64,000 bases of DNA from an uncultured bacterium (GTDB taxonomy: Bacteria; Cyanobacteriota; Vampirovibrionia; Gastranaerophilales; Gastranaerophilaceae). A program made the position numbers and the translations under genes. Below the pieces are notes generated by a model. The model was given only the letters and a program-made list of their open reading frames with translations. It had not been told where the DNA came from and did no database searches. Below, piece by piece: positions 1-64,000 of this stretch; positions within the stretch are counted from its first letter, which is position 1; the number at the start of each line of letters is the position of its first letter. Location of the stretch: assembly GCA_946622415.1 (NCBI GenBank), contig CAMOPX010000002.1, forward strand, positions 62,001-126,000, written 5' to 3'.

Positions 1-2
1 AT

Positions 3-146
3 AAATTCGGTAACAAATTTAAACCTGTTCTTGTTGGTGTGGCAAATATTTATTCAATGCACTCTCCAAATGAAAAAATGGAAACGGAAAGCCTCAAAAA
101 AGGTTATGAATTTGTAAAGGAAATATTTTTAGAATACAATAAGTAA
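3..146 (+). CDS. M20-family peptidase, C-terminal end (partial)
   Basis: This open frame enters from the left edge and stops at a TAA just before dapF. The visible 47 residues contain 'YSMHSPNEKMETESLKKGYEF', which resembles the C-terminus of M20 di- and tripeptidases (PepT/PepV-like). There an 'HSPNE' segment holds a metal-binding histidine and is followed by a helix ending in 'F(V/L)KEI'. If so, it is a cytosolic zinc exopeptidase. Only 10 bp separate it from dapF, so the two may be co-transcribed. The start and most of the gene lie outside the window, and the exact subfamily cannot be told. Confidence 0.6.
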   Translation, partial: KFGNKFKPVLVGVANIYSMHSPNEKMETESLKKGYEFVKEIFLEYNK

Positions 147-156
147 GGAATATTAT

Positions 157-957
157 ATGGGAATTAAGTTTGAAAAGTGGCAGGGGCTCGGGAATGACTT
201 TGTTATTTTAAACGATATAGATGCAACCCCTGAATTAGCCGTTAAAATGTGCGACAGAAAATTCGGAATAGGCGCAGACGGAATCTTTAGTCCTGTAAAA
301 TCTGACAAAGCGGATATCGGCTGGAAATTTTATAATTCAGACGGAACTTCAGCTCAGATGTGCGGAAACGGTATAAGATGTTTTGCAAAATTTGTTAAAA
401 AACACAATTTGACAGATAAAAATAAATTCTCAGTTGAAACTTTGGCCGGAATAATTACACCCGAGATACTTGAAAACGGAAATGTAAAAGTTGATATGGG
501 TAGTCCTGTTTTAGAACCTGCTAAAATTCCCGCACTTGTTGATTCATCTTTATCAACAATCGTGCAAGGATTTGAAGCAACGCTTGTTTCAATGGGAAAT
601 CCTCACTGTATCATATTCTGTGATGAAGATGCCGAGATTATGGCAAAATCCTACGGACCATCAATTGAAACGGATAAAATTTTTCCTGAAAAAACGAATG
701 TTGAATTTGTAAATATAGTATCAGAAAACAAAGTCAGAGTGAATGTTTGGGAAAGAGGCTGTGGTATAACTCTTGCGTGTGGAACGGGCGCATGTGCCAC
801 TGTCGTTGCGGGTGTAAACAGAAAACTTATCTCCGAAAATACGGAAGTTGTTCTCCCCGGCGGTTCGTTAAATATTTTCTATGATAAAACAGGTGACAAC
901 CATGTTTACATGCAGGGTCCTGCGCAATTTGTATTTAGTGGTGAATTCGAAGAATAA
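157..957 (+). CDS. dapF: Diaminopimelate epimerase
   Basis: It interconverts LL- and meso-diaminopimelate, the last step before meso-DAP enters lysine and peptidoglycan synthesis in the cytosol. The 266-aa length is normal. Both catalytic cysteines are visible: C69 in 'MCGNGIRC' and C208 in 'ACGTGACAT'. The N-terminal 'GLGNDFV' is also typical. The ATG follows an AAGGAA ribosome site. The product agrees with the DNPR (meso-DAP-type) motif of the MurE encoded further along, so the cell wall is inferred to be of the meso-DAP type. Confidence 0.97.
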   Translation: MGIKFEKWQGLGNDFVILNDIDATPELAVKMCDRKFGIGADGIFSPVKSDKADIGWKFYNSDGTSAQMCGNGIRCFAKFVKKHNLTDKNKFSVETLAGIITPEILENGNVKVDMGSPVLEPAKIPALVDSSLSTIVQGFEATLVSMGNPHCIIFCDEDAEIMAKSYGPSIETDKIFPEKTNVEFVNIVSENKVRVNVWERGCGITLACGTGACATVVAGVNRKLISENTEVVLPGGSLNIFYDKTGDNHVYMQGPAQFVFSGEFEE

Positions 958-981
958 ATTTACAAATCTTATTATTATTTC

Positions 982-1010
982 TTGTATTCACCATGCGTTT
1001 GTGTTAGTAT
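982..1010 (+). promoter_or_regulatory. Putative sigma-70 promoter of rpsF operon
   Basis: TTGTAT and TAGTAT hexamers are separated by 17 bp and end 33 bp before the rpsF start. This fits the sigma-70 consensus layout and lies in the only gap ahead of the ribosomal operon. It was read by eye and not tested. Confidence 0.4.
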
Positions 1011-1043
1011 CAATCTATATCTATAATCACCTAAGGAGAAATT

Positions 1044-1334
1044 ATGAAAAATTATGAATTATTTACAATAATTGAACCTAATTTGGATAACGAAGAAACA
1101 GAAAAAGTTATTGCAAGGGTTGAAGAAATTGTTAAAAATTTAGACGGTAAAGTATGTGAATGCGACAAAATCGGCAGAAAAAAATTAGCATACGAAATTG
1201 GTGGCTATACCGATGGATTCGTTGTTAATCAAGTTGTCAGCGTTCCGGAAGACAAAGTTATTGAATTAAAAAGACAATTAAAATTAAATGATTCAATAAT
1301 CAGAACTATGCTTACAATTAAGGAAGTTGCTTAA
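1044..1334 (+). CDS. rpsF: 30S ribosomal protein bS6
   Basis: Ribosomal protein S6 of the 30S platform, which binds 16S rRNA together with S18. The 96-aa length and the start 'YELFTIIEPNLD' followed by 'GRKKLAYEI' are family hallmarks. AAGGAG lies just ahead of the ATG. It is the first gene of rpsF-ssb-rpsR, an order conserved across most bacteria, with its stop only one base before the ssb start codon. In other bacteria this operon is autoregulated by the S6:S18 pair; no leader structure was identified here. Confidence 0.97.
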   Translation: MKNYELFTIIEPNLDNEETEKVIARVEEIVKNLDGKVCECDKIGRKKLAYEIGGYTDGFVVNQVVSVPEDKVIELKRQLKLNDSIIRTMLTIKEVA

Positions 1335-1335
1335 A

Positions 1336-1743
1336 ATGAGTTTGGCGAAAGCATTTGTTTCAGGGACAGTTGTTAAAGCTCCCGAAAAACGTTTTACACA
1401 AAATGATATGGCAATTGCGGCGTTTACTGTTAATGTTGATAAAAATGCACAGACTCTTATAAGAGTAAGTACATTTGGTCAATTAGCAGAGACTGTTTCT
1501 TCCATGTTAAATGTTAATGATAATGTTGCAATAGAAGGAAGATTGCAGGTTAATACCTATAAAACTCCGAGCGGCAAAGATAAAAAAGTGTTTGAAATAA
1601 CAGCAAATGCTGTTGAAAAAATGTCAGGCGGTTCTACACCAGTTCAAAATCAAGCTATGCAAAATGAAGGCAATATTGTTTCTTTTGAACAACAAGCAGC
1701 ACCGGTTGAAGATTTAATTGATGAAGATGAAATCCCGTTTTAG
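1336..1743 (+). CDS. ssb: Single-stranded DNA-binding protein
   Basis: Protects single-stranded DNA and recruits replication and repair partners. An N-terminal OB fold (about residues 1-105) is followed by a flexible Gln-rich linker and the acidic tip 'DEDEIPF', the conserved partner-docking peptide. The track starts it at a TTG at 1327. I chose the ATG at 1336 because AAGGAAG lies about 9 bases upstream and the protein then begins 'MSLAKAF', which gives 135 aa. It sits between rpsF and rpsR in the standard operon. Confidence 0.96.
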   Translation: MSLAKAFVSGTVVKAPEKRFTQNDMAIAAFTVNVDKNAQTLIRVSTFGQLAETVSSMLNVNDNVAIEGRLQVNTYKTPSGKDKKVFEITANAVEKMSGGSTPVQNQAMQNEGNIVSFEQQAAPVEDLIDEDEIPF

Positions 1744-1795
1744 GTAATCTATACGGTAGGTCGAATATAAACTAGAAAAGGAAAATACCAATAAA

Positions 1796-2029
1796 ATGGC
1801 TAAAGATTTAAAAGAAGTAAAAAAGAAAAAAAATTGCACATTCTGTTCAGACAAAATCGATAGTTTAGATTTTAAAGATGTTGCTAAATTAAAAAGATAT
1901 TTATCTGAAGCAGGTAAAATTCTTCCGAGAAGAATAACCGGTACATGTGCAAAACATCAAAGAATGTTATCAAATGCAGTTAAAAAAGCCAGAGAATCAG
2001 GCTTGATGGGTTATGTATTTGAAAACTAA
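1796..2029 (+). CDS. rpsR: 30S ribosomal protein bS18
   Basis: Small-subunit protein S18, partner of S6. It has the normal 77-aa length and family motifs '[16 protein letters not shown]' near the C-terminus. An N-terminal cysteine pair (C14, C17 in 'CTFCSD') suggests a zinc-binding S18 variant. The weak ribosome site AAAAGGAAAA lies about 10 bases upstream. It is the last gene of rpsF-ssb-rpsR and is followed at once by a strong intrinsic terminator. Confidence 0.96.
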
Positions 2030-2036
2030 ATTACTA

Positions 2037-2070
2037 TTTTAAAAACGGTGTCAAAGCACCGTTTTTAAAA
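2037..2070 (+). terminator. Rho-independent terminator after rpsR
   Basis: AAAACGGTG and CACCGTTTT pair around a 6-nt loop, followed by a short T tract. It closes the rpsF-ssb-rpsR operon. The symmetric A and T flanks would let it work in both directions. Confidence 0.85.
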
Positions 2071-2130
2071 ATAAAAAAATGACCCAAAAAGGGTCAAAGT
2101 AAAATAGTAGAGAGTTTTATAAGTTAAATT

Positions 2131-2445
2131 TTAATTTTCAATTATAGACATTTTGTCTATAATTTTTTTAAGTTTTGTATTTTCTGATTTAAGTTCATTG
2201 TTTTTCTTAATTTCATTGTTTAATTGTTCTTCTTTTTCTTTTATTCTTTTTTCTAATATCTTTAATACAAAATCAACTCTGTTTGCTGCATTAAACAATG
2301 AAAAAAGTTTATTTATTTTGTATGCAATGGTTGATTTTGAATAATTTAAATATTTCGATATTTCAATATTGCTCATCCCGTTTAAAATACAAAAAGTTAT
2401 AGTTTTGTATTCCCTTTTAATCTTTGGGTTTAATTCTTTATTCAT
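2131..2445 (-). CDS. Small HTH protein with C-terminal coiled coil
   Basis: A 104-aa protein of unknown role. Residues about 10-45 ('FCILNGMSNIEISKYLNYSK') look like a LuxR/sigma-region-4-type helix-turn-helix. Residues 60-100 are a Lys/Glu/Asn-rich heptad region typical of a coiled coil. A DNA-binding dimer is inferred. It is divergent from an XRE regulator across 143 bp that contain a perfect 10-bp inverted repeat. A + strand ORF in the same place is its shadow. Confidence 0.6.
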   Translation of the reverse strand: MNKELNPKIKREYKTITFCILNGMSNIEISKYLNYSKSTIAYKINKLFSLFNAANRVDFVLKILEKRIKEKEEQLNNEIKKNNELKSENTKLKKIIDKMSIIEN

Positions 2446-2478
2446 AATAGTCTAATTAATAATTAATTCCATCAGTTG

Positions 2479-2518
2479 AGTCAATTAATTATTTATTTGT
2501 GTTATAATTTAATTGACT
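2479..2518. promoter_or_regulatory. Inverted-repeat operator overlapping a -10 box
   Basis: AGTCAATTAA and its exact complement TTAATTGACT flank a 20-bp spacer containing TATAAT. The site lies in the divergent gap between two small HTH genes. A repressor binding the two arms would cover the promoter facing the XRE gene. The assignment of a binding protein is inferred. Confidence 0.45.
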
Positions 2519-2588
2519 TTATAATAAAAATGTACACTAAATATTTATATTAGTCAAGTACTGGTTTATTAATAGTAAAGAGGTAACT

Positions 2589-2885
2589 ATGAATATGATT
2601 GGTAATAGGTTTAAGACCATCAGAAAAATTTTAAATAAATCTCAAGAACAGTTTGCTAAAGAACTTTCTGTTTCTAAGCAAGCTATTTCAAATATTGAAA
2701 ATTCTAAGAGTTTGCCGAGCATTTCTCTTATGAGTAAATTATTAATTGACTATAATATAAATATTAACTATCTTTTATCAGGAATCGGAGAAACCTTTGT
2801 ACACAGAAAAGACTCTGATTTAAATCTTAAAAGTTCTATTATGCAAGAAGTTGAGAAGTTTTTGGAAAAAAGAGGAATTGTGTAA
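2589..2885 (+). CDS. XRE-family transcriptional regulator
   Basis: A 98-aa phage-repressor-like protein. An N-terminal HTH_3 domain covers about residues 5-65: 'FAKELSVSKQAISNIEN' is the helix-turn-helix, followed by 'YNININYLLSGIGE', the usual end of this domain. A short helical tail may aid dimerisation. The ribosome site AAAGAGG precedes the ATG. A palindrome upstream is a likely autoregulatory operator. No phage genes surround it, so it may be a relic or a stand-alone regulator. Confidence 0.8.
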   Translation: MNMIGNRFKTIRKILNKSQEQFAKELSVSKQAISNIENSKSLPSISLMSKLLIDYNININYLLSGIGETFVHRKDSDLNLKSSIMQEVEKFLEKRGIV

Positions 2886-2978
2886 CAAAATATTAAGAAA
2901 AATAAGCCAATTTGCCATAAATTTATGAATCATGTAATAATCGTTTTAGTTAATAGTCTAACCATTCCTTTCTTGACT

Positions 2979-3008
2979 TATGCGGTTTAATAAACCGCAT
3001 TATTTTTA
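2979..3008. terminator. Intrinsic terminator
   Basis: ATGCGGTTTA and TAAACCGCAT form a near-perfect 10-bp stem followed by TATTTTTAT. It lies downstream of the XRE gene and just ahead of the WG-repeat gene. Confidence 0.75.
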
Positions 3009-3032
3009 TATATTTTAATATGGTGGTAATAT

Positions 3033-3677
3033 ATGTATATGAAATCGTTTAAAATACTCATTATTACATTATGTTATTTACTTTCATTTTTTATTCTTAC
3101 AGAATTGTGTGCTAATCTTCTTGCATTCAGATATCTTTTTCCTATTAAAAATGCTAATAGCTATGGCTATTTAATCAGAAAATCTTTTGCGGTTTTAGTA
3201 CCTTTAAATAAATATCCATCTCGTTTTAGGGCGCAGTTGGCTTTGCCGTGTGAAGTTTTCAGATATAAATTTTTGAATCAAAATCTTGCTTTAAGCTATA
3301 ATTCCGATACAAAATTGTACGGTTACACTAATGCTGGTAAGTTAGTAATTCAAGAAAAATACACAGATGCTAAAGAATTTTATAACGGGTTTGCTATTGT
3401 CGGCATTGAACGTAACGGAAAAATACTTTACGGTACTATAGACAAGAAAAATAACTGGATTATTAAACCCAAATATTCTCACATTTGTTCACTATCAAAA
3501 TTCTACACAAGAGCCTGTTTAGATAATGACCATTGCGGCATAATAAATATTTTCGGTGATGAAATTACGGCAATGGTATATAATGCAAAAAAAATTAATT
3601 ATAAAGATAAAGATTTTGCTAAATATTTCTGCGAGATTCACGGTTCTAAAAATATTTATCACAATTATTGTTTTTAA
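3033..3677 (+). CDS. WG-repeat-containing membrane-anchored protein
   Basis: A 214-aa protein. Residues about 5-30 form one hydrophobic helix, a signal anchor or uncleaved signal peptide. After that, segments such as 'YGYTNAGKLVIQEKYTDAKEF' and 'YGTIDKKNNWIIKPKYSHI' match the WG (KWG) beta-repeat pattern, about three copies. The domain is probably exported. WG repeats are thought to mediate binding and no catalytic function is known. A second in-frame ATG lies two codons in, so the exact start is uncertain. Confidence 0.6.
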   Translation: MYMKSFKILIITLCYLLSFFILTELCANLLAFRYLFPIKNANSYGYLIRKSFAVLVPLNKYPSRFRAQLALPCEVFRYKFLNQNLALSYNSDTKLYGYTNAGKLVIQEKYTDAKEFYNGFAIVGIERNGKILYGTIDKKNNWIIKPKYSHICSLSKFYTRACLDNDHCGIINIFGDEITAMVYNAKKINYKDKDFAKYFCEIHGSKNIYHNYCF

Positions 3678-3698
3678 TTTTTATGTTAAAATAATTCT

Positions 3699-4052
3699 AT
3701 GTTAAGTGAATTTTTATATGGCAAAATACATAGAGCAACTGTTACTGAAGCAAATCTTGATTATGTCGGTTCGATTACTATTGATAAAGCGTTATTAAAT
3801 GCATCAGGTATAAAACCAAATCAAAAAGTAGAAATTCTGAATATAAATAATGGTGAACGTTTTTCGACATACGTTATTGAAGGCAAAGAAAATTCAGGAA
3901 CAATTTGTCTTAATGGCGCTGCAGCCAGAAAAGCACTGGTAAACGATAAAATAATTATTGTTGCTTATGCGCTTTTGGATGAAAATGAACAAAAAACCTT
4001 TGTTCCTAAAATTGCACATGTGGATAGTAAAAACAAATTAATTAACAATTAA
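3699..4052 (+). CDS. panD: Aspartate 1-decarboxylase proenzyme
   Basis: Makes beta-alanine from L-aspartate for pantothenate and CoA synthesis. It is a pyruvoyl enzyme that cleaves itself at a Gly-Ser bond, visible as 'YVGSITID' (residues 23-30). The conserved 'LNGAAAR' lies near residue 70. The 117-aa length is normal. The next gene starts one base after its stop, so the two are probably translationally linked. No other pantothenate gene is in the window. Confidence 0.95.
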
Positions 4053-4053
4053 C

Positions 4054-4485
4054 GTGATAAAAGAAATTTCGGATAAAAATATTATATACGCGCGTATAGT
4101 TCGTGCTTCTTATGAGCCTAGCGGTAACGAATTTTTTTCAAGAATAGAAGACGAGCTTCAGATTGGAGTTTTAAATTATGAAGAAAATCATAAAGTCGGA
4201 ACTCACTATCATAATAGACCACAAGGCTTTTTAAATGAAACTGATGAAATTTTAATAGTACAAGAAGGCTCTGCAAGAATTGATTTTTATGATATTAAAG
4301 GTGTGTATCTAAAAAGCACTGAAATACATAAGGGTGATTTAATTATCTTGTATCTTGGCGCTCATAATATTACATATTATGAAAAATCAAGAATCATGAT
4401 TATTAAAAAAGGTCCTTATAATCAAGAGCTTGATAAGACAAGAATCGTAGGTGCAAATAATTTTGAAATAGAAATTGATAATTAA
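4054..4485 (+). CDS. Cupin-fold protein of unknown function
   Basis: A 143-aa protein starting at GTG one base after panD. The middle looks like a single cupin barrel. 'NHKVGTHYHNRPQG' resembles cupin motif 1 with clustered histidines, and 'EILIVQEGSARIDFYD' followed by 'HKGDLIILYLGAHN' resembles the second strand set. A metal-binding enzyme or sensor is possible. No specific substrate can be named, and pairing with panD does not by itself define a role. Confidence 0.55.
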   Translation: MIKEISDKNIIYARIVRASYEPSGNEFFSRIEDELQIGVLNYEENHKVGTHYHNRPQGFLNETDEILIVQEGSARIDFYDIKGVYLKSTEIHKGDLIILYLGAHNITYYEKSRIMIIKKGPYNQELDKTRIVGANNFEIEIDN

Positions 4486-4489
4486 TTTT

Positions 4490-5110
4490 TTACGATTCCT
4501 TTAATTTTTTAATATGATGATAAATATAAATTGCACCTAAAACTAAACAAGCAAGTATAATAGCAGCATCGAATTTATGCCATAAATGTTTTAACTTGTC
4601 TGTGTTTTCGCCTAATTTTATTCCGACAAAAACTAAAAGATAGCTCCAGATTAATGAACCCAAAAACGTAAACGTAAAAAAGAAGCGTTTTTTTGCTTTT
4701 AAAATTCCTGCAGGTAAAGAAATAAATGTTCTCACAACAGGAAGCATTCTGCATATAAAAAATGACCAGTCGCCGTATTTATCCACCCATTTGTCTGCTG
4801 TTTCAAGATCATGATGCGAAATCAAGAAATATTTTCCGTATTTTTCAATAAATTTTCTTCCGCCAAAGTAACCTAAATAATAAGAAGGAATAGAGCCGAT
4901 AAGGCAGCCTATTGCGCCAAAAATTGCTGCTTGATGGATATTAAATACTCCTTTTGTAACCAAATATCCAGCAAAAGGCAGTATTGCTTCAGAAGGCAAA
5001 GGAATATTGCATGATTCTATTGCCATTAATAGAGCAATACCCCAAACCCCCATAGATGTTATTATTTGCTGAATCCAATTTACTATCGAAATAATTATAT
5101 TTTCTATCAT
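4490..5110 (-). CDS. DedA family membrane protein
   Basis: A 206-aa inner-membrane protein with four to five hydrophobic helices. DedA/VTT hallmarks are visible: 'ESCNIPLPSEAILPFAGYL' with the acidic re-entrant segment near residue 35, and 'CRMLPVVRTFISLPAG' near residue 125. DedA proteins act in lipid carrier or phospholipid flipping and in membrane homeostasis. The specific substrate here is unknown. It converges on the cupin gene with 4 bp between stops. Confidence 0.88.
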   Translation of the reverse strand: MIENIIISIVNWIQQIITSMGVWGIALLMAIESCNIPLPSEAILPFAGYLVTKGVFNIHQAAIFGAIGCLIGSIPSYYLGYFGGRKFIEKYGKYFLISHHDLETADKWVDKYGDWSFFICRMLPVVRTFISLPAGILKAKKRFFFTFTFLGSLIWSYLLVFVGIKLGENTDKLKHLWHKFDAAIILACLVLGAIYIYHHIKKLKES

Positions 5111-5171
5111 ATTGTCCTCTTTTTTATTCTTATTTTATTTGAATAAAAATAATATTTCAATTGAAAATATA

Positions 5172-6344
5172 TTATTTAACAAATTTTTTAAATAACTGAG
5201 ATTCTTTTTGCGTTGGTGTTATTTTGACGTCATCGGTTGTTTTATCAGTATTTGATTCAATCTTGTTTAATTCTTTCGTTTTTTTGGTTTTAGTCGGATT
5301 TTCGGATAAATATTTCTTTTCCAGTCTTATTTGATTTAAGGCGGGTAATCCTAATCCCAAGAAACCTGCTTCAATTGCTAAAGCAAATGTTCTTAGTGCA
5401 CCATTCAATCTTCTTCCGGTTTTAACAAGAGAATTATCAGGATTATTGAAATATTCAATAAACAATCCTTTTACGGATTTATCGAGTTTTTCGCCATTGT
5501 TATCAAAATAGCTTGATAAATTCGATTCTTTTGACATATCTTCAAGAATTTTAATTCTTGATTCTAATTCTTTGATATCTTTTGGTTTTGCTGTTCCCAT
5601 ATTTATTTCTGTTTTAGTTTTAGCAAGTTTATCTTGTAATTGTTTTAATAAATCTTTAATTACGTTTTTCTTTAATATTGTATCCGAATCTCCTTTTTGA
5701 GAATCAATTTGATTTAACATCTTTTTGATTTTATCGCATGTATCCATACCTGAATATTTAGATATAAATTCCGCATCTGACAATGCTCTTTTTCCGCCTG
5801 TCGGGTGAAGAACATCAAGAATATTTTTTCCTTCTTTTTTTAATTTCGATAATGGCGCATCCATAAATTCCATTGCCATATCTTTTACTTTATTCAGACC
5901 GCGCGAAGTTGCTTCAAACACTTTTTCACGGGGTTTATTTGTCATGGGGAGTTTTGTGATTTTGCCTACACCGCCTGCAAATATACTGTTAATTATTTTT
6001 AAAGCAAACAATATGATTGTACAAGTTGTTAAATCTCTGAATAAAATTTCAGTTATTTCGTCTTTTGTCGCTTCTTTATCATTCGGGTTTCTTGTTGCAG
6101 CTGTGTGTACACGAGGCACAATAACAACGCCTGCCATAAGCCCCATAATTACGCCGAATGTATTGTTGAATCCGTTAGGGTCAATAAACCCAAGAATTTT
6201 ATTTGCGGATTTGCTTTTCCCTACTTTACTGCCAATATAATTTGCAGCATTCGATGCAACTGCTGCTCCTTTTTTTGCTGCAGCTTGAGCTATATTACGT
6301 CCTTTTTCGAATATGGGAGTCGAACCTGATATTTTACTTATCAT
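5172..6344 (-). CDS. Lineage-specific membrane protein (pair member 2)
   Basis: A 390-aa protein I do not recognise. The N-terminus is Ala/Lys-rich. Hydrophobic stretches lie near residues 58-80 ('FGVIMGLMAGVVIVP'), 105-125 and 318-335 ('FALAIEAGFLGLGLPAL'). Between them is a long charged, helical region, and the C-terminal tail is Lys/Thr-rich. Its start overlaps the end of the preceding gene (6334-7407) by 11 bp, so the two are translationally coupled and probably work together. Location in or at the membrane is inferred. Confidence 0.6.
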   Translation of the reverse strand: MISKISGSTPIFEKGRNIAQAAAKKGAAVASNAANYIGSKVGKSKSANKILGFIDPNGFNNTFGVIMGLMAGVVIVPRVHTAATRNPNDKEATKDEITEILFRDLTTCTIILFALKIINSIFAGGVGKITKLPMTNKPREKVFEATSRGLNKVKDMAMEFMDAPLSKLKKEGKNILDVLHPTGGKRALSDAEFISKYSGMDTCDKIKKMLNQIDSQKGDSDTILKKNVIKDLLKQLQDKLAKTKTEINMGTAKPKDIKELESRIKILEDMSKESNLSSYFDNNGEKLDKSVKGLFIEYFNNPDNSLVKTGRRLNGALRTFALAIEAGFLGLGLPALNQIRLEKKYLSENPTKTKKTKELNKIESNTDKTTDDVKITPTQKESQLFKKFVK

Positions 6345-7407
6345 TTGTTACCCCCTCATTTTTTGGTTGTTCGTTTTGTGCTGATTTTTTACCTCTTTTT
6401 TCTGCTTCTGAATATACACCTGATGCATTCGGGTTAATTTTTCCTGATGCTTTTGTATATAATTTTGGAATATTTCTCATCAGCATGCCTGTAACAACTA
6501 TCATCCAGAACATTACAAATAAACGTTTTGAAATCCATTTGTTTGAGAATGTTTTAATTGTATTTAAGGATGTATCTATTAAATTTTCACTAGTTTTATT
6601 TGCTTTGGTAAAATCATGAATATATGCTGTTATTGCATCTGTGTATGTTCCGATATCCAATGCACCTTTGCTTGAATTATCGATACTAAATTTCACCGTT
6701 TTAAAATTGGTATCACTAAAATCAGCTTTTCTTTCTTTGATTATATTTGAGAATAAATCTGCTACTTCTTTTTGAGCCTGTTTTAAATTTTCTTTAGGTT
6801 TCGTTCTTGCAAAGAATTTTGTATCTGTTAGTGTATCAAGTGCATCCGAACACTTTGACAATGCGCCTGCCAATTCTTTCTTAGCGCTACCCATTCTTTC
6901 TTTATTGTCAGCAGCACTGTCAAGTGTTGATTTTAGCATATCGTCTGCAACTTTAGAAAAGAATGCCTTTTTAACTTCTTCTTCTGTACCGCCTTTTATT
7001 CCGGTCATCAGATATGAAAGATTTTTTGTATTTACTACTTTTGTATTTGCTGAAGGACCAAATTTAGATTTTGATACTGCAAGTGCAATCATAGGAAAAA
7101 ATGTCATTGTAGGGCCTGTCATAAATTCTCTTATCGCTTCTTGAAAAAATGCGGGCCAATTGTATTTGCCTGTGTATTTTTTTCCTGCCATTAAACCTTT
7201 GTATGAACGCGGAAAATTTGTACCGCACATATCTTCTACGGTAAATTGTCCTGCTCTTCCAAAATGATCCACTGTTTGCCAGAATTTTACGCAAACATCA
7301 AGAGCGCCATCTAATCCTGTGAAATTTACATTTTTCTTAGAATTTTTGTTGTTTGCTTTAGCCGGTATGTATCGGTTTTTATTGTTTTCTACCGATGAAA
7401 GTTTCAT
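6334..7407 (-). CDS. Lineage-specific FxG-motif membrane protein (pair member 1)
   Basis: A 357-aa protein of unknown function. After about 28 Asn/Lys-rich residues it has 'VNFTGLDGALDVCVKFW', the FxG motif shared by several other proteins in this window. Hydrophobic segments lie near residues 97-112 ('TMTFFPMIALAV') and 295-315 ('LFVMFWMIVVTGMLM'), with a long charged helical region between. It overlaps the next gene by 11 bp. Several + strand ORFs across it are shadows. Confidence 0.6.
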   Translation of the reverse strand: MKLSSVENNKNRYIPAKANNKNSKKNVNFTGLDGALDVCVKFWQTVDHFGRAGQFTVEDMCGTNFPRSYKGLMAGKKYTGKYNWPAFFQEAIREFMTGPTMTFFPMIALAVSKSKFGPSANTKVVNTKNLSYLMTGIKGGTEEEVKKAFFSKVADDMLKSTLDSAADNKERMGSAKKELAGALSKCSDALDTLTDTKFFARTKPKENLKQAQKEVADLFSNIIKERKADFSDTNFKTVKFSIDNSSKGALDIGTYTDAITAYIHDFTKANKTSENLIDTSLNTIKTFSNKWISKRLFVMFWMIVVTGMLMRNIPKLYTKASGKINPNASGVYSEAEKRGKKSAQNEQPKNEGVTNDK

Positions 7408-7602
7408 TAAGACATTTCCCCTTTATAAAACACAAATTTATAAAAACTTGTGAATAATAAAATTTGCTAATATTTTGTCAAAAATTTTTATTTCTTAACA
7501 AAATTCAATGCTTTACAATCTTAACATTAATATCAATTGAATAAAGGGGTGAGTATATACGATTTTAATAAATCTTTAGATGAAATTAAAACTATTTGCT
7601 TT

Positions 7603-8523
7603 TTAACCGAATTTGGCCTTTGCCCAACGATAAAAATCTGCTTTATCTTCCATAATTTGATTTTTAAGTTCTTGAGCTGATGCAAAGTGCTGTTCGTCTC
7701 TGACTTTTTTAACAAATATAAGAGTAATTATTTTACCGTATATATTTTTATCAAAGTCGTACAAGTGAGCTTCAAGTTTTTCTTCTTTTTCGGTTGCAAG
7801 TGTGGGTTTGAGTCCCCATGCGATTAAAGCGGGAATGATTTTTCCGTCAACTTTTGAATATCCGTAATAGACTCCATAAGGCAATTTTACGATGCTATCG
7901 GGCCAAACAAGATTTGCTGTCGGGCAACCTAAATTAGTTGCGAGTTTTTTTCCGTTAATTACAGAATTTCTTATTGCAAAATTCTTACCCAAAAGTGCAT
8001 TTGTTGCATTCAAGTGTCCGTATTCAATGTGTTTTCTAATTATTGATGAGCTTACTTCTTCTTTTCCTTGGTAAAGGAATTCAGGCATAATTATTGCTGT
8101 ATATCCGAATTTGCTTTCGTTTTCTTTTATAAAGTCAGCATTTTTAACGTCCGCTCCCAGTGTATGATTATATCCTGCAACAATTAACTTTGGTTGAAAA
8201 TATTCAACAAGAACATTTTGCAGGTATTCCATAGCAGTCATATCTTTATAGTTTTCAAAATTTAATTCGTACATGTAATCAACGCCCATATCGTCTATTA
8301 TCTTTTCCCTGTCTTTTTGGGTTTGAATATTTAATATGGGAGTATCGCTAAAATATCCTGCGGGATTTTGGCTGAATGTTATAACAGCCGTTTTTAAATC
8401 TCTTTTTTTAGCTTCTTCAAGAAGAGTTTTGATAAGTTTTCTGTGCCCAAGGTGCATTGCGTCAAAATAACCCAGCGCCAGTGCTATTCCTGTGTTTTTT
8501 TCTAATTTATTGCTTGTTATCAT
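7603..8523 (-). CDS. ribF: Bifunctional riboflavin kinase/FAD synthetase
   Basis: Converts riboflavin to FMN and then FAD. The N-terminal adenylyltransferase domain has 'ALGYFDAMHLGHRKL' (residues 17-31), the HxGH nucleotidyl-transfer motif. The C-terminal flavokinase domain has 'KKLATNLGCPTANL' and 'YGVYYGYSKVDGK'. The 306-aa length is standard. Its ATG overlaps the 3' end of rel by 4 bp, so the pair is translationally coupled. A 60-aa ORF overlapping its end in another frame is noise. Confidence 0.95.
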   Translation of the reverse strand: MITSNKLEKNTGIALALGYFDAMHLGHRKLIKTLLEEAKKRDLKTAVITFSQNPAGYFSDTPILNIQTQKDREKIIDDMGVDYMYELNFENYKDMTAMEYLQNVLVEYFQPKLIVAGYNHTLGADVKNADFIKENESKFGYTAIIMPEFLYQGKEEVSSSIIRKHIEYGHLNATNALLGKNFAIRNSVINGKKLATNLGCPTANLVWPDSIVKLPYGVYYGYSKVDGKIIPALIAWGLKPTLATEKEEKLEAHLYDFDKNIYGKIITLIFVKKVRDEQHFASAQELKNQIMEDKADFYRWAKAKFG

Positions 8524-10751
8524 TGATTTTGCTCCTTGTTGATATTTGGTTTGTATTTTCGTTTTTTGGGCTGTTTTACCTGATTAAGGTTTTCTTTTTG
8601 CTGTAATCTTCTGACAGAAAATACATCATTTATTGACTGAATATTAAGGATTACTTTTTTTAAAGTTTCTATACTGTCAAGTTCAATACCCATATCTATA
8701 ATACCAAATTTTCTTCCTTTTAGATATGTGTTAGAATAAATGATGTTTATTCCTAAATCGCCCGTTTTCATTAAGACATCTCTTAAAATTCCGACTCTAT
8801 CCAAGCACTCTATTCTTATATGTGCCATATATACAGATTTTGTGTTATTTTCTGCCCATGAAATATCTATCATTCTTTCGGGCTCAATATTACTTAAACA
8901 TTTACAATCTAATCTGTGAACACTAACACCTTTGGAACGTGTAACAACACCGACAATCGGTTCACCTGGAATCGGAGAACAGCATTTTGCAAGTGACCAC
9001 AATAGTCCTTCCAGACCAATTATATCATTTTTCTTGTTTCTGTTTTTCTTTGTCTGATTTTTTCCTTGCTCTTGTGCCAGTTGTTCATCTGTTTTTGGTG
9101 TATCATATTTCTTTAATATGTTTACAACCTTATGAATTGTTGTTTCACCGTATCCGATAGCAGCATATAAATCATTAATTGATTTATAATTCATTTCTTT
9201 TGCGGTTTTATCTAAAATGCCGTGTTTTGCTAAATCATCAAATACAGCCTTTGTTAGTTCAAGCTCAAGATTGTTTTTGCCTAATTGAATATTATCTTCT
9301 CGGTTAAATTTTTTGTACCATTGTCTGATTTTTGAAATTGCGTTTTTGGTTACTACAAAATTAAGCCAATCAATTTTTGGCATAAATTGCTTAGATGTAA
9401 GAATTTCAACAATATCACCGTTTTTTAGTTTTGTATCCAGTTGTGCAATTCTGCCGTTAATCAGAGCACCAACTGTTCTGTGACCGACTTCTGTATGGAT
9501 TCTGTACGCAAAATCGACAGGTGTTGAATTTTGCGGAAGGTCAAATACGTCTCCGTTTGGAGTAAAAGCAAATATCTGGTCGTTAAATAAATCAAGTTTT
9601 ACACTTTCAACAAAATCTTTTGCACCTGTTGAATCTTGGTCAAACTCCATCATTTTTCTCATCCATGAGAACTGAAGGTCTTGTTTGTTGTTTGCCTTAA
9701 TTGAACCTGATTCTTTATATCTCCAGTGAGCCGCAACCCCGTATTCGGCAACTTCATGCATTTTATGAGTTCTTATTTGAATTTCAACCGGTTTATTTCT
9801 TGCGCCTATGACAGATGTATGTAATGAGCGGTACATGTTTCCTTTTGGCATTGCGATATAATCTTTAAATCTTCCGGGGATAGGTTTGAAGAGTTGGTGC
9901 ACTATCCCTAATACCTGATAACATTCTCTTTCTGTATCTACAATAACCCTGACTGCCGTTATGTCATAAAGCTGATCAAATGTGACATTCAATCTGCACA
10001 TTTTATTATATATACTGTAATAATGTTTTGCTCTACCTTTGATTGTTGCTTTGATTTTATTTTTTTCAAGCTCATGTTTAATCTGTTCGATTAAAGAATT
10101 TACTGTTGAATCTCGCATTCCCTTTGTTTCTGAAACGAGTTTTGCGATTTCATAGTATTTTTCCGGATTCAGATACCTTAAAGATAAATCCTCCAGCTCT
10201 GCTTTAATCTTTCCCATCCCGAGTCTGTTTGCAAGAGGAGCAAAGATATCTATTGTTTCTTGTGCAATTTTTTTCTGTTTAACTGCCGCCATATACGATA
10301 ATGTGCGCATGTTATGGAGTCTGTCTGCAAGTTTCAGAATAATTATTCTTATATCTTGCGCCATTGCAATAAACATTCTTCGGAAATTTTCGGCTTGACG
10401 TTCTTCTTTTGATTTAAATTGATATTTTCCGAGTTTTGTTACTCCCTGAACCAGAAAAACAACGGATTTTCCGAACTTTGCTTCCATTTGTTCCGCTGTT
10501 GTGTCCGTATCTTCTAAGACATCATGCAAAAATGCAGCAATAATAGTATCTTTATCCAATTTTAAATCAACAAGAATTTTTGCAACTTCAACAGGATGCA
10601 TTATGTAGGGTTCTTGTGATGCTCTGAATTGTCCTTCGTGTAAATCTTTCGCCCACAAATATGCTTCTTCTATTTGTGCAATGTCTTCTTCCGTACGCTT
10701 CTGTTTTATTAATTCTTTTTTTATTTCTTCAAAAGTTTCTTGATAAGTCAT
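8520..10751 (-). CDS. rel: Bifunctional (p)ppGpp synthetase/hydrolase (RelA/SpoT)
   Basis: Makes and degrades the stringent-response alarmone. Domains in order: HD hydrolase ('FLHDVLEDT', about residue 75, metal ligands intact), synthetase ('KGRAKHYYSIYNKM' and 'YDITAVRVIVDT', residues 240-280), TGS ('IFAFTPNGDVFDLP', about 395), a Cys-containing helical region ('SLAKCCSPIPGEPIVG', about 610) and a C-terminal ACT domain. The 743-aa length is that of long RSH proteins. Both catalytic halves look functional. It is coupled to ribF downstream and divergent from the DUF167 gene. Confidence 0.96.
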   Translation of the reverse strand: MTYQETFEEIKKELIKQKRTEEDIAQIEEAYLWAKDLHEGQFRASQEPYIMHPVEVAKILVDLKLDKDTIIAAFLHDVLEDTDTTAEQMEAKFGKSVVFLVQGVTKLGKYQFKSKEERQAENFRRMFIAMAQDIRIIILKLADRLHNMRTLSYMAAVKQKKIAQETIDIFAPLANRLGMGKIKAELEDLSLRYLNPEKYYEIAKLVSETKGMRDSTVNSLIEQIKHELEKNKIKATIKGRAKHYYSIYNKMCRLNVTFDQLYDITAVRVIVDTERECYQVLGIVHQLFKPIPGRFKDYIAMPKGNMYRSLHTSVIGARNKPVEIQIRTHKMHEVAEYGVAAHWRYKESGSIKANNKQDLQFSWMRKMMEFDQDSTGAKDFVESVKLDLFNDQIFAFTPNGDVFDLPQNSTPVDFAYRIHTEVGHRTVGALINGRIAQLDTKLKNGDIVEILTSKQFMPKIDWLNFVVTKNAISKIRQWYKKFNREDNIQLGKNNLELELTKAVFDDLAKHGILDKTAKEMNYKSINDLYAAIGYGETTIHKVVNILKKYDTPKTDEQLAQEQGKNQTKKNRNKKNDIIGLEGLLWSLAKCCSPIPGEPIVGVVTRSKGVSVHRLDCKCLSNIEPERMIDISWAENNTKSVYMAHIRIECLDRVGILRDVLMKTGDLGINIIYSNTYLKGRKFGIIDMGIELDSIETLKKVILNIQSINDVFSVRRLQQKENLNQVKQPKKRKYKPNINKEQNQ

Positions 10752-10838
10752 AATTTTTCCGAATTTTATTATATATTATACAACTTTTATTGATTTTAAG
10801 GTATATTATATGTTGTATTTATTATAGAATTACTGTAT

Positions 10839-11105
10839 ATGATAGAAAATCTTGATGAATTAAAGACTTTATTAAATAAAAATGAGAAAATTAAAATCAA
10901 ACTCAAGGTAATTGCGGGTGCAAAAACTGAATCAATAGAATTTAGCGAGGAATTTATTAAATTAAAAATCTCCCAAAAACCCGTTGAAGGCAAAGCGAAT
11001 AAAGCAATAATTGAATATTTATCTGATTTATTGAAATTGCCTAAGTCAAAAATAAATATTTTGAATGGTCACAAATCTTCAATAAAAACAATAGAATTAG
11101 GGTAG
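10839..11105 (+). CDS. DUF167 family protein (YggU-like)
   Basis: An 88-aa single-domain protein. The signature 'ISQKPVEGKANKAIIEYLSDLL' (residues 47-68), followed by 'SKINILNGHKSSIKTIEL', is diagnostic of DUF167/YggU, a small alpha-beta fold of unknown biochemical role. It is divergent from rel and separated from the GGDEF/HD-GYP gene by about 115 bp. Confidence 0.85.
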   Translation: MIENLDELKTLLNKNEKIKIKLKVIAGAKTESIEFSEEFIKLKISQKPVEGKANKAIIEYLSDLLKLPKSKINILNGHKSSIKTIELG

Positions 11106-11220
11106 AATAAATTTGAATATTAATAAATGTAAATTTTTTTAATAAAATATTTTTGTAAATAGCAATATTTTTATTCACATTGTTTATAAATATTATCAAA
11201 GTGTGATAGAAAGGTTTATT

Positions 11221-13068
11221 TTGGATTCAGGTAAAACAAAAAATACAAATCCTATTAAAAAACAAAATGAAGTTATCAATAACAAATTCTCCAACCCTAT
11301 TGATAATACTAAAATTTTGCCTTTAAGTTCCAAAACATCTTCAAATAAACTATATAGCGGTTATATAAATTCAAATATTGTAAAAAATGAAACAAATTAT
11401 TCTGATATTATTAATATTTTAAATAATGTGTTTAATTCGTCATATGATCCCGTTAATTTATTTAGAGAACTGTATAACCAAATTTCCGAGAAATTAAATA
11501 TTAATTTCTCTGCTTTAGGTATCTGTGAACACAATTCAAACTGCATAAATTTAATTTTGAGTGATAAAAACGGTTCATCATATAACTCTAAAATCATGCT
11601 TAATGAAATTGATAATCCGATTATACAAGCTTATACTTCAAATAATTTCATTGTTACGCCCGATACAAATTATCTAAAATTAAATTATCTTGACTTTTTT
11701 GTTAATAATCAGTCTTATATTCTTCCTTTATCTGTTATGAATGATACCTTTGGTGTCATGATATTTTGTGATAACAGTAATAATCAATTCTTTAATCTGT
11801 ATAGGTTGATTTCAAATTATTTTGCAATTTTTTATAAAAATAAACAACTTCTTGATATCGTTGATAGAAACACTGATATTGATTCTCTGACAGGTCTTTC
11901 AAATCATAAAAAATTACAAGAGGATTTGGCCTCTGAATTACAATCTTCTCTTGATAAAAATAATAAACTGGCATTTTGTATAGTGGATATTGCAAATATC
12001 ACAGAAATTAATAATGAATTAGGACATGCTAAAGGTGATTCGATTATTAAAGAAGTAGCTAAAAAAATAAAGAAAAATGTCAGAAATACGGACATATTAG
12101 GAAGATATGCCGGAGATAAAATCGGTATAATTATGCCTGATACAACTGTTGAAGAAGCGAAATATGTCTGTGAATATCTTTTGTATAATTTATCTTGTAC
12201 GATGTTTGACGATTTGGGTCAATTAAAATTCTCATGCGGCATTTCTATTGCTCCTGATTCCACAAACAAACAGGATAAACTCGTTATTTTATGCGAACAG
12301 GCATTATATATTGCAAAAAGTAAAAAACTGAAATCCGGTCAATCGGAATTTGTTTCCAGTATGGATTATAATTTCTGGGACAATGAAGCCTTGAGCGGAT
12401 ATGTTAAAGTATTGACCAAAAAACACGGAAGTCTCGGTATAAATATTGATGAAGAATTAATTAAACAATTCCACAGTGAAAAAATAGTATCAAAAGAACA
12501 CATGTTGGATGTTGTTTCTTCTCTTGCAAATACAATTGATGCAAAAGATGCATATACAAAGGGTCATTCAAGTGCTGTTTCAAGATATTCGGAAGCTCTT
12601 GCAAGGGCACTAAATCTTCCGGATAGTGAAGTTGAGCGAATAAAACTCGGTGCTTTGTTGCATGATATAGGAAAAATAGGTATTCCTGAACACGTTTTAA
12701 GTAAACCTACAAAATTAACAGATGATGAATGGGAAATAATGAAACAACACCCGCTTATAGGAGCAGATAAAGTACTAAAACCAAATAAATCACTCCATGA
12801 CCTCATCCCGATGGTTAAATATCACCATGAACATATTGATGGTTCAGGTTATCCTTGCGGATTAAAAGGTGATGAAATACCGCTTGCGGCAAGAATTGTT
12901 GCTGTTGCGGATGCGTATCACGCTTTAATATCCGATAGACCGTATAGAAAGGGTCTATCTTTCACAAAAGCCTGCGAAATATTAAAAATGGGTGCAGGTA
13001 TTCAGTGGGATAAAGAATTAATCAGGCAGTTTCTCTTGATTGCCCCAAGCTTAGCAACAAATATTTAA
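11221..13068 (+). CDS. Degenerate GGDEF plus HD-GYP domain protein
   Basis: A cytosolic signalling protein of about 615 aa. A GAF-like region (about 60-210) is followed by a GGDEF-fold domain (about 225-385, 'SLTGLSNHKKL'). Its signature reads 'RYAGDKIGI' instead of GG(D/E)EF, so cyclase activity is unlikely. The C-terminal HD-GYP phosphodiesterase domain looks intact: 'LLHDIGKIGIPEHVL', then 'HHEHIDGSGYP'. Cleavage of c-di-GMP or a related cyclic dinucleotide is inferred. The track starts at GTG 11203. I prefer TTG 11221, preceded by GAAAGG at good spacing; neither is certain. Confidence 0.9.
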   Translation: MDSGKTKNTNPIKKQNEVINNKFSNPIDNTKILPLSSKTSSNKLYSGYINSNIVKNETNYSDIINILNNVFNSSYDPVNLFRELYNQISEKLNINFSALGICEHNSNCINLILSDKNGSSYNSKIMLNEIDNPIIQAYTSNNFIVTPDTNYLKLNYLDFFVNNQSYILPLSVMNDTFGVMIFCDNSNNQFFNLYRLISNYFAIFYKNKQLLDIVDRNTDIDSLTGLSNHKKLQEDLASELQSSLDKNNKLAFCIVDIANITEINNELGHAKGDSIIKEVAKKIKKNVRNTDILGRYAGDKIGIIMPDTTVEEAKYVCEYLLYNLSCTMFDDLGQLKFSCGISIAPDSTNKQDKLVILCEQALYIAKSKKLKSGQSEFVSSMDYNFWDNEALSGYVKVLTKKHGSLGINIDEELIKQFHSEKIVSKEHMLDVVSSLANTIDAKDAYTKGHSSAVSRYSEALARALNLPDSEVERIKLGALLHDIGKIGIPEHVLSKPTKLTDDEWEIMKQHPLIGADKVLKPNKSLHDLIPMVKYHHEHIDGSGYPCGLKGDEIPLAARIVAVADAYHALISDRPYRKGLSFTKACEILKMGAGIQWDKELIRQFLLIAPSLATNI

Positions 13069-13147
13069 GTTATTTAAATATTAGCAAAATTATTTTTTTA
13101 TTAGTTTTATAAAAACAGCAAATATATTTAATTGAAAGGAAATAACA

Positions 13148-14086
13148 ATGAACGTCTCACCGGTAAGTATTTTAAACTTTAATTCGTATACTAAAAATTC
13201 TAATCTTAACAACAAAGATACAAAAGAACCCAGTTCTAATGAAAATTTATCTTTAAATAGTAATCCGATAAGAGTTTCTGCTTCTTTATTGCAGGCATAT
13301 AATCCGCAAATTTCATTTAAAGGTGTTGAATCTCTTATATCAGATGAAGAACAAGATAGAATTGTAGATTTTCTTTCAATTCAACCTGATGATGACAGTA
13401 AAGAAACCAATGCACATATTTTAGCAAAAACAGAACCTGAAAGATATATAAATGTTACAAAAGATTTATCACCTATGAGAAAAATTATGCTTCTTACTCT
13501 TAGTGATGATTCCGGAAATACTGTAGCTCATGAATTAACTAAATCTGATACAAAAGAAAAAACAAGCTATTGTTTGGAAGCAACAAAAGATTTAGATACG
13601 GAAGAAAGGTATGAAGTTTTAAAACGCAGAAATGGTTTTGGAAGCACTGTTGCACATTATTTAGCAGCTAATAATGTTCATTCTTACGCTGAATTAACAA
13701 AGGATTTTCCTAAAAAAGCTCAAATCGCTTTATTGAAAGCATTTAACAGTACAGGATGGTCTGTTGCTCATAGTGTCGTTAGTTCAAATGCGGATGTTTT
13801 TAACGCAATAACAAGACAATTCACGCCGGATGAAAAGTTTGATATTTTATCACAAAGTGATAAATATGAATATTCGGTTGCACATACTCTGGCTCATCGC
13901 CGTGAATCTTCTTTCCCGATAATTACTAAAGATTTATCTCCAAAACAAAAATTTGATATATTAATGCTGACTTCTGATGAAACAGGAACAGTTGCACAAA
14001 ATTTGTATAATCGTAACCCGGAAATGTTGGAATTTACAATGGAAGGTATACCTGCGTACAAAAAGGCATTTATAGGTCTTTCTTAA
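13148..14086 (+). CDS. 38-aa tandem-repeat protein with FxG N-terminus (paralogue 1)
   Basis: A 312-aa protein of unknown function. The N-terminus 'MNVSPVSILNFNS' and 'NPQISFKGVE' (near residue 54) is shared with the gene at 54273. From about residue 93 come at least five repeats of 38 aa (one of 42), each roughly VAHxLA-x7-Y-x3-TKDLSPxxKxxIL-x6-GxT. The pattern resembles ankyrin-like helical repeats but matches no family I can name. GAAAGG precedes the ATG. A surface or secreted binding protein is a guess. Confidence 0.65.
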   Translation: MNVSPVSILNFNSYTKNSNLNNKDTKEPSSNENLSLNSNPIRVSASLLQAYNPQISFKGVESLISDEEQDRIVDFLSIQPDDDSKETNAHILAKTEPERYINVTKDLSPMRKIMLLTLSDDSGNTVAHELTKSDTKEKTSYCLEATKDLDTEERYEVLKRRNGFGSTVAHYLAANNVHSYAELTKDFPKKAQIALLKAFNSTGWSVAHSVVSSNADVFNAITRQFTPDEKFDILSQSDKYEYSVAHTLAHRRESSFPIITKDLSPKQKFDILMLTSDETGTVAQNLYNRNPEMLEFTMEGIPAYKKAFIGLS

Positions 14087-14203
14087 TATTTTTAGTTATC
14101 AAATAAATATTATTGTAAAGTTTTGTAACAATATCCCTTTTAACTGAAATTCTATAAAGTTTATATACTTTATATATATGTAGTTAAAAAAAGGATAAAA
14201 GTT

Positions 14204-14473
14204 ATGACAAGTGCTTTAAATACAGTTGGTTCTCCGATTCAATTAAATGTAAATCCATTTATGGCAGAATTTAGCCAAAATTTAAGTATTTCAAACAGAA
14301 ACATTGCAAAAATATCAAAAGCAAACTTTTCATCAGAATCTGAAAGATTTGCCTCTGCTCAAAAAAATGCACAAGATAGAATCCGCAACATTAACCCCTC
14401 AGATTTAAATGACGAAGCAAAATCAGAATCTGTTGAAATTGAATCAAATACTGCAATTGATGAATTAAAATAA
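14204..14473 (+). CDS. Unknown protein, N-terminal part ended by in-frame TAA
   Basis: An 89-aa product starting 'MTSALNTVGSPIQLN' after an AAAGGAT ribosome site. It is hydrophilic, Asn/Ser/Glu-rich and unrecognised. The next codon after its TAA continues in the same frame for 135 more codons of similar composition, so this may be the front half of a 225-aa gene cut by one nonsense codon. It could also be a complete short protein. Confidence 0.5.
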   Translation: MTSALNTVGSPIQLNVNPFMAEFSQNLSISNRNIAKISKANFSSESERFASAQKNAQDRIRNINPSDLNDEAKSESVEIESNTAIDELK

Positions 14474-14881
14474 TTGATTAACGACGAAAACAAATTTATC
14501 AGCAAAAACGTTGATACTGTTAAAAATCAAGATAAAAACGAAACAAAAAAAGAAGATGAAAACAAACAATCTGATATCAATGAATCAGGATGTATTGATT
14601 TCGGAAAATTCTTAAACAGAGCACAAGGAATTATTAATACTGTTGCTCCTGCAACCGTTAAAAATGAAACAGAAGATGCAAAATTAAACGAAGAAAAAAA
14701 TGATACAAAAGTTGATGCAACAGAATCAAAAACACCCTTAGCTGACTATTCAATCTTAAAAGAAGGCGAAAAATCAGGCAAAGATTTAATTAATAACGAC
14801 AAAAACAAAGATTCAAAAGTTGTTGAAGAAAAAACTATTGAATTAAGAAATATGCTAAAAGCAAATATATTCGCTGCTTAA
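14474..14881 (+). pseudogene. In-frame continuation after the TAA at 14471
   Basis: 135 sense codons directly after the stop of the preceding ORF and in the same frame. The composition is the same (Lys/Asp/Glu/Asn-rich, no cysteine-rich or membrane region), with one ordered-looking stretch, 'DFGKFLNRAQGIINTVAP'. The only start is TTG directly on the stop, with no ribosome site, so independent translation is doubtful. A nonsense mutation, a sequencing error or stop readthrough could explain it. Its end overlaps the convergent uvrC by 4 bp. Confidence 0.5.
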
Positions 14882-16551
14882 TTGAGCATATGTTTGCTTC
14901 TTAGCTGCCTGTGATATGTTATTGCAAAGCGGTGAGCTTCATCTCTGATTCTTTGAAACAGATAGAGCGCGGATGAATTTCTTGCAAAAATAACAGGTTT
15001 TGAAGAATTTGGTACAAAAACCTCTTCTTCTCTCTTTGCAAGTGAAACGATATTTAATTTTAAATCAAATTCCTTTAAAACCTGCATAACGCTGGAAAGT
15101 TGTCCTTTGCCGCCATCTATTATTATTAAATCAGGTGGATTAATTTTACCGTCTTTTATTCTTTTAAATCTTCTTGATAATATTTCTCTCATGGATTTAA
15201 AATCATCGACTTCGCCCTTTTGTATTGTTTTAAGTTTGTATCTTCTGTATTGCGATTTTTTTGGTTCGCCGTTTTCAAAATATACGCCCGATGCAACTGT
15301 GTTCGTACCTTGTATGTGCGAAATATCATAACACTCTATTGTGTGCGGGAATGTAGTTAGTTTTAATTTTTCTTGTATGTACGAACCTATTTCGTTGTAA
15401 TCATTTTGTATATTGTTTAATTCTTTTAACTTTACCTTTTCAATATTATGTAAAGCATTTTTTTGTGCGATATTTAAGATTTCTTTATCAATTTTTGTTG
15501 ATGCTTTAATGATTTTTACTTCTTTATTTAATCTCAATGACAGCCATTTTTTATAAAGCTCAATGTCATCGAATAAATCGGATAAAACAATCTTTTGCGG
15601 AAGCTCGTTATCTGATAGCATAATATAGTATTCTCTTAACGAGCTTTCTAAAATTTCATTTATATTGTTATCGTTATTCAAAATTTGTGAAAACGAAAAA
15701 TCTTTTTTACTGATTAATCTTCCTTGTCTGATTTGCATAATGCTGATACATATATAATTGCTTTCGTTTACTATTCCTATATAATCAGCATTTGTTGTTG
15801 ATGATTTCAGAACAATATTTTGTTTTTCAAGAGTTTTTTCTATATCTGTTATGCTGTTTCTATACAAAAGTGCTTTTTCAAATTCATTTTTAGAACTTGC
15901 CTTTAGCATTTCTTTTTGAAGAATTTTAATAAGCTCTTTTCTTTTTCCCGATAAAAAAAGCTGAACATTGTTTGTTATTTTTTTATATTCATCTGATGAG
16001 ATTTTATTTTGGCAAGGTGCTGAGCATTGACCGATATCATAGTATAAACAGGGTCTTGATTTGTATTTCGGAGTTTTGCATTTTTTTAGAGGGAAAATTT
16101 TATGCATCATTTCTAATGTCGTGTGCATTGCCCTTATATCTGTATAGGGGCCGTAATATTTTCCCTTGAGTGCGTTTTTGTTTGCACGTCTTACAATTAA
16201 AATTCTCGGGTAATCTTCATCTGTTATTAAAAAGTAGGGAAATTTTTTATCATCTTTCAATAAAATGTTATATTTTGGCTTGTGTTTTTTTATAAGTTCA
16301 TTTTCTAAGATAAGTGCTTCAACTTCCGAATTTACAACAATGCATTCTACTCTTTCAATTTGAGGCACCATAACTTGTAATTTGACAGAATCTTTTTTAT
16401 TTCCCACAAAATAACTGTTTACCCGGTTAAATAAGTTTTTTGCTTTTCCTATATAAATCAGCTCGTTATTTTTGTCAAAATACTGATAGCACCCAGGTAA
16501 TTTTGGCAGATTTTTAACCTGCTGTCTGATATTTTCATTTTTAAACGCCAT
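14878..16551 (-). CDS. uvrC: Excinuclease ABC subunit C lacking the C-terminal HhH
   Basis: Makes the dual incisions in nucleotide excision repair with UvrA and UvrB. Domains in order: GIY-YIG nuclease ('LPGCYQYFDKNNELIYIGKAKN', residues 15-36), a Cys cluster ('CLYYDIGQCSAPC'), UVR motif (about 205-240) and RNase H-like endonuclease ('ECYDISHIQGTNTVASGVYF', 'LIIIDGGKGQL'). It ends at 'HRQLRSKHMLN', where most UvrC proteins continue with a helix-hairpin-helix pair. At 557 aa it is about 50 residues short, and the frame beyond the stop does not encode one. Confidence 0.93.
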   Translation of the reverse strand: MAFKNENIRQQVKNLPKLPGCYQYFDKNNELIYIGKAKNLFNRVNSYFVGNKKDSVKLQVMVPQIERVECIVVNSEVEALILENELIKKHKPKYNILLKDDKKFPYFLITDEDYPRILIVRRANKNALKGKYYGPYTDIRAMHTTLEMMHKIFPLKKCKTPKYKSRPCLYYDIGQCSAPCQNKISSDEYKKITNNVQLFLSGKRKELIKILQKEMLKASSKNEFEKALLYRNSITDIEKTLEKQNIVLKSSTTNADYIGIVNESNYICISIMQIRQGRLISKKDFSFSQILNNDNNINEILESSLREYYIMLSDNELPQKIVLSDLFDDIELYKKWLSLRLNKEVKIIKASTKIDKEILNIAQKNALHNIEKVKLKELNNIQNDYNEIGSYIQEKLKLTTFPHTIECYDISHIQGTNTVASGVYFENGEPKKSQYRRYKLKTIQKGEVDDFKSMREILSRRFKRIKDGKINPPDLIIIDGGKGQLSSVMQVLKEFDLKLNIVSLAKREEEVFVPNSSKPVIFARNSSALYLFQRIRDEAHRFAITYHRQLRSKHMLN

Positions 16552-16702
16552 AATAAAATAATATCATATTGAAATTAAACTTAAAAATACTTAATTTTAA
16601 TACCCAAAAACGTTTAAAAAATGTTATAAAAATCATTTTTGTGGAATGTTATTACTGAAGTAGCATACAAAAAAAGACAGAAGTAGAAAGTGGGTAGGTC
16701 AG

Positions 16703-16987
16703 ATGATATTAGAATTTAAAGTAGATGAATTATCAGTCCAGGGCGCTTGGCTCAAGACTTTGTACGATTTAATCGAAGAATTAAATTGTAAATGCCAAAC
16801 TTTCATGGAAGAAAAATACAACACGACAAGGAATTGTTTTGGCCCTATTCGTGTTGTTAAAATTTCAGGATCTGAAACCATGCTCGGTTGGTTAAAACTA
16901 AGAATGGAAAGATACAATTATTTTATTGATTCACTGAGTTCTCAAGTTGATATATCATCAAGTTTTATTGATGATGAAGAAATATAA
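16703..16987 (+). CDS. Conserved-looking small protein of unknown function
   Basis: A 94-aa soluble protein. It begins 'MILEFKVDELSVQGAWLKTLYDLIEE' and ends in an acidic tail. There is no recognised motif, membrane segment or signal peptide. A GTGGGTAGG stretch upstream could act as a weak ribosome site. It converges with the bL25 gene with 1 bp between stops. It could be a lineage-specific protein; no function is proposed. Confidence 0.5.
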   Translation: MILEFKVDELSVQGAWLKTLYDLIEELNCKCQTFMEEKYNTTRNCFGPIRVVKISGSETMLGWLKLRMERYNYFIDSLSSQVDISSSFIDDEEI

Positions 16988-16988
16988 T

Positions 16989-17267
16989 CTAAACTGTTGC
17001 AAATTCAATATTTAGATATTGTCCTGTTGCATAGTTAACTTGTAATTCTTGAATTTTTGCTTTGTATGTTTCTTTTCCCAAGCTTAATTCCCAAACATTG
17101 TCTTTATTGTTTTTATACAATAATTCAAATTCGTGTGTATTTAATTGAATGTTTTTGGCATCCATTCCTTTACCATAGATGGAACCGGGCAAAAAACCTT
17201 CCGTTCTGATTTGACGTGGGTTTTTAGCTTCGTCTCTGTTTGAAATAGCGATTTTTACGTTTGCCAT
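16989..17267 (-). CDS. rplY: 50S ribosomal protein bL25-like (5S rRNA binding)
   Basis: A 92-aa protein with the bL25 layout: an opening beta strand, then 'RTEGFLPGSIYGKGMDAKNIQL', which matches the family 'R..G.(V/L)PA(V/I)(I/L)YG' core, and a C-terminal strand. The length is that of the short E. coli-type L25 without the CTC C-terminal domain. It binds 5S rRNA in the central protuberance. The ribosome site AAGGAGAAAAT precedes the ATG. Assignment is by pattern. Confidence 0.75.
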   Translation of the reverse strand: MANVKIAISNRDEAKNPRQIRTEGFLPGSIYGKGMDAKNIQLNTHEFELLYKNNKDNVWELSLGKETYKAKIQELQVNYATGQYLNIEFATV

Positions 17268-17342
17268 TTTATTTTCTCCTTGACTTAATCTTTTGGTTAA
17301 ACTATTAATATTATGTAATAATTATATTTGTTAAATAAAAAA

Positions 17343-18500
17343 ATGCAATTTACCACAAAAACTGTTTCAAGAAAGTTTATAAATAAAGAAATATCATCAG
17401 TAGGCTTTGATGAAAGCTATATAAATTCTGCCACAAAAAAGCATCTTTTTTTATCAATAAAAATTTTTGATGTTACACCTTCTCAAGCAACAATAATTAA
17501 ACAAACAGCTTTATCCGTGGGTTGTGATTGTGCTGTTAACAGAGGAGTCATAGATTGTTCAATCAGTTTTTCAGATTGTATTTTATCAGGAACTTTTTCT
17601 CAAATAAAAAAAGTTGCAAAAAAATTGGAAAATCAGCCTTTTTCTTTATCTTCTTTAGCTGATGCTTTATATCTTCAACTTGAAAACCAAAGCAAAGATG
17701 CGCCTTCTGTAAAAATAATGGGTATATTAAATGTAACACCGAATTCTTTTTCTGATGGCGGCGAATTTGTCGAAATAGAAAAAGCAATGAATCACGCTGT
17801 TGATATGATTGAAGCAGGTGCAAAAGTTATTGATATCGGCGCTCAATCTACAAAACCAATGTCTGATTTGGTTTCTGTTGTGTATGAAATTGAAAAAGTT
17901 ACGCCACTTGTAACGGCATTAAAAACCGCTTATCCTAATATTGAAATAAGTGTCGATACGATGACTCTGGGTTGCGCTAAAGCAGCTATAGATGCGGGTG
18001 CTGATATTATTAACGATGTCAGTTTTTTATCGAATCCGGAATTTGCAAAAATTTGTGCCGAAAACAATAAAAAACTTGTTATAATGCATTCTCGCGGAAA
18101 TTCCAAAACAATGGATGATTTAACTTATTATGACAACCTTGTTGATGATATTTATAAAGAATTAAAAGAAAAAATTGATGTTGCAAAATCTGAAGGTTTA
18201 AATGATGAGAATATTATTTTAGATTTGGGCTTCGGCTTTGCAAAAACAATAAATCAAAATCTTGAATTATTAAGCAGAATAAATGAATTTTCGGGATTAG
18301 GATACCCTTTAATGGCAGGAGTATCGAGAAAACGCTTTATGCAAGATATTATAAATACAAAAGAACCCAAAGATGCCGATTTTATAACAGCGATTTCAAC
18401 GAGTTATTTGATTCAAAATCATGTTGAATATATAAGAGTGCATAATGTTGAATTATCAATGCAAGCTTTAAGATTCAACGAAAGATTGATGTACTGTTGA
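17343..18500 (+). CDS. folP: Dihydropteroate synthase
   Basis: Condenses p-aminobenzoate with dihydropterin pyrophosphate in folate synthesis. The TIM-barrel core begins near residue 125 with 'IMGILNVTPNSFSDGG' and includes 'VIDIGAQSTKPM', 'DIINDVSF', 'MHSRG' and 'GVSRKRF', all pterin/PABA-site signatures. A 120-aa N-terminal extension precedes it, as in some longer FolP proteins. The track's TTG start adds five residues. I chose the ATG at 17343, although neither start has a clear ribosome site. It is divergent from bL25. Confidence 0.93.
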   Translation: MQFTTKTVSRKFINKEISSVGFDESYINSATKKHLFLSIKIFDVTPSQATIIKQTALSVGCDCAVNRGVIDCSISFSDCILSGTFSQIKKVAKKLENQPFSLSSLADALYLQLENQSKDAPSVKIMGILNVTPNSFSDGGEFVEIEKAMNHAVDMIEAGAKVIDIGAQSTKPMSDLVSVVYEIEKVTPLVTALKTAYPNIEISVDTMTLGCAKAAIDAGADIINDVSFLSNPEFAKICAENNKKLVIMHSRGNSKTMDDLTYYDNLVDDIYKELKEKIDVAKSEGLNDENIILDLGFGFAKTINQNLELLSRINEFSGLGYPLMAGVSRKRFMQDIINTKEPKDADFITAISTSYLIQNHVEYIRVHNVELSMQALRFNERLMYC

Positions 18501-18501
18501 A

Positions 18502-18972
18502 TTAATCTTCTATAAATTCACTAAAGTTCTTTACGGGTTTTTTGGAAACTTTATTAAATATCTCAGAAAAGCTTTCTATCGGTTCAAATCTGTATCCGCA
18601 ATTTTCTTGTAAACAAGCGCCAAAAGTAAAAATTTCTTCACTTGGATAATTTCTGCAGATCGGTGGTCTTTTTTTGTGAACGGTACATAATTTTTTTTCT
18701 TTATCGAATTTAGAACATGAAAATATTAAACCAAAATCATCACTGCCAACTACATTTACATATTTGTAAAAGATATAGTCATCTTTATTTTTGATGTCAT
18801 TAAATTCTTCTTCGGTTTTTATAATCTTATTATTATGTCTGACATAAATATTTTGACAACATGCACCACACATCTTGCATTTGCCGAAACGGAAATATCG
18901 TTTATTTTTAATGCGTTTATAGTAAAATTTTTTTAATTTTTGATAAATATTTTTAATCTGATTTAAAAACAT
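18502..18972 (-). CDS. YkgJ-type cysteine cluster protein
   Basis: A 156-aa protein with a CxxCxxCC-type cluster ('CKMCGACCQNIYV', residues 33-45) and later cysteines in 'CTVHKKRPPICRNYP' and 'GACLQENCG'. This is the zinc- or iron-sulphur-binding YkgJ family, whose biochemical function is unknown. The N-terminus is basic. Its start overlaps the end of the preceding small gene by 20 bp, so they form a leftward pair. It converges on folP with one base between stops. Confidence 0.8.
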   Translation of the reverse strand: MFLNQIKNIYQKLKKFYYKRIKNKRYFRFGKCKMCGACCQNIYVRHNNKIIKTEEEFNDIKNKDDYIFYKYVNVVGSDDFGLIFSCSKFDKEKKLCTVHKKRPPICRNYPSEEIFTFGACLQENCGYRFEPIESFSEIFNKVSKKPVKNFSEFIED

Positions 18973-19294
18973 CGTTTAGAAAATCATTGTTGTTTATTAT
19001 TGAATTGTATATTTCAGCATCTTCAATACTAAACTTGCCTTTGAATATACTTTGCATAACAAGACTGTTTGCTTCATTTTCGTCTGTTTCTTTTAAAATA
19101 GCACTAAATTTCTTGACATCAAGTTCTCTTTGGTATTTTTCAAAGGCAGCAGGAGATATATCCGATTCATCAATAAGAAAATATTTGTAATCTTCCCGCG
19201 TGTATGGATTTGATACACTGTTTAATGATATTTTTTCTAAACCTTGTCCCTGATTAATTAAATCAAGACCATCATTATTAATTCTATCCAGCAT
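18953..19294 (-). CDS. Small acidic protein of unknown function
   Basis: A 113-aa soluble, acidic, largely helical protein. Phrases such as 'DESDISPAAFEKYQRELDVKKF' and 'FSIEDAEIYNSIINNNDFLN' suggest helical hairpins. No family is recognised. It overlaps the cysteine-cluster gene by 20 bp. Upstream is an AT-rich gap before the LOG-family gene. Confidence 0.5.
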   Translation of the reverse strand: MLDRINNDGLDLINQGQGLEKISLNSVSNPYTREDYKYFLIDESDISPAAFEKYQRELDVKKFSAILKETDENEANSLVMQSIFKGKFSIEDAEIYNSIINNNDFLNDVFKSD

Positions 19295-19349
19295 TGTTTC
19301 CCCAAAGCCTATATATTAGAATATTATGATTATTGAATAATATTTTCAA

Positions 19350-19961
19350 TTATACATTTGATTGATTTTTGATACAGATTTTTTTATCCAAATAATTATA
19401 CTCTTTAAAATCGTAATTATTAATGTAATTTATTGCATCATGGGGTGTTTTTGCGACGTAATATATATTTGTTGATTCGGATTGTGCAAATTTTTCACCT
19501 ATTAATCTATAGAAGAATGAAATTAATTCATCATAAAAATTTAATGTATTTAAAAAGACTATGGGTTTATTATTATATCCGAGTTGTTTTTGCGTTAGCA
19601 TTTCGCTGATTTCTTCCAATGTTCCGAATCCACCTGCCAATGCAATAACCGCATCGGATAATTCATCCATTTTTGCTTTTCTTTCACGCATTCCTTTTGT
19701 AATGATTAATTTATCACAATCACCGGGGTGAATCCCCAGATTATACAGTTTTTCAGGCATTACTCCAATAATCTTTGAACCTTCGGATTTTGCGGAATTT
19801 GTTACTTTTCCCATCAAACCTAAGTTTGAGCCTCCATATACAACGTTATAATTATTTTTTGCAATTAATTTTCCGAGTTCTATTGCATCTTTATGGTATT
19901 TTTCATCTATGTTGTTGCTTGCGCTTGCAAATATGCAGATATTGTTAATCTTTTTATTCAT
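19350..19961 (-). CDS. LOG family protein (Rossmann fold nucleotide hydrolase)
   Basis: A 203-aa TIGR00730-type protein. 'CIFASASNNID' near the start, 'YGGSNLGLMGKVTNSA', 'GVMPEKL' and the signature 'LAGGFGTLEEI' (a PGGxGTxxE variant, residues 108-118) define the LOG family. Members hydrolyse nucleotide monophosphates to free the base; plant homologues activate cytokinins. The physiological role in bacteria is not settled. It is the last chromosomal gene before the tRNA-fMet island. Confidence 0.88.
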   Translation of the reverse strand: MNKKINNICIFASASNNIDEKYHKDAIELGKLIAKNNYNVVYGGSNLGLMGKVTNSAKSEGSKIIGVMPEKLYNLGIHPGDCDKLIITKGMRERKAKMDELSDAVIALAGGFGTLEEISEMLTQKQLGYNNKPIVFLNTLNFYDELISFFYRLIGEKFAQSESTNIYYVAKTPHDAINYINNYDFKEYNYLDKKICIKNQSNV

Positions 19962-20142
19962 AGGTAAAAGTTTAACATGGAAAAGTTTAGAGGTAAAATC
20001 TTGATTTTATTTGAAGATTTAATGACTTGATTTTTTAAATTTATGGAGCATAATTATATTGTTATTTGGTCTGACAATGAATTGAAGACTAAGTTTAATA
20101 GAGTAGATAATTCCCGATTTGATTTTTTGAATCAAACAAAGT

Positions 20143-20172
20143 AAAATTTAATATAACGCGGGATAGAGCAGT
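20143..20172 (+). repeat. 30-bp direct repeat containing tRNA-fMet 5' end (copy 1)
   Basis: A 30-bp sequence including CGCGGGATAGAGCAGT, the first 16 nt of the initiator tRNA. It is repeated exactly at 20241-20270. The 68 bp between the copies hold two perfect short palindromes, CTCCCTCAGGGAG and TCGGGCGATTAGCCCGA. Confidence 0.7.
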
Positions 20173-20240
20173 CCCGTTTGGCTCCCTCAGGGAGACAAAA
20201 TAAAAAACGAGTCGGGCGATTAGCCCGAGAGCGATAAAGA

Positions 20241-20293
<53 letters not shown>

Positions 20294-20312
20294 GACTCAT
20301 TTTAGATTAACC

Positions 20313-20362
20313 TGTGTGATTGGTATAATAAGTGTTAATGGTATTTATAAAATACTTTATTT
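20313..20362 (+). repeat. 50-bp att-arm direct repeat, left copy
   Basis: 50 bp beginning TGTGTGATTGGTATAATAAG are identical to 26785-26834, the segment after the third att-like site. It is probably the element's own att arm (integrase-binding DNA). It also contains a TATAAT-like box. Confidence 0.7.
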
Positions 20363-20381
20363 TTTAATGAAAATTGTAGGG

Positions 20382-20411
20382 AAGACCTACAATAATTATA
20401 GGTCTTTTTGC
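20382..20411 (+). terminator. Hairpin with T tract next to integrase 3' end
   Basis: AAGACCTA and TAGGTCTT form an 8-bp stem with a 9-nt loop, followed by TTT on the + strand. It would stop transcripts entering from the truncated tRNA. On the minus strand the T tract is poor, so it is at best a weak terminator for the integrase. Confidence 0.5.
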
Positions 20412-20430
20412 CCCACAAATTTTTATAAAA

Positions 20431-21342
20431 TTATGCACCCTTTTCATCGGATTTTTTAGGAAACATCTCATAAGGTACATATTTTTCCATATTGTTAAAA
20501 TATCGCCTGAATATAAATACTGATTTTTTAACTTCTTCTTTTAATTTCGTTGGCATAACATGAGTATATGTATCTAAAGTAATACCAATACTGCTATGTC
20601 CTAACAATTGCGATACAGTTTTTGGCTCATATTGCCCGCTTTCAAATAAACGAGTTGCGTACGAATGTCGCAAATCGTGTATTCTAAAATGTTCAATACC
20701 AAGTTCTTTTAATCTTGAATTTAAGTGTTTCCTAAAAACAGTATCACAAATAAAATAACCGTCGTTTTTTGCGAATACAAGGTCTAAATCGTGCCTATAC
20801 TTTTCTTTGTATATGGCTTTATTTTCACATTGCTTTTGTTTTATTGTGTATAATAATGCAGATAATTCAGTAAATATTGGCAAAGTACGATTTGAATGTC
20901 GTGTTTTGGTAGATTTAATTATTTCTAATTTATATTTGCGTTTTATTGTTTTATCGGTATTGGGTACAGCTTGCACTTGTTGGTCAATTCTTATTTCCTT
21001 TTTGAATAAATCAACCTTACTCCATTGCAAACCAAGAGCTTCACCTAACCTTGCACCTGTACATAACAGGAATATAATTAACAAATCCATTGTAGAATTA
21101 CCTTTCATACAAGCATTAGCAAGTTTTATGGTATCTTCTTGTGTTAGAGCATTTGCAAACTTCTTTTCTCGTTTTGGTAAAGTAACTTTTTGGTTTGGAT
21201 TAAAAGTAATCAAATCGTTATTATAAGCACATTTGAACATTCTATTTGCGACTGTATAAATATTTTTAATCGTTTTTGGGCTTAATTTTTCACCTCTGAC
21301 ATTAGTTTTTTCACAACAGGCATTATAAAACCTTTGTAACAT
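20431..21342 (-). pseudogene. Tyrosine integrase, catalytic part (frameshifted gene)
   Basis: The C-terminal 303 aa of a phage-type tyrosine recombinase. The core-binding end and catalytic domain are complete: Arg in 'GARLGEALGLQW', 'HDLRHSYATRLF' (HxxR), and 'LLGHSSIGITLDTYTH' with the final His and the Tyr nucleophile. Sense codons in this frame extend upstream to about 21408 ('FLDHHIINDIGQYRLKN'), so the annotated ATG is internal. The missing N-terminus is the ORF at 21399-21698 in another frame. It sits beside the left att site, as integrases do. Catalytic residues are intact; the gene is broken. Confidence 0.8.
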
Positions 21343-21398
21343 TTGCCCTATTACATTTTTAAGCCGATATTGTCCAATGTCGTTTATGATATGGTGGT

Positions 21399-21698
21399 CT
21401 AAAAACTTCTATCATCGCTTTGTGTTGTAATTTTTACCTTGCCTACAACATAATTATCGTACCAATAATTAGCCCATTGCTCTATTGTCCAATTAGAATT
21501 AGCGTCTTTTGTATAAATTCCATTTTGTTCATTTCGCCAATTTGTAGCTTTTTCAATACATTCTTCTTTGGTTTTTGCCCAAAAATATTTATATTTTGTA
21601 TTTCCGCCTTTGTCAGTATAAGGTATGCGATAATCATATCCGTTACCATTTTTACTAAAACAACCTTCGCCATTTTTTCTTCGTTTAGCCATTTGCAT
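21399..21698 (-). pseudogene. Tyrosine integrase, N-terminal arm-binding part (frameshifted gene)
   Basis: The first ~95 aa of the same integrase. 'RKNGEGCFSKNGNGYDYRIPY' is the AP2-like arm-site-binding domain of Tn916-type integrases, and 'WTIEQWANYWYDNYVV' starts the core-binding domain. It runs off frame at an A5 tract (T5 on the coding strand, 21401-21405). One more T would restore '...DDRSFLDHHII...' with the catalytic part and correct spacing. It overlaps the serine recombinase start region by 14 bp. Confidence 0.75.
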
Positions 21699-22260
21699 TC
21701 TCCTCTCTTACGAATTTGTAGAATGCGTATTCGCTAATACCTAATGAACGAATTGCACCAATAGATGTTATTTCTCGATTTCGCCATTTTTTGTATATTT
21801 CACTAAAATTGTCAGGCTTTGGTACTTTTTTACGACCTTTGTATTTCCCTTTCATTTTAGCTATTGCAATTCCGTCTTTTTGGCGTTCTAAAAGGTTATC
21901 CCTTTCAAACTGATAAATTGCACCAAGAAAAGTGAGCATAGGTTTACCAATATGCGTTGAAGTATCAATATTTTCTTTGATACTGAATAAAGTTACACCT
22001 TTTTTCTCTAACAATGCAACAATACCAAGCAGGTCTTTTGTATTACGGGCAAGCCGTGAAAGGTCTTTTACATAAACAGTATCACCTTTTCTTACATAAT
22101 TAAGCATAGCCTTTAATTCAGTGCGGTCTTCTCTATTTTTACCGCTGACTTTTTCCTCAAAAGGCATATCAATATTGTATTTTTCTAATAATGCCTTTTG
22201 GCTGTCCGTATTTTGCTCGACTGTGCTAACTCTAATGTACGCAATTCTTTGTCCTGTCAT
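21685..22260 (-). CDS. Serine recombinase (resolvase/invertase type)
   Basis: A 191-aa small serine recombinase. The catalytic Ser is in 'AYIRVSTVEQNTDSQ' (residues 7-21). 'DLSRLARNTKDLL' and 'LGAIYQFERDNLLERQKDGI' are the catalytic arginine and dimer-helix segments. A short HTH_7-like DNA-binding tail ends it ('TSIGAIRSLGISEYAFYKFV'). It could resolve, invert or help mobilise the element. Its 3' end overlaps the integrase start by 14 bp, so the two recombinases form one translational unit, an uncommon arrangement. Confidence 0.9.
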   Translation of the reverse strand: MTGQRIAYIRVSTVEQNTDSQKALLEKYNIDMPFEEKVSGKNREDRTELKAMLNYVRKGDTVYVKDLSRLARNTKDLLGIVALLEKKGVTLFSIKENIDTSTHIGKPMLTFLGAIYQFERDNLLERQKDGIAIAKMKGKYKGRKKVPKPDNFSEIYKKWRNREITSIGAIRSLGISEYAFYKFVREENANG

Positions 22261-22272
22261 CGTTTCCCCCTT

Positions 22273-22593
22273 TTAATTTTTTTGTAGGATAACGATTGGA
22301 TAAAGTAAAGACTTTATCGCGGAATTGAGTGAAAATACAAAAACCAACTCTAAACAAAGGCTTTTCTTATGCCGTAAAATAGCGTGAATAGAGTATAGCC
22401 TATCACTTGACAAAACTTTATCAAGTTTGATTGCAGTATAGACATCTAAATTTTTCTTGCAGTAGTGATGTTCCTTTCTTTTCTTGTATTTTAACCTGTT
22501 TTTTGATTGTGTTAGGTGCGTCATTCTAATACAATCGTGTTTTTCATCAGTTTTTCCGCTGACATCGGACTTAAAATCATACAATTTTAGCAT
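22273..22593 (-). CDS. Possible small protein upstream of the recombinases
   Basis: A 106-aa ORF with an excellent ribosome site (AAGGAG, 6 nt before the ATG) and only 12 bp between its stop and the serine recombinase start. The N-terminal half is Lys/His-rich; the C-terminal half is hydrophobic and less protein-like. It matches nothing I know. It may be an accessory factor, a leader peptide extended by chance, or a decayed gene. Confidence 0.35.
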   Translation of the reverse strand: MLKLYDFKSDVSGKTDEKHDCIRMTHLTQSKNRLKYKKRKEHHYCKKNLDVYTAIKLDKVLSSDRLYSIHAILRHKKSLCLELVFVFSLNSAIKSLLYPIVILQKN

Positions 22594-23034
22594 GATATTC
22601 TCCTTATGTTTTGTGTAACTGATGTATGTTTGACGCTTAACCTCCTTAAAATTAAAATGTCCTACTGTTTGAGCCTAAATTATTTGTACCAATAGCGGAG
22701 GCTCACACTGGGGACGAGAAATAAAGGTGAATCGTCACTACCTATTTAATTTATATCTCTATAATATAAAATTTTTTGAATGTCGTCAATAAAAAGCCAA
22801 TATTATGGCTAAAATATGAAGTTATGTTAATAAATTTTATTTATTCTGCCGCAACCAGTCTTTTTCTCTCGGGATAAAATAATGGGTATCTACATGTTTG
22901 CAAGACTATAATAATAAATATTTCAATGTTTTCATGAATAAATTTTAATTTACATATTTCCTATATTGCTATATATAGAATAAATTGTATAAGATATATT
23001 CTCTTTTTTATTTTATCTTCCTCGTAGGTCAAGT
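22594..23034. other. 440-bp non-coding stretch inside the island
   Basis: AT-rich, with no supported ORF. On the minus strand a perfect AAGGAGG stands about 45 bp before the next gene, but no start codon follows at suitable spacing. An imperfect GAGCC/GGCTC inverted repeat lies near 22670-22705. It probably holds the recombinase promoter; no convincing hexamer pair was assigned. Confidence 0.4.
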
Positions 23035-23463
23035 TTATTTTTTAAACTCGCGTTTTTTCTTTAAATATGCAGTATATAAAATTTCTCTTATGCTATAAGG
23101 CACTTCGGTATTATAATTATTTAGTGCTTTTATATTGTTTTCTGTCTGAACAATATTATTAAATTTTTTATAATCATTAAAAGATAAATCGTCTTCCACT
23201 GACTTTATTCTATTTTCTATATACAGTATTGCAAGTTCTCTAATTTTTTTCATATTCTCCGATTCTTCTTTTTTAAGATGAATTGAAATATATGATTTAT
23301 TTTTATTAATTTTATAAATTATACGAAGCACAATTGCAGTAATTAAAATACTAAAAATAAATATCCATAATAAATCTTCAAAAAAATTAGGACCACCATC
23401 TGAAAATAGCATACCAATGATTACAACTATAATAATATTCCAAATAATGGCTAAAATGTGCAT
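23035..23463 (-). CDS. Small membrane protein with cytosolic tail
   Basis: A 142-aa protein. Two hydrophobic helices (residues about 3-20 and 30-52) form a hairpin, followed by a 90-aa charged, helical C-terminal region. A strong ribosome site (AAAGGAG) precedes the ATG. No family was recognised. It lies downstream of and co-directional with the HhH-GPD-like gene, 57 bp apart, so they may share a transcript. A small membrane partner is common in defence systems, but that role is only a guess. Confidence 0.55.
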   Translation of the reverse strand: MHILAIIWNIIIVVIIGMLFSDGGPNFFEDLLWIFIFSILITAIVLRIIYKINKNKSYISIHLKKEESENMKKIRELAILYIENRIKSVEDDLSFNDYKKFNNIVQTENNIKALNNYNTEVPYSIREILYTAYLKKKREFKK

Positions 23464-23520
23464 AATTACTCCTTTTTATATTAGTTATTACACAATGAGA
23501 AATTATTGCAAGTCTCTATT

Positions 23521-24789
23521 TTATTTCATTTCATAATGAGCTATCAAAAAGTTTATAATTTGATAGCTCAAATTTATTCCCCATTCTGGAGGTGATTTTA
23601 ATCCTTCATAATCTCGACTTTCAAATTTATCAATAACATCACTTGCAGGAATTAATAAGACATGAACTGAATTAACTACATATACAACAAAAACGAGATA
23701 GCTATAATCTATGTCGTTAAAATTTTTCTTTAGTATCCAAGCATAATTATTTTTAACTTTTGGATTAAACCTGTAAAACATAAATCTTGCAAGCATATTT
23801 TCATTATTATTTGTAATTCTAAATAACGAATATTCTCTTCCTGTACTGATATTTATAAACTTATAGCCATTATTAAGCAATTTTTCGGTAGCAATATGCT
23901 CACTATAATTCCTTATAGAAATTTTATCCATTTTATAAAAATTATTCTCTTTTGTATCTGTTTTTTGGTATTCAGTTGCTTTTTTTACAATAAAAACCTT
24001 TTTTACATCTTGTCTATTATTAATAGGTTTAGTATTATTTAAGCAATACTCGCTAATAACACATTTCTCACACTTTGGTTTTTTAGTGCATACTTCCCCA
24101 TATCCTTTTGCACAATAATTCCACAATAAGTAATCAATTTTTATTTGACTTATTCCGATTTCATTTGATAATTGCTTGCATTTTCCTATAACCGCATAAT
24201 CAGATTTAGATGAAACTAAATTTAACCTATCAGGTGCAAGTATCCTTTTTAAATGCACATCAGGTTTAACAATATCTATACCCATATTTCGCAAATATTC
24301 ACAAACAAGTGCCACACCTGAATATCTCAATTTATAGGTACTATTACTATCGGCAAGTAATTTGACAATGTTTATAGGTGAATGACAGGTTATAAATTTT
24401 TCAATACCACTAAAATCTTTTTCAATTTTTTCAAATGTTTCAATATTTGCCTTTAATGACCGCATTTGATTTTTTGTCGTATATGGATTATTGCATTTGA
24501 TTTCGGTTATTTCAGTTATTAAATCTTCTGCTGATTTTTGTTTTAATTTTTCTTTATTATATTGGCAAAAAATATTATCAATATTTGCTAAATTGCTTTT
24601 AATTTTCTTCCAAGATACCAATGCACTTAATTGAGCATAAATAAAACCCCTTAAATGTTCTTTAAAATTGAATATTTTACCATTTTTTCTATCTTCAAAA
24701 GCCGACAAAATAGATGTGTCAATATCTTCTACCTTATCTTTTAGGTATCTATCAAGAATATTGAACATTTTTTTGTAATACTTTGCCAT
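23521..24789 (-). CDS. HhH-GPD DNA glycosylase-like protein with extra C-terminal domain
   Basis: A 422-aa protein. Residues about 1-255 look like an endonuclease III-type HhH-GPD domain: 'HLRGFIYAQLSALVSWKKI' (the usual ILSxQ region), 'IVKPDVHLKRIL' with the conserved catalytic-type Asp, and the cysteine set C-x5-C-x2-C-x5-C ('CTKKPKCEKCVISEYC') near residue 232, close to the Nth iron-sulphur loop. Residues about 265-422 are a separate alpha-beta domain I cannot name, faintly like PD-(D/E)XK nuclease folds. As island cargo beside an XRE regulator, a role against modified phage DNA is plausible but unproven. Confidence 0.6.
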   Translation of the reverse strand: MAKYYKKMFNILDRYLKDKVEDIDTSILSAFEDRKNGKIFNFKEHLRGFIYAQLSALVSWKKIKSNLANIDNIFCQYNKEKLKQKSAEDLITEITEIKCNNPYTTKNQMRSLKANIETFEKIEKDFSGIEKFITCHSPINIVKLLADSNSTYKLRYSGVALVCEYLRNMGIDIVKPDVHLKRILAPDRLNLVSSKSDYAVIGKCKQLSNEIGISQIKIDYLLWNYCAKGYGEVCTKKPKCEKCVISEYCLNNTKPINNRQDVKKVFIVKKATEYQKTDTKENNFYKMDKISIRNYSEHIATEKLLNNGYKFINISTGREYSLFRITNNNENMLARFMFYRFNPKVKNNYAWILKKNFNDIDYSYLVFVVYVVNSVHVLLIPASDVIDKFESRDYEGLKSPPEWGINLSYQIINFLIAHYEMK

Positions 24790-24890
24790 TTAACAACACT
24801 TCCACTAACAATTCTAAAACTCAATTTACAATAGATGTACTCTACTGTCAATGTGTGTAACTCCCATTTTAAATATATTAAGGTGTAATA

Positions 24891-25208
24891 ATGAGTATTA
24901 AGAAAAAGTTAGGAAACAGAATTCGCGAAATTAGAACAAATCGTTCTTTGACACAGGAAGCATTAGCAGAAAAAGTTAATATGTCCGCAAAAAGTTTAAG
25001 CCAAATTGAACTTGGTAATAACTTTGTTTCAGCTGAAACATTGGAAGAAATTTGTTTAGCACTAAATATAACCCCAAAAGCATTATTTGATTTTGAATAT
25101 TCTGAAATTACAAAAGAAAATTCAATTAAAGAAATTGTCGATAAACTTGAAAATAATCCAAACTTATTAAAAATTATCTATAAAATTGTATCAGTTTTAG
25201 ATTACTAA
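24891..25208 (+). CDS. XRE-family transcriptional regulator of the island
   Basis: A 105-aa protein. The HTH_3 domain (residues about 8-65, 'LTQEALAEKVNMSAKSLSQIE') ends in 'ALNITPKALFDF', typical of the family. A helical tail of about 35 aa may dimerise. An AGGTG site lies upstream of the ATG. It is divergent from the HhH-GPD-like gene across 101 bp, a common layout for a repressor controlling a costly or toxic neighbour; that control is inferred. Confidence 0.85.
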   Translation: MSIKKKLGNRIREIRTNRSLTQEALAEKVNMSAKSLSQIELGNNFVSAETLEEICLALNITPKALFDFEYSEITKENSIKEIVDKLENNPNLLKIIYKIVSVLDY

Positions 25209-25238
25209 TTTTAAATAATTCGGGTAACTTTATATCTC

Positions 25239-25308
25239 GCCGCCCTAAAACATTTCATCATTCGCCCGAGAATGCTCTCATTCTTAAAATTTTTGGGCGG
25301 GGTTTTTT
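25239..25308 (+). terminator. Terminator-like long hairpin after XRE gene
   Basis: CCGCCC (25240) pairs with GGGCGG (25295), followed by a GGTTTTTT run. The 49-nt interior contains a smaller GAGAATG/CTCTCATTCT hairpin. It probably ends transcription of the XRE gene. Confidence 0.5.
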
Positions 25309-25478
25309 ACACCGAGAAAAATCTTACAACCAAAAACTTGTGTCCGTAACCACGAAACCGTAAATCACAACGAGAGGGGGCTATATGGGGTGGTTAATTA
25401 ATTTTATAATTTGTTGCATTTATTTATTTTTTAGTTAAAAATGGTAAAAGAATATAAATTAAAGTTATGGGGGATAAA

Positions 25479-25994
25479 ATGGCAGATTTTAAATTCAAGG
25501 TATCGATAGGAAGTGCCAATATAGAACTTGAAGGTGATAGTGAATTAGTAAAAGATTTTTTCAATGAATTAAGGGTAAATGGTTTAGGTAAGTTATCTGA
25601 ATTTAATTTTATGAATGCAACCAAAGAAACCGTAATCGTTCCAAATTGTCAAAGTGCTATTAGTTCAGATAATATTGAAACAAATAATGCCAACGTAGAT
25701 GATAACTACCCAACACTAAATGATATTGTTTTAAGTAATAAAATTAAAACTGAATCTAATTGGATATTGATATATACATTATATGCTACAGATTTCGGGA
25801 AAAAAGCAGTTGCGAAAAAAGAAATTAGTAGCATGTATAAGACAACAAATAGGCAAACATCCGCAAGAAGTAAAAATTTTGCCACTAACATAAAAAAATT
25901 AGTTACAGATAAACTTATATCATCAATAAATGATAACGATTTCATTATTACTGAAAAAGGGAAAGAGGAAGCAAATAAATTATTAGGTATATAA
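25479..25994 (+). CDS. Island protein with winged-helix-like C-terminus
   Basis: About 171 aa. The N-terminal strand segment 'FKFKVSIGSANIELEGDSELVK' resembles small beta modules at the front of various uncharacterised prokaryotic proteins. An acidic, Asn-rich linker follows, then a region about 95-170 ('KKEISSMYKTTNRQTSARSKNF', 'FIITEKGKEEANKLL') with winged-helix character. I chose the second ATG because GGGGG lies 5 bases before it; the track uses 25467. The gene ends 4 bp before the HEPN-like gene, so they form a two-gene unit. The function is unknown. Confidence 0.55.
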   Translation: MADFKFKVSIGSANIELEGDSELVKDFFNELRVNGLGKLSEFNFMNATKETVIVPNCQSAISSDNIETNNANVDDNYPTLNDIVLSNKIKTESNWILIYTLYATDFGKKAVAKKEISSMYKTTNRQTSARSKNFATNIKKLVTDKLISSINDNDFIITEKGKEEANKLLGI

Positions 25995-25998
25995 ACAA

Positions 25999-26733
25999 GT
26001 GGAGAACCTTGAATATTTTTACAAAAGAATACCGAATCAAAACAATTTAACTGCTTCAAAGTTAATACCTTATTTTGTTTATTTTTTACAGGAAGAAAAA
26101 GAAGATATCAATGCTAAAGATATCCTAGAATGTTTTAATATTCTATCTTTGAGTCCATATTCTAACATACCTGCATATTTATCTAAAAATAGTTCTGGAA
26201 AAAACGCTGTTTTAATTAAGGGTAAATGTGGATATAAATTGCATAGAAATACTAAAGAGAAAATTGCTAATGATTTGCAAGATATTATTGAAGTTCCAAT
26301 TACAGAAAATTTAATACCATTATCAATTTTTGACAATACTCCATATTATATTATTGCAAATGCTAAGCAAATGTGTCAGTGCTATGATTCTGGTTTGTAT
26401 GATGCAACATTAGTATTAATGCGAAAACTGGTTGAAACATTAATAATAGAGTGTTTTGAAAGGTATGGAATTGATGATGAAATAAAAAATATAGATGGCG
26501 TTTTTTATTATTTAAGTGACCTTATTGCTAAATTTACAACATGTCAGAAATGGAATGTGAGTCGCAATTTAAAATCTAATATCGAAAAAGTTAAAAAGTA
26601 TGGTGATTTGAGTGCTCATAATAGACGCTTTTTGGCTAAAAAGAAAGATATTGATGACATGAAAATTGAATTAAGGCAAGTCATTCAAGAGATTATTCTA
26701 ACTATTGATTATACAAACTGGAGTAGAGTTTAA
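25999..26733 (+). CDS. HEPN/DUF4145-like protein
   Basis: A 244-aa protein starting at GTG right after its partner. The C-terminal half (about 115-240) is helical: 'CYDSGLYDATLVLMRKLVETL', then 'VKKYGDLSAHNRRFLAKK', the layout of DUF4145/HEPN-like domains in which a 'G(N/D)xxAH' segment follows a long helix. HEPN domains often act as RNases in toxin and abortive-infection systems. A clear RxxxxH site is not evident, so activity is uncertain. The N-terminal part (1-110) is unassigned. The gene ends 7 bp before an att-like site. Confidence 0.5.
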   Translation: MENLEYFYKRIPNQNNLTASKLIPYFVYFLQEEKEDINAKDILECFNILSLSPYSNIPAYLSKNSSGKNAVLIKGKCGYKLHRNTKEKIANDLQDIIEVPITENLIPLSIFDNTPYYIIANAKQMCQCYDSGLYDATLVLMRKLVETLIIECFERYGIDDEIKNIDGVFYYLSDLIAKFTTCQKWNVSRNLKSNIEKVKKYGDLSAHNRRFLAKKKDIDDMKIELRQVIQEIILTIDYTNWSRV

Positions 26734-26740
26734 TTGTTTT

Positions 26741-26762
26741 GTAGCTCGGTGGCTCATAAGAC
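26741..26762 (+). repeat. Third att-like site (degenerate tRNA-fMet anticodon arm)
   Basis: GTAGCTCGGTGGCTCATAAGAC matches the end of the left att site and its island-side flank (GTAGCTCGTCGGGCTCATAAGAC) with only small changes. It is followed by the same downstream arm repeat. It marks either the true right end of the element or the join of two successive insertions. Confidence 0.65.
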
Positions 26763-26784
26763 GCATTTATTTTTTAACTTATTT

Positions 26785-26834
26785 TGTGTGATTGGTATAA
26801 TAAGTGTTAATGGTATTTATAAAATACTTTATTT
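26785..26834 (+). repeat. 50-bp att-arm direct repeat, right copy
   Basis: Identical over 50 bp to 20313-20362. Sequence after it diverges, although both flanks also contain a CTACAATAATT..TAGG-type stretch. Confidence 0.7.
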
Positions 26835-27077
26835 ATGATTACTAATAACTAAATAGCAATAATTCTTTTTCCCCGAACTTTGTTTTAAAAGTTTTATAGC
26901 AATTTATCCCCGATTTTATGTTTTTTAATTTCTCTATCCGCCATGCTTACATATATACCTACAATAATTGTAGGGAACAAGCGATATAATAACGAAATTA
27001 ACCGCCACTTGATTTTAATTTTTTAGCGTTACATAATATCTTTGTTGATAGAATTTCAGCAATTTACAATTTAATAT
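26835..27077. other. Non-coding remnant between third att site and tRNA-fMet
   Basis: About 240 bp with no supported ORF. It contains CCTACAATAATTGTAGGG, a short perfect palindrome resembling the hairpin at the left end of the island. It is probably the leftover end of a second, related element, or the part of the element that supplies the upstream region of the restored tRNA. Confidence 0.4.
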
Positions 27078-27154
<77 letters not shown>

Positions 27155-27172
27155 TTTAAAGGCGAAAGCTGT

Positions 27173-27208
27173 AGTAAAAAACAGAAGTGATAAGCTTCTG
27201 TTTTTTAC
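27173..27208 (+). terminator. Strong terminator after tRNA-fMet
   Basis: TAAAAAACAGAAG and CTTCTGTTTTTTA form a 13-bp stem with a short loop and a T6 run, 20 bp after the tRNA. Confidence 0.85.
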
Positions 27209-27288
27209 TATTGAAAGGCGACGTATGACAATTGAGCAAAACGAGCTGTATTTTTTCAGGACATTTAGTCGGAAAGAAATAAGCAAGC

Positions 27289-27373
27289 TGTCATGCTGAA
27301 CTTGTTTCAGAATCTTATAAAAGTCGCATGTTTACTACATTTTGATAAGACCCTGAAATAAATTCAGGGTGAC
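27289..27373. repeat. REP/MITE-like palindromic unit
   Basis: Two 30-bp imperfect inverted repeats (TGTCATGCTGAACTTGTTTC... and ...GAAATAAATTCAGGGTGACA) surround about 25 bp. The sequence is of the widespread 'GTCATGCTGAACTTGTTTCAG' type found between genes in many genomes. It probably spreads through a transposase acting in trans. Confidence 0.6.
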
Positions 27374-27966
27374 ATTATGGTCGGAAGTTAGTTGAGAATA
27401 GAAGTACCGAAAGTCCCAAAATCTTCCAATTTTTCTAATATGTTCCTAATTCTGTCCCAACGCCGGTTTGCCCAATTTTTGTGTTGTTTCACCTGAGATG
27501 AGAATTTATTGGGTGACGAAATTAGAAATAAGGTCGGAAATTTTATAAAAATGGTCGGAAGCAATCAATAATATATGAGTGGAAGGAATGGAAAGGTAAC
27601 CTTAATAGATTACCTAATCTACATCTGCTTTAAGGACGCAGTAATGCAAGCAAAGCCGACATGCCATTGATGTCATATGTTGACGATATGAACATGGAAC
27701 AAAAAAATTGTTTTACGAACATTCATTTATACGTCCAAGTATATCGTTGGAATTTGATAATTTTGGAATGTTTTATAATGAACGAAAAAAACTCTTAGTA
27801 TAAAACTTTTTGAATTGCTAAAATAAATTTTCAAATATATTTTTATTTAAATTTGCGATGAACAAAATTTACAGGCATATCTAGTATTAGTTAGTTTGTT
27901 TTGGCAAATCGGCAAAATAAATTTTTCACTAGTTTTATATCAATGTATTGCATTCTAGATATATTT
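27374..27966. other. Gene-poor stretch with hairpins and repeated GTCGGAA
   Basis: About 590 bp with no supported CDS. GTCGGAA occurs three times here and once just before the palindromic unit. Four short perfect hairpins lie in a row at 27595-27690 (GGTAA/TTACC, CTGC/GCAG, GACAT/ATGTC, CATAT/ATATG), so a structured RNA is possible. It may also be decayed mobile DNA. Confidence 0.35.
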
Positions 27967-28695
27967 ATGAAAATTTCTTTTAAAAACCCCCCGAATATTA
28001 GGTTTAATAATCTTTTTACGAACTTCGCTTCGAAAAAGAATGAATTTAATCCTTATTATCATGCTTCAAAGATTCCCCAAGGTGCTAATTATGGGGTTGT
28101 CGATTCTTTTGAATGCTTGGATGATAGGACGATTTTTCAGTTGCGTGATGATAATGCAAATGGATTTGATATTTCTGATGGAAGGGATTTTATAATTTTC
28201 AGAAGAATAAAAAAAGCCGAGCATGATGCAAAAAAATTTATAAAATACCATCCTCAATTTGAATATGATGATATAGTCCAAAGCTTAATAGAATTTGTTG
28301 TAAAATATACAGATAAAGAATTATCATCGCAATCCGGTAATTATATTTTTAATGCACTTTATGATGAACGTAGAGATAGTTATTTTGAAAAACTTGTAGA
28401 AAAAGAAAATCAAAAACCGGATTTTATTGCATTTTCTAAAAATGTTGAGGTGTCATACGATCAAGAAATCAACGATGAATTGCCTGATTATTTAAAAAAT
28501 GCGTTGGAATTTTTATTGACGCCCGAGCAGAAATTTATACTTCATACAAAATACGGTATAAACATAAATCGTTGTTTGTCAGCTGATGATATTGCCGAGG
28601 AATTGGGCACAACTGTCCGAAATGTCCATAAACAGGAAATATTTGCACTCAGAAAACTCAGACGTTATCTTTCTTTTTTAAATAGAAATTCATAA
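27967..28695 (+). CDS. Sigma-70 region 4-like regulatory protein
   Basis: About 242 aa. The C-terminus (about 180-238: 'LTPEQKFILHTKYGI', then 'SADDIAEELGTTVRNVHKQE') is a sigma-70 region 4 helix-turn-helix. The middle (about 70-130) is helical like a reduced region 2, with 'YDDIVQSLIEFVVKY'. The start 'MKISFKNPPNIRFNN' resembles the FxG-type openings of this lineage. The track begins at TTG 27901; I prefer ATG 27967, although no ribosome site is clear. It may be an alternative sigma factor. Confidence 0.6.
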   Translation: MKISFKNPPNIRFNNLFTNFASKKNEFNPYYHASKIPQGANYGVVDSFECLDDRTIFQLRDDNANGFDISDGRDFIIFRRIKKAEHDAKKFIKYHPQFEYDDIVQSLIEFVVKYTDKELSSQSGNYIFNALYDERRDSYFEKLVEKENQKPDFIAFSKNVEVSYDQEINDELPDYLKNALEFLLTPEQKFILHTKYGININRCLSADDIAEELGTTVRNVHKQEIFALRKLRRYLSFLNRNS

Positions 28696-28730
28696 AAAAT
28701 ATGGAGTTAATTTTAACTCCATATTTTTTA
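28694..28730. terminator. Bidirectional terminator
   Basis: AAAAAATATGGAGTTAA and TTAACTCCATATTTTTT form a near-perfect 17-bp stem with a 3-4-nt loop and A/T tracts on both sides. It serves the convergent sigma-like and aquaporin genes. Confidence 0.85.
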
Positions 28731-28743
28731 TAGTTTAATTTTC

Positions 28744-29370
28744 TTATTTATTAACAAATTTGAATACACCTGCAGCAAGTGCACCGCCAATAAGATTTGC
28801 TATTATTGTTATGGAAATTATTTTAGCGCAAGCACCAAATGTAAGTAATCCGATAGCAACTGCGGGGTTAAATGCACCAAAACATAGTCCTGCTGTTGCA
28901 AAAGCGCCAACAAGAACGGTAGAACCGATTGCTAAGCCATAATATGAATTTCCTTCGGTTTCTTTTGCGGTAGCCGTATTTAATACAACATAACATAGCG
29001 CAAACGTGAATAAAATTTCACAAACTACAACTTTGCAAACGCTAAAATCAGAAGAACATTGGCAAGGTAAAGATAATAAATGTTTTACGGTAAGTGCTGC
29101 AAGAAAACCTGCCAAAAGTTGTGATATCCAATAAAATACCATATCTTTTGCACTCAATACACCTCTGATTAAGCAAGCTAAAGATACTGCAGGATTATAG
29201 TGGCCACCTGAAATATAGCCGCCTGCATATACCATAACCATTAATACAAAACCTATTGCTAAAGGTGCAATAATACCTGATGCAGTTGAAAATACGCAAC
29301 ATCCTACTGTCAAAACAAGAAAAAACGTTCCGATAAATTCAACTAAACATTTTTTTGATAGTTCTTTCAT
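28744..29370 (-). CDS. Aquaporin/MIP family channel, atypical filter
   Basis: About 208 aa with six hydrophobic helices and two half-helices. The first NPA box is 'GGHYNPAVSL' and the second is 'GAFNPAVAIG'. The Arg that normally follows the second NPA, the ar/R selectivity residue of water and glycerol channels, is Val here, so the solute may differ from water or glycerol. Internal Cys residues are frequent ('PCQCSSD'). The track's start is 9 codons too early. AAAGGAG lies 6 bases before the ATG chosen. Confidence 0.88.
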   Translation of the reverse strand: MKELSKKCLVEFIGTFFLVLTVGCCVFSTASGIIAPLAIGFVLMVMVYAGGYISGGHYNPAVSLACLIRGVLSAKDMVFYWISQLLAGFLAALTVKHLLSLPCQCSSDFSVCKVVVCEILFTFALCYVVLNTATAKETEGNSYYGLAIGSTVLVGAFATAGLCFGAFNPAVAIGLLTFGACAKIISITIIANLIGGALAAGVFKFVNK

Positions 29371-29462
29371 ACTTTTCTCCTTTATTAACACAACCAAACT
29401 TATTCTATCATATTTTTTTGTATTAAGCTAATACATTTATATGAGATTGTTGTGTTAAATGT

Positions 29463-30761
29463 TTAATTTAAACTTGATATTTGTACGTTTTCTTCTGTTT
29501 CTTTAATAATTAGTGAATTAGATACCAAAGCACCTTCTTTGTTTAATGCATCATTTACAATTTTGTTTTTGACAAAGAGAGCACTTGATGAACCGCCATC
29601 AAAATTCATTGCATCCTTGCAGCCTAAACTTTTCATAAGATATGCAAGTTCGTTTAATGTCATTCCGACAGATGTTTGTTCTCTGCCATCTACCGTTACA
29701 ATGATGAGGTTTCCATCATTTGTGTATCCGATTGCGCTTCTTGGGTTTTTGCCTGCTATTGCTTGAAATTTCTGTGTTTTGATATCAACAAATACTTCTG
29801 AATTTTTTACAAGATATGGGCCTGCAGCTATTATGTGGTCTGCGTTTTTAAGTTGTCCTGTGATATTTTGAATTAATTTTACATCTTTTTCTTTTGCAAA
29901 TGCTGAAATTTTTTCCTTTGATGATGAAATTACAAATTCATTCTCTCCTATCGGAATTGGATTAGCGGAAATTTTAGTTATTTTATTATTTTGAATTAAC
30001 ATATTGTATCCGTCTTTAGGTGGTACAGGTGACATAGTGCCCCATTCTGACGTGTATAAAAGGGTATACGCTTGAGACATTCTGGGTTGGTTTATGTTAT
30101 CGATTTTAAGTGTATTTGAAGCAGTATATGCAAATATTTCAAGTCCTACCTTATCCATTGCATAGCTTACACCATCTTGATTTTCATAGAACCCTATGCC
30201 TACCCTGTTATAAATCGGGCCCGTTAATACTTTTCCATCTATTACTAATGCTCCGAGGGGTACTCCTGTTTGTGGTTTAAAATATCCTGCATTAATTGCA
30301 ATAATAGCATTTTCACTTTGTGCCATTTTTCTTACGGATGTTTTAGAATTGAGTTTTTTATTTGCTGTTTTTGGTTTGATAATAAGATTTTTGTTTACTT
30401 TTGTATTTATTTCAACAATATTAATTTTTATTGGCTTAGAATTGATATATTTCAATTTTTTAATATGTGCAATTCCGTCTGCCGGATAGTATATGTATTT
30501 GGTTTTGTATTTGTTTGCTATATTTTTTTCAAATTGCGCTTGTGTAATTTGAATCTCTGCTTTTGGCGGCGGCAGATATTCTGTCGGCTTTGCGAGCAGT
30601 GGTTTTGACCAGTTGAAAGCTAAGATGGCAAAAAACAATATCAAAGCATAAATAACTCCCTCTCTAAGTTCAACGCTGTTGTCCAATCTTTCTTTAATAT
30701 AATTGGACAAGTATTCACTCTGATAGTGTCTGTAATATTCCGTTGCTTCTGCCGTAATCAT
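29463..30761 (-). CDS. Phosphodiester glycosidase family (NAGPA-domain) protein
   Basis: A 432-aa exported or membrane-anchored protein. One transmembrane helix lies near residues 38-50. The C-terminal two thirds is the NAGPA/phosphodiester glycosidase domain: 'IAINAGYFKPQTGVPLGALV', 'IIAAGPYLV', 'NPRSAIGYTNDGNLIIVTVDG' and 'AMNFDGGSSSALF'. Family members cleave sugar-phosphodiester links, for example when remodelling envelope glycans. The substrate here is unknown. It stands alone. Confidence 0.85.
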   Translation of the reverse strand: MITAEATEYYRHYQSEYLSNYIKERLDNSVELREGVIYALILFFAILAFNWSKPLLAKPTEYLPPPKAEIQITQAQFEKNIANKYKTKYIYYPADGIAHIKKLKYINSKPIKINIVEINTKVNKNLIIKPKTANKKLNSKTSVRKMAQSENAIIAINAGYFKPQTGVPLGALVIDGKVLTGPIYNRVGIGFYENQDGVSYAMDKVGLEIFAYTASNTLKIDNINQPRMSQAYTLLYTSEWGTMSPVPPKDGYNMLIQNNKITKISANPIPIGENEFVISSSKEKISAFAKEKDVKLIQNITGQLKNADHIIAAGPYLVKNSEVFVDIKTQKFQAIAGKNPRSAIGYTNDGNLIIVTVDGREQTSVGMTLNELAYLMKSLGCKDAMNFDGGSSSALFVKNKIVNDALNKEGALVSNSLIIKETEENVQISSLN

Positions 30762-31193
30762 TGTTGGATTGTCCTTGGATGTCTAGTATGCTCTACTACT
30801 ATTATAACATTAAAACAAAACAACCTCAATACCGCTCGTGAACTTAATTTCAGGCTATTTTTTAAGTGTTTTTGTTACGTTTTTGTTAAGCAAATAAAAA
30901 TAGCCTATTTAACCTAAAACACAGAAATAAGTGTACTTTTTAATATTAAGAAACATTTCAAACGTAAAGAATCATTAAATGTGGTTATAATTTTTTAAGA
31001 TATGGAATATATATATTGTACGAAATTGGAGTTTTGATTTTTAAGCTTAATATAAGCATAACGATACAAAAAGGCTTTTTTTACACACCTACATTTTTCC
31101 TAACCTTTCCTTCCTTTCTATGTACCAAATAGAAACATCCTTGCAAGACTTTGCAAGGATTTATTTTAATATATACACTTTTTATAAAATTAA
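30762..31193. other. 430-bp intergenic region
   Basis: AT-rich, with no supported ORF. It holds a 10-bp inverted repeat GGCTATTTTT/AAAAATAGCC (30853 and 30895) with a 31-nt loop, and a tight hairpin at 31137-31160. The promoter of the phosphodiester glycosidase gene must lie in its left part. Confidence 0.4.
31137..31166. terminator. Hairpin downstream of the Gly/Ala-rich gene
   Basis: ATCCTTGCAA and TTGCAAGGAT form a perfect 10-bp stem with a GACT loop. The T-rich side is on the + strand (TTATTTT); on the minus strand the tail is GTTTCTATTT. It is probably the terminator of the leftward gene ending at 31194. Confidence 0.55.
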
Positions 31194-32009
31194 TTATAAT
31201 TCGTCTTTTAACTCTGAATCTGAATCTAAATTTGATTTTAGTGTTTTTCTGACAATTTCTGTTTGGTTATCCAACATTTTGCAAACTGTTTCTAAATTTC
31301 TTACTTTATTTTCAAGAATTGTATCTGCGTTTGTCGTGATATTTCCCGTAATATTTTGATAAGCAGACATAGCTGCGTTTCCGGTGCCTTGCATTAAGTT
31401 ACCGGCAACTATTGCACCCAGGCCAAATTCACCCGCATAGGGCGCCACTGCTTGTAAAATGCCGCCCCAACCGGAAATTAATCCTGCCAGAGGCAAAACT
31501 ACATTTTGTCCAAAACCAAAGCCTGATGTTGCACCTGTTGCATATGATGCCGTATTCATTGCGGCAATTCCCGCTGCAGATACAGCATACCCTGTTGCTA
31601 ATCCTGCAGCACCACCGGTAGGTTTACCTTCTTGGCCAAAACTAAGTGCTATATTTGCGGCGCCTGAAGGAAATCCCGAATACGAAGATAATCCCGAAAC
31701 ACCAAATGAACTTGTACCGCTATCATATAAAGATGTTGTTGCTTGATGCGGTGTCCAATACGATGTACCGGGGATATTCATAGCTGAACTTCCGCCTAGT
31801 GTTGGCATAAAGCTGGATGGTGAAAATAAACTTGCTAATTGCCATAAAAAACCGCCTGCTGTTCCAAAGCCCGAACCTGTAGAAGATGAACCTGAAACTG
31901 TCAAATCCCTTAATCTGTCATAGGTTTCATACAGTTCTGCTTTAGCGGATGAGCTGGAATCGCTCCATTTGTTTACTATTGTTAATTCATGGTCGTTTTT
32001 GTATGTCAT
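31194..32009 (-). CDS. Gly/Ser/Ala-rich protein of unknown function
   Basis: A 271-aa protein. Residues 1-35 are hydrophilic and helical. About 36-210 are rich in Gly, Ser, Ala and Phe ('GSGFGTAGGFLWQLASLF', 'AGLATGYAVSAAGIAAMN') with small-residue hydrophobic stretches. The C-terminus (215-271) is a charged helix. It might be a secreted, membrane-active or low-complexity structural protein. No family was recognised. GAGG precedes the ATG. Confidence 0.5.
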   Translation of the reverse strand: MTYKNDHELTIVNKWSDSSSSAKAELYETYDRLRDLTVSGSSSTGSGFGTAGGFLWQLASLFSPSSFMPTLGGSSAMNIPGTSYWTPHQATTSLYDSGTSSFGVSGLSSYSGFPSGAANIALSFGQEGKPTGGAAGLATGYAVSAAGIAAMNTASYATGATSGFGFGQNVVLPLAGLISGWGGILQAVAPYAGEFGLGAIVAGNLMQGTGNAAMSAYQNITGNITTNADTILENKVRNLETVCKMLDNQTEIVRKTLKSNLDSDSELKDEL

Positions 32010-32137
32010 AATTACCTCAAATTTATTTTATTAAATTTTTGAATATTTTTCATAATATGTTTTACTGATTTTTATACAAAAAAATACAAAATCAATTCCT
32101 GATTTTGTATTAATATTTTTTAAATTTTTGTCAAGTT

Positions 32138-33112
32138 TTATACTGTTCCGCTTTTTAATAAATCGTGGATATGTACTGTTCCAATCGGTTTGTTGTCTTC
32201 TGTTACAAATAAATTTGTGATTTTCTTTTCGTTCATAATTTTAATTGCTTCTGTTGCAAATGTATCTTTTGAAACAACAATCGGATTTTTTGTCATTATG
32301 TCTCTTGCAGTTGCATTTTTTAAATCTTTTTCTATATATCTTCTTAAATCGCCATCGGTAAACATTCCGACAAAATCGCCGTTACCGTTTGTAAAACCTA
32401 CACAACCGAGGCGTTTTGATGTCATTTCTAAAATAATATCGTTTATTCCTGCATTGTCAGGTAAAAGCGGCATTTCATCTTTAGTGTGCATTAAGTCTTT
32501 TACTTTCTTTAGAATTGAACCCAACTTTCCTCCGGGGTGTCTTTGGTTGAATTGTACCTTAGAAAAGCTCTTTCTTTCTATCATAGCAACTGTAATTATA
32601 TCCCCCAATACAAGTGTCGCTGTTGTTGAGGATGTGGGTGCCAATCCTAATGGACATGCTTCTTTTGAAGTCGGCAGCTTTAAGACTATATCGCCTGCTC
32701 TGCCTAGTGAACTATCGGGGTTTTTGGTAATTGAAATTAAATTTATTCCGAATCTTTTTGCATAATTTAATATATCAATTAATTCTCTGGATTCACCGCT
32801 GTTTGAAACGGCAATAATTGTATCATCAGGCGTTACCATACCCAAGTCACCGTGGCTCGCTTCCGCAGGATGCATAAAGAATGATGGTGTCCCTGTAGAT
32901 GCTAAAGATGCTGCAATTTTTCTTGCTATATGACCTGATTTGCCCATACCTGAAAGAATAACTCTTCCTTTGGTATTTTCTATCATATCAAGTGCTTTTG
33001 TTAAATTTTCATCTAAAAGTTTTTTTAATTCGTTTATCGCTTCGATTTCGATATCAATAGTGTTGTATGCACTTGTTAAATCAGTGTTTTGTAATTTTTC
33101 CACAGTTTGCAT
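32138..33112 (-). CDS. kdsD: Arabinose-5-phosphate isomerase (KpsF/GutQ family)
   Basis: Interconverts ribulose-5-P and arabinose-5-P, the first step to Kdo for LPS. The N-terminal SIS domain has 'VILSGMGKSGHIARKIAASLA' (residues 50-70), 'HPAEASHGDLGMV' and 'AVSNSGES'. Two CBS domains follow ('LMHTKDEMPLL' and 'IMTKNPIVVSKDTFATEAI'). The 324-aa length is standard. It supports a diderm, Kdo-containing envelope. No other Kdo gene is in the window. Confidence 0.92.
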   Translation of the reverse strand: MQTVEKLQNTDLTSAYNTIDIEIEAINELKKLLDENLTKALDMIENTKGRVILSGMGKSGHIARKIAASLASTGTPSFFMHPAEASHGDLGMVTPDDTIIAVSNSGESRELIDILNYAKRFGINLISITKNPDSSLGRAGDIVLKLPTSKEACPLGLAPTSSTTATLVLGDIITVAMIERKSFSKVQFNQRHPGGKLGSILKKVKDLMHTKDEMPLLPDNAGINDIILEMTSKRLGCVGFTNGNGDFVGMFTDGDLRRYIEKDLKNATARDIMTKNPIVVSKDTFATEAIKIMNEKKITNLFVTEDNKPIGTVHIHDLLKSGTV

Positions 33113-33269
33113 TTTGTACCCGCCTAAATAATGTTATAATATGAAATTATAACTATTTTAGCTTAAAAAACACAGATAGTTAAGAATTTTTATTACAATT
33201 GATAACATTTTAGCAATTTTTTACATTTTTATGTTTTTAGATATATAAAGGTGTAGTATAAGGTTTAGT

Positions 33270-34682
33270 ATGACTAATATTAAAGTTAGCGGAACAATTG
33301 CAAATAAGGCTTCTTTTATTAACCCGATTCGCAATCAAAGTATTAATAATAGCTTACCTGTCGGATTATCAACAAAATATAATTCGCCTTCATTTTATGG
33401 TTCTTATGCTGTTCAAGTTAGAACTGCATTAATTTCAGAAGATGAAAAAAAGAAATATTCTGAGCTTTTAAACTTTGTAAAAGATATACCTGTGAGTGAA
33501 ACCTCATTTAATACACCTGCTTTAAAACAACTGGACATGCTTTTAAAAAGCGGAAAATTGCTTTCAAAATCAAACGATTCGTCAACAATGCTCGATAATC
33601 TTTATGAAATAGCAACACAAAATCGTGTCGACGGATTGGATTCTAAAAATTTAATTTCTAATATACTTGATAACACCTTAAACCCAAGAATCATCACACA
33701 AACTCTGGGAGATATCCCGCAAAATGAAATGTATTCAATAGTTGCAAAATTGCCGGCTGATAGTCCTTTAAGAAAGAATCCCGCACAAATTAACGCAATT
33801 TCATCTGTTTCGTCAGGCACCTGTCCTGCCGCATCAAATGAAGTTAATTTAGCGGATAAAAACCCTGCTGAATATGCAAGATGGGTGAATAAACTTTCAT
33901 CAAAAGATAAATCAGTAACCTTAAATTTAAAGCTATCTTCAATTTCATCTAATAAATTGGATGCTATGACTATATTGAATTTATTAGAGGCAAAAGTAAA
34001 TAAATTTGGCTTTGATTCCGTTGAACTTACTGTTGCGCCTGATGATTTAGCTTACACAAGAGCTAAACTCCAAGATAAATATTGGAATCAGGGTGAAAGA
34101 AACGTAGCGGATGTTTTGGTACAAAGTGCAATTATGCAAACAGGTTCTCAAAATACATATAATTCTTTAACCGATATGAGGGCAGGAAAATTTAATTCAA
34201 ATCCGAAAGGCCTAATTGAAGTTGAAAAAACGTTTGTTGAATCATTAATAAAAAACAAAGAAATTACATCCTTGGTTTATCAAATTATTGATGATGACCA
34301 AAATTTAATAGGTCACACTTGTTCATTTGACAAAATGGAAAAACATATTAAAGACACAATTGATTCGGGTGATAACGTAATTATCGGTTATGTTTTAACA
34401 AATGAAACCGTTGGTAAAGTTGAATCGGGTCTGTATAATCCTTTGGTGGACGGCCCTAAAAACAGAGTAATAAACGGTCATGAAATTACTATTGTAGATT
34501 ATAAAACTGATAATGAAGGTAAAACAACTTTTGTATGTATAGATACAGACGATGATTCGCCTGAATATGTTGAATATTCCGCTGATTGGCTTTTACCTAA
34601 AATTCATCATGCAGGATATCCCGCAAAAATTGTTGAAAAGGATGAAGCGGAAATATTAAAAAAAGCCGCACAGGCCGCTTAA
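33270..34682 (+). CDS. Lineage-specific protein, possible papain-like cysteine protease
   Basis: A 470-aa protein I cannot place in a named family. The N-terminal 45 residues are low-complexity with 'SPSFYGSYAVQ', like the FxG openings. The middle is helical. A papain-like layout can be seen: a Cys at a helix start in 'SVSSGTCPAASNE' (about residue 184), then much later 'VINGHEITIVDYKTD' with a His, and 'FVCIDTDDDSPEYVEY' with an Asp. Protease activity is an inference from spacing and pattern only. It is followed by tRNA-Cys on the opposite strand. Confidence 0.5.
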   Translation: MTNIKVSGTIANKASFINPIRNQSINNSLPVGLSTKYNSPSFYGSYAVQVRTALISEDEKKKYSELLNFVKDIPVSETSFNTPALKQLDMLLKSGKLLSKSNDSSTMLDNLYEIATQNRVDGLDSKNLISNILDNTLNPRIITQTLGDIPQNEMYSIVAKLPADSPLRKNPAQINAISSVSSGTCPAASNEVNLADKNPAEYARWVNKLSSKDKSVTLNLKLSSISSNKLDAMTILNLLEAKVNKFGFDSVELTVAPDDLAYTRAKLQDKYWNQGERNVADVLVQSAIMQTGSQNTYNSLTDMRAGKFNSNPKGLIEVEKTFVESLIKNKEITSLVYQIIDDDQNLIGHTCSFDKMEKHIKDTIDSGDNVIIGYVLTNETVGKVESGLYNPLVDGPKNRVINGHEITIVDYKTDNEGKTTFVCIDTDDDSPEYVEYSADWLLPKIHHAGYPAKIVEKDEAEILKKAAQAA

Positions 34683-34703
34683 ATAAGAATTAGAAAATAA
34701 AAA

Positions 34704-34775
34704 AGGCGACACCCAGATTCGAACTGGGGGATAAGAGCTTTGCAGGCTCCTGCCTTACCACTTGGCCATGTCGCC
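34704..34775 (-). tRNA. tRNA-Cys (GCA)
   Basis: 72 nt without encoded CCA. The acceptor GGCGACA/TGTCGCC, D arm GCC..GGC, anticodon stem GGAGC/GCTCT with loop CTGCAAA (anticodon GCA) and T arm CCCAG-TTCGAAT-CTGGG are all visible. The discriminator base is U73, as expected for tRNA-Cys. Confidence 0.95.
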
Positions 34776-34840
34776 TTAACCATTAATAATCTTATTAAAC
34801 ACATAGAATTATGTCAAGTGACGAAATGTAAATATGGTAA

Positions 34841-34880
34841 ATAAAAATACCCTCAAGATTGCTGAGGGTATTTTTATTTA
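34841..34880. terminator. Terminator after fusA
   Basis: AAAATACCCTCA and TGAGGGTATTTT form a 12-bp stem with a short loop and A/T tracts on both sides. It follows fusA on the minus strand. Confidence 0.85.
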
Positions 34881-34897
34881 TAATCGATATTAAATTA

Positions 34898-36985
34898 TTA
34901 GTCACCTGAAGCAGATTTTGAAATAATTTCTTTTTCGATATTTGCAGGAACTTGTTCATAGCATTTAAATTCCATAGAGAATGTGCCTCTGCCTTGTGTA
35001 TTTGAACGCAAGTCAGTAGCGTATCCGAACATATTTGCAAGAGGAACTAAAGCTCTAACAATAACGTTTCCTGTATTTCCGTTAGGTTCTTGACCTTCTA
35101 CTCTACCACGTCTTCTTGAAATATCACCAATGATAGTACCTGTAAATTCATCAGGAATTTCAATTTCAACTTTCATCATTGGTTCTAAAATGCAAGGTTG
35201 AGCTTTCTTGGCACCTTCTTTGATTGCCATTGAACCTGCAATTTTAAATGCCATTTCTGATGAATCGACTTCGTGATAGCTTCCGTCATAAAGTTCAACT
35301 TTAACGTCTATCATCGGATAACCTGCTAATATACCGCCTTCAAGCGCTTCTTCCATACCTTTTCTTGCAGGTTCAATGTATTCTTTCGGAATTGCACCAC
35401 CGACGATTTTGTTTTCAAATACAAAACCTGCATTTTCTTCAGCCGGAGAAATTTTGATTTTAACGTGACCGTATTGACCTTTACCACCTGATTGACGGAT
35501 GAATTTAGAGTCTTGGTCAGCTGTTCCTCTGATAGTTTCACGGTATGCAACTTGCGGTTTACCGATATTAGCTTCAACTTTGAATTCTCTGAGCATTCTG
35601 TCTACGATAATATCAAGGTGAAGTTCGCCCATACCTGAAATAATTGTTTGTCCTGTTTCTGTGTCTGATTTAACACGGAATGAAGGATCTTCTTCAGCAA
35701 GTTTTTGAAGTGCAATACCCATTTTATCTTGATCGGCTTTTGTTTTAGGTTCAATTGCAACAGAGATAACAGGTTCGGGGAATGACATTTTTTCTAAGAT
35801 AATCGGTGCTTTTTCATCACAAAGAGTATCACCTGTTGTAGTTTCTTTTAAACCAACTGCCGCACAAATATCACCTGCGTATACTTCTTGTTCTTCTAGT
35901 CTTTGGTCAGCATACATTCTAACCAAACGTGAAATACGTTCTTTTTTGCCGTTTGTAGCATTTAACGCATAAGAACCGGAAGTGATTTTGCCTGAATATA
36001 TTCTAAGGAATGTTAAACGACCTACGAACGGGTCAGTCATAACTTTAAATGCTAAAGCCGCAAACGGTTCATCATCTGATGAATGTCTTTCGGTTTTTGT
36101 TCCGTCTTCCAATTCGCCTTCAATAGCTTTAACATCAACAGGAGACGGCATATAATCAACAACATTGTTTAATAATAATTGTACACCCTTGTTTTTGAAT
36201 GCCGTTCCGCAGCATACGGGAACAATTTTATTATCGCAAACAGCTTTTCTTAAGCCTGCTTTTAATTCTTCTACCGTTATTGTTGAAGGGTCTTCAAAGA
36301 ATTTTTCCATTAATGCATCGTCTTCGCCTGCAATAGCTTCAACCATTTCATCATGGTATTGTTTTGCTTTTTCAAGCATATCAGCAGGGATTTCTTCTTC
36401 TTTTATGTCTGTTCCAAGGTCATTTGTATAAATTTCAGCCTTCATTGTCATAAGGTCGATAAGACCGGTAAATTTATCTTCAGCGCCTATCGGCAATTGT
36501 ATTGGAACTGCATTTCCGCCGAGTCTGTTTCTGATTTGGTCAACAACACGATAGAAATCCGCACCGGTTCTATCCATTTTGTTAACAAAAACCATACGAG
36601 GAACTTCGTAACGGTTAGCTTGACGCCATACTGTTTCAGATTGTGATTGAACACCACCAACTGCACAGAATACTGCAACAACACCATCTAATACACGTAA
36701 TGAACGTTCAACTTCAATAGTGAAGTCAACGTGGCCGGGGGTATCTATGATATTAATTTGGTGACCTTTCCATTCTGCGGTAACTGCAGCAGATTGGATT
36801 GTGATACCACGTTCTCTTTCTTGTTCCATAAAGTCTGTAACGGCTGCACCGTCATGAACTTCACCTAATTTGTGTGTTTTTCCTGTATAGAACAAAATAC
36901 GTTCTGTTGTTGTGGTTTTACCTGCATCAATATGGGCAGCAATACCGATATTACGTATTTTTTCTAATGCTGTTTGTCTTGGCAT
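34898..36985 (-). CDS. fusA: Elongation factor G
   Basis: The GTPase that drives ribosomal translocation. G motifs are intact: G1 '[13 protein letters not shown]', G2 'RGITIQSA', G3 'DTPGHVDF', G4 'NKMDRTG'. The rest matches domains II-V, including '[10 protein letters not shown]' and '[17 protein letters not shown]'. The 695-aa length is normal. It stands apart from the usual str operon (no rpsL, rpsG or tuf beside it). AAAGGAAAAT precedes the ATG, and codons look well optimised. Confidence 0.97.
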
Positions 36986-37065
36986 AATTTATTTTCCTTT
37001 ACTATTCGTGATAAATTTATATATTAATTTTCTCATAAACATATATGTAGGCAAGTATTTGTATG

Positions 37066-38901
37066 TCATTGTTTTTGATATGTTACGAATACCCAGCTTG
37101 AATTTGCGTATGTCGCAAGCGATTTTGTCGGGTATTTGTTTGTACTGTCTTCAAAAATCTTTACAAAATCATCATTGTTTGTTCTGACAAATTGTTCGAT
37201 TTTTGTTCTTTTAAAATATTTTTCAAGTAAATCAATTAAATATTCATAAGAATAAGTTGCAATAATGTTTGAAAAAATCGCAGTATCAAGCTCTGTCGGC
37301 TCTGTACTAAGTCCTTTTTTGATTGTTGATTCTGTTAAATGCGGATTGTATTTTAAAGTTTTTAGTTCTTTAATATATTCTGTTTTTTCATCTAAATAAG
37401 GAAAATTTTCATCATTAAAAAACGTTAAAACAACTGTTTCGTTTTTATCTATATTGTTGTATACGTTTTGAATAAAATATTCTTCAAATGCTTTATCTCT
37501 ATAGTTATTCAGAATTAAAGGCGATATTAAATCGTAGGCGTTATTTTTGTTTACTTTTATTGCAACTTCTTTTCCAAACACAAGCTCAATAAATTTTCTT
37601 CCTCTTAGGCCGCCCATTTTTTCGTTATCAAAATCAAATATTTTTTTATTTTTATAATATTTTTTTATAAATCTCCCGTCTTCGGTCACGATTAGCGCGG
37701 TATTCGGATTTTGTCTGAAATATTTTTCAATGCAGTAGAATTTTTTTGCTTTTTCTATTCCTCTTTTTTGAGGCGGATAACAATTTGAAATGAACAAATT
37801 GACGAAAATATAAAATCCCAGTAATAATGAAAATATTTTTTTACTTTTAATATTGTGAAATCCGATTCCTGCAATAACAAGTAAAATCAACGCTAAAACA
37901 TAAAGATAAATCGGAACAAACCCCGTTAATTCAAGCTTTGTTAATATTATAAATATAAATAAATATAACATCCAGATTAAAGCAAGATTTTTGGAGAATT
38001 TATCCTTTATGAAAGCTAAAGTTGCACAATATAGAATTATTATTATCGGAATAATCGAAAAAACAATTAATGCAATCAGATAGAAAGGATTGCCAAACTT
38101 AATCCATTTAAGAAGAATTTTAAAACTTTCGACAGTTATCAAGTTGCAACAAAAGTTTAATAATGGTCCTATAAAGTCGTTTATTGCAATATATAATGAG
38201 ACTAAGGAAAATTCGGAATAGCAGCTGTGCGGTGAAAATACGTTATCATAGTTCATTTTAAATTGATTTATAAATATCGGCAGATATAAAATAAATCCAA
38301 TTAAACTTATAAATAACGATTTAAAGCATTTTATCTTTTCTTTTAAAACAAGTAATGCGTATTCGCAAAATACCAATAACACACCATATGTGCTTGTTAG
38401 GCAAATTAACGAATTAATTATTCCGAGTTTTACATTGTCTTTTTTGTATTTTAGAATTTTTAACAGGTAATATATGCTGATTGTAACAAACAAAAAAAGC
38501 ATACAATAAAATTTTACAAAGCTTACTGTCGATATTGCAAGGTGATTTACGCAAAAAATAAGCGCTAAAATGTATCCGAGTTTTTTATTCGATATTAATT
38601 TGCCGATTTTATAAAAAACAAATATGTTTATCAAAGAAAGCAAAAGATTAAATATTCTGATATAAACCCATTCGTGGTTAAAATACGTGAAAAAATGGAT
38701 AATAAGTTGGTACAATGGTGCATGGTAATCATTTGTAGCGGCGGTATTTAATATTCCAAAAGGAAAACTTTGAATCGCAGTCGAAACCATAGCAATTTCA
38801 TCATAATTGTAGCCCTTTATAAAAATATCGTAATTTAGCCTTAAAACAAGTGCCAATAAAAATATAAGTATTAAAATATAATTTTTTTTAATAAAATCCA
38901 C
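37066..38901 (-). CDS. GT-C type membrane glycosyltransferase
   Basis: A 611-aa integral membrane protein with about 10-12 hydrophobic helices in residues 1-375 and a soluble C-terminal part of about 230 aa. Its first loop carries 'KGYNYDEIAMVST', the acidic site of GT-C enzymes (PMT/ArnT/GT39-like), which use polyprenyl-phosphate sugars outside the membrane. 'NDYHAPLYQLIIHFF' follows, as in that family. Acceptor and sugar are unknown. It stands alone. Confidence 0.75.
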   Translation of the reverse strand: MDFIKKNYILILIFLLALVLRLNYDIFIKGYNYDEIAMVSTAIQSFPFGILNTAATNDYHAPLYQLIIHFFTYFNHEWVYIRIFNLLLSLINIFVFYKIGKLISNKKLGYILALIFCVNHLAISTVSFVKFYCMLFLFVTISIYYLLKILKYKKDNVKLGIINSLICLTSTYGVLLVFCEYALLVLKEKIKCFKSLFISLIGFILYLPIFINQFKMNYDNVFSPHSCYSEFSLVSLYIAINDFIGPLLNFCCNLITVESFKILLKWIKFGNPFYLIALIVFSIIPIIIILYCATLAFIKDKFSKNLALIWMLYLFIFIILTKLELTGFVPIYLYVLALILLVIAGIGFHNIKSKKIFSLLLGFYIFVNLFISNCYPPQKRGIEKAKKFYCIEKYFRQNPNTALIVTEDGRFIKKYYKNKKIFDFDNEKMGGLRGRKFIELVFGKEVAIKVNKNNAYDLISPLILNNYRDKAFEEYFIQNVYNNIDKNETVVLTFFNDENFPYLDEKTEYIKELKTLKYNPHLTESTIKKGLSTEPTELDTAIFSNIIATYSYEYLIDLLEKYFKRTKIEQFVRTNNDDFVKIFEDSTNKYPTKSLATYANSSWVFVTYQKQ

Positions 38902-38993
38902 ATAACAATTTTATCAAAATATATTTTTCATACAAATGCCTGTTTTACTTTTTTAAAAAAAACATTAAATTAAATAAAAAAAGTGAGGTAATT

Positions 38994-39524
38994 ATGGCAA
39001 ATTTAATCGGTTCCAGTTTGTTTACAGGTGCAATATCGGGTCTTAATTCAAATTATTTATTGCTTTTAAATGGTCAAAAAGGATTGAGCCTTGATAAAAT
39101 ATTAAATCCTGAAAACGATTCAATAAAATACACGGTAAATCAATCTTTCAGAAGTTATTTAATGAACAATTTTAACAGTATAGATATGGATGGTGACGGC
39201 AAAATTACCGCAAAAGATATGACAAATTTTACAGCCAAACTCAATACACAAGGTATGACGTATAATGAAATCACTCAGCTTTGCGCAAACGGCGGTTCTG
39301 CGATGTCATCATTATTAGATACGGTTTTATCCAATTTTAATATGATTGATACAAACCATGACGGGAGAATTACCCAAAGCGAAATAAATGCTTACAGAAT
39401 TGAACAAGAGATAAAGGATATTAAAGAAAAATACCCGAAAATCGACCCCGATAAATTATCTATGTTCCATGAAACAAATTCAAAAGATGATTCAACAGAT
39501 AAATCAAATAAAGTTTTTAAATAG
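38994..39524 (+). CDS. EF-hand calcium-binding protein
   Basis: A 176-aa protein with two canonical EF-hand loops, 'DMDGDGKITAKD' (about residue 64) and 'DTNHDGRITQSE' (about residue 122). Both have the Asp/Asn and Gly positions of a calcium loop. The N-terminus is mildly hydrophobic and Ser/Leu-rich, without a clear signal peptide. AAGTGAGG precedes the ATG. A calcium-responsive regulator or surface-associated protein is possible. A strong terminator follows. Confidence 0.8.
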   Translation: MANLIGSSLFTGAISGLNSNYLLLLNGQKGLSLDKILNPENDSIKYTVNQSFRSYLMNNFNSIDMDGDGKITAKDMTNFTAKLNTQGMTYNEITQLCANGGSAMSSLLDTVLSNFNMIDTNHDGRITQSEINAYRIEQEIKDIKEKYPKIDPDKLSMFHETNSKDDSTDKSNKVFK

Positions 39525-39540
39525 TTTTTAATCAAAGAAA

Positions 39541-39570
39541 AAAGCCGGAAACATAGTTTCCGGCTTTTGC
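39541..39570. terminator. Terminator after EF-hand gene
   Basis: AAAGCCGGAAAC and GTTTCCGGCTTTT form a perfect 12-bp stem with an ATA loop. It lies between the convergent EF-hand and coiled-coil genes. Confidence 0.88.
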
Positions 39571-39589
39571 ACATCTTTTCTTACACTTC

Positions 39590-40078
39590 CTAGTGGAGTT
39601 GAATTGCTTCGTTTTGGATGTCTGTGCTGATTTGTTGTTTGATTGCATCCATTTCAGCGGCAACTGCTTCCATTTGTGTTTCTATCTGAACCTTTTCATC
39701 TTCGAGTTCAGCCTCTTTATCAGCTGCTTCTGCCTCTAATCCGGCAACCTCATCTTCGGTTTCTTTTTTCAGCTGATTAATTTCTTCATCATAATTTTCT
39801 TTTGCAGTATTGTATTCTTGTTGATATTCCAAACTGCTTCTGTTTACATTCCCGTTTTCATCTGTGTATTGGGAATTTAAGTTGTCTGATTGTGATCTGT
39901 AGGATTCTTTGGCTTGTCTTGTAGCCATACTTCCTTCATTTCTTGCTCGTCTTTCCATTAATTGGTATTGACGCGCCATTTGTCTCTCTTTTCTAGAGAT
40001 TTGTAAATCTTCGAATTCAAGCTCGTTGTGCTGATGAATCAGCTCCATTTTACGAAGCGATAATGTCACCCATGCCAT
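39590..40078 (-). CDS. Coiled-coil protein, lineage-specific family (divergent pair)
   Basis: A 162-aa highly charged protein. The start 'MAWVTLSLRKMELIHQHNELEF' is followed by an Arg/Gln-rich segment and then a long Glu-rich coiled coil (about 85-155). Its end, 'MEAVAAEMDAIKQQISTDIQNEA', resembles the end of the protein encoded divergently at 40368 ('ESIKTEMDSVQKVIEDNIQK'). No signal peptide is visible. A structural or export-apparatus role is possible. AGGAGAAAGAG is at the start. Confidence 0.6.
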   Translation of the reverse strand: MAWVTLSLRKMELIHQHNELEFEDLQISRKERQMARQYQLMERRARNEGSMATRQAKESYRSQSDNLNSQYTDENGNVNRSSLEYQQEYNTAKENYDEEINQLKKETEDEVAGLEAEAADKEAELEDEKVQIETQMEAVAAEMDAIKQQISTDIQNEAIQLH

Positions 40079-40367
40079 TTCTCTTTCTCCTCTTTGGTTG
40101 TGTGTAGTAAGATGTGCGTTTTTTGTTTTCTCTTACATTAATAAAAAAATATTTAATTCATTAATTGCGTAAGCTATATAAAGCGTATATACGAACTTCA
40201 CAATTTGTTACAAAATGAAACTCCACCATATCTAGTATTTTCAGCCCTATTGTAAACAAATGTAACAAATGTATTTAAAACTTTGATTTTCATTAAAGTT
40301 TCATTAAATAAATGCCGTAGCTGTATATGTAAAAAGAATAAAATTAAACAGCTATGGAGATGACAAT

Positions 40368-41534
40368 ATGGGTATGGCAGCAAGTCAGGCTAGATTTTTA
40401 GGTCTAACCGCAAGAAAAAGTAACGTTGAATATCAAGGTCAACAGATTAACCAACAAAGAACGGCGTTGGCAACTGAAAGCTCAAATCTGTTTCATCAAA
40501 TGATGACACTGAATGTGCCGACTCCTCCTGTTACGACTGATTATTACAAGACAACTTATACGCTTGATAATTCAGCATTGGGTAATTGTAGTGCATATAC
40601 AATCGAAAGTTTAACCAAGGTTAATAATGCAACAAATCAATATACGGTTAAATTAAATACGATTGAAACACAAACAAGCGCTACTCCGGACACTTACTCT
40701 TTAACAAAAATTACTAAAGATGGTACAACTTATACAACTACATTAAACGGTGCATATGTAACTTTTGATACTAACGCTGAAAATCAAAAATCGTATACAA
40801 TAGATTCAGATACACAAAAACCTGTATTTTCTATTACTAAAAATACAATATATTTAATTGATGAAGATACAAAAACATTGCTTAAAAACAATGAAGGATA
40901 CAACAAAGCAAAAGAACAAATGGAAAAAGATGGTTATAAGCTAACCGGAGAAAATCCAACCAAATTGTATTTCTATCAAGATATAGCAGGTAATAATATT
41001 TATTTAACGGAAGATATGTTAACTAGAATAACATCAGCTGCTTTTGGCAACGATGTACCATATGATTGTACTTATAATACAGACAATAAAGATACAGCAA
41101 CATCAGCTTCTATTGCAGCTGGTACTTATGCGACAATATATCGTTCATTAGCAAAATATGTTGATATAACGCGTGAAGTAAATGCAACAATAGATTCTAC
41201 AAACTCAGGAAGATACAGTTCAATTGCTATTGAGGAAAATGAAAATTATCCTTCACATTTATCAGGAAAAACTTTCTCAATAACAACCGCAAGTGCTCCC
41301 GATGAAAATGCATATAAAGATGCCTACAGTGATTATGAGTATGAAAAAAATCTTTATGAACAAAGAATTGCAGAAATAAACGCAAAAACAGAAATTATCC
41401 AAGCTGAAGATAAACAACTTGAATTAAGACTTCAACAATTGGATACAGAACAAGAATCAATCAAAACCGAAATGGATTCAGTACAAAAAGTTATTGAAGA
41501 TAACATTCAAAAAACTTTCGATGCATTTGGTTAG
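40368..41534 (+). CDS. Coiled-coil protein with SQARFLGLTARK N-terminus (divergent pair)
   Basis: A 388-aa protein. The opening 'MGMAASQARFLGLTARKSN' and 'EYQGQQINQQRTALATES' recalls families I associate with Gastranaerophilales, and is also faintly like the helical ends of flagellar-type filament proteins. The middle (about 60-300) is Thr/Asn-rich and beta-like. The C-terminus (310-385) is a coiled coil with the motif it shares with the neighbour at 39590. No signal peptide. GGAG lies before the ATG. A secreted surface or filament component is a guess. Confidence 0.6.
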   Translation: MGMAASQARFLGLTARKSNVEYQGQQINQQRTALATESSNLFHQMMTLNVPTPPVTTDYYKTTYTLDNSALGNCSAYTIESLTKVNNATNQYTVKLNTIETQTSATPDTYSLTKITKDGTTYTTTLNGAYVTFDTNAENQKSYTIDSDTQKPVFSITKNTIYLIDEDTKTLLKNNEGYNKAKEQMEKDGYKLTGENPTKLYFYQDIAGNNIYLTEDMLTRITSAAFGNDVPYDCTYNTDNKDTATSASIAAGTYATIYRSLAKYVDITREVNATIDSTNSGRYSSIAIEENENYPSHLSGKTFSITTASAPDENAYKDAYSDYEYEKNLYEQRIAEINAKTEIIQAEDKQLELRLQQLDTEQESIKTEMDSVQKVIEDNIQKTFDAFG

Positions 41535-41567
41535 AAATTTGCAAATAAAACCTAATTGTCATATCAT

Positions 41568-41600
41568 AAAAGTCGCAATAAAAAATTGCGGCTTTTATTT
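41568..41600 (+). terminator. Terminator after the SQARFLGL protein gene
   Basis: AAGTCGCAAT and ATTGCGGCTTTT pair (one G:T) around AAAAA, followed by T-rich DNA. It overlaps the upstream extension of the next ORF, which supports the later start chosen there. Confidence 0.75.
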
Positions 41601-41648
41601 TGGCAATTTTTTTTATTCAGGAGGTTTATATTCTACGGGTTCCAATTT

Positions 41649-42290
41649 ATGATTAATACAAAAAATTACACAAGTTTTAAATCTTATAATCAATATTTAA
41701 ACACGAATAAAACAAATTCTAAAAAAACAGATTTTGAAAAGAATATCGTGCCTTTAATCGGCTCATCAGTCGGTGTTTTGGCAGGATATTTAGCAACTAA
41801 AAATATTAATTTAAAGCAAAACCACAGAATCATAGATGAATTGATACATCTACTCGCTATGGCAGGCGGAGCTAATGTTGGTTCGGTTGCGGTGAGCTCA
41901 ATCGGTAAAAAACCCGACGTAATAAAGAAAAAAATAAGAGAAGGTTTATTCCAAACAACGAACGCTACCATTCCGATGTTGATGGTTAGTGCTGCTAATG
42001 CTGTATGTAATAAAACAATAGGCAAGTCAAAACCCCTTGTACGTGTTATAGCTTCTTTGGCCGCAATGGCGGGTGGCGCAATGACAGCAACAAAAATTAC
42101 AAATAAAATTAAGCCCGAAACAGAAGCAAAAAGAAAATATACAATAAAAGATTCGGTTGCAAACATTGATGATTTGGTTGCAACATTCAGTATCGGTTTT
42201 GAAGAGCAAGCCGATAAATTAAAGCTTGATACAAGATTGATGCCTTTTATCTATGCTTATTGCGGAATGAGAGCCGGCGCAAAAGAATAG
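41649..42290 (+). CDS. Lineage-specific membrane-associated protein
   Basis: About 213 aa. The N-terminus is Asn/Lys/Thr-rich. Then come several small-residue hydrophobic segments: 'VPLIGSSVGVLAGYLAT', 'LLAMAGGANVGSVAVSSIG', 'IPMLMVSAANAVC' and 'VIASLAAMAGGAMTAT'. These suggest three to four membrane helices or a Gly-zipper protein. The ORF as tracked begins inside a terminator, so I use the ATG at 41649. A perfect AGGAGG lies 24 bp upstream, too far for normal use. The role is unknown. Confidence 0.55.
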   Translation: MINTKNYTSFKSYNQYLNTNKTNSKKTDFEKNIVPLIGSSVGVLAGYLATKNINLKQNHRIIDELIHLLAMAGGANVGSVAVSSIGKKPDVIKKKIREGLFQTTNATIPMLMVSAANAVCNKTIGKSKPLVRVIASLAAMAGGAMTATKITNKIKPETEAKRKYTIKDSVANIDDLVATFSIGFEEQADKLKLDTRLMPFIYAYCGMRAGAKE

Positions 42291-42332
42291 AAATTTCTTG
42301 CTTAAATAATCATGTTATTGTAATTTTTTATT

Positions 42333-43319
42333 ATGAAATTTAAAAAAATTCCCGATGAATATTTTTCCGTAATTTTAGACAGATTAATGCGTTTTGAACC
42401 TGCATGTTGCAGATATGAACGTGTGTTTAATGATATTATATCTAAATTTGCTTTTGATATTAAAGGTATAAAAAATAAAGACGATTTTGATACTGCCGAT
42501 AAAATAAAACTGGTTGAAAAAATTTTAGAATATACATTTGAAAATAACTCTAATGATTCATCCTTATCTCAAATTTTAAAACAGCTTGAGGATATAAGTT
42601 TTAAGAGTAATACTTTATCAAACCTTTATTTGTCTTCTAAAATCAGTTATAAAAATATGTTTGATAAAATTCATAACGGAAATAATTTACCTAACAATTT
42701 TAAGCTTTTAGATTCAATTTTAAAGAATGATAATCTCAACGATATCTATAAATTACGAAAAGAACAGGGGTTTTTGTTTCCCATTGAAAAAATTATACTT
42801 TGCGAAGGACAAACAGAATACGTTTTATTAAATACAATTTTTAAAATATTAGGATACGACCTTGATAAAGAAGGGATATTGATAATACAGGCCGGCGGAA
42901 AAAATCAAGTTGCAAAAAAATACTATGAAATGCTTGAATACGTAAAATTGCCGTTTTTTATCCTCTTGGATAAAGATGGGGAAGAGATTAAAGAACTAAT
43001 TCAACCAAAATTAAGAAATATTGATAAATTGTATTTAATTTCTTGCGGTGAATTTGAGGATTTAATTCCGACAAGATTACTTTTAAACGCCGTTAATTTT
43101 ATTCATAATACTGAATATTCCTGCAATTTAGATGATTTTTTGCATAGTGAATCCAGTGTTCAAAATCTTGAAGAAATATATAGAAAATACGGTTTCGGAG
43201 AATTTAAAAAGGCACATTTTGCGCAAGAGCTAAAAAAATATATCGAATCCAATTGTACAAAAGATGACTTTAAGGATTCCGAAATTAATGAAATATACAA
43301 AGCTTTACAAGCAATATAA
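42333..43319 (+). CDS. Stand-alone OLD-type TOPRIM protein
   Basis: A 328-aa protein. Residues 1-145 are helical and unassigned. From about 150 comes a TOPRIM domain: 'KIILCEGQTEYVLLNTIF' (the ExxTE-type acidic motif of OLD nucleases), then 'FFILLDKDGEEI' (the DxD motif) and 'EFEDLIPTRLLLNAVN' downstream. OLD proteins normally join this domain to an ABC ATPase, which is absent here. A nuclease acting with another partner is possible. Confidence 0.65.
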   Translation: MKFKKIPDEYFSVILDRLMRFEPACCRYERVFNDIISKFAFDIKGIKNKDDFDTADKIKLVEKILEYTFENNSNDSSLSQILKQLEDISFKSNTLSNLYLSSKISYKNMFDKIHNGNNLPNNFKLLDSILKNDNLNDIYKLRKEQGFLFPIEKIILCEGQTEYVLLNTIFKILGYDLDKEGILIIQAGGKNQVAKKYYEMLEYVKLPFFILLDKDGEEIKELIQPKLRNIDKLYLISCGEFEDLIPTRLLLNAVNFIHNTEYSCNLDDFLHSESSVQNLEEIYRKYGFGEFKKAHFAQELKKYIESNCTKDDFKDSEINEIYKALQAI

Positions 43320-43339
43320 AATATTTTATTATTACATTG

Positions 43340-44227
43340 ATGGAAAACATTTTAATAACAGGTGTAGCGGGTTTTATGGGTGCAAATATCGCTCATAGCC
43401 TGATTAAAAATAGTAATGTTTATATATATGGAATAGATGATTTTTCATGTTCTAATGTTTCTTCTTTGTATATGCTCTTAAAATCAGAAAGATTTTCTTT
43501 TATAGAAGGTGACATTTCAGAAATCGAACTACCGCAAGTCGATAAAATAATTCATTTTGCGGGAAACAGAAATTTAAATCTATATAATTCAAATAAATTT
43601 GATTTTATATATAAACAGTTGGAAATCACAAAAAAAATATTAAATTATTCTAAAATTTCAGGCGCAAAGCTTATTTTAACGTCACAATTTGAAAACAGAA
43701 ATCGTTACAATAAAAATCTCTATGAGTATTTTGATTATTTGAGGCTATGTGAATCAATTTGTTATGATTATATTGAAAACAATAAAATTGATGCATTTAT
43801 ATTAAAATTGCCGTTATTGTACGGTTTTTGTTATTGTAAAGAAAGTTTGGGTTTAATAGAAAGCGTGATTTTTAATGCATTATCAAATGATGATATAGTT
43901 ATTGAAAATGATATAACGGATTATTTTTGCTATATTAATGATATTTCTGATTTAATGACAAAAGTACTGAAGTTTGATAACAGTATTACAAATAATATAA
44001 TTAATGAAATTGTACCAAACGGATATTTCAGCCTGCAAGAAGCAGTTGAATTTATTATAAGTTATACAAAATCAAATTCTAAATTGACTATAAATAATCC
44101 GGAAAAAATTACTCCGACATATTCGGTTGATGAAACTTTAAGATTAAAGAATATTAATTTTTCAAATAACTATAAAAGAAATTTGATGGAATGTATTGAT
44201 TTATTCAAGAAAGCATATTTTCTTTAA
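43340..44227 (+). CDS. NAD-dependent epimerase/dehydratase-like protein (extended SDR)
   Basis: About 295 aa. The Rossmann start 'ILITGVAGFMGANIAHSLI' (GxxGxxG) and 'YGIDDFSCSN' are those of sugar-nucleotide epimerases and dehydratases. 'DKIIHFAGNRN' and 'LKLPLLYG' fit the fold. The catalytic YxxxK is not canonical: the matching segment reads 'YFDYLRLCES', so the Lys appears lost. The TTG at 43337 in the track is one codon too early. It may use a different reaction or only bind nucleotide sugars. The stop overlaps convergent murE by 4 bp. Confidence 0.72.
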   Translation: MENILITGVAGFMGANIAHSLIKNSNVYIYGIDDFSCSNVSSLYMLLKSERFSFIEGDISEIELPQVDKIIHFAGNRNLNLYNSNKFDFIYKQLEITKKILNYSKISGAKLILTSQFENRNRYNKNLYEYFDYLRLCESICYDYIENNKIDAFILKLPLLYGFCYCKESLGLIESVIFNALSNDDIVIENDITDYFCYINDISDLMTKVLKFDNSITNNIINEIVPNGYFSLQEAVEFIISYTKSNSKLTINNPEKITPTYSVDETLRLKNINFSNNYKRNLMECIDLFKKAYFL

Positions 44228-45690
44228 TTATTTTCGGAAAATACTTTAACAACTTCCTCTCTGTCGTCAAAATGAATTGTTTTGTCCTTTAGTATTTGAT
44301 AAGTTTCATGACCTTTTCCTGCTAAAACAAGAACATCATTTTCTGTTGATAAATCTTTTAATAATTTTATTGCAAGATGCCTATCAGGTTCTACAAACAC
44401 GGTTTTAGGGTTAATTAATGATAAGCCGGATAAAATATCCGTTATTATTTGTTGAGGGTCTTCTTGTCTTGGGTTATCAGAAGTGATTATAATTTTATCA
44501 CAAAGCTGTTGAGCAATTTTACCCATTTTGGGTCGTTTTGTACAATCTCTGTTTCCGCCACAACCAAAAAGACAAATTAAATTACCTTTTTTTGGTGTAA
44601 GTTCTCTTGCGGCTCTTAATATATTTTCTAAGCCATCAGGAGTGTGTGCATAGTCAACAATTACCATTGGATTTGTTTGCACAATTTCAAAACGCCCTGC
44701 AACTGATTTTGTAATTTGAAGCGCTTCTTTGATAACTTCTAAACTTATTCCGTTTGCTAATCCAACACCAATTGATGCCAGACAATTGTAAACACTAAAC
44801 ATACCGTTTAAATGAAGTTTAAAATTAATGCATTCATCTTTATATTGGCAATCGAAAGAAACGCCGTCAGACATAAATTCAATATTTTTTGCCATAATAT
44901 CGGATTTATTTTTTACACCGTATGTGTATATGTTTACTGATTTATTAACATATTCAATAAGTTTTTTTGAATACTTATCATCATTATTGATTATTGCGTT
45001 ATTTCCTGATTTTAAAGATTTAAAGAGCTTTGCTTTTGCTTTAAAATAATTTTCCATCGTAATATGGTAATCAAGATGGTCTTGCGTTAAGTTAGTAAAC
45101 ACAGCAGTTTGAAATTTGCAATTTTTTACTCTGTGTTGTTCGAGCGCATGAGAAGAAACTTCTGTTACAACATTTAAAATATCGGAATTTAAAATTGTAT
45201 GCAAAGTTCTTTGCAATTCGGGTGCTTGAGGAGTAGTATGTTTTGCTTCCAAATAATCATCGGAAGACGACAATTTGTAGCCCAATGTACCAATCAGAGC
45301 GCATTTTTTTCCTGATTGCTCAAATATTTTTTGTACCAAATGAGCGACGGTTGTTTTACCGTTTGTACCTGTTACACCTATTAGATTAAGTTCTTGGCTT
45401 GGATGATGATAAAAAGTTGCCGCTAAATCAGCAATACTTTCTTGAGTTGATGTAACAATCAATTGTGGTATTTCGATATTTAAAGGTTTTTCTGTTAATA
45501 GGGCAATAGCACCTTTTTCAAAAGCGTTTTGAGCAAAATCATGGCCATCCACATGCTCACCTTTTAAGCATACAAATATTTCATGTGAATTTATTGTTTT
45601 TGAGTTGTATGAAATACCTTTTATATCAACATCTTTGAAATTCAGGACTTCTTTCGGTTTGATACTTTCTATTATTTTACTTAAATTCAT
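44224..45690 (-). CDS. murE: UDP-MurNAc-tripeptide synthetase (meso-DAP adding)
   Basis: Adds meso-DAP to UDP-MurNAc-L-Ala-D-Glu. The three Mur-ligase domains are present: N-terminal UDP-binding ('ISYNSKTINSHEIFVCLKG'), central ATPase ('GVTGTNGKTTVAHLV', residues about 104-118) and C-terminal ('LFGCGGNRDCTKRPKMG'). 'ITSDNPRQEDP' contains the DNPR box that selects meso-DAP, agreeing with dapF. The 488-aa length is normal. AAAGGAAG lies upstream of the ATG. It is the last gene of the leftward dcw-type block. Confidence 0.96.
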   Translation of the reverse strand: MNLSKIIESIKPKEVLNFKDVDIKGISYNSKTINSHEIFVCLKGEHVDGHDFAQNAFEKGAIALLTEKPLNIEIPQLIVTSTQESIADLAATFYHHPSQELNLIGVTGTNGKTTVAHLVQKIFEQSGKKCALIGTLGYKLSSSDDYLEAKHTTPQAPELQRTLHTILNSDILNVVTEVSSHALEQHRVKNCKFQTAVFTNLTQDHLDYHITMENYFKAKAKLFKSLKSGNNAIINNDDKYSKKLIEYVNKSVNIYTYGVKNKSDIMAKNIEFMSDGVSFDCQYKDECINFKLHLNGMFSVYNCLASIGVGLANGISLEVIKEALQITKSVAGRFEIVQTNPMVIVDYAHTPDGLENILRAARELTPKKGNLICLFGCGGNRDCTKRPKMGKIAQQLCDKIIITSDNPRQEDPQQIITDILSGLSLINPKTVFVEPDRHLAIKLLKDLSTENDVLVLAGKGHETYQILKDKTIHFDDREEVVKVFSENN

Positions 45691-45722
45691 AATGTCTTCC
45701 TTTGAAATTATATTATACTAAA

Positions 45723-47435
45723 TTATTTTTTCGTGTGTTTGTCGGGTGTAAGATTCAATACCCTGACAAGCTCTGATGATATTTCTTTAAATATCGGTGC
45801 GGCAACGGTAGAACCCCAAATTCCTTCACCCGAAGGAGAATCCACAACAACGTATAAAAGCGCTTGAGGATCGGATGCAGGGAAATAACCAATCATGGAT
45901 GTATAGAGTTTGTTTGAATAACCTGTTCTGTTTATATTTGGTTTTCTTGATGTGCCTGTTTTTGCAGCAAGGTAGAAGTCATCCATTTTGGCGGGATTCT
46001 TTCCGACTTCTATAGATTTTACCAGTAAATTAGTAATATCTTTAGCATCTTGCTCATCTAATATTCTGCGTTTAATAATTTTTGTTTCTTCTTCTTCCTT
46101 TGAATATTTAATTACATGCGGTGTAACCCAAACCCCGTTGTTTGCAATTGCGGCAACTGCTGACGCCATCTGAATAACTGTAGTAGAGGCACCATATCCA
46201 TAGCCCATAGCACCATGAGTAGCTTTATCCCAGTGTTTTGGAGAAGGAAGAAGTCCTGCGGATTCACCGGGTAAATCTATTCCGGTTTTTTCGCCAAAAT
46301 TGAACAATCTCAAGCTTTCATAAAATTCATCATCGGTCATCATTTGAGCAATTTTAATTGAAGCGATATTTGAAGAATGTTGAAACAAATAAACCAAATC
46401 AATCATGCCCGGTGCACCATGGGATTTATAGTCATAGTTTGAAATATCCCACCAACCGATTTTCATTTTTCCGGTGTCATTTATTTTAGAATTTTTATTT
46501 ATTTTTTTGTTCATAAAACCGCATGCAACGGTAATAATCTTAAATGTAGAACCAGGCGGATAAATATCCGTTATTGCCCAATTCTTCATTTCTTGCATAG
46601 AATATTTATTGTATTGATTAGGGTCGTATCCGGGAACAACGGCAAGTGCAATTATTTCACCGTTTTTTGGGTTTAAAACTACTGCTGCCGCTCTTGGCGC
46701 ATGGAATTTTTGTATTGCCTTTAATAAGGATTTTTCGCAAATATGTTGAGCTGCAGAATCAATCGTCAACATTAGTGTTTTGCCTTTGGCAGGTTTTGAA
46801 ACATCCGCGGGGTTAACGCTAATATTATAAATAATATCTCCGTTAGCGGATTTTTCGTATGTTAATGTTTTATCTACATATTCAAGATAATCCTTTGCCT
46901 TATATTCAATTCCTGCTGCAGTATCCGCATTCGGATTATAATAACCGAGAATATGCGAAGCCAGAGTTCCTTGCGGGTAAACTCTTTTATTTTTAACCTC
47001 GTAGGAAAGCTCTCTTAATCCAAGCTTTTTTATTTCTCTGACTGTTTTTCTGTCTAAATCTTTTTTTATTGTAATAATCTTTTTATCTTTTTGTGCAAGC
47101 TTTTGCGCCAATTGATTAACGGGTATTTTTACATAAGGCGACAGTATCTTTGCTATTTGCTGTGGCGTTGAATCGTAGTATGCAGGGTGTGCATACAAAA
47201 TAAATGTTGTCTTATCTGCAGCAAGTTTAAAACCGTATCTGTCTATAATTTCTCCACGCAAAACCATCATTTTTGAGGTTCTTTGTGATTTTGCTTTTTG
47301 TTTACAATGTCTTATATCGAATATTTGTAATAAAAACAAATATACAAGAAAAAACACGCAAATTATGTAAAAAATAGACTGCAAAACGCCTATACGTCTA
47401 TCAAAACTACTTCGATTTTTTTCTCTCACTCCCAT
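45723..47435 (-). CDS. ftsI: Peptidoglycan D,D-transpeptidase FtsI (PBP2-like)
   Basis: A septal class B penicillin-binding protein of 570 aa. An N-terminal membrane anchor (about 18-38) is followed by a dimerisation domain and a transpeptidase domain with all three motifs: 'YPPGSTFKIITV' (SxxK), 'QHSSNIASIKIA' (SxN) and 'YLAAKTGTSRKP' (KTG). It crosslinks peptidoglycan at the division site with FtsW. It lies between ftsL and murE, in the classical dcw order. Confidence 0.94.
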   Translation of the reverse strand: MGVREKNRSSFDRRIGVLQSIFYIICVFFLVYLFLLQIFDIRHCKQKAKSQRTSKMMVLRGEIIDRYGFKLAADKTTFILYAHPAYYDSTPQQIAKILSPYVKIPVNQLAQKLAQKDKKIITIKKDLDRKTVREIKKLGLRELSYEVKNKRVYPQGTLASHILGYYNPNADTAAGIEYKAKDYLEYVDKTLTYEKSANGDIIYNISVNPADVSKPAKGKTLMLTIDSAAQHICEKSLLKAIQKFHAPRAAAVVLNPKNGEIIALAVVPGYDPNQYNKYSMQEMKNWAITDIYPPGSTFKIITVACGFMNKKINKNSKINDTGKMKIGWWDISNYDYKSHGAPGMIDLVYLFQHSSNIASIKIAQMMTDDEFYESLRLFNFGEKTGIDLPGESAGLLPSPKHWDKATHGAMGYGYGASTTVIQMASAVAAIANNGVWVTPHVIKYSKEEEETKIIKRRILDEQDAKDITNLLVKSIEVGKNPAKMDDFYLAAKTGTSRKPNINRTGYSNKLYTSMIGYFPASDPQALLYVVVDSPSGEGIWGSTVAAPIFKEISSELVRVLNLTPDKHTKK

Positions 47436-47457
47436 GCCTCAGATTAAAGGTTTCAAA

Positions 47458-47940
47458 TTAATAGCCGACAACAAATGTACGTTTTGATTTATTACCGGAT
47501 TTAAAATTAACATTTGGCAGGTCTGTTGCATCAACTTCAACGACTTGCTTTGCTCTTTCCAAAATATTTGTTCTGGAAACGGCTTTATCAATATTATAGT
47601 ACGATTGTAATGAATCAACTTTATTTTGAAGTTCATCATTTTCGTAATTTAATTCCAGAGTATCTCTTGAAATTTGGTTAAGTTGCACTTCTTTGCACGA
47701 AACAAAATAATAACAAACTACACAAAACAGAACCAAAATTCCCAACACTGTATATAAGAACGTATTAACTCTTGCGATAATAAGTTCTTTGTATGGTTTT
47801 TCAGAAACAAAGTAACCGCTAATAATTTGATTGTTAGGTGTAACAATCGGATTTTGCACAGCGGAGTTTTCGTTTATCTGGTTCTTTTGTTTGTTTGCTT
47901 TTTTTGTATTGTTTTTATATTTATTAAATGACGGTTTCAT
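47458..47940 (-). CDS. ftsL: FtsL-like division protein
   Basis: 160 aa: a hydrophilic, Lys/Asn/Gln-rich cytosolic segment of about 60 residues, one membrane helix ('TFLYTVLGILVLFCVVCYYF'), then an external coiled coil ('LELNYENDELQNKVDSLQ'). Sequence conservation of FtsL is low, so the call rests on topology, size and its place between rsmH and ftsI. The C-terminal 40 residues are basic. The gap to ftsI is 22 bp. Confidence 0.75.
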   Translation of the reverse strand: MKPSFNKYKNNTKKANKQKNQINENSAVQNPIVTPNNQIISGYFVSEKPYKELIIARVNTFLYTVLGILVLFCVVCYYFVSCKEVQLNQISRDTLELNYENDELQNKVDSLQSYYNIDKAVSRTNILERAKQVVEVDATDLPNVNFKSGNKSKRTFVVGY

Positions 47941-47941
47941 A

Positions 47942-48871
47942 TTATATTCTTCTTGCTGATCTCAATTTTGCACTGCGCGAGGGAGGATTTTCTCTAATTT
48001 CTTCTTCAGTTGCAATTATTGGCTTTTTGTTTAATAATTCCAACATTTTCCCACCGCAGTTACAAACAGGTACATTTTTATCGCATCTGCAGTTTAGAGA
48101 ATATTTTTTCATAAATTGTTTTGAAATTCTATCTTCTAAAGAGTGAAACGATAACAAACTTATTATAGCACCAATATCGAGTAAATTAATAACTTTATTT
48201 AATGTATTTTCAAAATTTAACAATTCGGAGTTAACTTCGATTCTTAGTGCCTGAAAGACTCTTGTTGCAGGGTGTATCTTTGATTTTATGTTTGGTGTTG
48301 ATTTTTTTATTAAATCCGCAAGCTCTAAAGTTGTTTTAATCGGCCTATTGTTTACAATTGCCTTTGCTATTCTTTTTGAATAATGTTCTTCGCCATATTT
48401 TGAAAATATATCAACCAGCTCATTTTCTGGGTATTTATTAATAATATCATAGGCGCTGAATTTTTGCTCCATGTCAAAACGCATGTCTAAATCAGAATCA
48501 TGCAAAAAACTAAATCCTCTTTCGAGATTGGTTAATTGATGATAAGATGCACCCAAATCAAAAATTATACCTCCGGTAATTTTGTCTATTCCGAGATTAC
48601 TTAAATGGATATCTATATCTTTATATGAGCCTTTTATAACGGTTAAATTTTTGTAGTCTTTTAATCTTTCTGTAGCGAATTTTATGGCATCACTATCGAC
48701 ATCAAAAGAAATCAATCTTCCATTTGGTGAAATTCTTTTTAAAATTTCTTCACTATGACCGCCACCACCCAGTGTACAATCGACAAAAATTTTATCGGAG
48801 TTGTAACAATCCAAAGAATCCACAACTTCTTTTTTCATGACCGTATAGTGTTTAAATGTTGGTTCTGACAT
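47942..48871 (-). CDS. rsmH: 16S rRNA (cytosine(1402)-N(4))-methyltransferase
   Basis: Methylates C1402 in the ribosomal P site. It shows 'HYTVMKKEVVDSLDC' at the start, 'FVDCTLGGGGHSEEILK' (SAM motif I, residues 30-46), 'DLGASYHQL' and 'ISLLSFHSLEDRISKQF', all characteristic. The 309-aa length is standard. It stands where it does in dcw clusters, one base before ftsL, and shares one base with the upstream unknown gene. Confidence 0.96.
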   Translation of the reverse strand: MSEPTFKHYTVMKKEVVDSLDCYNSDKIFVDCTLGGGGHSEEILKRISPNGRLISFDVDSDAIKFATERLKDYKNLTVIKGSYKDIDIHLSNLGIDKITGGIIFDLGASYHQLTNLERGFSFLHDSDLDMRFDMEQKFSAYDIINKYPENELVDIFSKYGEEHYSKRIAKAIVNNRPIKTTLELADLIKKSTPNIKSKIHPATRVFQALRIEVNSELLNFENTLNKVINLLDIGAIISLLSFHSLEDRISKQFMKKYSLNCRCDKNVPVCNCGGKMLELLNKKPIIATEEEIRENPPSRSAKLRSARRI

Positions 48872-49254
48872 TAAAGATTTATCTTTCTTTTAAGATTTTG
48901 CAATATATCTTTCAAAATACTTTTTTGTTTTTTATATATAATATCATCTCCATGGTATTTTAAATACCGTTCAACAATATTTTTGGGAAGTGTATTATTT
49001 TCTTTTAAAATATTTGCTATTGTTTCCAATAAATCGTCCTGAAGCTCTTTGTAACCTGCGGTTGATTTTCTGATATCTTCATCCGCTTCTCTGTGCATAA
49101 GAGCATCAAATGCGCATTTTATATTGATATCGTTTTTATCATCAGGAAATAAAGCCAAAGCATCAGATACGGTTTTTTTAGATGTTAAAACATCAAAAAT
49201 TAAATCCGAAACAAGTAATCTGTTATTGTAAATTTTAAGTGCTTTGCTTTCCAT
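48871..49254 (-). CDS. Unknown helical protein in the mraZ position
   Basis: A 127-aa, charged, all-helical protein ('VSDLIFDVLTSKKTVSDAL', 'ELQDDLLETIANILKEN'). Its stop and the rsmH start share one base, so they are translationally coupled. In most bacteria this position is held by mraZ, but no MraZ beta-barrel or DNA-binding signature is visible. A division- or ribosome-linked role is inferred from context only. Confidence 0.6.
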   Translation of the reverse strand: MESKALKIYNNRLLVSDLIFDVLTSKKTVSDALALFPDDKNDINIKCAFDALMHREADEDIRKSTAGYKELQDDLLETIANILKENNTLPKNIVERYLKYHGDDIIYKKQKSILKDILQNLKRKINL

Positions 49255-49258
49255 TAAT

Positions 49259-49612
49259 TTAATGCAATATCAATTCATGTTCAGTCATTGTATTTAAAAT
49301 ATTTATTAATTCACTATAATCACCTTTGCAATATCTTTCGGCAATGATTTTAAGTGATTTTTCGATTATTTCCGATTTTGAATATGCTGTTCTGTAATAA
49401 AACTTTTTATCCTGCTTGTATCTAAGCAGAACTTTCTTTTCGACTAATCTGTCCATGACTGTTTTTAGAGTAGTATATGCACGTTTTTCATCAGGATTTT
49501 TTGCTAAAATTTCATATATATCTTTTACACTGTTAGTATAAATATTTTTATCCTCTAAACCCCAAAGTGCATTCAAAATTGAGCTCTCTAAGCTGCCGTG
49601 ACGTTGTTGCAT
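49259..49612 (-). CDS. BlaI/MecI/CopY-type transcriptional regulator
   Basis: 117 aa. The winged helix (about 6-75) matches the penicillinase-repressor family: 'LESSILNALWGLEDKNIYTNSVKDIYEIL' followed by 'YTTLKTVMDRLVEKKVL'. The C-terminal helices would dimerise. No BlaR/MecR sensor protease is nearby. It sits ahead of the wall-division genes, so control of this block or of beta-lactam response genes is plausible. The gap to the next gene is 4 bp. Confidence 0.82.
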   Translation of the reverse strand: MQQRHGSLESSILNALWGLEDKNIYTNSVKDIYEILAKNPDEKRAYTTLKTVMDRLVEKKVLLRYKQDKKFYYRTAYSKSEIIEKSLKIIAERYCKGDYSELINILNTMTEHELILH

Positions 49613-49636
49613 TGCATTCCTTTCGTTTGTTTGTTG

Positions 49637-49915
49637 TTATTTTTGAATATTGAAATTTAAATCTTCAGGCCCAAATTTTATATCAGATTTTTGATTTGAA
49701 TCTTGTCCTGCATGGTAAATAACAATACCGTTTGATTTTGTAACTTCGTTTTTCTTCTTATTTTTCTTTTCTTCTTCAGCCTGATAAAATTTTGTTTTTT
49801 TAATAGTTTCCATCGCGCTTTCACGATTGAATTGAATGTCATTTGAACAACCGCTTAATATAAACAAAGCAGAAATTGCAAATATGCAGATTACAATACT
49901 GATTTTTTTATCCAT
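49637..49915 (-). CDS. Small lipoprotein
   Basis: 92 aa. A signal peptide ends in the lipobox 'LFILSGCSND', so the mature protein would start at Cys 22 and carry lipid. The mature part is Lys/Glu-rich and hydrophilic, without a recognised domain. It lies 8 bp after the MscS-like gene and 24 bp before the BlaI-like gene, in the same leftward unit. Confidence 0.75.
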   Translation of the reverse strand: MDKKISIVICIFAISALFILSGCSNDIQFNRESAMETIKKTKFYQAEEEKKNKKKNEVTKSNGIVIYHAGQDSNQKSDIKFGPEDLNFNIQK

Positions 49916-49923
49916 ACTATCCT

Positions 49924-50772
49924 TTAAACGTTTGTAACTACAAGCTGATTAAATGGTATTTCAATGTTATCTTTTTCAAATTGCTCTTTTATTATTTTAT
50001 TAAATGCTCTCTTTATAGTCCATTGTCCTTTTGGTTGAGTTTTTATTCTGCATTTAATTAAAAGCGAGCTTTCTTTAAATTCATCCAGTCCGAATATTTC
50101 AATATCATCAAGGATTAGAGGTGAATATTCGGGATTGTTTTTTAAAGTTTTAAATGCCTGTTTGATTGAAGTACAAACTATATCGACATTTTCTTTATAC
50201 GCTACTTCAAAAGGGAAAAATGCATAAGAAAACGCAATAGTAAAATTTTTAACCGTATCTATGCAGCCGCATCTGATAAAACTAACAGCACCTGAATCTA
50301 CGGAACGAATAGTGATTAAAGGAAGTGTTATTTTTTCAACAAAACCCGATGCGCCGTCAATTTGCACATAATCGCCAACTCTTATTTGTCCTTGAAGCAA
50401 AATCATGATTCCTGACAAAATATCTTCAACAAGTCTTTTTGAGCCAAAACCTATTGCAATACCTAAAACCCCGGCTGTTGCAATTATGGGTCTGACATCT
50501 ATACCAAATAAATATAGTATATTCATGGCATAAAGTGCAACGTTTATACCTTGTAAAGTATGATAAATTATTGCTTTTAAGGTCAAAAACTGTCTTTGTC
50601 TTTCACCTGTTTCGATTTTTTGTATTATTTTTCCGAATAACTTTGAACATACAAGTTTTATTACGGTAAATATAATTATAAAAACACCTGTACATTTAAT
50701 TATTCTCCAAATAAAAAGTATTATTTCTTCATATTTTTCATCCAGAGGTAAAAATTTAAGTATTTCTTCCAT
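49924..50772 (-). CDS. MscS-family mechanosensitive channel
   Basis: A 282-aa inner-membrane channel. Membrane helices lie at about 20-45 and 72-95. The pore helix and beta domain follow: 'ATAGVLGIAIGFGSKRLVEDILSG' (residues about 98-121) and 'GQIRVGDYVQIDGASGFVEKI'. These are core MscS signatures. It releases solutes on osmotic downshock. Size matches E. coli MscS. A strong ribosome site (AGGAG) precedes the ATG; it is the first gene of the leftward block. Confidence 0.93.
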   Translation of the reverse strand: MEEILKFLPLDEKYEEIILFIWRIIKCTGVFIIIFTVIKLVCSKLFGKIIQKIETGERQRQFLTLKAIIYHTLQGINVALYAMNILYLFGIDVRPIIATAGVLGIAIGFGSKRLVEDILSGIMILLQGQIRVGDYVQIDGASGFVEKITLPLITIRSVDSGAVSFIRCGCIDTVKNFTIAFSYAFFPFEVAYKENVDIVCTSIKQAFKTLKNNPEYSPLILDDIEIFGLDEFKESSLLIKCRIKTQPKGQWTIKRAFNKIIKEQFEKDNIEIPFNQLVVTNV

Positions 50773-50897
50773 ATTTTCTCCTAAAAAACATAAAAAATTA
50801 TATTAAAAATAAATCTAAAGGTCAAAATAAAATCCTACTTTTGATTAATCTTATTTTTTCTTAATTTAGCTAGACTTAAATTATTGAGGAGGATTTT

Positions 50898-51701
50898 TTG
50901 GTATTTACGTATAAAAACAGTAAAAATAACAGTTTTGACTTAAAGAACCAGTATATGTCCAATCCTGTCAAAAAGGATAAAAAGTTCTTTATGGCACAAG
51001 GTGATTCTTTTATGCTTAAAAATGAGTATAGAAAAGCTATAAAAGAATATCTTCTGTCATTGATGCTCGATAAATCCGACATAAGAGCATATAAATCAAC
51101 ATCAAAAGCATATAAAAATTTACATGAATATGATAAAGCAATTAAACACTTGAAAAATGCAAGAAACGTCTACGGTTTTGATTCTGAAATTTATTATGAA
51201 TTAGGTTTGAATTATTTGCTTAATGCCGATAACGAAAATGCGCAAAGAAATTTTATCAGAACAATAAAATTATCTCCTGATAACAAAAATGCACAAATTA
51301 AACTTGCCCTAACCCATGAATTGTCCGGCGAAAGCGACATGGCCGAAATGATTTATAAGGCGATAGTAGAAAAATATCCCTATTATATTCCTGCATTATC
51401 TAATCTTGCGAGTCTTTATCTTGATACAAATAAATATACCGACGCTATAATACTCTTTAAGCAAATGCTAAAAATAAACCCTGATTTTTATAGGGCTTAT
51501 TTGGGTATCGGTTTGTGTTTTGATAAATTAGAAAAATATACATTTGCAATCAGATATTATAAGAAATTCATTTCTCTAAAACCCAATTCTCCAACTGCAA
51601 AATCATTAGTTGGAAGAATCTGTGAAATACATTCCAAAAGAGAAAAATCACTAAAATCTCTTAAAGGCTCAAATGTTATTAAACTTGTTGAAAAAAAATA
51701 G
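50898..51701 (+). CDS. TPR-repeat protein
   Basis: 267 aa starting at TTG with a perfect AGGAGGA 5 bases before it. From about residue 30 there are roughly six tetratricopeptide repeats, for example 'YRKAIKEYLLSLMLDKSDIRAY', 'EYDKAIKHLKNAR' and 'YTFAIRYYKKFISLKPNSP'. TPR arrays bind other proteins. It has no signal peptide and is probably cytosolic. Divergent from the mscS-like gene. Confidence 0.85.
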   Translation: MVFTYKNSKNNSFDLKNQYMSNPVKKDKKFFMAQGDSFMLKNEYRKAIKEYLLSLMLDKSDIRAYKSTSKAYKNLHEYDKAIKHLKNARNVYGFDSEIYYELGLNYLLNADNENAQRNFIRTIKLSPDNKNAQIKLALTHELSGESDMAEMIYKAIVEKYPYYIPALSNLASLYLDTNKYTDAIILFKQMLKINPDFYRAYLGIGLCFDKLEKYTFAIRYYKKFISLKPNSPTAKSLVGRICEIHSKREKSLKSLKGSNVIKLVEKK

Positions 51702-51769
51702 TCACTCTTTACCTTTGTTTTGTTTATAGTAAAATATTCCTATTGAATTAGTTTAGCAAAGGGGAAAAT

Positions 51770-53092
51770 ATGGAGCATTTACACACACTTATTTCCGAAA
51801 ATGCTGTATGTATATCCGCAGTAATTTTATTTATTGCGTACATATTTATAGCATGGGAAAAAATCCCAAAAGTCGTTATTGCGCTTTTAGGTGGTTCTAT
51901 TACATTATTATTGGGTTTATTGGATACGGAAAAGGGTGAAAATTTATCATCATATTTTATTTCATTTATTGATTTTAACGTAATATTTTTACTTGTATCA
52001 ATGATGATTATAGTTCATATTGCGTCAAAATCCGGTATGTTTACGTGGTTTGCAAATGAAATGTTGAAACGTACAAAAGGAAAGCCCGTGCATGTACTTG
52101 CTGCATTGGCTGTATTTACCGCAGTTGCTTCTGCATTTTTAGATAATGTTACAACTGTAATTTTGGTTATGCCAATTACTTTTGCTGCGGCTAAATTATT
52201 GGATATAAGTCCGATTCCTTTCTTAATATCAGAAATTATGTGTTCAAATATCGGTGGAACATCTACATTAATCGGCGATCCGCCGAATATAATTATAGGT
52301 TCTGCCGCAAACTTTAGCTTTATGGATTTTATAAGAGAATTAACAGGCGTAGTTGTTGTTATAATGACTATCGTTGTTGCTCTATTTATATTTATATACA
52401 GAAAAGAATTGAAATCTTCTCCTGAAAAAATGGAACTTGTATCAAAGATTGATAATTCGCAATCCATAACGGATAAATGCCTGGCAATTAGGGCAGGGTT
52501 GATTTTATTACTTGTTATATTAGGTTTTATTACTCATGATATTACACATATTCCTACATTCTTAATTGCAATGGCAGGCGCATCCGTATTATTAATATTT
52601 GAAAAACCTGCAGAAATACTTGTTGAAGTTGAGTGGAACACGATATTTTTCTTTGTCGGTTTATTTATTATAATCGGTGGCTTAGAGCACTCGGGCGGTA
52701 TTGCTATTATGGCAAAATGGCTTTTAGATGTAACAAACGGTTCTCAAACAGCTACATCAATGATTATTCTTTGGGCATCAGGAATACTATCCGGGATTAT
52801 AGATAATATCCCATATACTGCAACTATGGCACCAATGATCGCAACAATAGAACAAACACTTGGTCATGCTTATGTTCACCCGCTTTGGTGGTCATTGGCA
52901 CTGGGTGCATGCTTAGGCGGCAATATGACAATAATTGGTGCCGCAGCAAATGTTATAGTATCAGAAAACGCTAATAAAGCAGGGTATCCTATTTCATTTT
53001 TAAAATTTCTGAAATACGGTATTGTTGTAACATTTATTTCTCTTTCTGTTTCAACTGTTTATATTTATTTCAGATTTTTAATTCATTCGTAA
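51770..53092 (+). CDS. SLC13/ArsB-NhaD type ion transporter
   Basis: A 440-aa membrane protein with about 11-12 helices. The paired motifs 'AVASAFLDNVTTVILVMP' and 'GGTSTLIGDPPNIIIGSAANF' in the first half, and 'LSGIIDNIPYTATMAPM' and 'GGNMTIIGAAANVIVSE' in the second, are those of the ion-transporter superfamily (ArsB/NhaD/SLC13). The substrate (arsenite, Na+/H+ or dicarboxylate) cannot be told. AAGGGGAAA precedes the ATG. It is monocistronic with its own terminator. Confidence 0.88.
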   Translation: MEHLHTLISENAVCISAVILFIAYIFIAWEKIPKVVIALLGGSITLLLGLLDTEKGENLSSYFISFIDFNVIFLLVSMMIIVHIASKSGMFTWFANEMLKRTKGKPVHVLAALAVFTAVASAFLDNVTTVILVMPITFAAAKLLDISPIPFLISEIMCSNIGGTSTLIGDPPNIIIGSAANFSFMDFIRELTGVVVVIMTIVVALFIFIYRKELKSSPEKMELVSKIDNSQSITDKCLAIRAGLILLLVILGFITHDITHIPTFLIAMAGASVLLIFEKPAEILVEVEWNTIFFFVGLFIIIGGLEHSGGIAIMAKWLLDVTNGSQTATSMIILWASGILSGIIDNIPYTATMAPMIATIEQTLGHAYVHPLWWSLALGACLGGNMTIIGAAANVIVSENANKAGYPISFLKFLKYGIVVTFISLSVSTVYIYFRFLIHS

Positions 53093-53111
53093 ATATTCTA
53101 TACAATTCATA

Positions 53112-53145
53112 TAAAAACGGATAATATTTATTATCCGTTTTTTAA
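53112..53145. terminator. Terminator after transporter gene
   Basis: AAAACGGATAATA and TATTATCCGTTTT form a 13-bp stem with a TT loop and a T run. Confidence 0.85.
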
Positions 53146-53166
53146 TATTTAAGTTATAGTTAAATT

Positions 53167-54240
53167 ATGATTATATCTGATGACAATAAATCCAAAATAA
53201 TTAAACAAAAAAATCCGGAATTAAATACATCAATTAATGCAAATTCGGATTTTCAAGAGGACAGCTATGAAAAAAATATCCGTCCTATGGATTTTGATAA
53301 TTATATCGGCCAATCATCAATCAAAGAAACTTTAAAAATTACTATAGAAGCAGCAAAAAAAAGAGGGACAACTCTTGATCACCTTCTCTTGTATGGCCCT
53401 CCGGGATTGGGCAAAACTACACTTGCACAAATTATCGCAAAAGAAATGAATGCAAATATTAAAATAACATCAGCCCCTTCAATCGAAAAACCGAGAGATA
53501 TAATCGGCATTTTAATGCAATTAAAAGACGGTGATATTTTATTTATAGATGAAATCCACAGACTCAATAAAATAGCGGAAGAAATTTTATATCCCGCTAT
53601 GGAAGATTATGTTATTGATTTAACAACAGGAAAATCCCAAAGCGTTAAAACAATGAGAATTAAAATACCAAAATTCACTCTCATAGGTGCAACAACAAAA
53701 GCAGGAAGTTTATCCGGTCCTTTGCGTGACAGATTTGGTATAATCCACAGATTAGAATACTATACAAATGAAGAACTGGCTCAAATCGTAAAAAGAACAG
53801 CTTCTATTTTAGATTTAAAGATAGAAGACGAGGGTGCTTTAACAATTGCAACCTGCTCCCGTTATACTCCGAGAATCGCCAACAGGCTCGTCAAAAGGAG
53901 TGCTGATTGGGCATTAGTAAAAGCCGATGGAATCATTACAAAAGATGTTGCAAAAGAAGCTTTAAAGTCGCTTGATATAGATGAAATAGGTCTGGATACA
54001 ACAGATAGAAACATGCTAAAAATTATAATAAATTCATTCTCCGGCGGCCCTGTCGGGATTGAAACAATAGCGGTAGCTTTGGGTGAAGATATACAAACAA
54101 TCGAAGATGTTTATGAACCTTTTTTAATACAAAAGGGACTATTAGCCCGCACTCCCCGCGGCAGAAAAGTTACCCGTCTTGCATATGAACATTTGGGTAT
54201 TAATTTCAATAATAAAAATTCGCAATTAAATTTATTTTAA
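53167..54240 (+). CDS. ruvB: Holliday junction helicase RuvB
   Basis: The AAA+ motor for branch migration with RuvA. '[19 protein letters not shown]' near the N-terminus, Walker A '[13 protein letters not shown]' (about residue 78), Walker B '[11 protein letters not shown]', sensor '[21 protein letters not shown]' and the C-terminal winged helix ('[21 protein letters not shown]') are all present. The 357-aa length includes a short extra N-terminus. No ruvA or ruvC is nearby. Confidence 0.97.
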
Positions 54241-54272
54241 AAATGGTATATTGATTAGAAAGGAACAGTATT

Positions 54273-55292
54273 TTGAAAGTATCACCGATTAGATTTTTAA
54301 ATTTAGATTCAAAAGTTCTTAATAGTGTAATTATTAATTCAAAAGATAAGAAAAATCAAAGTTATACACCTTTTAATGAAAAAACATCCAAACTTCCTCT
54401 TGAAACCTTAAAAGCTTACAATTCTCAAATATCATTTACAGGATATAAAGAACTAAATATTTTACAAGTGCAGATGTTGGAAAAATTAAAGGCAGAATTT
54501 AACAATCGTCCGAGCACGGAAAGAATGGAAAAGATAGCATTAGCAGCAGATAGATTAGATGACGATCAAAAAATGGATCTTATGCAAACAAAAGATAATT
54601 TGGGTATATCATTTGCATATCACCTCGCAGGAATTGATAAAGGCATGACATACAACTTATTGACTCAAAGCTTAACATCGCTCGAAAAATCAGTACTTTT
54701 AACCATGCCAAATGATGATTCCGTAAAAAACACTCCGGCACATCGATTAGCAGGAAATGAAGATTCATCGCAATATAACGAAATAACAAAGGAATTTAAT
54801 GCTCCGACAAGACTATCTTTGCTAAGAACATCTAATTCGGAAGGTACAACAGTTGCCAATTATCTTGCTCATGCAAATCCTAAAGAATATATCACTGCTG
54901 TAAAAGACTATTCGCCAAAACAAAGATACCGTTTAATTAAGTCGGGTACCGAATTTGATACATATGATGTTATAGCAAGATTCTTAAAAGCAGGAACTGA
55001 TGTATATTTAGAGGCAACAGAAGGCTTTACTTCAGAACAAAAGCTTGAATTTTTATCATTGAAAGGCAATGATGATAAATATATATGGGAGCACTGCGGA
55101 ACAACTGAATCCAATCTAACTAAGTTGGTAATGGATTTATCAAATGATCAAAGATATGATTTTATTACTTCCGCAAAACCGTATAGAGATATGGTATTAA
55201 GAAAGCACAACAATATAAAAACAATAAGAACCCTCTGTCAGGGATTAGACGACGAGAAGCAATTAAAAGTATGTAATATGATGTTATTTTAA
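54273..55292 (+). CDS. 38-aa tandem-repeat protein with FxG N-terminus (paralogue 2)
   Basis: A 339-aa protein starting at TTG with GAAAGGA upstream. 'MKVSPIRFLNLDSKVLN' and 'LKAYNSQISFTGYKEL' match the opening of the gene at 13148. The body again has repeats of about 38 aa ('TTVANYLAHANPKEYITAVKDY', then 'SPKQRYRLIK'), more diverged than in its paralogue, especially after residue 230. The two genes lie 41 kb apart on the same strand. The function is unknown. Confidence 0.65.
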   Translation: MKVSPIRFLNLDSKVLNSVIINSKDKKNQSYTPFNEKTSKLPLETLKAYNSQISFTGYKELNILQVQMLEKLKAEFNNRPSTERMEKIALAADRLDDDQKMDLMQTKDNLGISFAYHLAGIDKGMTYNLLTQSLTSLEKSVLLTMPNDDSVKNTPAHRLAGNEDSSQYNEITKEFNAPTRLSLLRTSNSEGTTVANYLAHANPKEYITAVKDYSPKQRYRLIKSGTEFDTYDVIARFLKAGTDVYLEATEGFTSEQKLEFLSLKGNDDKYIWEHCGTTESNLTKLVMDLSNDQRYDFITSAKPYRDMVLRKHNNIKTIRTLCQGLDDEKQLKVCNMMLF

Positions 55293-55438
55293 AGTGTTAT
55301 TATGATATGAACTTTTGTAACAATAAAGAAATAGCACTTGTAGAAATAAATTTTTATAATATTATAAATATTGCACTAATCTGAATGAAATTTTAAAGTT
55401 CGGATTAAAAAACAATTCTTGTATCGTTAGTAAATCTT

Positions 55439-55470
55439 AAAGCCCATTTTTTATAATGGGCTTTTTTTTA
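55439..55470 (+). terminator. Terminator downstream of repeat-protein gene
   Basis: AAAGCCCATT and AATGGGCTTT form a 10-bp stem with a TTTTAT loop and a run of eight T. Confidence 0.85.
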
Positions 55471-55562
55471 ATTTGATAAATATTATGTATCGTGACGACT
55501 GATATTGATAAGAATATATTTAAGTATCGTTGCGACTGGTTGTGATAATATTATAGATTCAA

Positions 55563-56264
55563 TTACACAATTCCTTCACGAATTGCTTTAACTGCAGCTT
55601 GCGTTCTATCATCAACTACCAGTTTTTGTATAATAGAGCAAACGTGGGCTTTTGAAGTATGTTCAGAGATATTTAATTCATTTGCAATTTGCTGATTTGA
55701 TTTTCCATCAACAACGAGTTTTAATACTTCATATTCTCTGCTTGTGAGGTTAGCATGAGTAGATTTAAAAGTAGATCTATTAAGTTGAGTATTTGGAATA
55801 ACATTCGGATTCAATTCTCTTAAGATTTGAACAACTTTTTTATCAATCCACATTGCGCCACTTGATGCTGATTTTACAATTATATCCAAAAATTCGGAAT
55901 TAATATCTTTTAAAACATATCCGTAAATTCCCATTTTCATGGCTTTATTTATAACGTGTTCATTTATGTGGGAAGTTAAAATAACAAATTTAATATCAGG
56001 TTTTTGTGCTTTGACTTTTTCAATTAAATCGAGTCCGCTTATATCGCCGAGCTCTAAATCTAACAATACAACATCCGGATTTTGAGCAATTATTTTATTT
56101 ATTCCTTCTTTACCACTCGATGCTTCGGCGATTACATAAATATTTTTTGAATTTTCAAACATGGATTTTATCCCGCAGCGAAAAAGTTTGTGGTCGTCCA
56201 CAATCATTAATCGAATTTTTTGCTGGGTGTCGTAATCTTTATTTTTTAATATTGAATTTTGCAT
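55563..56264 (-). CDS. NarL/FixJ-type response regulator
   Basis: 233 aa. The receiver domain (about 17-135) has 'LMIVDDHKLFRCG' (acidic pair), the phospho-acceptor Asp in 'VVLLDLELGDISG', Thr in 'FVILTSHINE' and Lys in 'GYVLKDI'. The LuxR-type HTH (about 168-228) has 'LTSREYEVLKLVVDGKSNQQIANEL'. No histidine kinase is adjacent, so it is an orphan here. Two similar 25-bp sequences lie just downstream of its stop. Confidence 0.92.
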   Translation of the reverse strand: MQNSILKNKDYDTQQKIRLMIVDDHKLFRCGIKSMFENSKNIYVIAEASSGKEGINKIIAQNPDVVLLDLELGDISGLDLIEKVKAQKPDIKFVILTSHINEHVINKAMKMGIYGYVLKDINSEFLDIIVKSASSGAMWIDKKVVQILRELNPNVIPNTQLNRSTFKSTHANLTSREYEVLKLVVDGKSNQQIANELNISEHTSKAHVCSIIQKLVVDDRTQAAVKAIREGIV

Positions 56265-56574
56265 AAATATTTCTCCTTGATTTTTGAATAGAATAACAGT
56301 TCAATTTAAAATATTCATTATTAATATAAATTTTCAAGCAGATAATTATATCAACGATTAAAACTTGAATTATTATTGTATAATTATTTTATTGAATATA
56401 ATTTTACCTATAACTAAATATAATTAAAAATTACATAATATACATTATCATAACCAGTCGATATATTTTAATACAGTATTGTATCACCCATATATATGAA
56501 TTTGTATTCAATAGCAGATTTTAATAATTTGTTTAGAATTTTACCTTCGTAATTTATTAATGTATAATTTAACC
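56265..56574. other. 310-bp AT-rich intergenic region
   Basis: No supported ORF. Extremely AT-rich, with scattered TATAAT-like boxes. It must contain the divergent promoters of the response regulator and the FAD oxidoreductase; none could be assigned with confidence. Confidence 0.4.
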
Positions 56575-57867
56575 ATGAATAATATAAATTACGATTTAGT
56601 TATTGTTGGCGGGGGAACTTCCGGCTGTGCTGCAGCCTATAATGCAGCAAAATCAGGTATTAAAACTCTGCTTGTTGAAAAAAATAATTTTCTGGGCGGC
56701 TTGATGTCAGGCGGACTCGTAGTTCCTGTCATGAAATCGGCTGTTGAAGATATAAATACTGATTTTTATTTTGAACTTGTTGAATGCGCAAAAAAATATG
56801 ATGCCCAAATCACATACAAATTTAAAAACACAAAAAACGATGGGTGGTTTAATCCTGAAGTTTTAAAAATAGTTTTAGATGATTTATTAACAAAAGATAA
56901 TATTAAAAAGAATTTAGATATTTTGTTTGAAACAGAGGTTACGGATGTCGAAATAGAATATAACAAAATTAAAACCATAATTTTAAAAAATGACATACTA
57001 TCAATACCTGTTGTTTCGACATATTTTGTAGATGCAACAGGCTCGGGAATTTTATCATCTCTTGCCGGTTGCAAGTTTATTGACGATACCATTCAAAATC
57101 AGCAAAGTTCTTTACGCTTTATTTTATCAAATGTCGATGTAAAAACATTTGCCAAGTTTATTAAAAAAATTGATAACGATGAAGATATTACCAATATCTA
57201 TCGTGACGATATAGATACTAAAGGTTTAATCAATTTTACAACTGCATCAACTTGGGATACCAATAAAAAATGGGCTTTAGATGAAATTTTAAAACAGGCT
57301 GTTAAAGATGGCGTATTAACGGATTCTGACAGAAGCTATTTTCAGATATTTTCTGTTGCAGGAAGTTCTAATCAAGTTGCATTTAATTGTCCCAGAATCG
57401 ACACTTATAAAAATAACCCGTATAAATATAGTGAAGAGTTGATTAACGCAAGAAAAGCCATTTGGAGACTGTTGAATTTTGTCAAAAATTATTTTAAAGG
57501 CTTTGAAAATGCAGAGCTTACAAATATTGCGTCACAAACCGGCATAAGAGAATCAAGACGTGTTAAAACAAAATATATATACACAAAAGACGATTTAATT
57601 TCAGGTAAGAAATTTGATAATATCGTACTAAAATCCAACTATTCAATTGATATACATTCAAAAAACAAAAATTCATCAGTTCTTCAAAAAACCGTAAATT
57701 ACGAATTACCTATTGAATCATTGATGAGTATTGATAGAGAAAATCTTTTTGTTATAGGTAAAATAGTAGGTGCGGATTTTGAAGCACATAGTGCCTTGAG
57801 AGTGCAAAAAAGCTGCATGCAAATGGGCGAAGCTGTCGCAAAATATATTGCTAAAATTAATTCTTAA
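56575..57867 (+). CDS. FAD-dependent oxidoreductase
   Basis: About 430 aa. The N-terminal dinucleotide fold 'YDLVIVGGGTSGCAAAYNAAKSGI' with 'LLVEKNNFLGGLMSGGLV' is that of the FAD_oxidored (PF12831-type) group. The C-terminal 'RENLFVIGKIVGADFEAHSALRVQKSCMQMGEAV' closes the FAD site. The substrate is unknown. I start at the second ATG (56575); the track's 'MYNLT' start adds five residues and neither has a clear ribosome site. It converges on mnmE. Confidence 0.8.
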   Translation: MNNINYDLVIVGGGTSGCAAAYNAAKSGIKTLLVEKNNFLGGLMSGGLVVPVMKSAVEDINTDFYFELVECAKKYDAQITYKFKNTKNDGWFNPEVLKIVLDDLLTKDNIKKNLDILFETEVTDVEIEYNKIKTIILKNDILSIPVVSTYFVDATGSGILSSLAGCKFIDDTIQNQQSSLRFILSNVDVKTFAKFIKKIDNDEDITNIYRDDIDTKGLINFTTASTWDTNKKWALDEILKQAVKDGVLTDSDRSYFQIFSVAGSSNQVAFNCPRIDTYKNNPYKYSEELINARKAIWRLLNFVKNYFKGFENAELTNIASQTGIRESRRVKTKYIYTKDDLISGKKFDNIVLKSNYSIDIHSKNKNSSVLQKTVNYELPIESLMSIDRENLFVIGKIVGADFEAHSALRVQKSCMQMGEAVAKYIAKINS

Positions 57868-57871
57868 TAAA

Positions 57872-59212
57872 TTATTTTCCAATACAGAAATTGCTGAAAA
57901 TATCATCTAAAATTGTATCCGTTAAAACTTCTCCTGATATTTCACCAAGCGACATTATTGCAGATTTTAAATCATTTGAATATAAATCGCAAAAATCACC
58001 TAAATTTACCGCTTCAACAACATTTTGCAAGTAGTTTTTGGCAGCTTTTAAACAAGAAATCTGACGCATATTAGTTGTATAATTGGTGTCGTTAGGAATA
58101 AATTCTTTAATAATTTTTAATATGGCACATTTAAGGTCATTTATTCCTCCATTTGTAACCGAGCTTACAGAAATTATATTTGTTATATTATCATTATCAG
58201 TCGAAACGTATGGATAAATATCGGATTTTGTTTTTGTGAAAATAATTTTTTTATTTTTTGCTTTTTCCAATAAATTTTTATCAATTTCAGAAAGATTTTT
58301 TTCAAAAAGAAAAAGAACAATATCTGAATCTTCAATTGTTGAAATAGAATTTTGGATACCGATTTGTTCAACTTTATCAGAAATATTTTCATTTCTGATT
58401 CCTGCAGTATCTATAAAATTGATTAAATAACCGTCTATATTAAGAGTTTCTTTAATTGTATCTCTGGTTGTTCCTGCAATATCCGTTACAATTGCCCTGT
58501 TATAGTTTAATAATGCGTTAAATAATGAGCTTTTGCCGACATTGGGCTTGCCTATAAGACAGGCTGAAATTCCGTCTCTGATAAAATCATGGGATTTTGA
58601 ATTGTTTATTATGTCATCAATTTTAGATATATTATCATTACATATCGTAACGACTGTTTCATTATCAACTTCTTGAACATCTTCAGGAAAATCAACGGAT
58701 GCAATAATTTTTGAATAAAGTTCCGTTATATCGGATTTTATAATATTAATTTTTTGTTTTAAATAGCCGCCTAAGTTATTCAGCGCATTATGTGCGGATT
58801 TTTGGCTCTTTGATTCAATAATATCTAATACCGCCTCTGCCTGTGATAAATCTATTCTATGGTTTAAGAATGCTCTTTTTGTAAATTCTCCCTTTTGAGC
58901 AATTCTGGCACCTTTTGAAATAATTATATTCAGTATTTCATCCAATATAACATAAGAGCCATGGCATTGAATTTCAATTACATCTTCCCCTGTATAGCTA
59001 TGGGGTGATTTAAACGGTAATAATATCACTTCGTCTATTTTTTGATTATCTGAAACAATATGACCATAATTAATCATTTTAGGTTTAATTGGTCTTGAAA
59101 ATATTCTCTGTGCTATATCATAAGCCTTATCGCCCGATATCCTGATAATTCCTACTGCACCATGGGCAATTGGGGTTATTATTGCAACAATTGTATCAAA
59201 ATTATTTTCCAT
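57872..59212 (-). CDS. mnmE: tRNA modification GTPase MnmE
   Basis: With MnmG it makes 5-carboxymethylaminomethyluridine at tRNA wobble positions. The N-terminal folate-binding domain ('IVAIITPIAHGAVGIIRISG', 'SYTGEDVIEIQCHG') is followed by a helical domain with the inserted G domain ('LIGKPNVGKSSLFNALL', 'DIAGTTRDTI', 'DTAGIR'). The C-terminal 'IFSNFCIGK' holds the catalytic Cys. The 446-aa length is standard. Divergent from yidC, as genes near the classical rnpA-yidC-mnmE region often are. Confidence 0.96.
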   Translation of the reverse strand: MENNFDTIVAIITPIAHGAVGIIRISGDKAYDIAQRIFSRPIKPKMINYGHIVSDNQKIDEVILLPFKSPHSYTGEDVIEIQCHGSYVILDEILNIIISKGARIAQKGEFTKRAFLNHRIDLSQAEAVLDIIESKSQKSAHNALNNLGGYLKQKINIIKSDITELYSKIIASVDFPEDVQEVDNETVVTICNDNISKIDDIINNSKSHDFIRDGISACLIGKPNVGKSSLFNALLNYNRAIVTDIAGTTRDTIKETLNIDGYLINFIDTAGIRNENISDKVEQIGIQNSISTIEDSDIVLFLFEKNLSEIDKNLLEKAKNKKIIFTKTKSDIYPYVSTDNDNITNIISVSSVTNGGINDLKCAILKIIKEFIPNDTNYTTNMRQISCLKAAKNYLQNVVEAVNLGDFCDLYSNDLKSAIMSLGEISGEVLTDTILDDIFSNFCIGK

Positions 59213-59280
59213 ATGGATAATTTTATCATGTTTATAGTAAAATTTATATTATTGAAATTTGACTATTTGAGGAGATTATA

Positions 59281-60399
59281 ATGGATTTTGTTACATTAAC
59301 AATAGAAATTTTAAATAAATTCGCAAAAATATTCGGTTCATATGGTATCGCAATTATATTTTTCACCATAGTAATCAGAATGTTATTGTGGCCTTTAAAT
59401 GTTTCACAACAACGTTCAATGAAAAATATGCAAAATCTTTCACCTAAAATGAAGATGATACAAGAAAAATACAAAAATAATCCACAATTAATGCAACAAA
59501 AAATGATGGAATTTTATAAAGAGCACAATTTTAATCCGACCGCAGGATGTCTTCCTATGCTGATACAAATCCCTGTATTTATCATGTTATATAGTGCACT
59601 TATGAGTCCTCAATTTATAAATATGGCAGGAAATACTCATTTCCTTTTTATAAACAGGCTTGATTCAACAATAAAATCCAATGCGGGCGTTTCTCTGGAT
59701 GGAAAATTTTCACTCTCTAAAAATGCACAATTCCAATCCGGAAAATCAGCTAAGGTTTATTTAGATAATACCGTATTAGATAACGTTAAAATCGAAAAAC
59801 CTCAAAAAGCAATAGTTATTCAAGGTGAAATCACACAAAATGAACCTGTTGATCTTAAAATTTCACTTGATAATTTAAATCTCAAATTTGAACAATTAAA
59901 CAAAGTCCAAAAAGCTGAAATGTCAGTTATGAATATAATGACAAAAGAAACAGAAAACATTACATTCAATCGTAACGGAGATATTTTAACCGCTTCTGTA
60001 CCGACAATTCCCGCTAAAGACAGTGTTCACTTTGATGTAATATTACTTGTTGCCTTGTTTGGTATTACTATTTGGATTTCTCAAAAAGTTATGATGGCAA
60101 CAACAAAATCCAAAAACCAAGACCCGCAGCAGGCTGCAATACAAAAATCAATGGGCACAATAATGCCTGTGATGATTATTCTGACTTTTGTATTTATTCC
60201 AATCCCTGCAGGTGCCCTGCTTTATCTTGTTACAAGTAACATCTTCCAAATAATTCAAACGGTTATTATAAACAAAAGGCTTGAAATAGAAGAAAAAAAC
60301 GAAAATAATAATAAATTAGCGGATGAAAACGTCGTTGATGCAAAAGTAATAAATGCAGAAGTTATAGACAAAAAAGATAATGACGATAAAAAAGCATAA
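59281..60399 (+). CDS. yidC: Membrane protein insertase YidC
   Basis: 372 aa with five or so membrane helices. 'IIFFTIVIRMLLWPLNVSQQRSMKNM' (with the conserved Arg), 'NFNPTAGCLPMLIQIPVFI' and 'PAGALLYLVTSNIFQIIQ' are YidC/Oxa1 core signatures. About 115 residues (approximately 140-255) of predicted beta-strand character are inserted between core helices, where most YidC proteins have a short loop. An acidic, Asn/Lys-rich tail ends it. The AGGAG site lies 6 bases before the ATG. Confidence 0.93.
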   Translation: MDFVTLTIEILNKFAKIFGSYGIAIIFFTIVIRMLLWPLNVSQQRSMKNMQNLSPKMKMIQEKYKNNPQLMQQKMMEFYKEHNFNPTAGCLPMLIQIPVFIMLYSALMSPQFINMAGNTHFLFINRLDSTIKSNAGVSLDGKFSLSKNAQFQSGKSAKVYLDNTVLDNVKIEKPQKAIVIQGEITQNEPVDLKISLDNLNLKFEQLNKVQKAEMSVMNIMTKETENITFNRNGDILTASVPTIPAKDSVHFDVILLVALFGITIWISQKVMMATTKSKNQDPQQAAIQKSMGTIMPVMIILTFVFIPIPAGALLYLVTSNIFQIIQTVIINKRLEIEEKNENNNKLADENVVDAKVINAEVIDKKDNDDKKA

Positions 60400-60493
60400 C
60401 CCATAAGTATTAAGTATCGTTTAAAAAATTTTATTTTTATAAATCATGCATTATAATATAATTGCTTGTGCTAAAATTGTAACATAAAGGAAT

Positions 60494-61819
60494 ATGAATT
60501 TGACAGAAAAGCTAATAATAAAAGGTCAGACCCCTGCGAGCGGTGAAGTTTCAATAAGCGGTGCTAAAAATTCAGTGCTGAAACTCATGGCGGCATCTCT
60601 TTTATGTTCTGATGTTTGCACAATTTATAATGTCCCCGATTTATCCGATGTAGAAATAATGAATGAAGTCCTATCGGAATTGGGTGCTAAAACAGATTAT
60701 TATAAATCTGAAAAAAAGATTACAATTGACGCCAGAAACATTACAAATTACGAAACAAGCAAAGAATTCGTTTCTAAAATGAGAGCCAGTTTTTGCGTAT
60801 TAGGTGCTTTAGTCGGAAGATTAAACATGGCAAAAGTTGCTATGCCGGGCGGCTGCAAGATTGGCGAAAGACGTGTTAATTTTCACGTTAAGGGATTAGA
60901 ATCTTTAGGCTGTGAATGTAAAATTCAAGACGGGTATGTTATCGCTAAAACAAATCATTTGAGAGGTAATATGGTTTGTTTTGATATACCATCTGTCGGT
61001 GCTACAGAAAATGTTATGATGGCATCTGTTACGGCAGATGGCGTTACAATTATACAAAATGCAGCGCAAGAACCCGAAATTGTCGATCTGGCAAATTTTC
61101 TTAAATCAATGGGGGCAGATATAACAGGTGCCGGAACCAGCGAAATTGTAATAAAAGGCGTTAAACAATCTGAATTAAGAGGTTGCGAACACACAACCAT
61201 ACCTGATAGAATCGAAGCGGGAACATATATGAGCATAATTGCTTCATCAAGAGGAAGTGCGGTTATAAAAAATATTTTCCCTAATCATTTAACTTTATTC
61301 ACAGGTAAATTACTCGAAATGGGTGCTAATATCAAGCTTATTGACCCCAATACGATGTTTGTATCTAATGACAAACGCTTAAAATCCATGAATTTTATTA
61401 CACAACCTTACCCCGGTTTCCCTACGGATTTGCAGGCATTAGCTATGGCTTTATTATGCTGCGCAGACGGTATTTCTGTTGTTACAGAGAGCCTTTATGA
61501 AAACAGGTTCATGCATGTTCAGGAACTCTGGAAAATGGGTGCAAACATTATTGTTAATAAAAAACACGCAATAATTAAAGGTATCGAACAACTTGTCGGC
61601 ACACAAGTACAAGCAACCGACCTTCGTGCAGGAGCTGCGCTTGTGACTGCTGCTGTTAATGCAGTTGGAGAAACAGAAATTTCGGCACTTCACCATATAG
61701 ACAGAGGCTACGAAAATTTTGTTGATAAATTACGCGGATTAGGTATTGATGCTATTCGTGTCGATACAGAATCAAATACCCTTGAAAAAATCGGAGAAGA
61801 TTATGGCACAAGAGTTTAA
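60494..61819 (+). CDS. murA: UDP-N-acetylglucosamine 1-carboxyvinyltransferase
   Basis: Makes the first committed step of peptidoglycan synthesis. 'ISGAKNSVLKLMAASLL' holds the Lys/Asn of the active site, and 'AMPGGCKIGERRVNFH' holds the catalytic Cys that fosfomycin alkylates, so the enzyme is predicted fosfomycin-sensitive. The 441-aa length is standard. AAAGGAA precedes the start. The end overlaps the next gene by 17 bp. Confidence 0.96.
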   Translation: MNLTEKLIIKGQTPASGEVSISGAKNSVLKLMAASLLCSDVCTIYNVPDLSDVEIMNEVLSELGAKTDYYKSEKKITIDARNITNYETSKEFVSKMRASFCVLGALVGRLNMAKVAMPGGCKIGERRVNFHVKGLESLGCECKIQDGYVIAKTNHLRGNMVCFDIPSVGATENVMMASVTADGVTIIQNAAQEPEIVDLANFLKSMGADITGAGTSEIVIKGVKQSELRGCEHTTIPDRIEAGTYMSIIASSRGSAVIKNIFPNHLTLFTGKLLEMGANIKLIDPNTMFVSNDKRLKSMNFITQPYPGFPTDLQALAMALLCCADGISVVTESLYENRFMHVQELWKMGANIIVNKKHAIIKGIEQLVGTQVQATDLRAGAALVTAAVNAVGETEISALHHIDRGYENFVDKLRGLGIDAIRVDTESNTLEKIGEDYGTRV

Positions 61820-62126
61820 AAGATGGTACGATTTTGACCCTGAATTATTAAAATTAATAAATATTTTAAAAGATTATCAAGCAGAATTAAGAGAACAAGC
61901 TGAGGTATTCCTGGAAAGCATAGAATCAAAAGTATCTAAAGAGACACTTGATATGTTCTATGAACAAACAAAACCCTTAAATGGCGGTAATCGCTGGTAT
62001 GATAAAGACCCCGTTATTTCAAAAACAATTGAACTTATAAGAGTTATTCCGACAAAAGTTCAAAGACAAACTGCTCAAAATTTCCTCGAAGCCCTAAAAG
62101 CAAGCGGGATAAGTTTAGAAGATTAA
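61803..62126 (+). CDS. Small protein with internal duplication, coupled to murA
   Basis: About 107 aa. 'KRWYDFDPELLKLINILKDYQ' at the start is repeated as 'NRWYDKDPVISKTIELIRVIP' near residue 63, each followed by a helix ending in 'FLE(S/A)', so it is two copies of one helical unit of about 55 aa. I use the ATG at 61803, with GGAG nearby, rather than the track's 61746. It overlaps murA by 17 bp. The function is unknown. Confidence 0.7.
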   Translation: MAQEFKRWYDFDPELLKLINILKDYQAELREQAEVFLESIESKVSKETLDMFYEQTKPLNGGNRWYDKDPVISKTIELIRVIPTKVQRQTAQNFLEALKASGISLED

Positions 62127-62320
62127 TTTAGCGCAGATTCAATTTTATTTTTAGTTTTTTGAACCGATAGTGTAATCGTAGTGTATTTGTTTACCAAATT
62201 ATTTCTATAATTATTCAACACTTTGCAATTCAGCATGATTGATTCAAGCGTTATCAATTTGTAAGGATTGATTTCGTTGTCGTATTTTTCCGAAATTGTT
62301 TCATTTAGATTATCTAGCAT
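62123..62320 (-). CDS. Small protein following the sigma factor
   Basis: 65 aa, starting 4 bp after the stop of the ECF-like sigma gene. It is helical and charged with one Cys, and has no membrane segment. Small ORFs in this position often encode anti-sigma or accessory factors, but no ZAS motif (HxxxCxxC) is present. No ribosome site is evident. Confidence 0.45.
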   Translation of the reverse strand: MLDNLNETISEKYDNEINPYKLITLESIMLNCKVLNNYRNNLVNKYTTITLSVQKTKNKIESALN

Positions 62321-62324
62321 ATTT

Positions 62325-62897
62325 TTAACTTTTTTGATATTTTTCTATTTCGATTTGTACAATATCTCTTGCTCTTGCGATTCTTGATTTTACTGTGCCT
62401 ATTGATGTTTTTGTTATATCGGATATATCTTTATAACTTAAACCTTGTATTTCTCTTAATGTTAGAGGCATTTTATAATGCATCGGTAAATTGTTTATTG
62501 AATATTTTATTACTCTATCCATTTCATTCATTAATATTTTATCTTCAAGGTCTTGTTTTGTATCCGCTATGTCGAAAATGTTCTTATCATCTTCGTTTCT
62601 CACTGAAAATCTGTTATATTCTTTTTTGGATTTTATTTTTCTTAAATAGTCATAGTAAGTATTAAGAATTATATGATTTAACCATGTTTTATACGATAAA
62701 GGATTTTTTAATTTTGTAATATTAGAATATAGTTTAATTAAGATATTTTGAGCAATATCGTTAATATCTTCAGAATCTTTTTTCAAATACAATAACATTG
62801 AATAAATATTTGTTTGTTCGGATTTAATCAGTTTGTTTATAGAATCTTCGTCGCCTTTTATTGCGGAATTTATTATATCAAATTTACTCTTATCCAT
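62325..62897 (-). CDS. ECF-like RNA polymerase sigma factor
   Basis: 190 aa. Region 2 is visible ('DINDIAQNILIKLYSNITKLKNP', 'YKTWLNHIILNTYYDYLR') and region 4 ('LPMHYKMPLTLREIQGLSYKD', then 'SDITKTSIGTVKSRIARARDI'), matching SigW/SigH-type group 4 sigma factors. It should direct a stress or envelope regulon. The next gene may be its regulator. No target promoter was found in the window. Confidence 0.88.
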   Translation of the reverse strand: MDKSKFDIINSAIKGDEDSINKLIKSEQTNIYSMLLYLKKDSEDINDIAQNILIKLYSNITKLKNPLSYKTWLNHIILNTYYDYLRKIKSKKEYNRFSVRNEDDKNIFDIADTKQDLEDKILMNEMDRVIKYSINNLPMHYKMPLTLREIQGLSYKDISDITKTSIGTVKSRIARARDIVQIEIEKYQKS

Positions 62898-62967
62898 AAA
62901 TTAAGACTATTAAAATTGATAGTATTTAGCTATAATCAGATATATATAGTTAAAGCGGTAATATTTT

Positions 62968-63402
62968 ATGCACGGCAATCTGAATATAAAGCATGTTATT
63001 TTATCAAAAGTAAAAAATATAAAATATTATTATATTGATAAAGATGAATCAATCAATCAACAAACGGATAAAATTGCAGCCATAATAAACAATAATTGTG
63101 ACATGTTGATTCTAAACGGTCAAAATGCCACATCAGATAAATTTTTAAATATTGCTAAACAAGCAAGACAATTGTGTTCGATTTTTAACGTTGTATTAAT
63201 AATTGATGAAAGATGTGATATTGCAAAAATTGTTGATTCTGATGGTATTGTTTTATCAAACTGTTCATATTCTACTAATGATGCTAAAAAAATAGTAGAT
63301 TGTGATAAATTATTTGGAATTTACGGAAATATAAATAATGAATCAATTGAGGATATCGACTTCACACTGTTTAAAGATAAGATTATAATAAGGAAGTTAT
63401 GA
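62968..63402 (+). CDS. Half-size ThiE/TenI-like protein
   Basis: 144 aa. The stretch 'QARQLCSIFNVVLIIDERCDI' and 'IVDSDGIVLSNCSYST' follows the thiamine phosphate synthase pattern (CRxxxVxLIINDRVDxA, then DADGVHLGQ). The family is about 210 aa. Here the C-terminal half of the TIM barrel, including phosphate-binding loops, is missing, so catalysis is doubtful. It overlaps the NUDIX gene by 4 bp (ATGA). A degenerate or repurposed fold is inferred. Confidence 0.5.
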   Translation: MHGNLNIKHVILSKVKNIKYYYIDKDESINQQTDKIAAIINNNCDMLILNGQNATSDKFLNIAKQARQLCSIFNVVLIIDERCDIAKIVDSDGIVLSNCSYSTNDAKKIVDCDKLFGIYGNINNESIEDIDFTLFKDKIIIRKL

Positions 63403-63965
63403 TAATTAATAAAACAAAATATTTGGAATTTAAATGCGGAAAATCGCCGACAGGAAGCGATTGGCACTATGTTAGAAGAACTAATGACTCAAAATCACAT
63501 GACAGTGCAGTATGCATTACAACAATTGTTAAAAAAGACAATAAATATAATTTTCTTCTGTTAAAAACCAGACGTCCGCCAATATATTCGGAAGCCAAAG
63601 CGGAATTTTGCATTGAATCTCCCGCAGGATTAATAGGGGATGAAATTACGGACGAAACGCTGTTAGAATGCGCTAAAAAGGAGTTACTTGAAGAAGCAGG
63701 AATTAAAGCCGATAAAATTTTTATAGAACTATACAATTCCTCTACTTCAGCAGGATTGAGTTCAGAAACCCTAACTTATGTCACATCAATTTCGGACGAT
63801 TATAAAACTGTTAATCAGCCTGTGACAGACGGAGGAATAATTGTTGAAAGATTTTTAGTTCCTGTTGATGAAATTCATCAATATTTGCAAAATATTGACC
63901 ATAAAAAATATTCAATAGCTTCTGCTACCGTTTGCGGAATATTTTTTGCGTTAATGAGAATATAA
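63399..63965 (+). CDS. NUDIX hydrolase
   Basis: 188 aa. The Nudix box is 'GLIGDEITDETLLECAKKELLEEAGI', close to Gx5Ex7REUxEExGU with Lys in place of Arg. 'FCIESPAGLIG' before it and 'SSTSAGLSSETLTYVTSI' after it resemble the ADP-ribose/ADP-sugar pyrophosphatase (NudF) group. It hydrolyses nucleoside diphosphate derivatives; the exact substrate is unknown. It is coupled to the ThiE-like gene. Confidence 0.88.
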   Translation: MIINKTKYLEFKCGKSPTGSDWHYVRRTNDSKSHDSAVCITTIVKKDNKYNFLLLKTRRPPIYSEAKAEFCIESPAGLIGDEITDETLLECAKKELLEEAGIKADKIFIELYNSSTSAGLSSETLTYVTSISDDYKTVNQPVTDGGIIVERFLVPVDEIHQYLQNIDHKKYSIASATVCGIFFALMRI

Positions 63966-64000
63966 ATTATTCTTCATTCAAGGACAAAACCGCCATAAAT

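Follow-up and report, generated by a model that had tools for sequence, protein, structure and literature searches.

An open reading frame on a small integrative element in an uncultured member of the Gastranaerophilaceae probably encodes, as read from its sequence, a new form of base-removal defence, in which an HhH-GPD DNA glycosylase is fused to a degenerate PD-(D/E)XK domain. The gene lies in a window of 64,000 nucleotides (the whole stretch of DNA that was analysed; Table 1), and a defence role is probable because relatives of the glycosylase have anti-virus restriction genes around them or fused to them. With confidence only a little better than even, we read the protein as a modification-dependent (type IV-like) restriction factor that works by base excision and is encoded on an element integrated at a tRNA-Met gene. 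Base-excision defence is already known from other folds (Brig, R.PabI), and it is the HhH-GPD version that would be new, not the principle, since the anti-phage glycosylases in the literature read are uracil-glycosylase relatives or R.PabI; the literature searched yielded no defence enzyme of the HhH-GPD superfamily whose activity had been tested. If the reading is true, defence has also recruited from the large superfamily of repair glycosylases, and restriction-enzyme domains have been reused as glycosylase partners. The glycosylase family provides directly testable defence candidates.

The open reading frame that the earlier note had delimited is exact, and its placement of the gene in an island was borne out: the gene is carried by an integrative element of ~6.9 kb, at each end of which lies a 43-bp repeat of a tRNA-Met gene. 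The element contains a tyrosine integrase, a serine recombinase, a small membrane protein, the glycosylase, a divergent HTH regulator (the neighbour that the earlier note had called repressor-like) and two more genes.

Table 1 Features of the glycosylase gene and its element, in window coordinates.
Feature	Coordinates	Strand	Remarks
Left attachment repeat, partial tRNA-Met	20251..20293	.	98% identical to 27074-27116
Tyrosine integrase, frameshift-split	20431..21698	-	Parts 20431-21342 and 21399-21698
Serine recombinase of element	21685..22260	-	Pfam Resolvase 1.6e-39
Small predicted membrane protein downstream of glycosylase	23035..23463	-	Membrane prediction by eye
HhH-GPD glycosylase / degenerate PD-(D/E)XK fusion, 422 aa, ATG start	23521..24789	-	ORF
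C-domain, aa 276-422, degenerate PD-(D/E)XK, DUF4365/Mrr type	23521..23964	-	
N-domain, aa 1-255, HhH-GPD, OGG2-like core and EndoIII-type FeS motif	24025..24789	-	
Predicted 4Fe-4S ligands C234, C240, C243, C249 (C-x5-C-x2-C-x5-C)	24043..24090	-	40/40 relatives
D177 codon, predicted catalytic Asp	24259..24261	-	40/40 relatives; aligns with Asp of EndoIII and OGG2
A160 codon, OGG2 lyase Lys position	24310..24312	-	Ala/Pro/Arg/Val in family, never Lys
Predicted glycosylase promoter TTGACA-17-TAAATT	24823..24851	-	Matches the consensus only; sequence unchanged in relatives
Operator-like palindrome ACAGTAGA-N5-TCTATTGT	24828..24848	-	Overlaps -35 hexamer, upstream of -10
Cro/C1-type HTH regulator, divergent, 105 aa	24891..25208	+	Pfam HTH_19 8.5e-14
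Right attachment repeat, inside tRNA-Met gene region 27078-27154	27074..27116	.	

By homology beyond chance, the N-domain is a member of the HhH-GPD DNA glycosylase superfamily. Its profile (42 sequences, 31 used after filtering) matches that of endonuclease III (EndoIII) with 97.1% probability (hhalign, E 5e-11, 179 columns), whereas three column-shuffled controls reached 0.1%, and the alignment includes all four Cys as well as the catalytic Asp. The best-matching PADLOC-DB defence model is OGG (PDLC00910, E 8.5e-7), the best solved relatives are 8-oxoG glycosylases (PDB 9o00-9o03, E 2.8e-4), and relatives match Adenine_glyco (5.6e-6), Ogg-HhH (1.7e-5) and AGOG in Pfam; the PF00730 entry does not list the window glycosylase itself. 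The homology is to HhH-GPD, against the unrelated fold that the earlier note had named as fatal to its proposal. The catalytic-type Asp in the motif PDVHLKRI (aa 176-183) and the four-Cys cluster that it had picked out are both invariant in 40 relatives, as are W60, K175 and H179. Sub-threshold matches to Pfam EndIII_4Fe-2S occur in 20 family members, and the dN/dS of the domain (0.08-0.21) indicates purifying selection.

The description of this half as having an EndoIII layout thus stands for the superfamily and the FeS cluster, but the core is, judging by the alignments, closer to OGG2 than to EndoIII, and the lyase Lys is absent. The OGG2 motifs GLG-M-K-EASHFLRNVG...D-x-H align with YSG-V-A-LVCEYLRNMGI...D-x-H in the N-domain, which places A160 opposite the Lys; among 40 distinct sequences this position is Ala in 34, Pro in three, Arg in two and Val in one. 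Because it is never Lys, the domain is predicted to be a monofunctional glycosylase. Set against EndoIII (Nth) proper, the four-Cys FeS cluster is present and the Lys of the bifunctional lyase is not. Like OGG2, whose LRNVG...D-x-H core in PDB 9o00-9o03 aligns almost gap-free, the protein keeps the Asp of the catalytic Lys-Asp pair, but it has Ala for the Lys, carries the four-Cys FeS region past the stretch that matches OGG2 and is an accessory rather than a core gene. The C-terminal Lys that senses 8-oxoG in OGG2 (PMC3397491) is also missing, as the chain runs on into the FeS region and the C-domain and ends in ...YEMK only after the latter.

The earlier note had correctly seen an extra region, which it put at ~155 residues and could not assign. 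The last Cys is followed by 173 residues, ~147 of which constitute a domain that can be assigned, from profiles and a structural model, to the PD-(D/E)XK nuclease fold of DUF4365/Mrr type, with the catalytic residues lost. The profile-profile match has a probability of 99% (hhalign, E 2.3e-18). Structure prediction, which the earlier note had proposed for both domains, was useless for the whole protein as a single sequence (AlphaFold, pLDDT 35) but informative for the C-domain with 12 sequences (pLDDT 82, pTM 0.76), for which the model begins with one helix and then three strands, the alpha-beta-beta-beta core of a PD-(D/E)XK fold. Leading high-probability Foldseek matches in the PDB are mostly PD-(D/E)XK enzymes, modification-dependent restriction endonucleases included; MepB is the top match, and others are the Eco15I N-domain, I-Ssp6803I, NhoI, SwaI, archaeal Holliday resolvases and SPARDA (NbaSPARDA). 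Because the TM-scores are modest (0.38-0.54), it is profile and fold jointly that carry the assignment. Weak Pfam matches of the protein to Colicin-K immunity and N4 RNAP and a PDB match to an ectonucleotidase were taken as chance.

Homologues of the C-domain occur on McrB-like AAA proteins (L022, L101) and on HNH_2-type proteins (L023, L024, L096, L097), and at one locus (L048) as a gene of its own that immediately follows a glycosylase of 78-79% identity, an adjacency that independently supports the pairing of both domains. The window copy and that of L048 have lost D, Q and K from the D...QVK motif, so no cutting is expected. A viral homologue (L093) links these relatives to a family with an intact D...QVK; this family occurs also in phage SPbetaL2, on an Acinetobacter baumannii plasmid and on a plasmid of Microvirga, whose copy is annotated DUF4365. 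From the McrB-like and HNH company and the fold neighbours NhoI and Eco15I we infer, by analogy, that the C-domain may read DNA modification. On the two McrB-like proteins (L022:106-2559, minus strand; L101), the PD-(D/E)XK-fold domain is followed by a PDC-S02-like region, EVE-like by eye.

Within the order, the glycosylase domain was found in 21 of 286 genomes, and three further genomes match via the C-domain only. No match was obtained in the 20 other genomes listed for the same genus, a separate standard EndoIII is encoded in the same genome and relatives sit on mobile elements, which disposes of the core repair gene that the earlier note had named as its second counter-case. A divergent HTH gene lies within 400 bp at 19 of 22 loci of the order, with a serine recombinase nearby at 15 and a tyrosine integrase at 16. 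Split or fragmentary copies of the glycosylase gene occur (L038, L046), as is to be expected of accessory genes, which are gained and lost. Viral contigs and the phage and plasmid collections gave no glycosylase match, which counts, like the rarity of the fused form, against the reading as a restriction factor.

The form fused to this C-domain was seen in one genome only, in 50 contigs. Most glycosylase relatives are without a C-domain of the window type; in its stead many have a gene for DUF7225, which is the usual downstream partner and is fused to the glycosylase at one locus (L045); small TM proteins similar to that of the window also recur downstream. The closest relatives, 78-80% identical, have DUF7225 at L047 (same place as L027) and the stand-alone C-domain gene at L048, so the partners have been swapped. 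A NERD-like nuclease fills the HTH-X-DUF7225 slot at L186, and at L184 DUF7225 adjoins a GmrSD_N gene. DUF7225, for which a literature search found no papers, looks like an interchangeable recognition module. At L186 (808-1725), L184, L180 and L188 it has other partners (NERD-like nuclease, GmrSD_N) or stands alone beside the same HTH gene.

Relatives of the glycosylase extend to Clostridia and Bacteroidales, for the most part in metagenome assemblies. In Clostridia, a PD-(D/E)XK-like domain (FD...ECK) is fused N-terminally to the glycosylase (L064-066, L073) or encoded by the adjacent gene (L081, L091); its naming rests on the motif, as Pfam gave no match. Clostridial neighbours match PADLOC models of GmrSD-like, Type I R (HsdR), Mrr-type and candidate defence genes, each single match being weak because PADLOC includes broad models (AAA, HTH). 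Of ten neighbours of ordinary EndoIII genes, nine have no PADLOC match and one matches only a MotB-like ZorB, in a control that is small and drawn from the phylum of the window, not from Clostridia. We put at slightly less than even the chance that this widespread HhH-GPD family of gut Gastranaerophilales, Clostridia and Bacteroidales constitutes a modular class of base-excision restriction, with a controller of its own and with exchangeable partners for DNA recognition or as nucleases (PD-(D/E)XK, degenerate or intact; DUF7225). Other N-terminal regions occur in the relatives L076, L080, L079 and L081, among which a DUF6508 match (8.1e-11) was obtained.

The PADLOC OGG model is, we presume, the ancillary OGG of type IV CBASS; no CBASS genes were recognised in the island, and the window protein differs from that model in its additional FeS ligands, its C-domain and its Ala at the Lys position. 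A functional parallel would be Brig1, Brig2 and Brig3 (PMC11078745, PMC13160076), single glycosylases found among defence genes, since the window protein, too, would make abasic sites in modified phage DNA. Unlike the Brigs, which belong to the uracil-DNA glycosylase superfamily, it is of the HhH-GPD type, has an FeS motif and carries a PD-(D/E)XK-fold domain. It would also resemble the R.PabI family in restricting through base excision instead of phosphodiester cleavage; R.PabI, however, is of a separate superfamily and excises a base of its site when that base lacks the proper methylation (PMC10273834), whereas no methyltransferase was recognised among the genes of the window element. By fold and homology, the C-domain is akin to DUF4365/Mrr-type PD-(D/E)XK domains, to the BisI family members NhoI and Eco15I, which have a D...QxK site and sense 5mC/5hmC (PMC11347163), and to the DUF4365 domain of SPARDA. 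In contrast to NhoI and Eco15I it is without the catalytic D, Q and K, and sequence searches of the PDB gave no match to solved structures, those two included.

As a restriction factor, the protein would work as follows. The HhH-GPD domain would flip out a base foreign to the host, presumably a modified phage base, and D177 would activate a water to hydrolyse its glycosidic bond. With the lyase Lys missing, an abasic site would be left without a nick, at which replication of the invading DNA would stall or host AP endonucleases would cut. The C-terminal domain, its cutting residues lost, would serve as a DNA-binding or modification-sensing module, and related domains on HNH and McrB-like proteins may act as modules of the same kind. 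The divergent HTH protein would repress the glycosylase gene via an operator in its promoter. The palindrome arms have one mismatch in the window and are perfect over 8 bp at L028 and L062; the palindrome is weak evidence by itself, because it was found by looking, and it is the position in the promoter and the recurrence that carry weight.

The defence role is argued from gene context and fusions. The foremost rival is a DNA-repair glycosylase of the ordinary kind, for bases that are oxidised or alkylated, carried as mobile cargo by chance and helping host or element to survive DNA damage; the closest profiles (OGG2, AGOG, Adenine_glyco, EndoIII) are of repair enzymes. We regard it as unlikely: the gene is sporadic, sits on integrative elements beside a conserved divergent HTH gene and adds to an EndoIII that the genome already has, and fusions to restriction-type nucleases and restriction gene neighbours were not seen around ordinary EndoIII in the checked sample. 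That HTH gene and its operator-like promoter palindrome, conserved beside the glycosylase, would also suit a self-acting, toxin-like abortive-infection enzyme that damages host DNA or the nucleotide pool once infection lifts the repressor. Divergent HTH genes also accompany toxins and other mobile genes, which counts against the reading as a restriction factor, and some relatives have N-terminal regions reminiscent of domains of nucleotide metabolism (a weak DUF4406 match in L079; in L076 and L080 MazG-like by eye). The unit has no fixed immunity gene, however, as the small TM protein and DUF7225 vary, and a toxin-like enzyme is less probable again than a repair glycosylase.

Loss of the Lys and of the C-domain catalytic residues, together with the nuclease partners in Clostridia, could also mean that the HhH domain is a reader without catalytic activity, flipping modified bases while a partner nuclease cuts, so that the window protein would only bind DNA. 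We give this slightly less weight still, because the catalytic Asp and the FeS ligands are invariant, as would suit an active enzyme, and monofunctional HhH glycosylases such as MutY and AlkA are without the lyase Lys anyway. The alpha-GPT pyrophosphorylase family, described as related to HhH glycosylases, raises the further idea of a base-modifying enzyme in hypermodified thymine synthesis; no Pfam match to such a family was obtained among the scanned members and base-hypermodification genes were not noticed nearby, which makes it very improbable.

Several other properties of the element were recorded. Relatives of its split tyrosine integrase are intact (421-431 aa), and the frameshift may mean that the element is immobile or that the assembly is wrong there. 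Beyond the HTH gene lies a two-gene cargo (25467-25994 and 25999-26733) of no confident family, also present at L062, with possible wHTH-like and HEPN-like features by eye, which is a candidate second defence module. A 63-nt direct repeat (92%; 20300-20362 and 26772-26834) lies just inside both ends and perhaps constitutes recombinase arm sites. A search of the genus for an empty site with the flanks returned mainly tRNA and repeat matches, and 27288-27374, a stretch of ~85 nt that follows the tRNA, matches many sites in the genus genomes and represents a dispersed intergenic repeat family.
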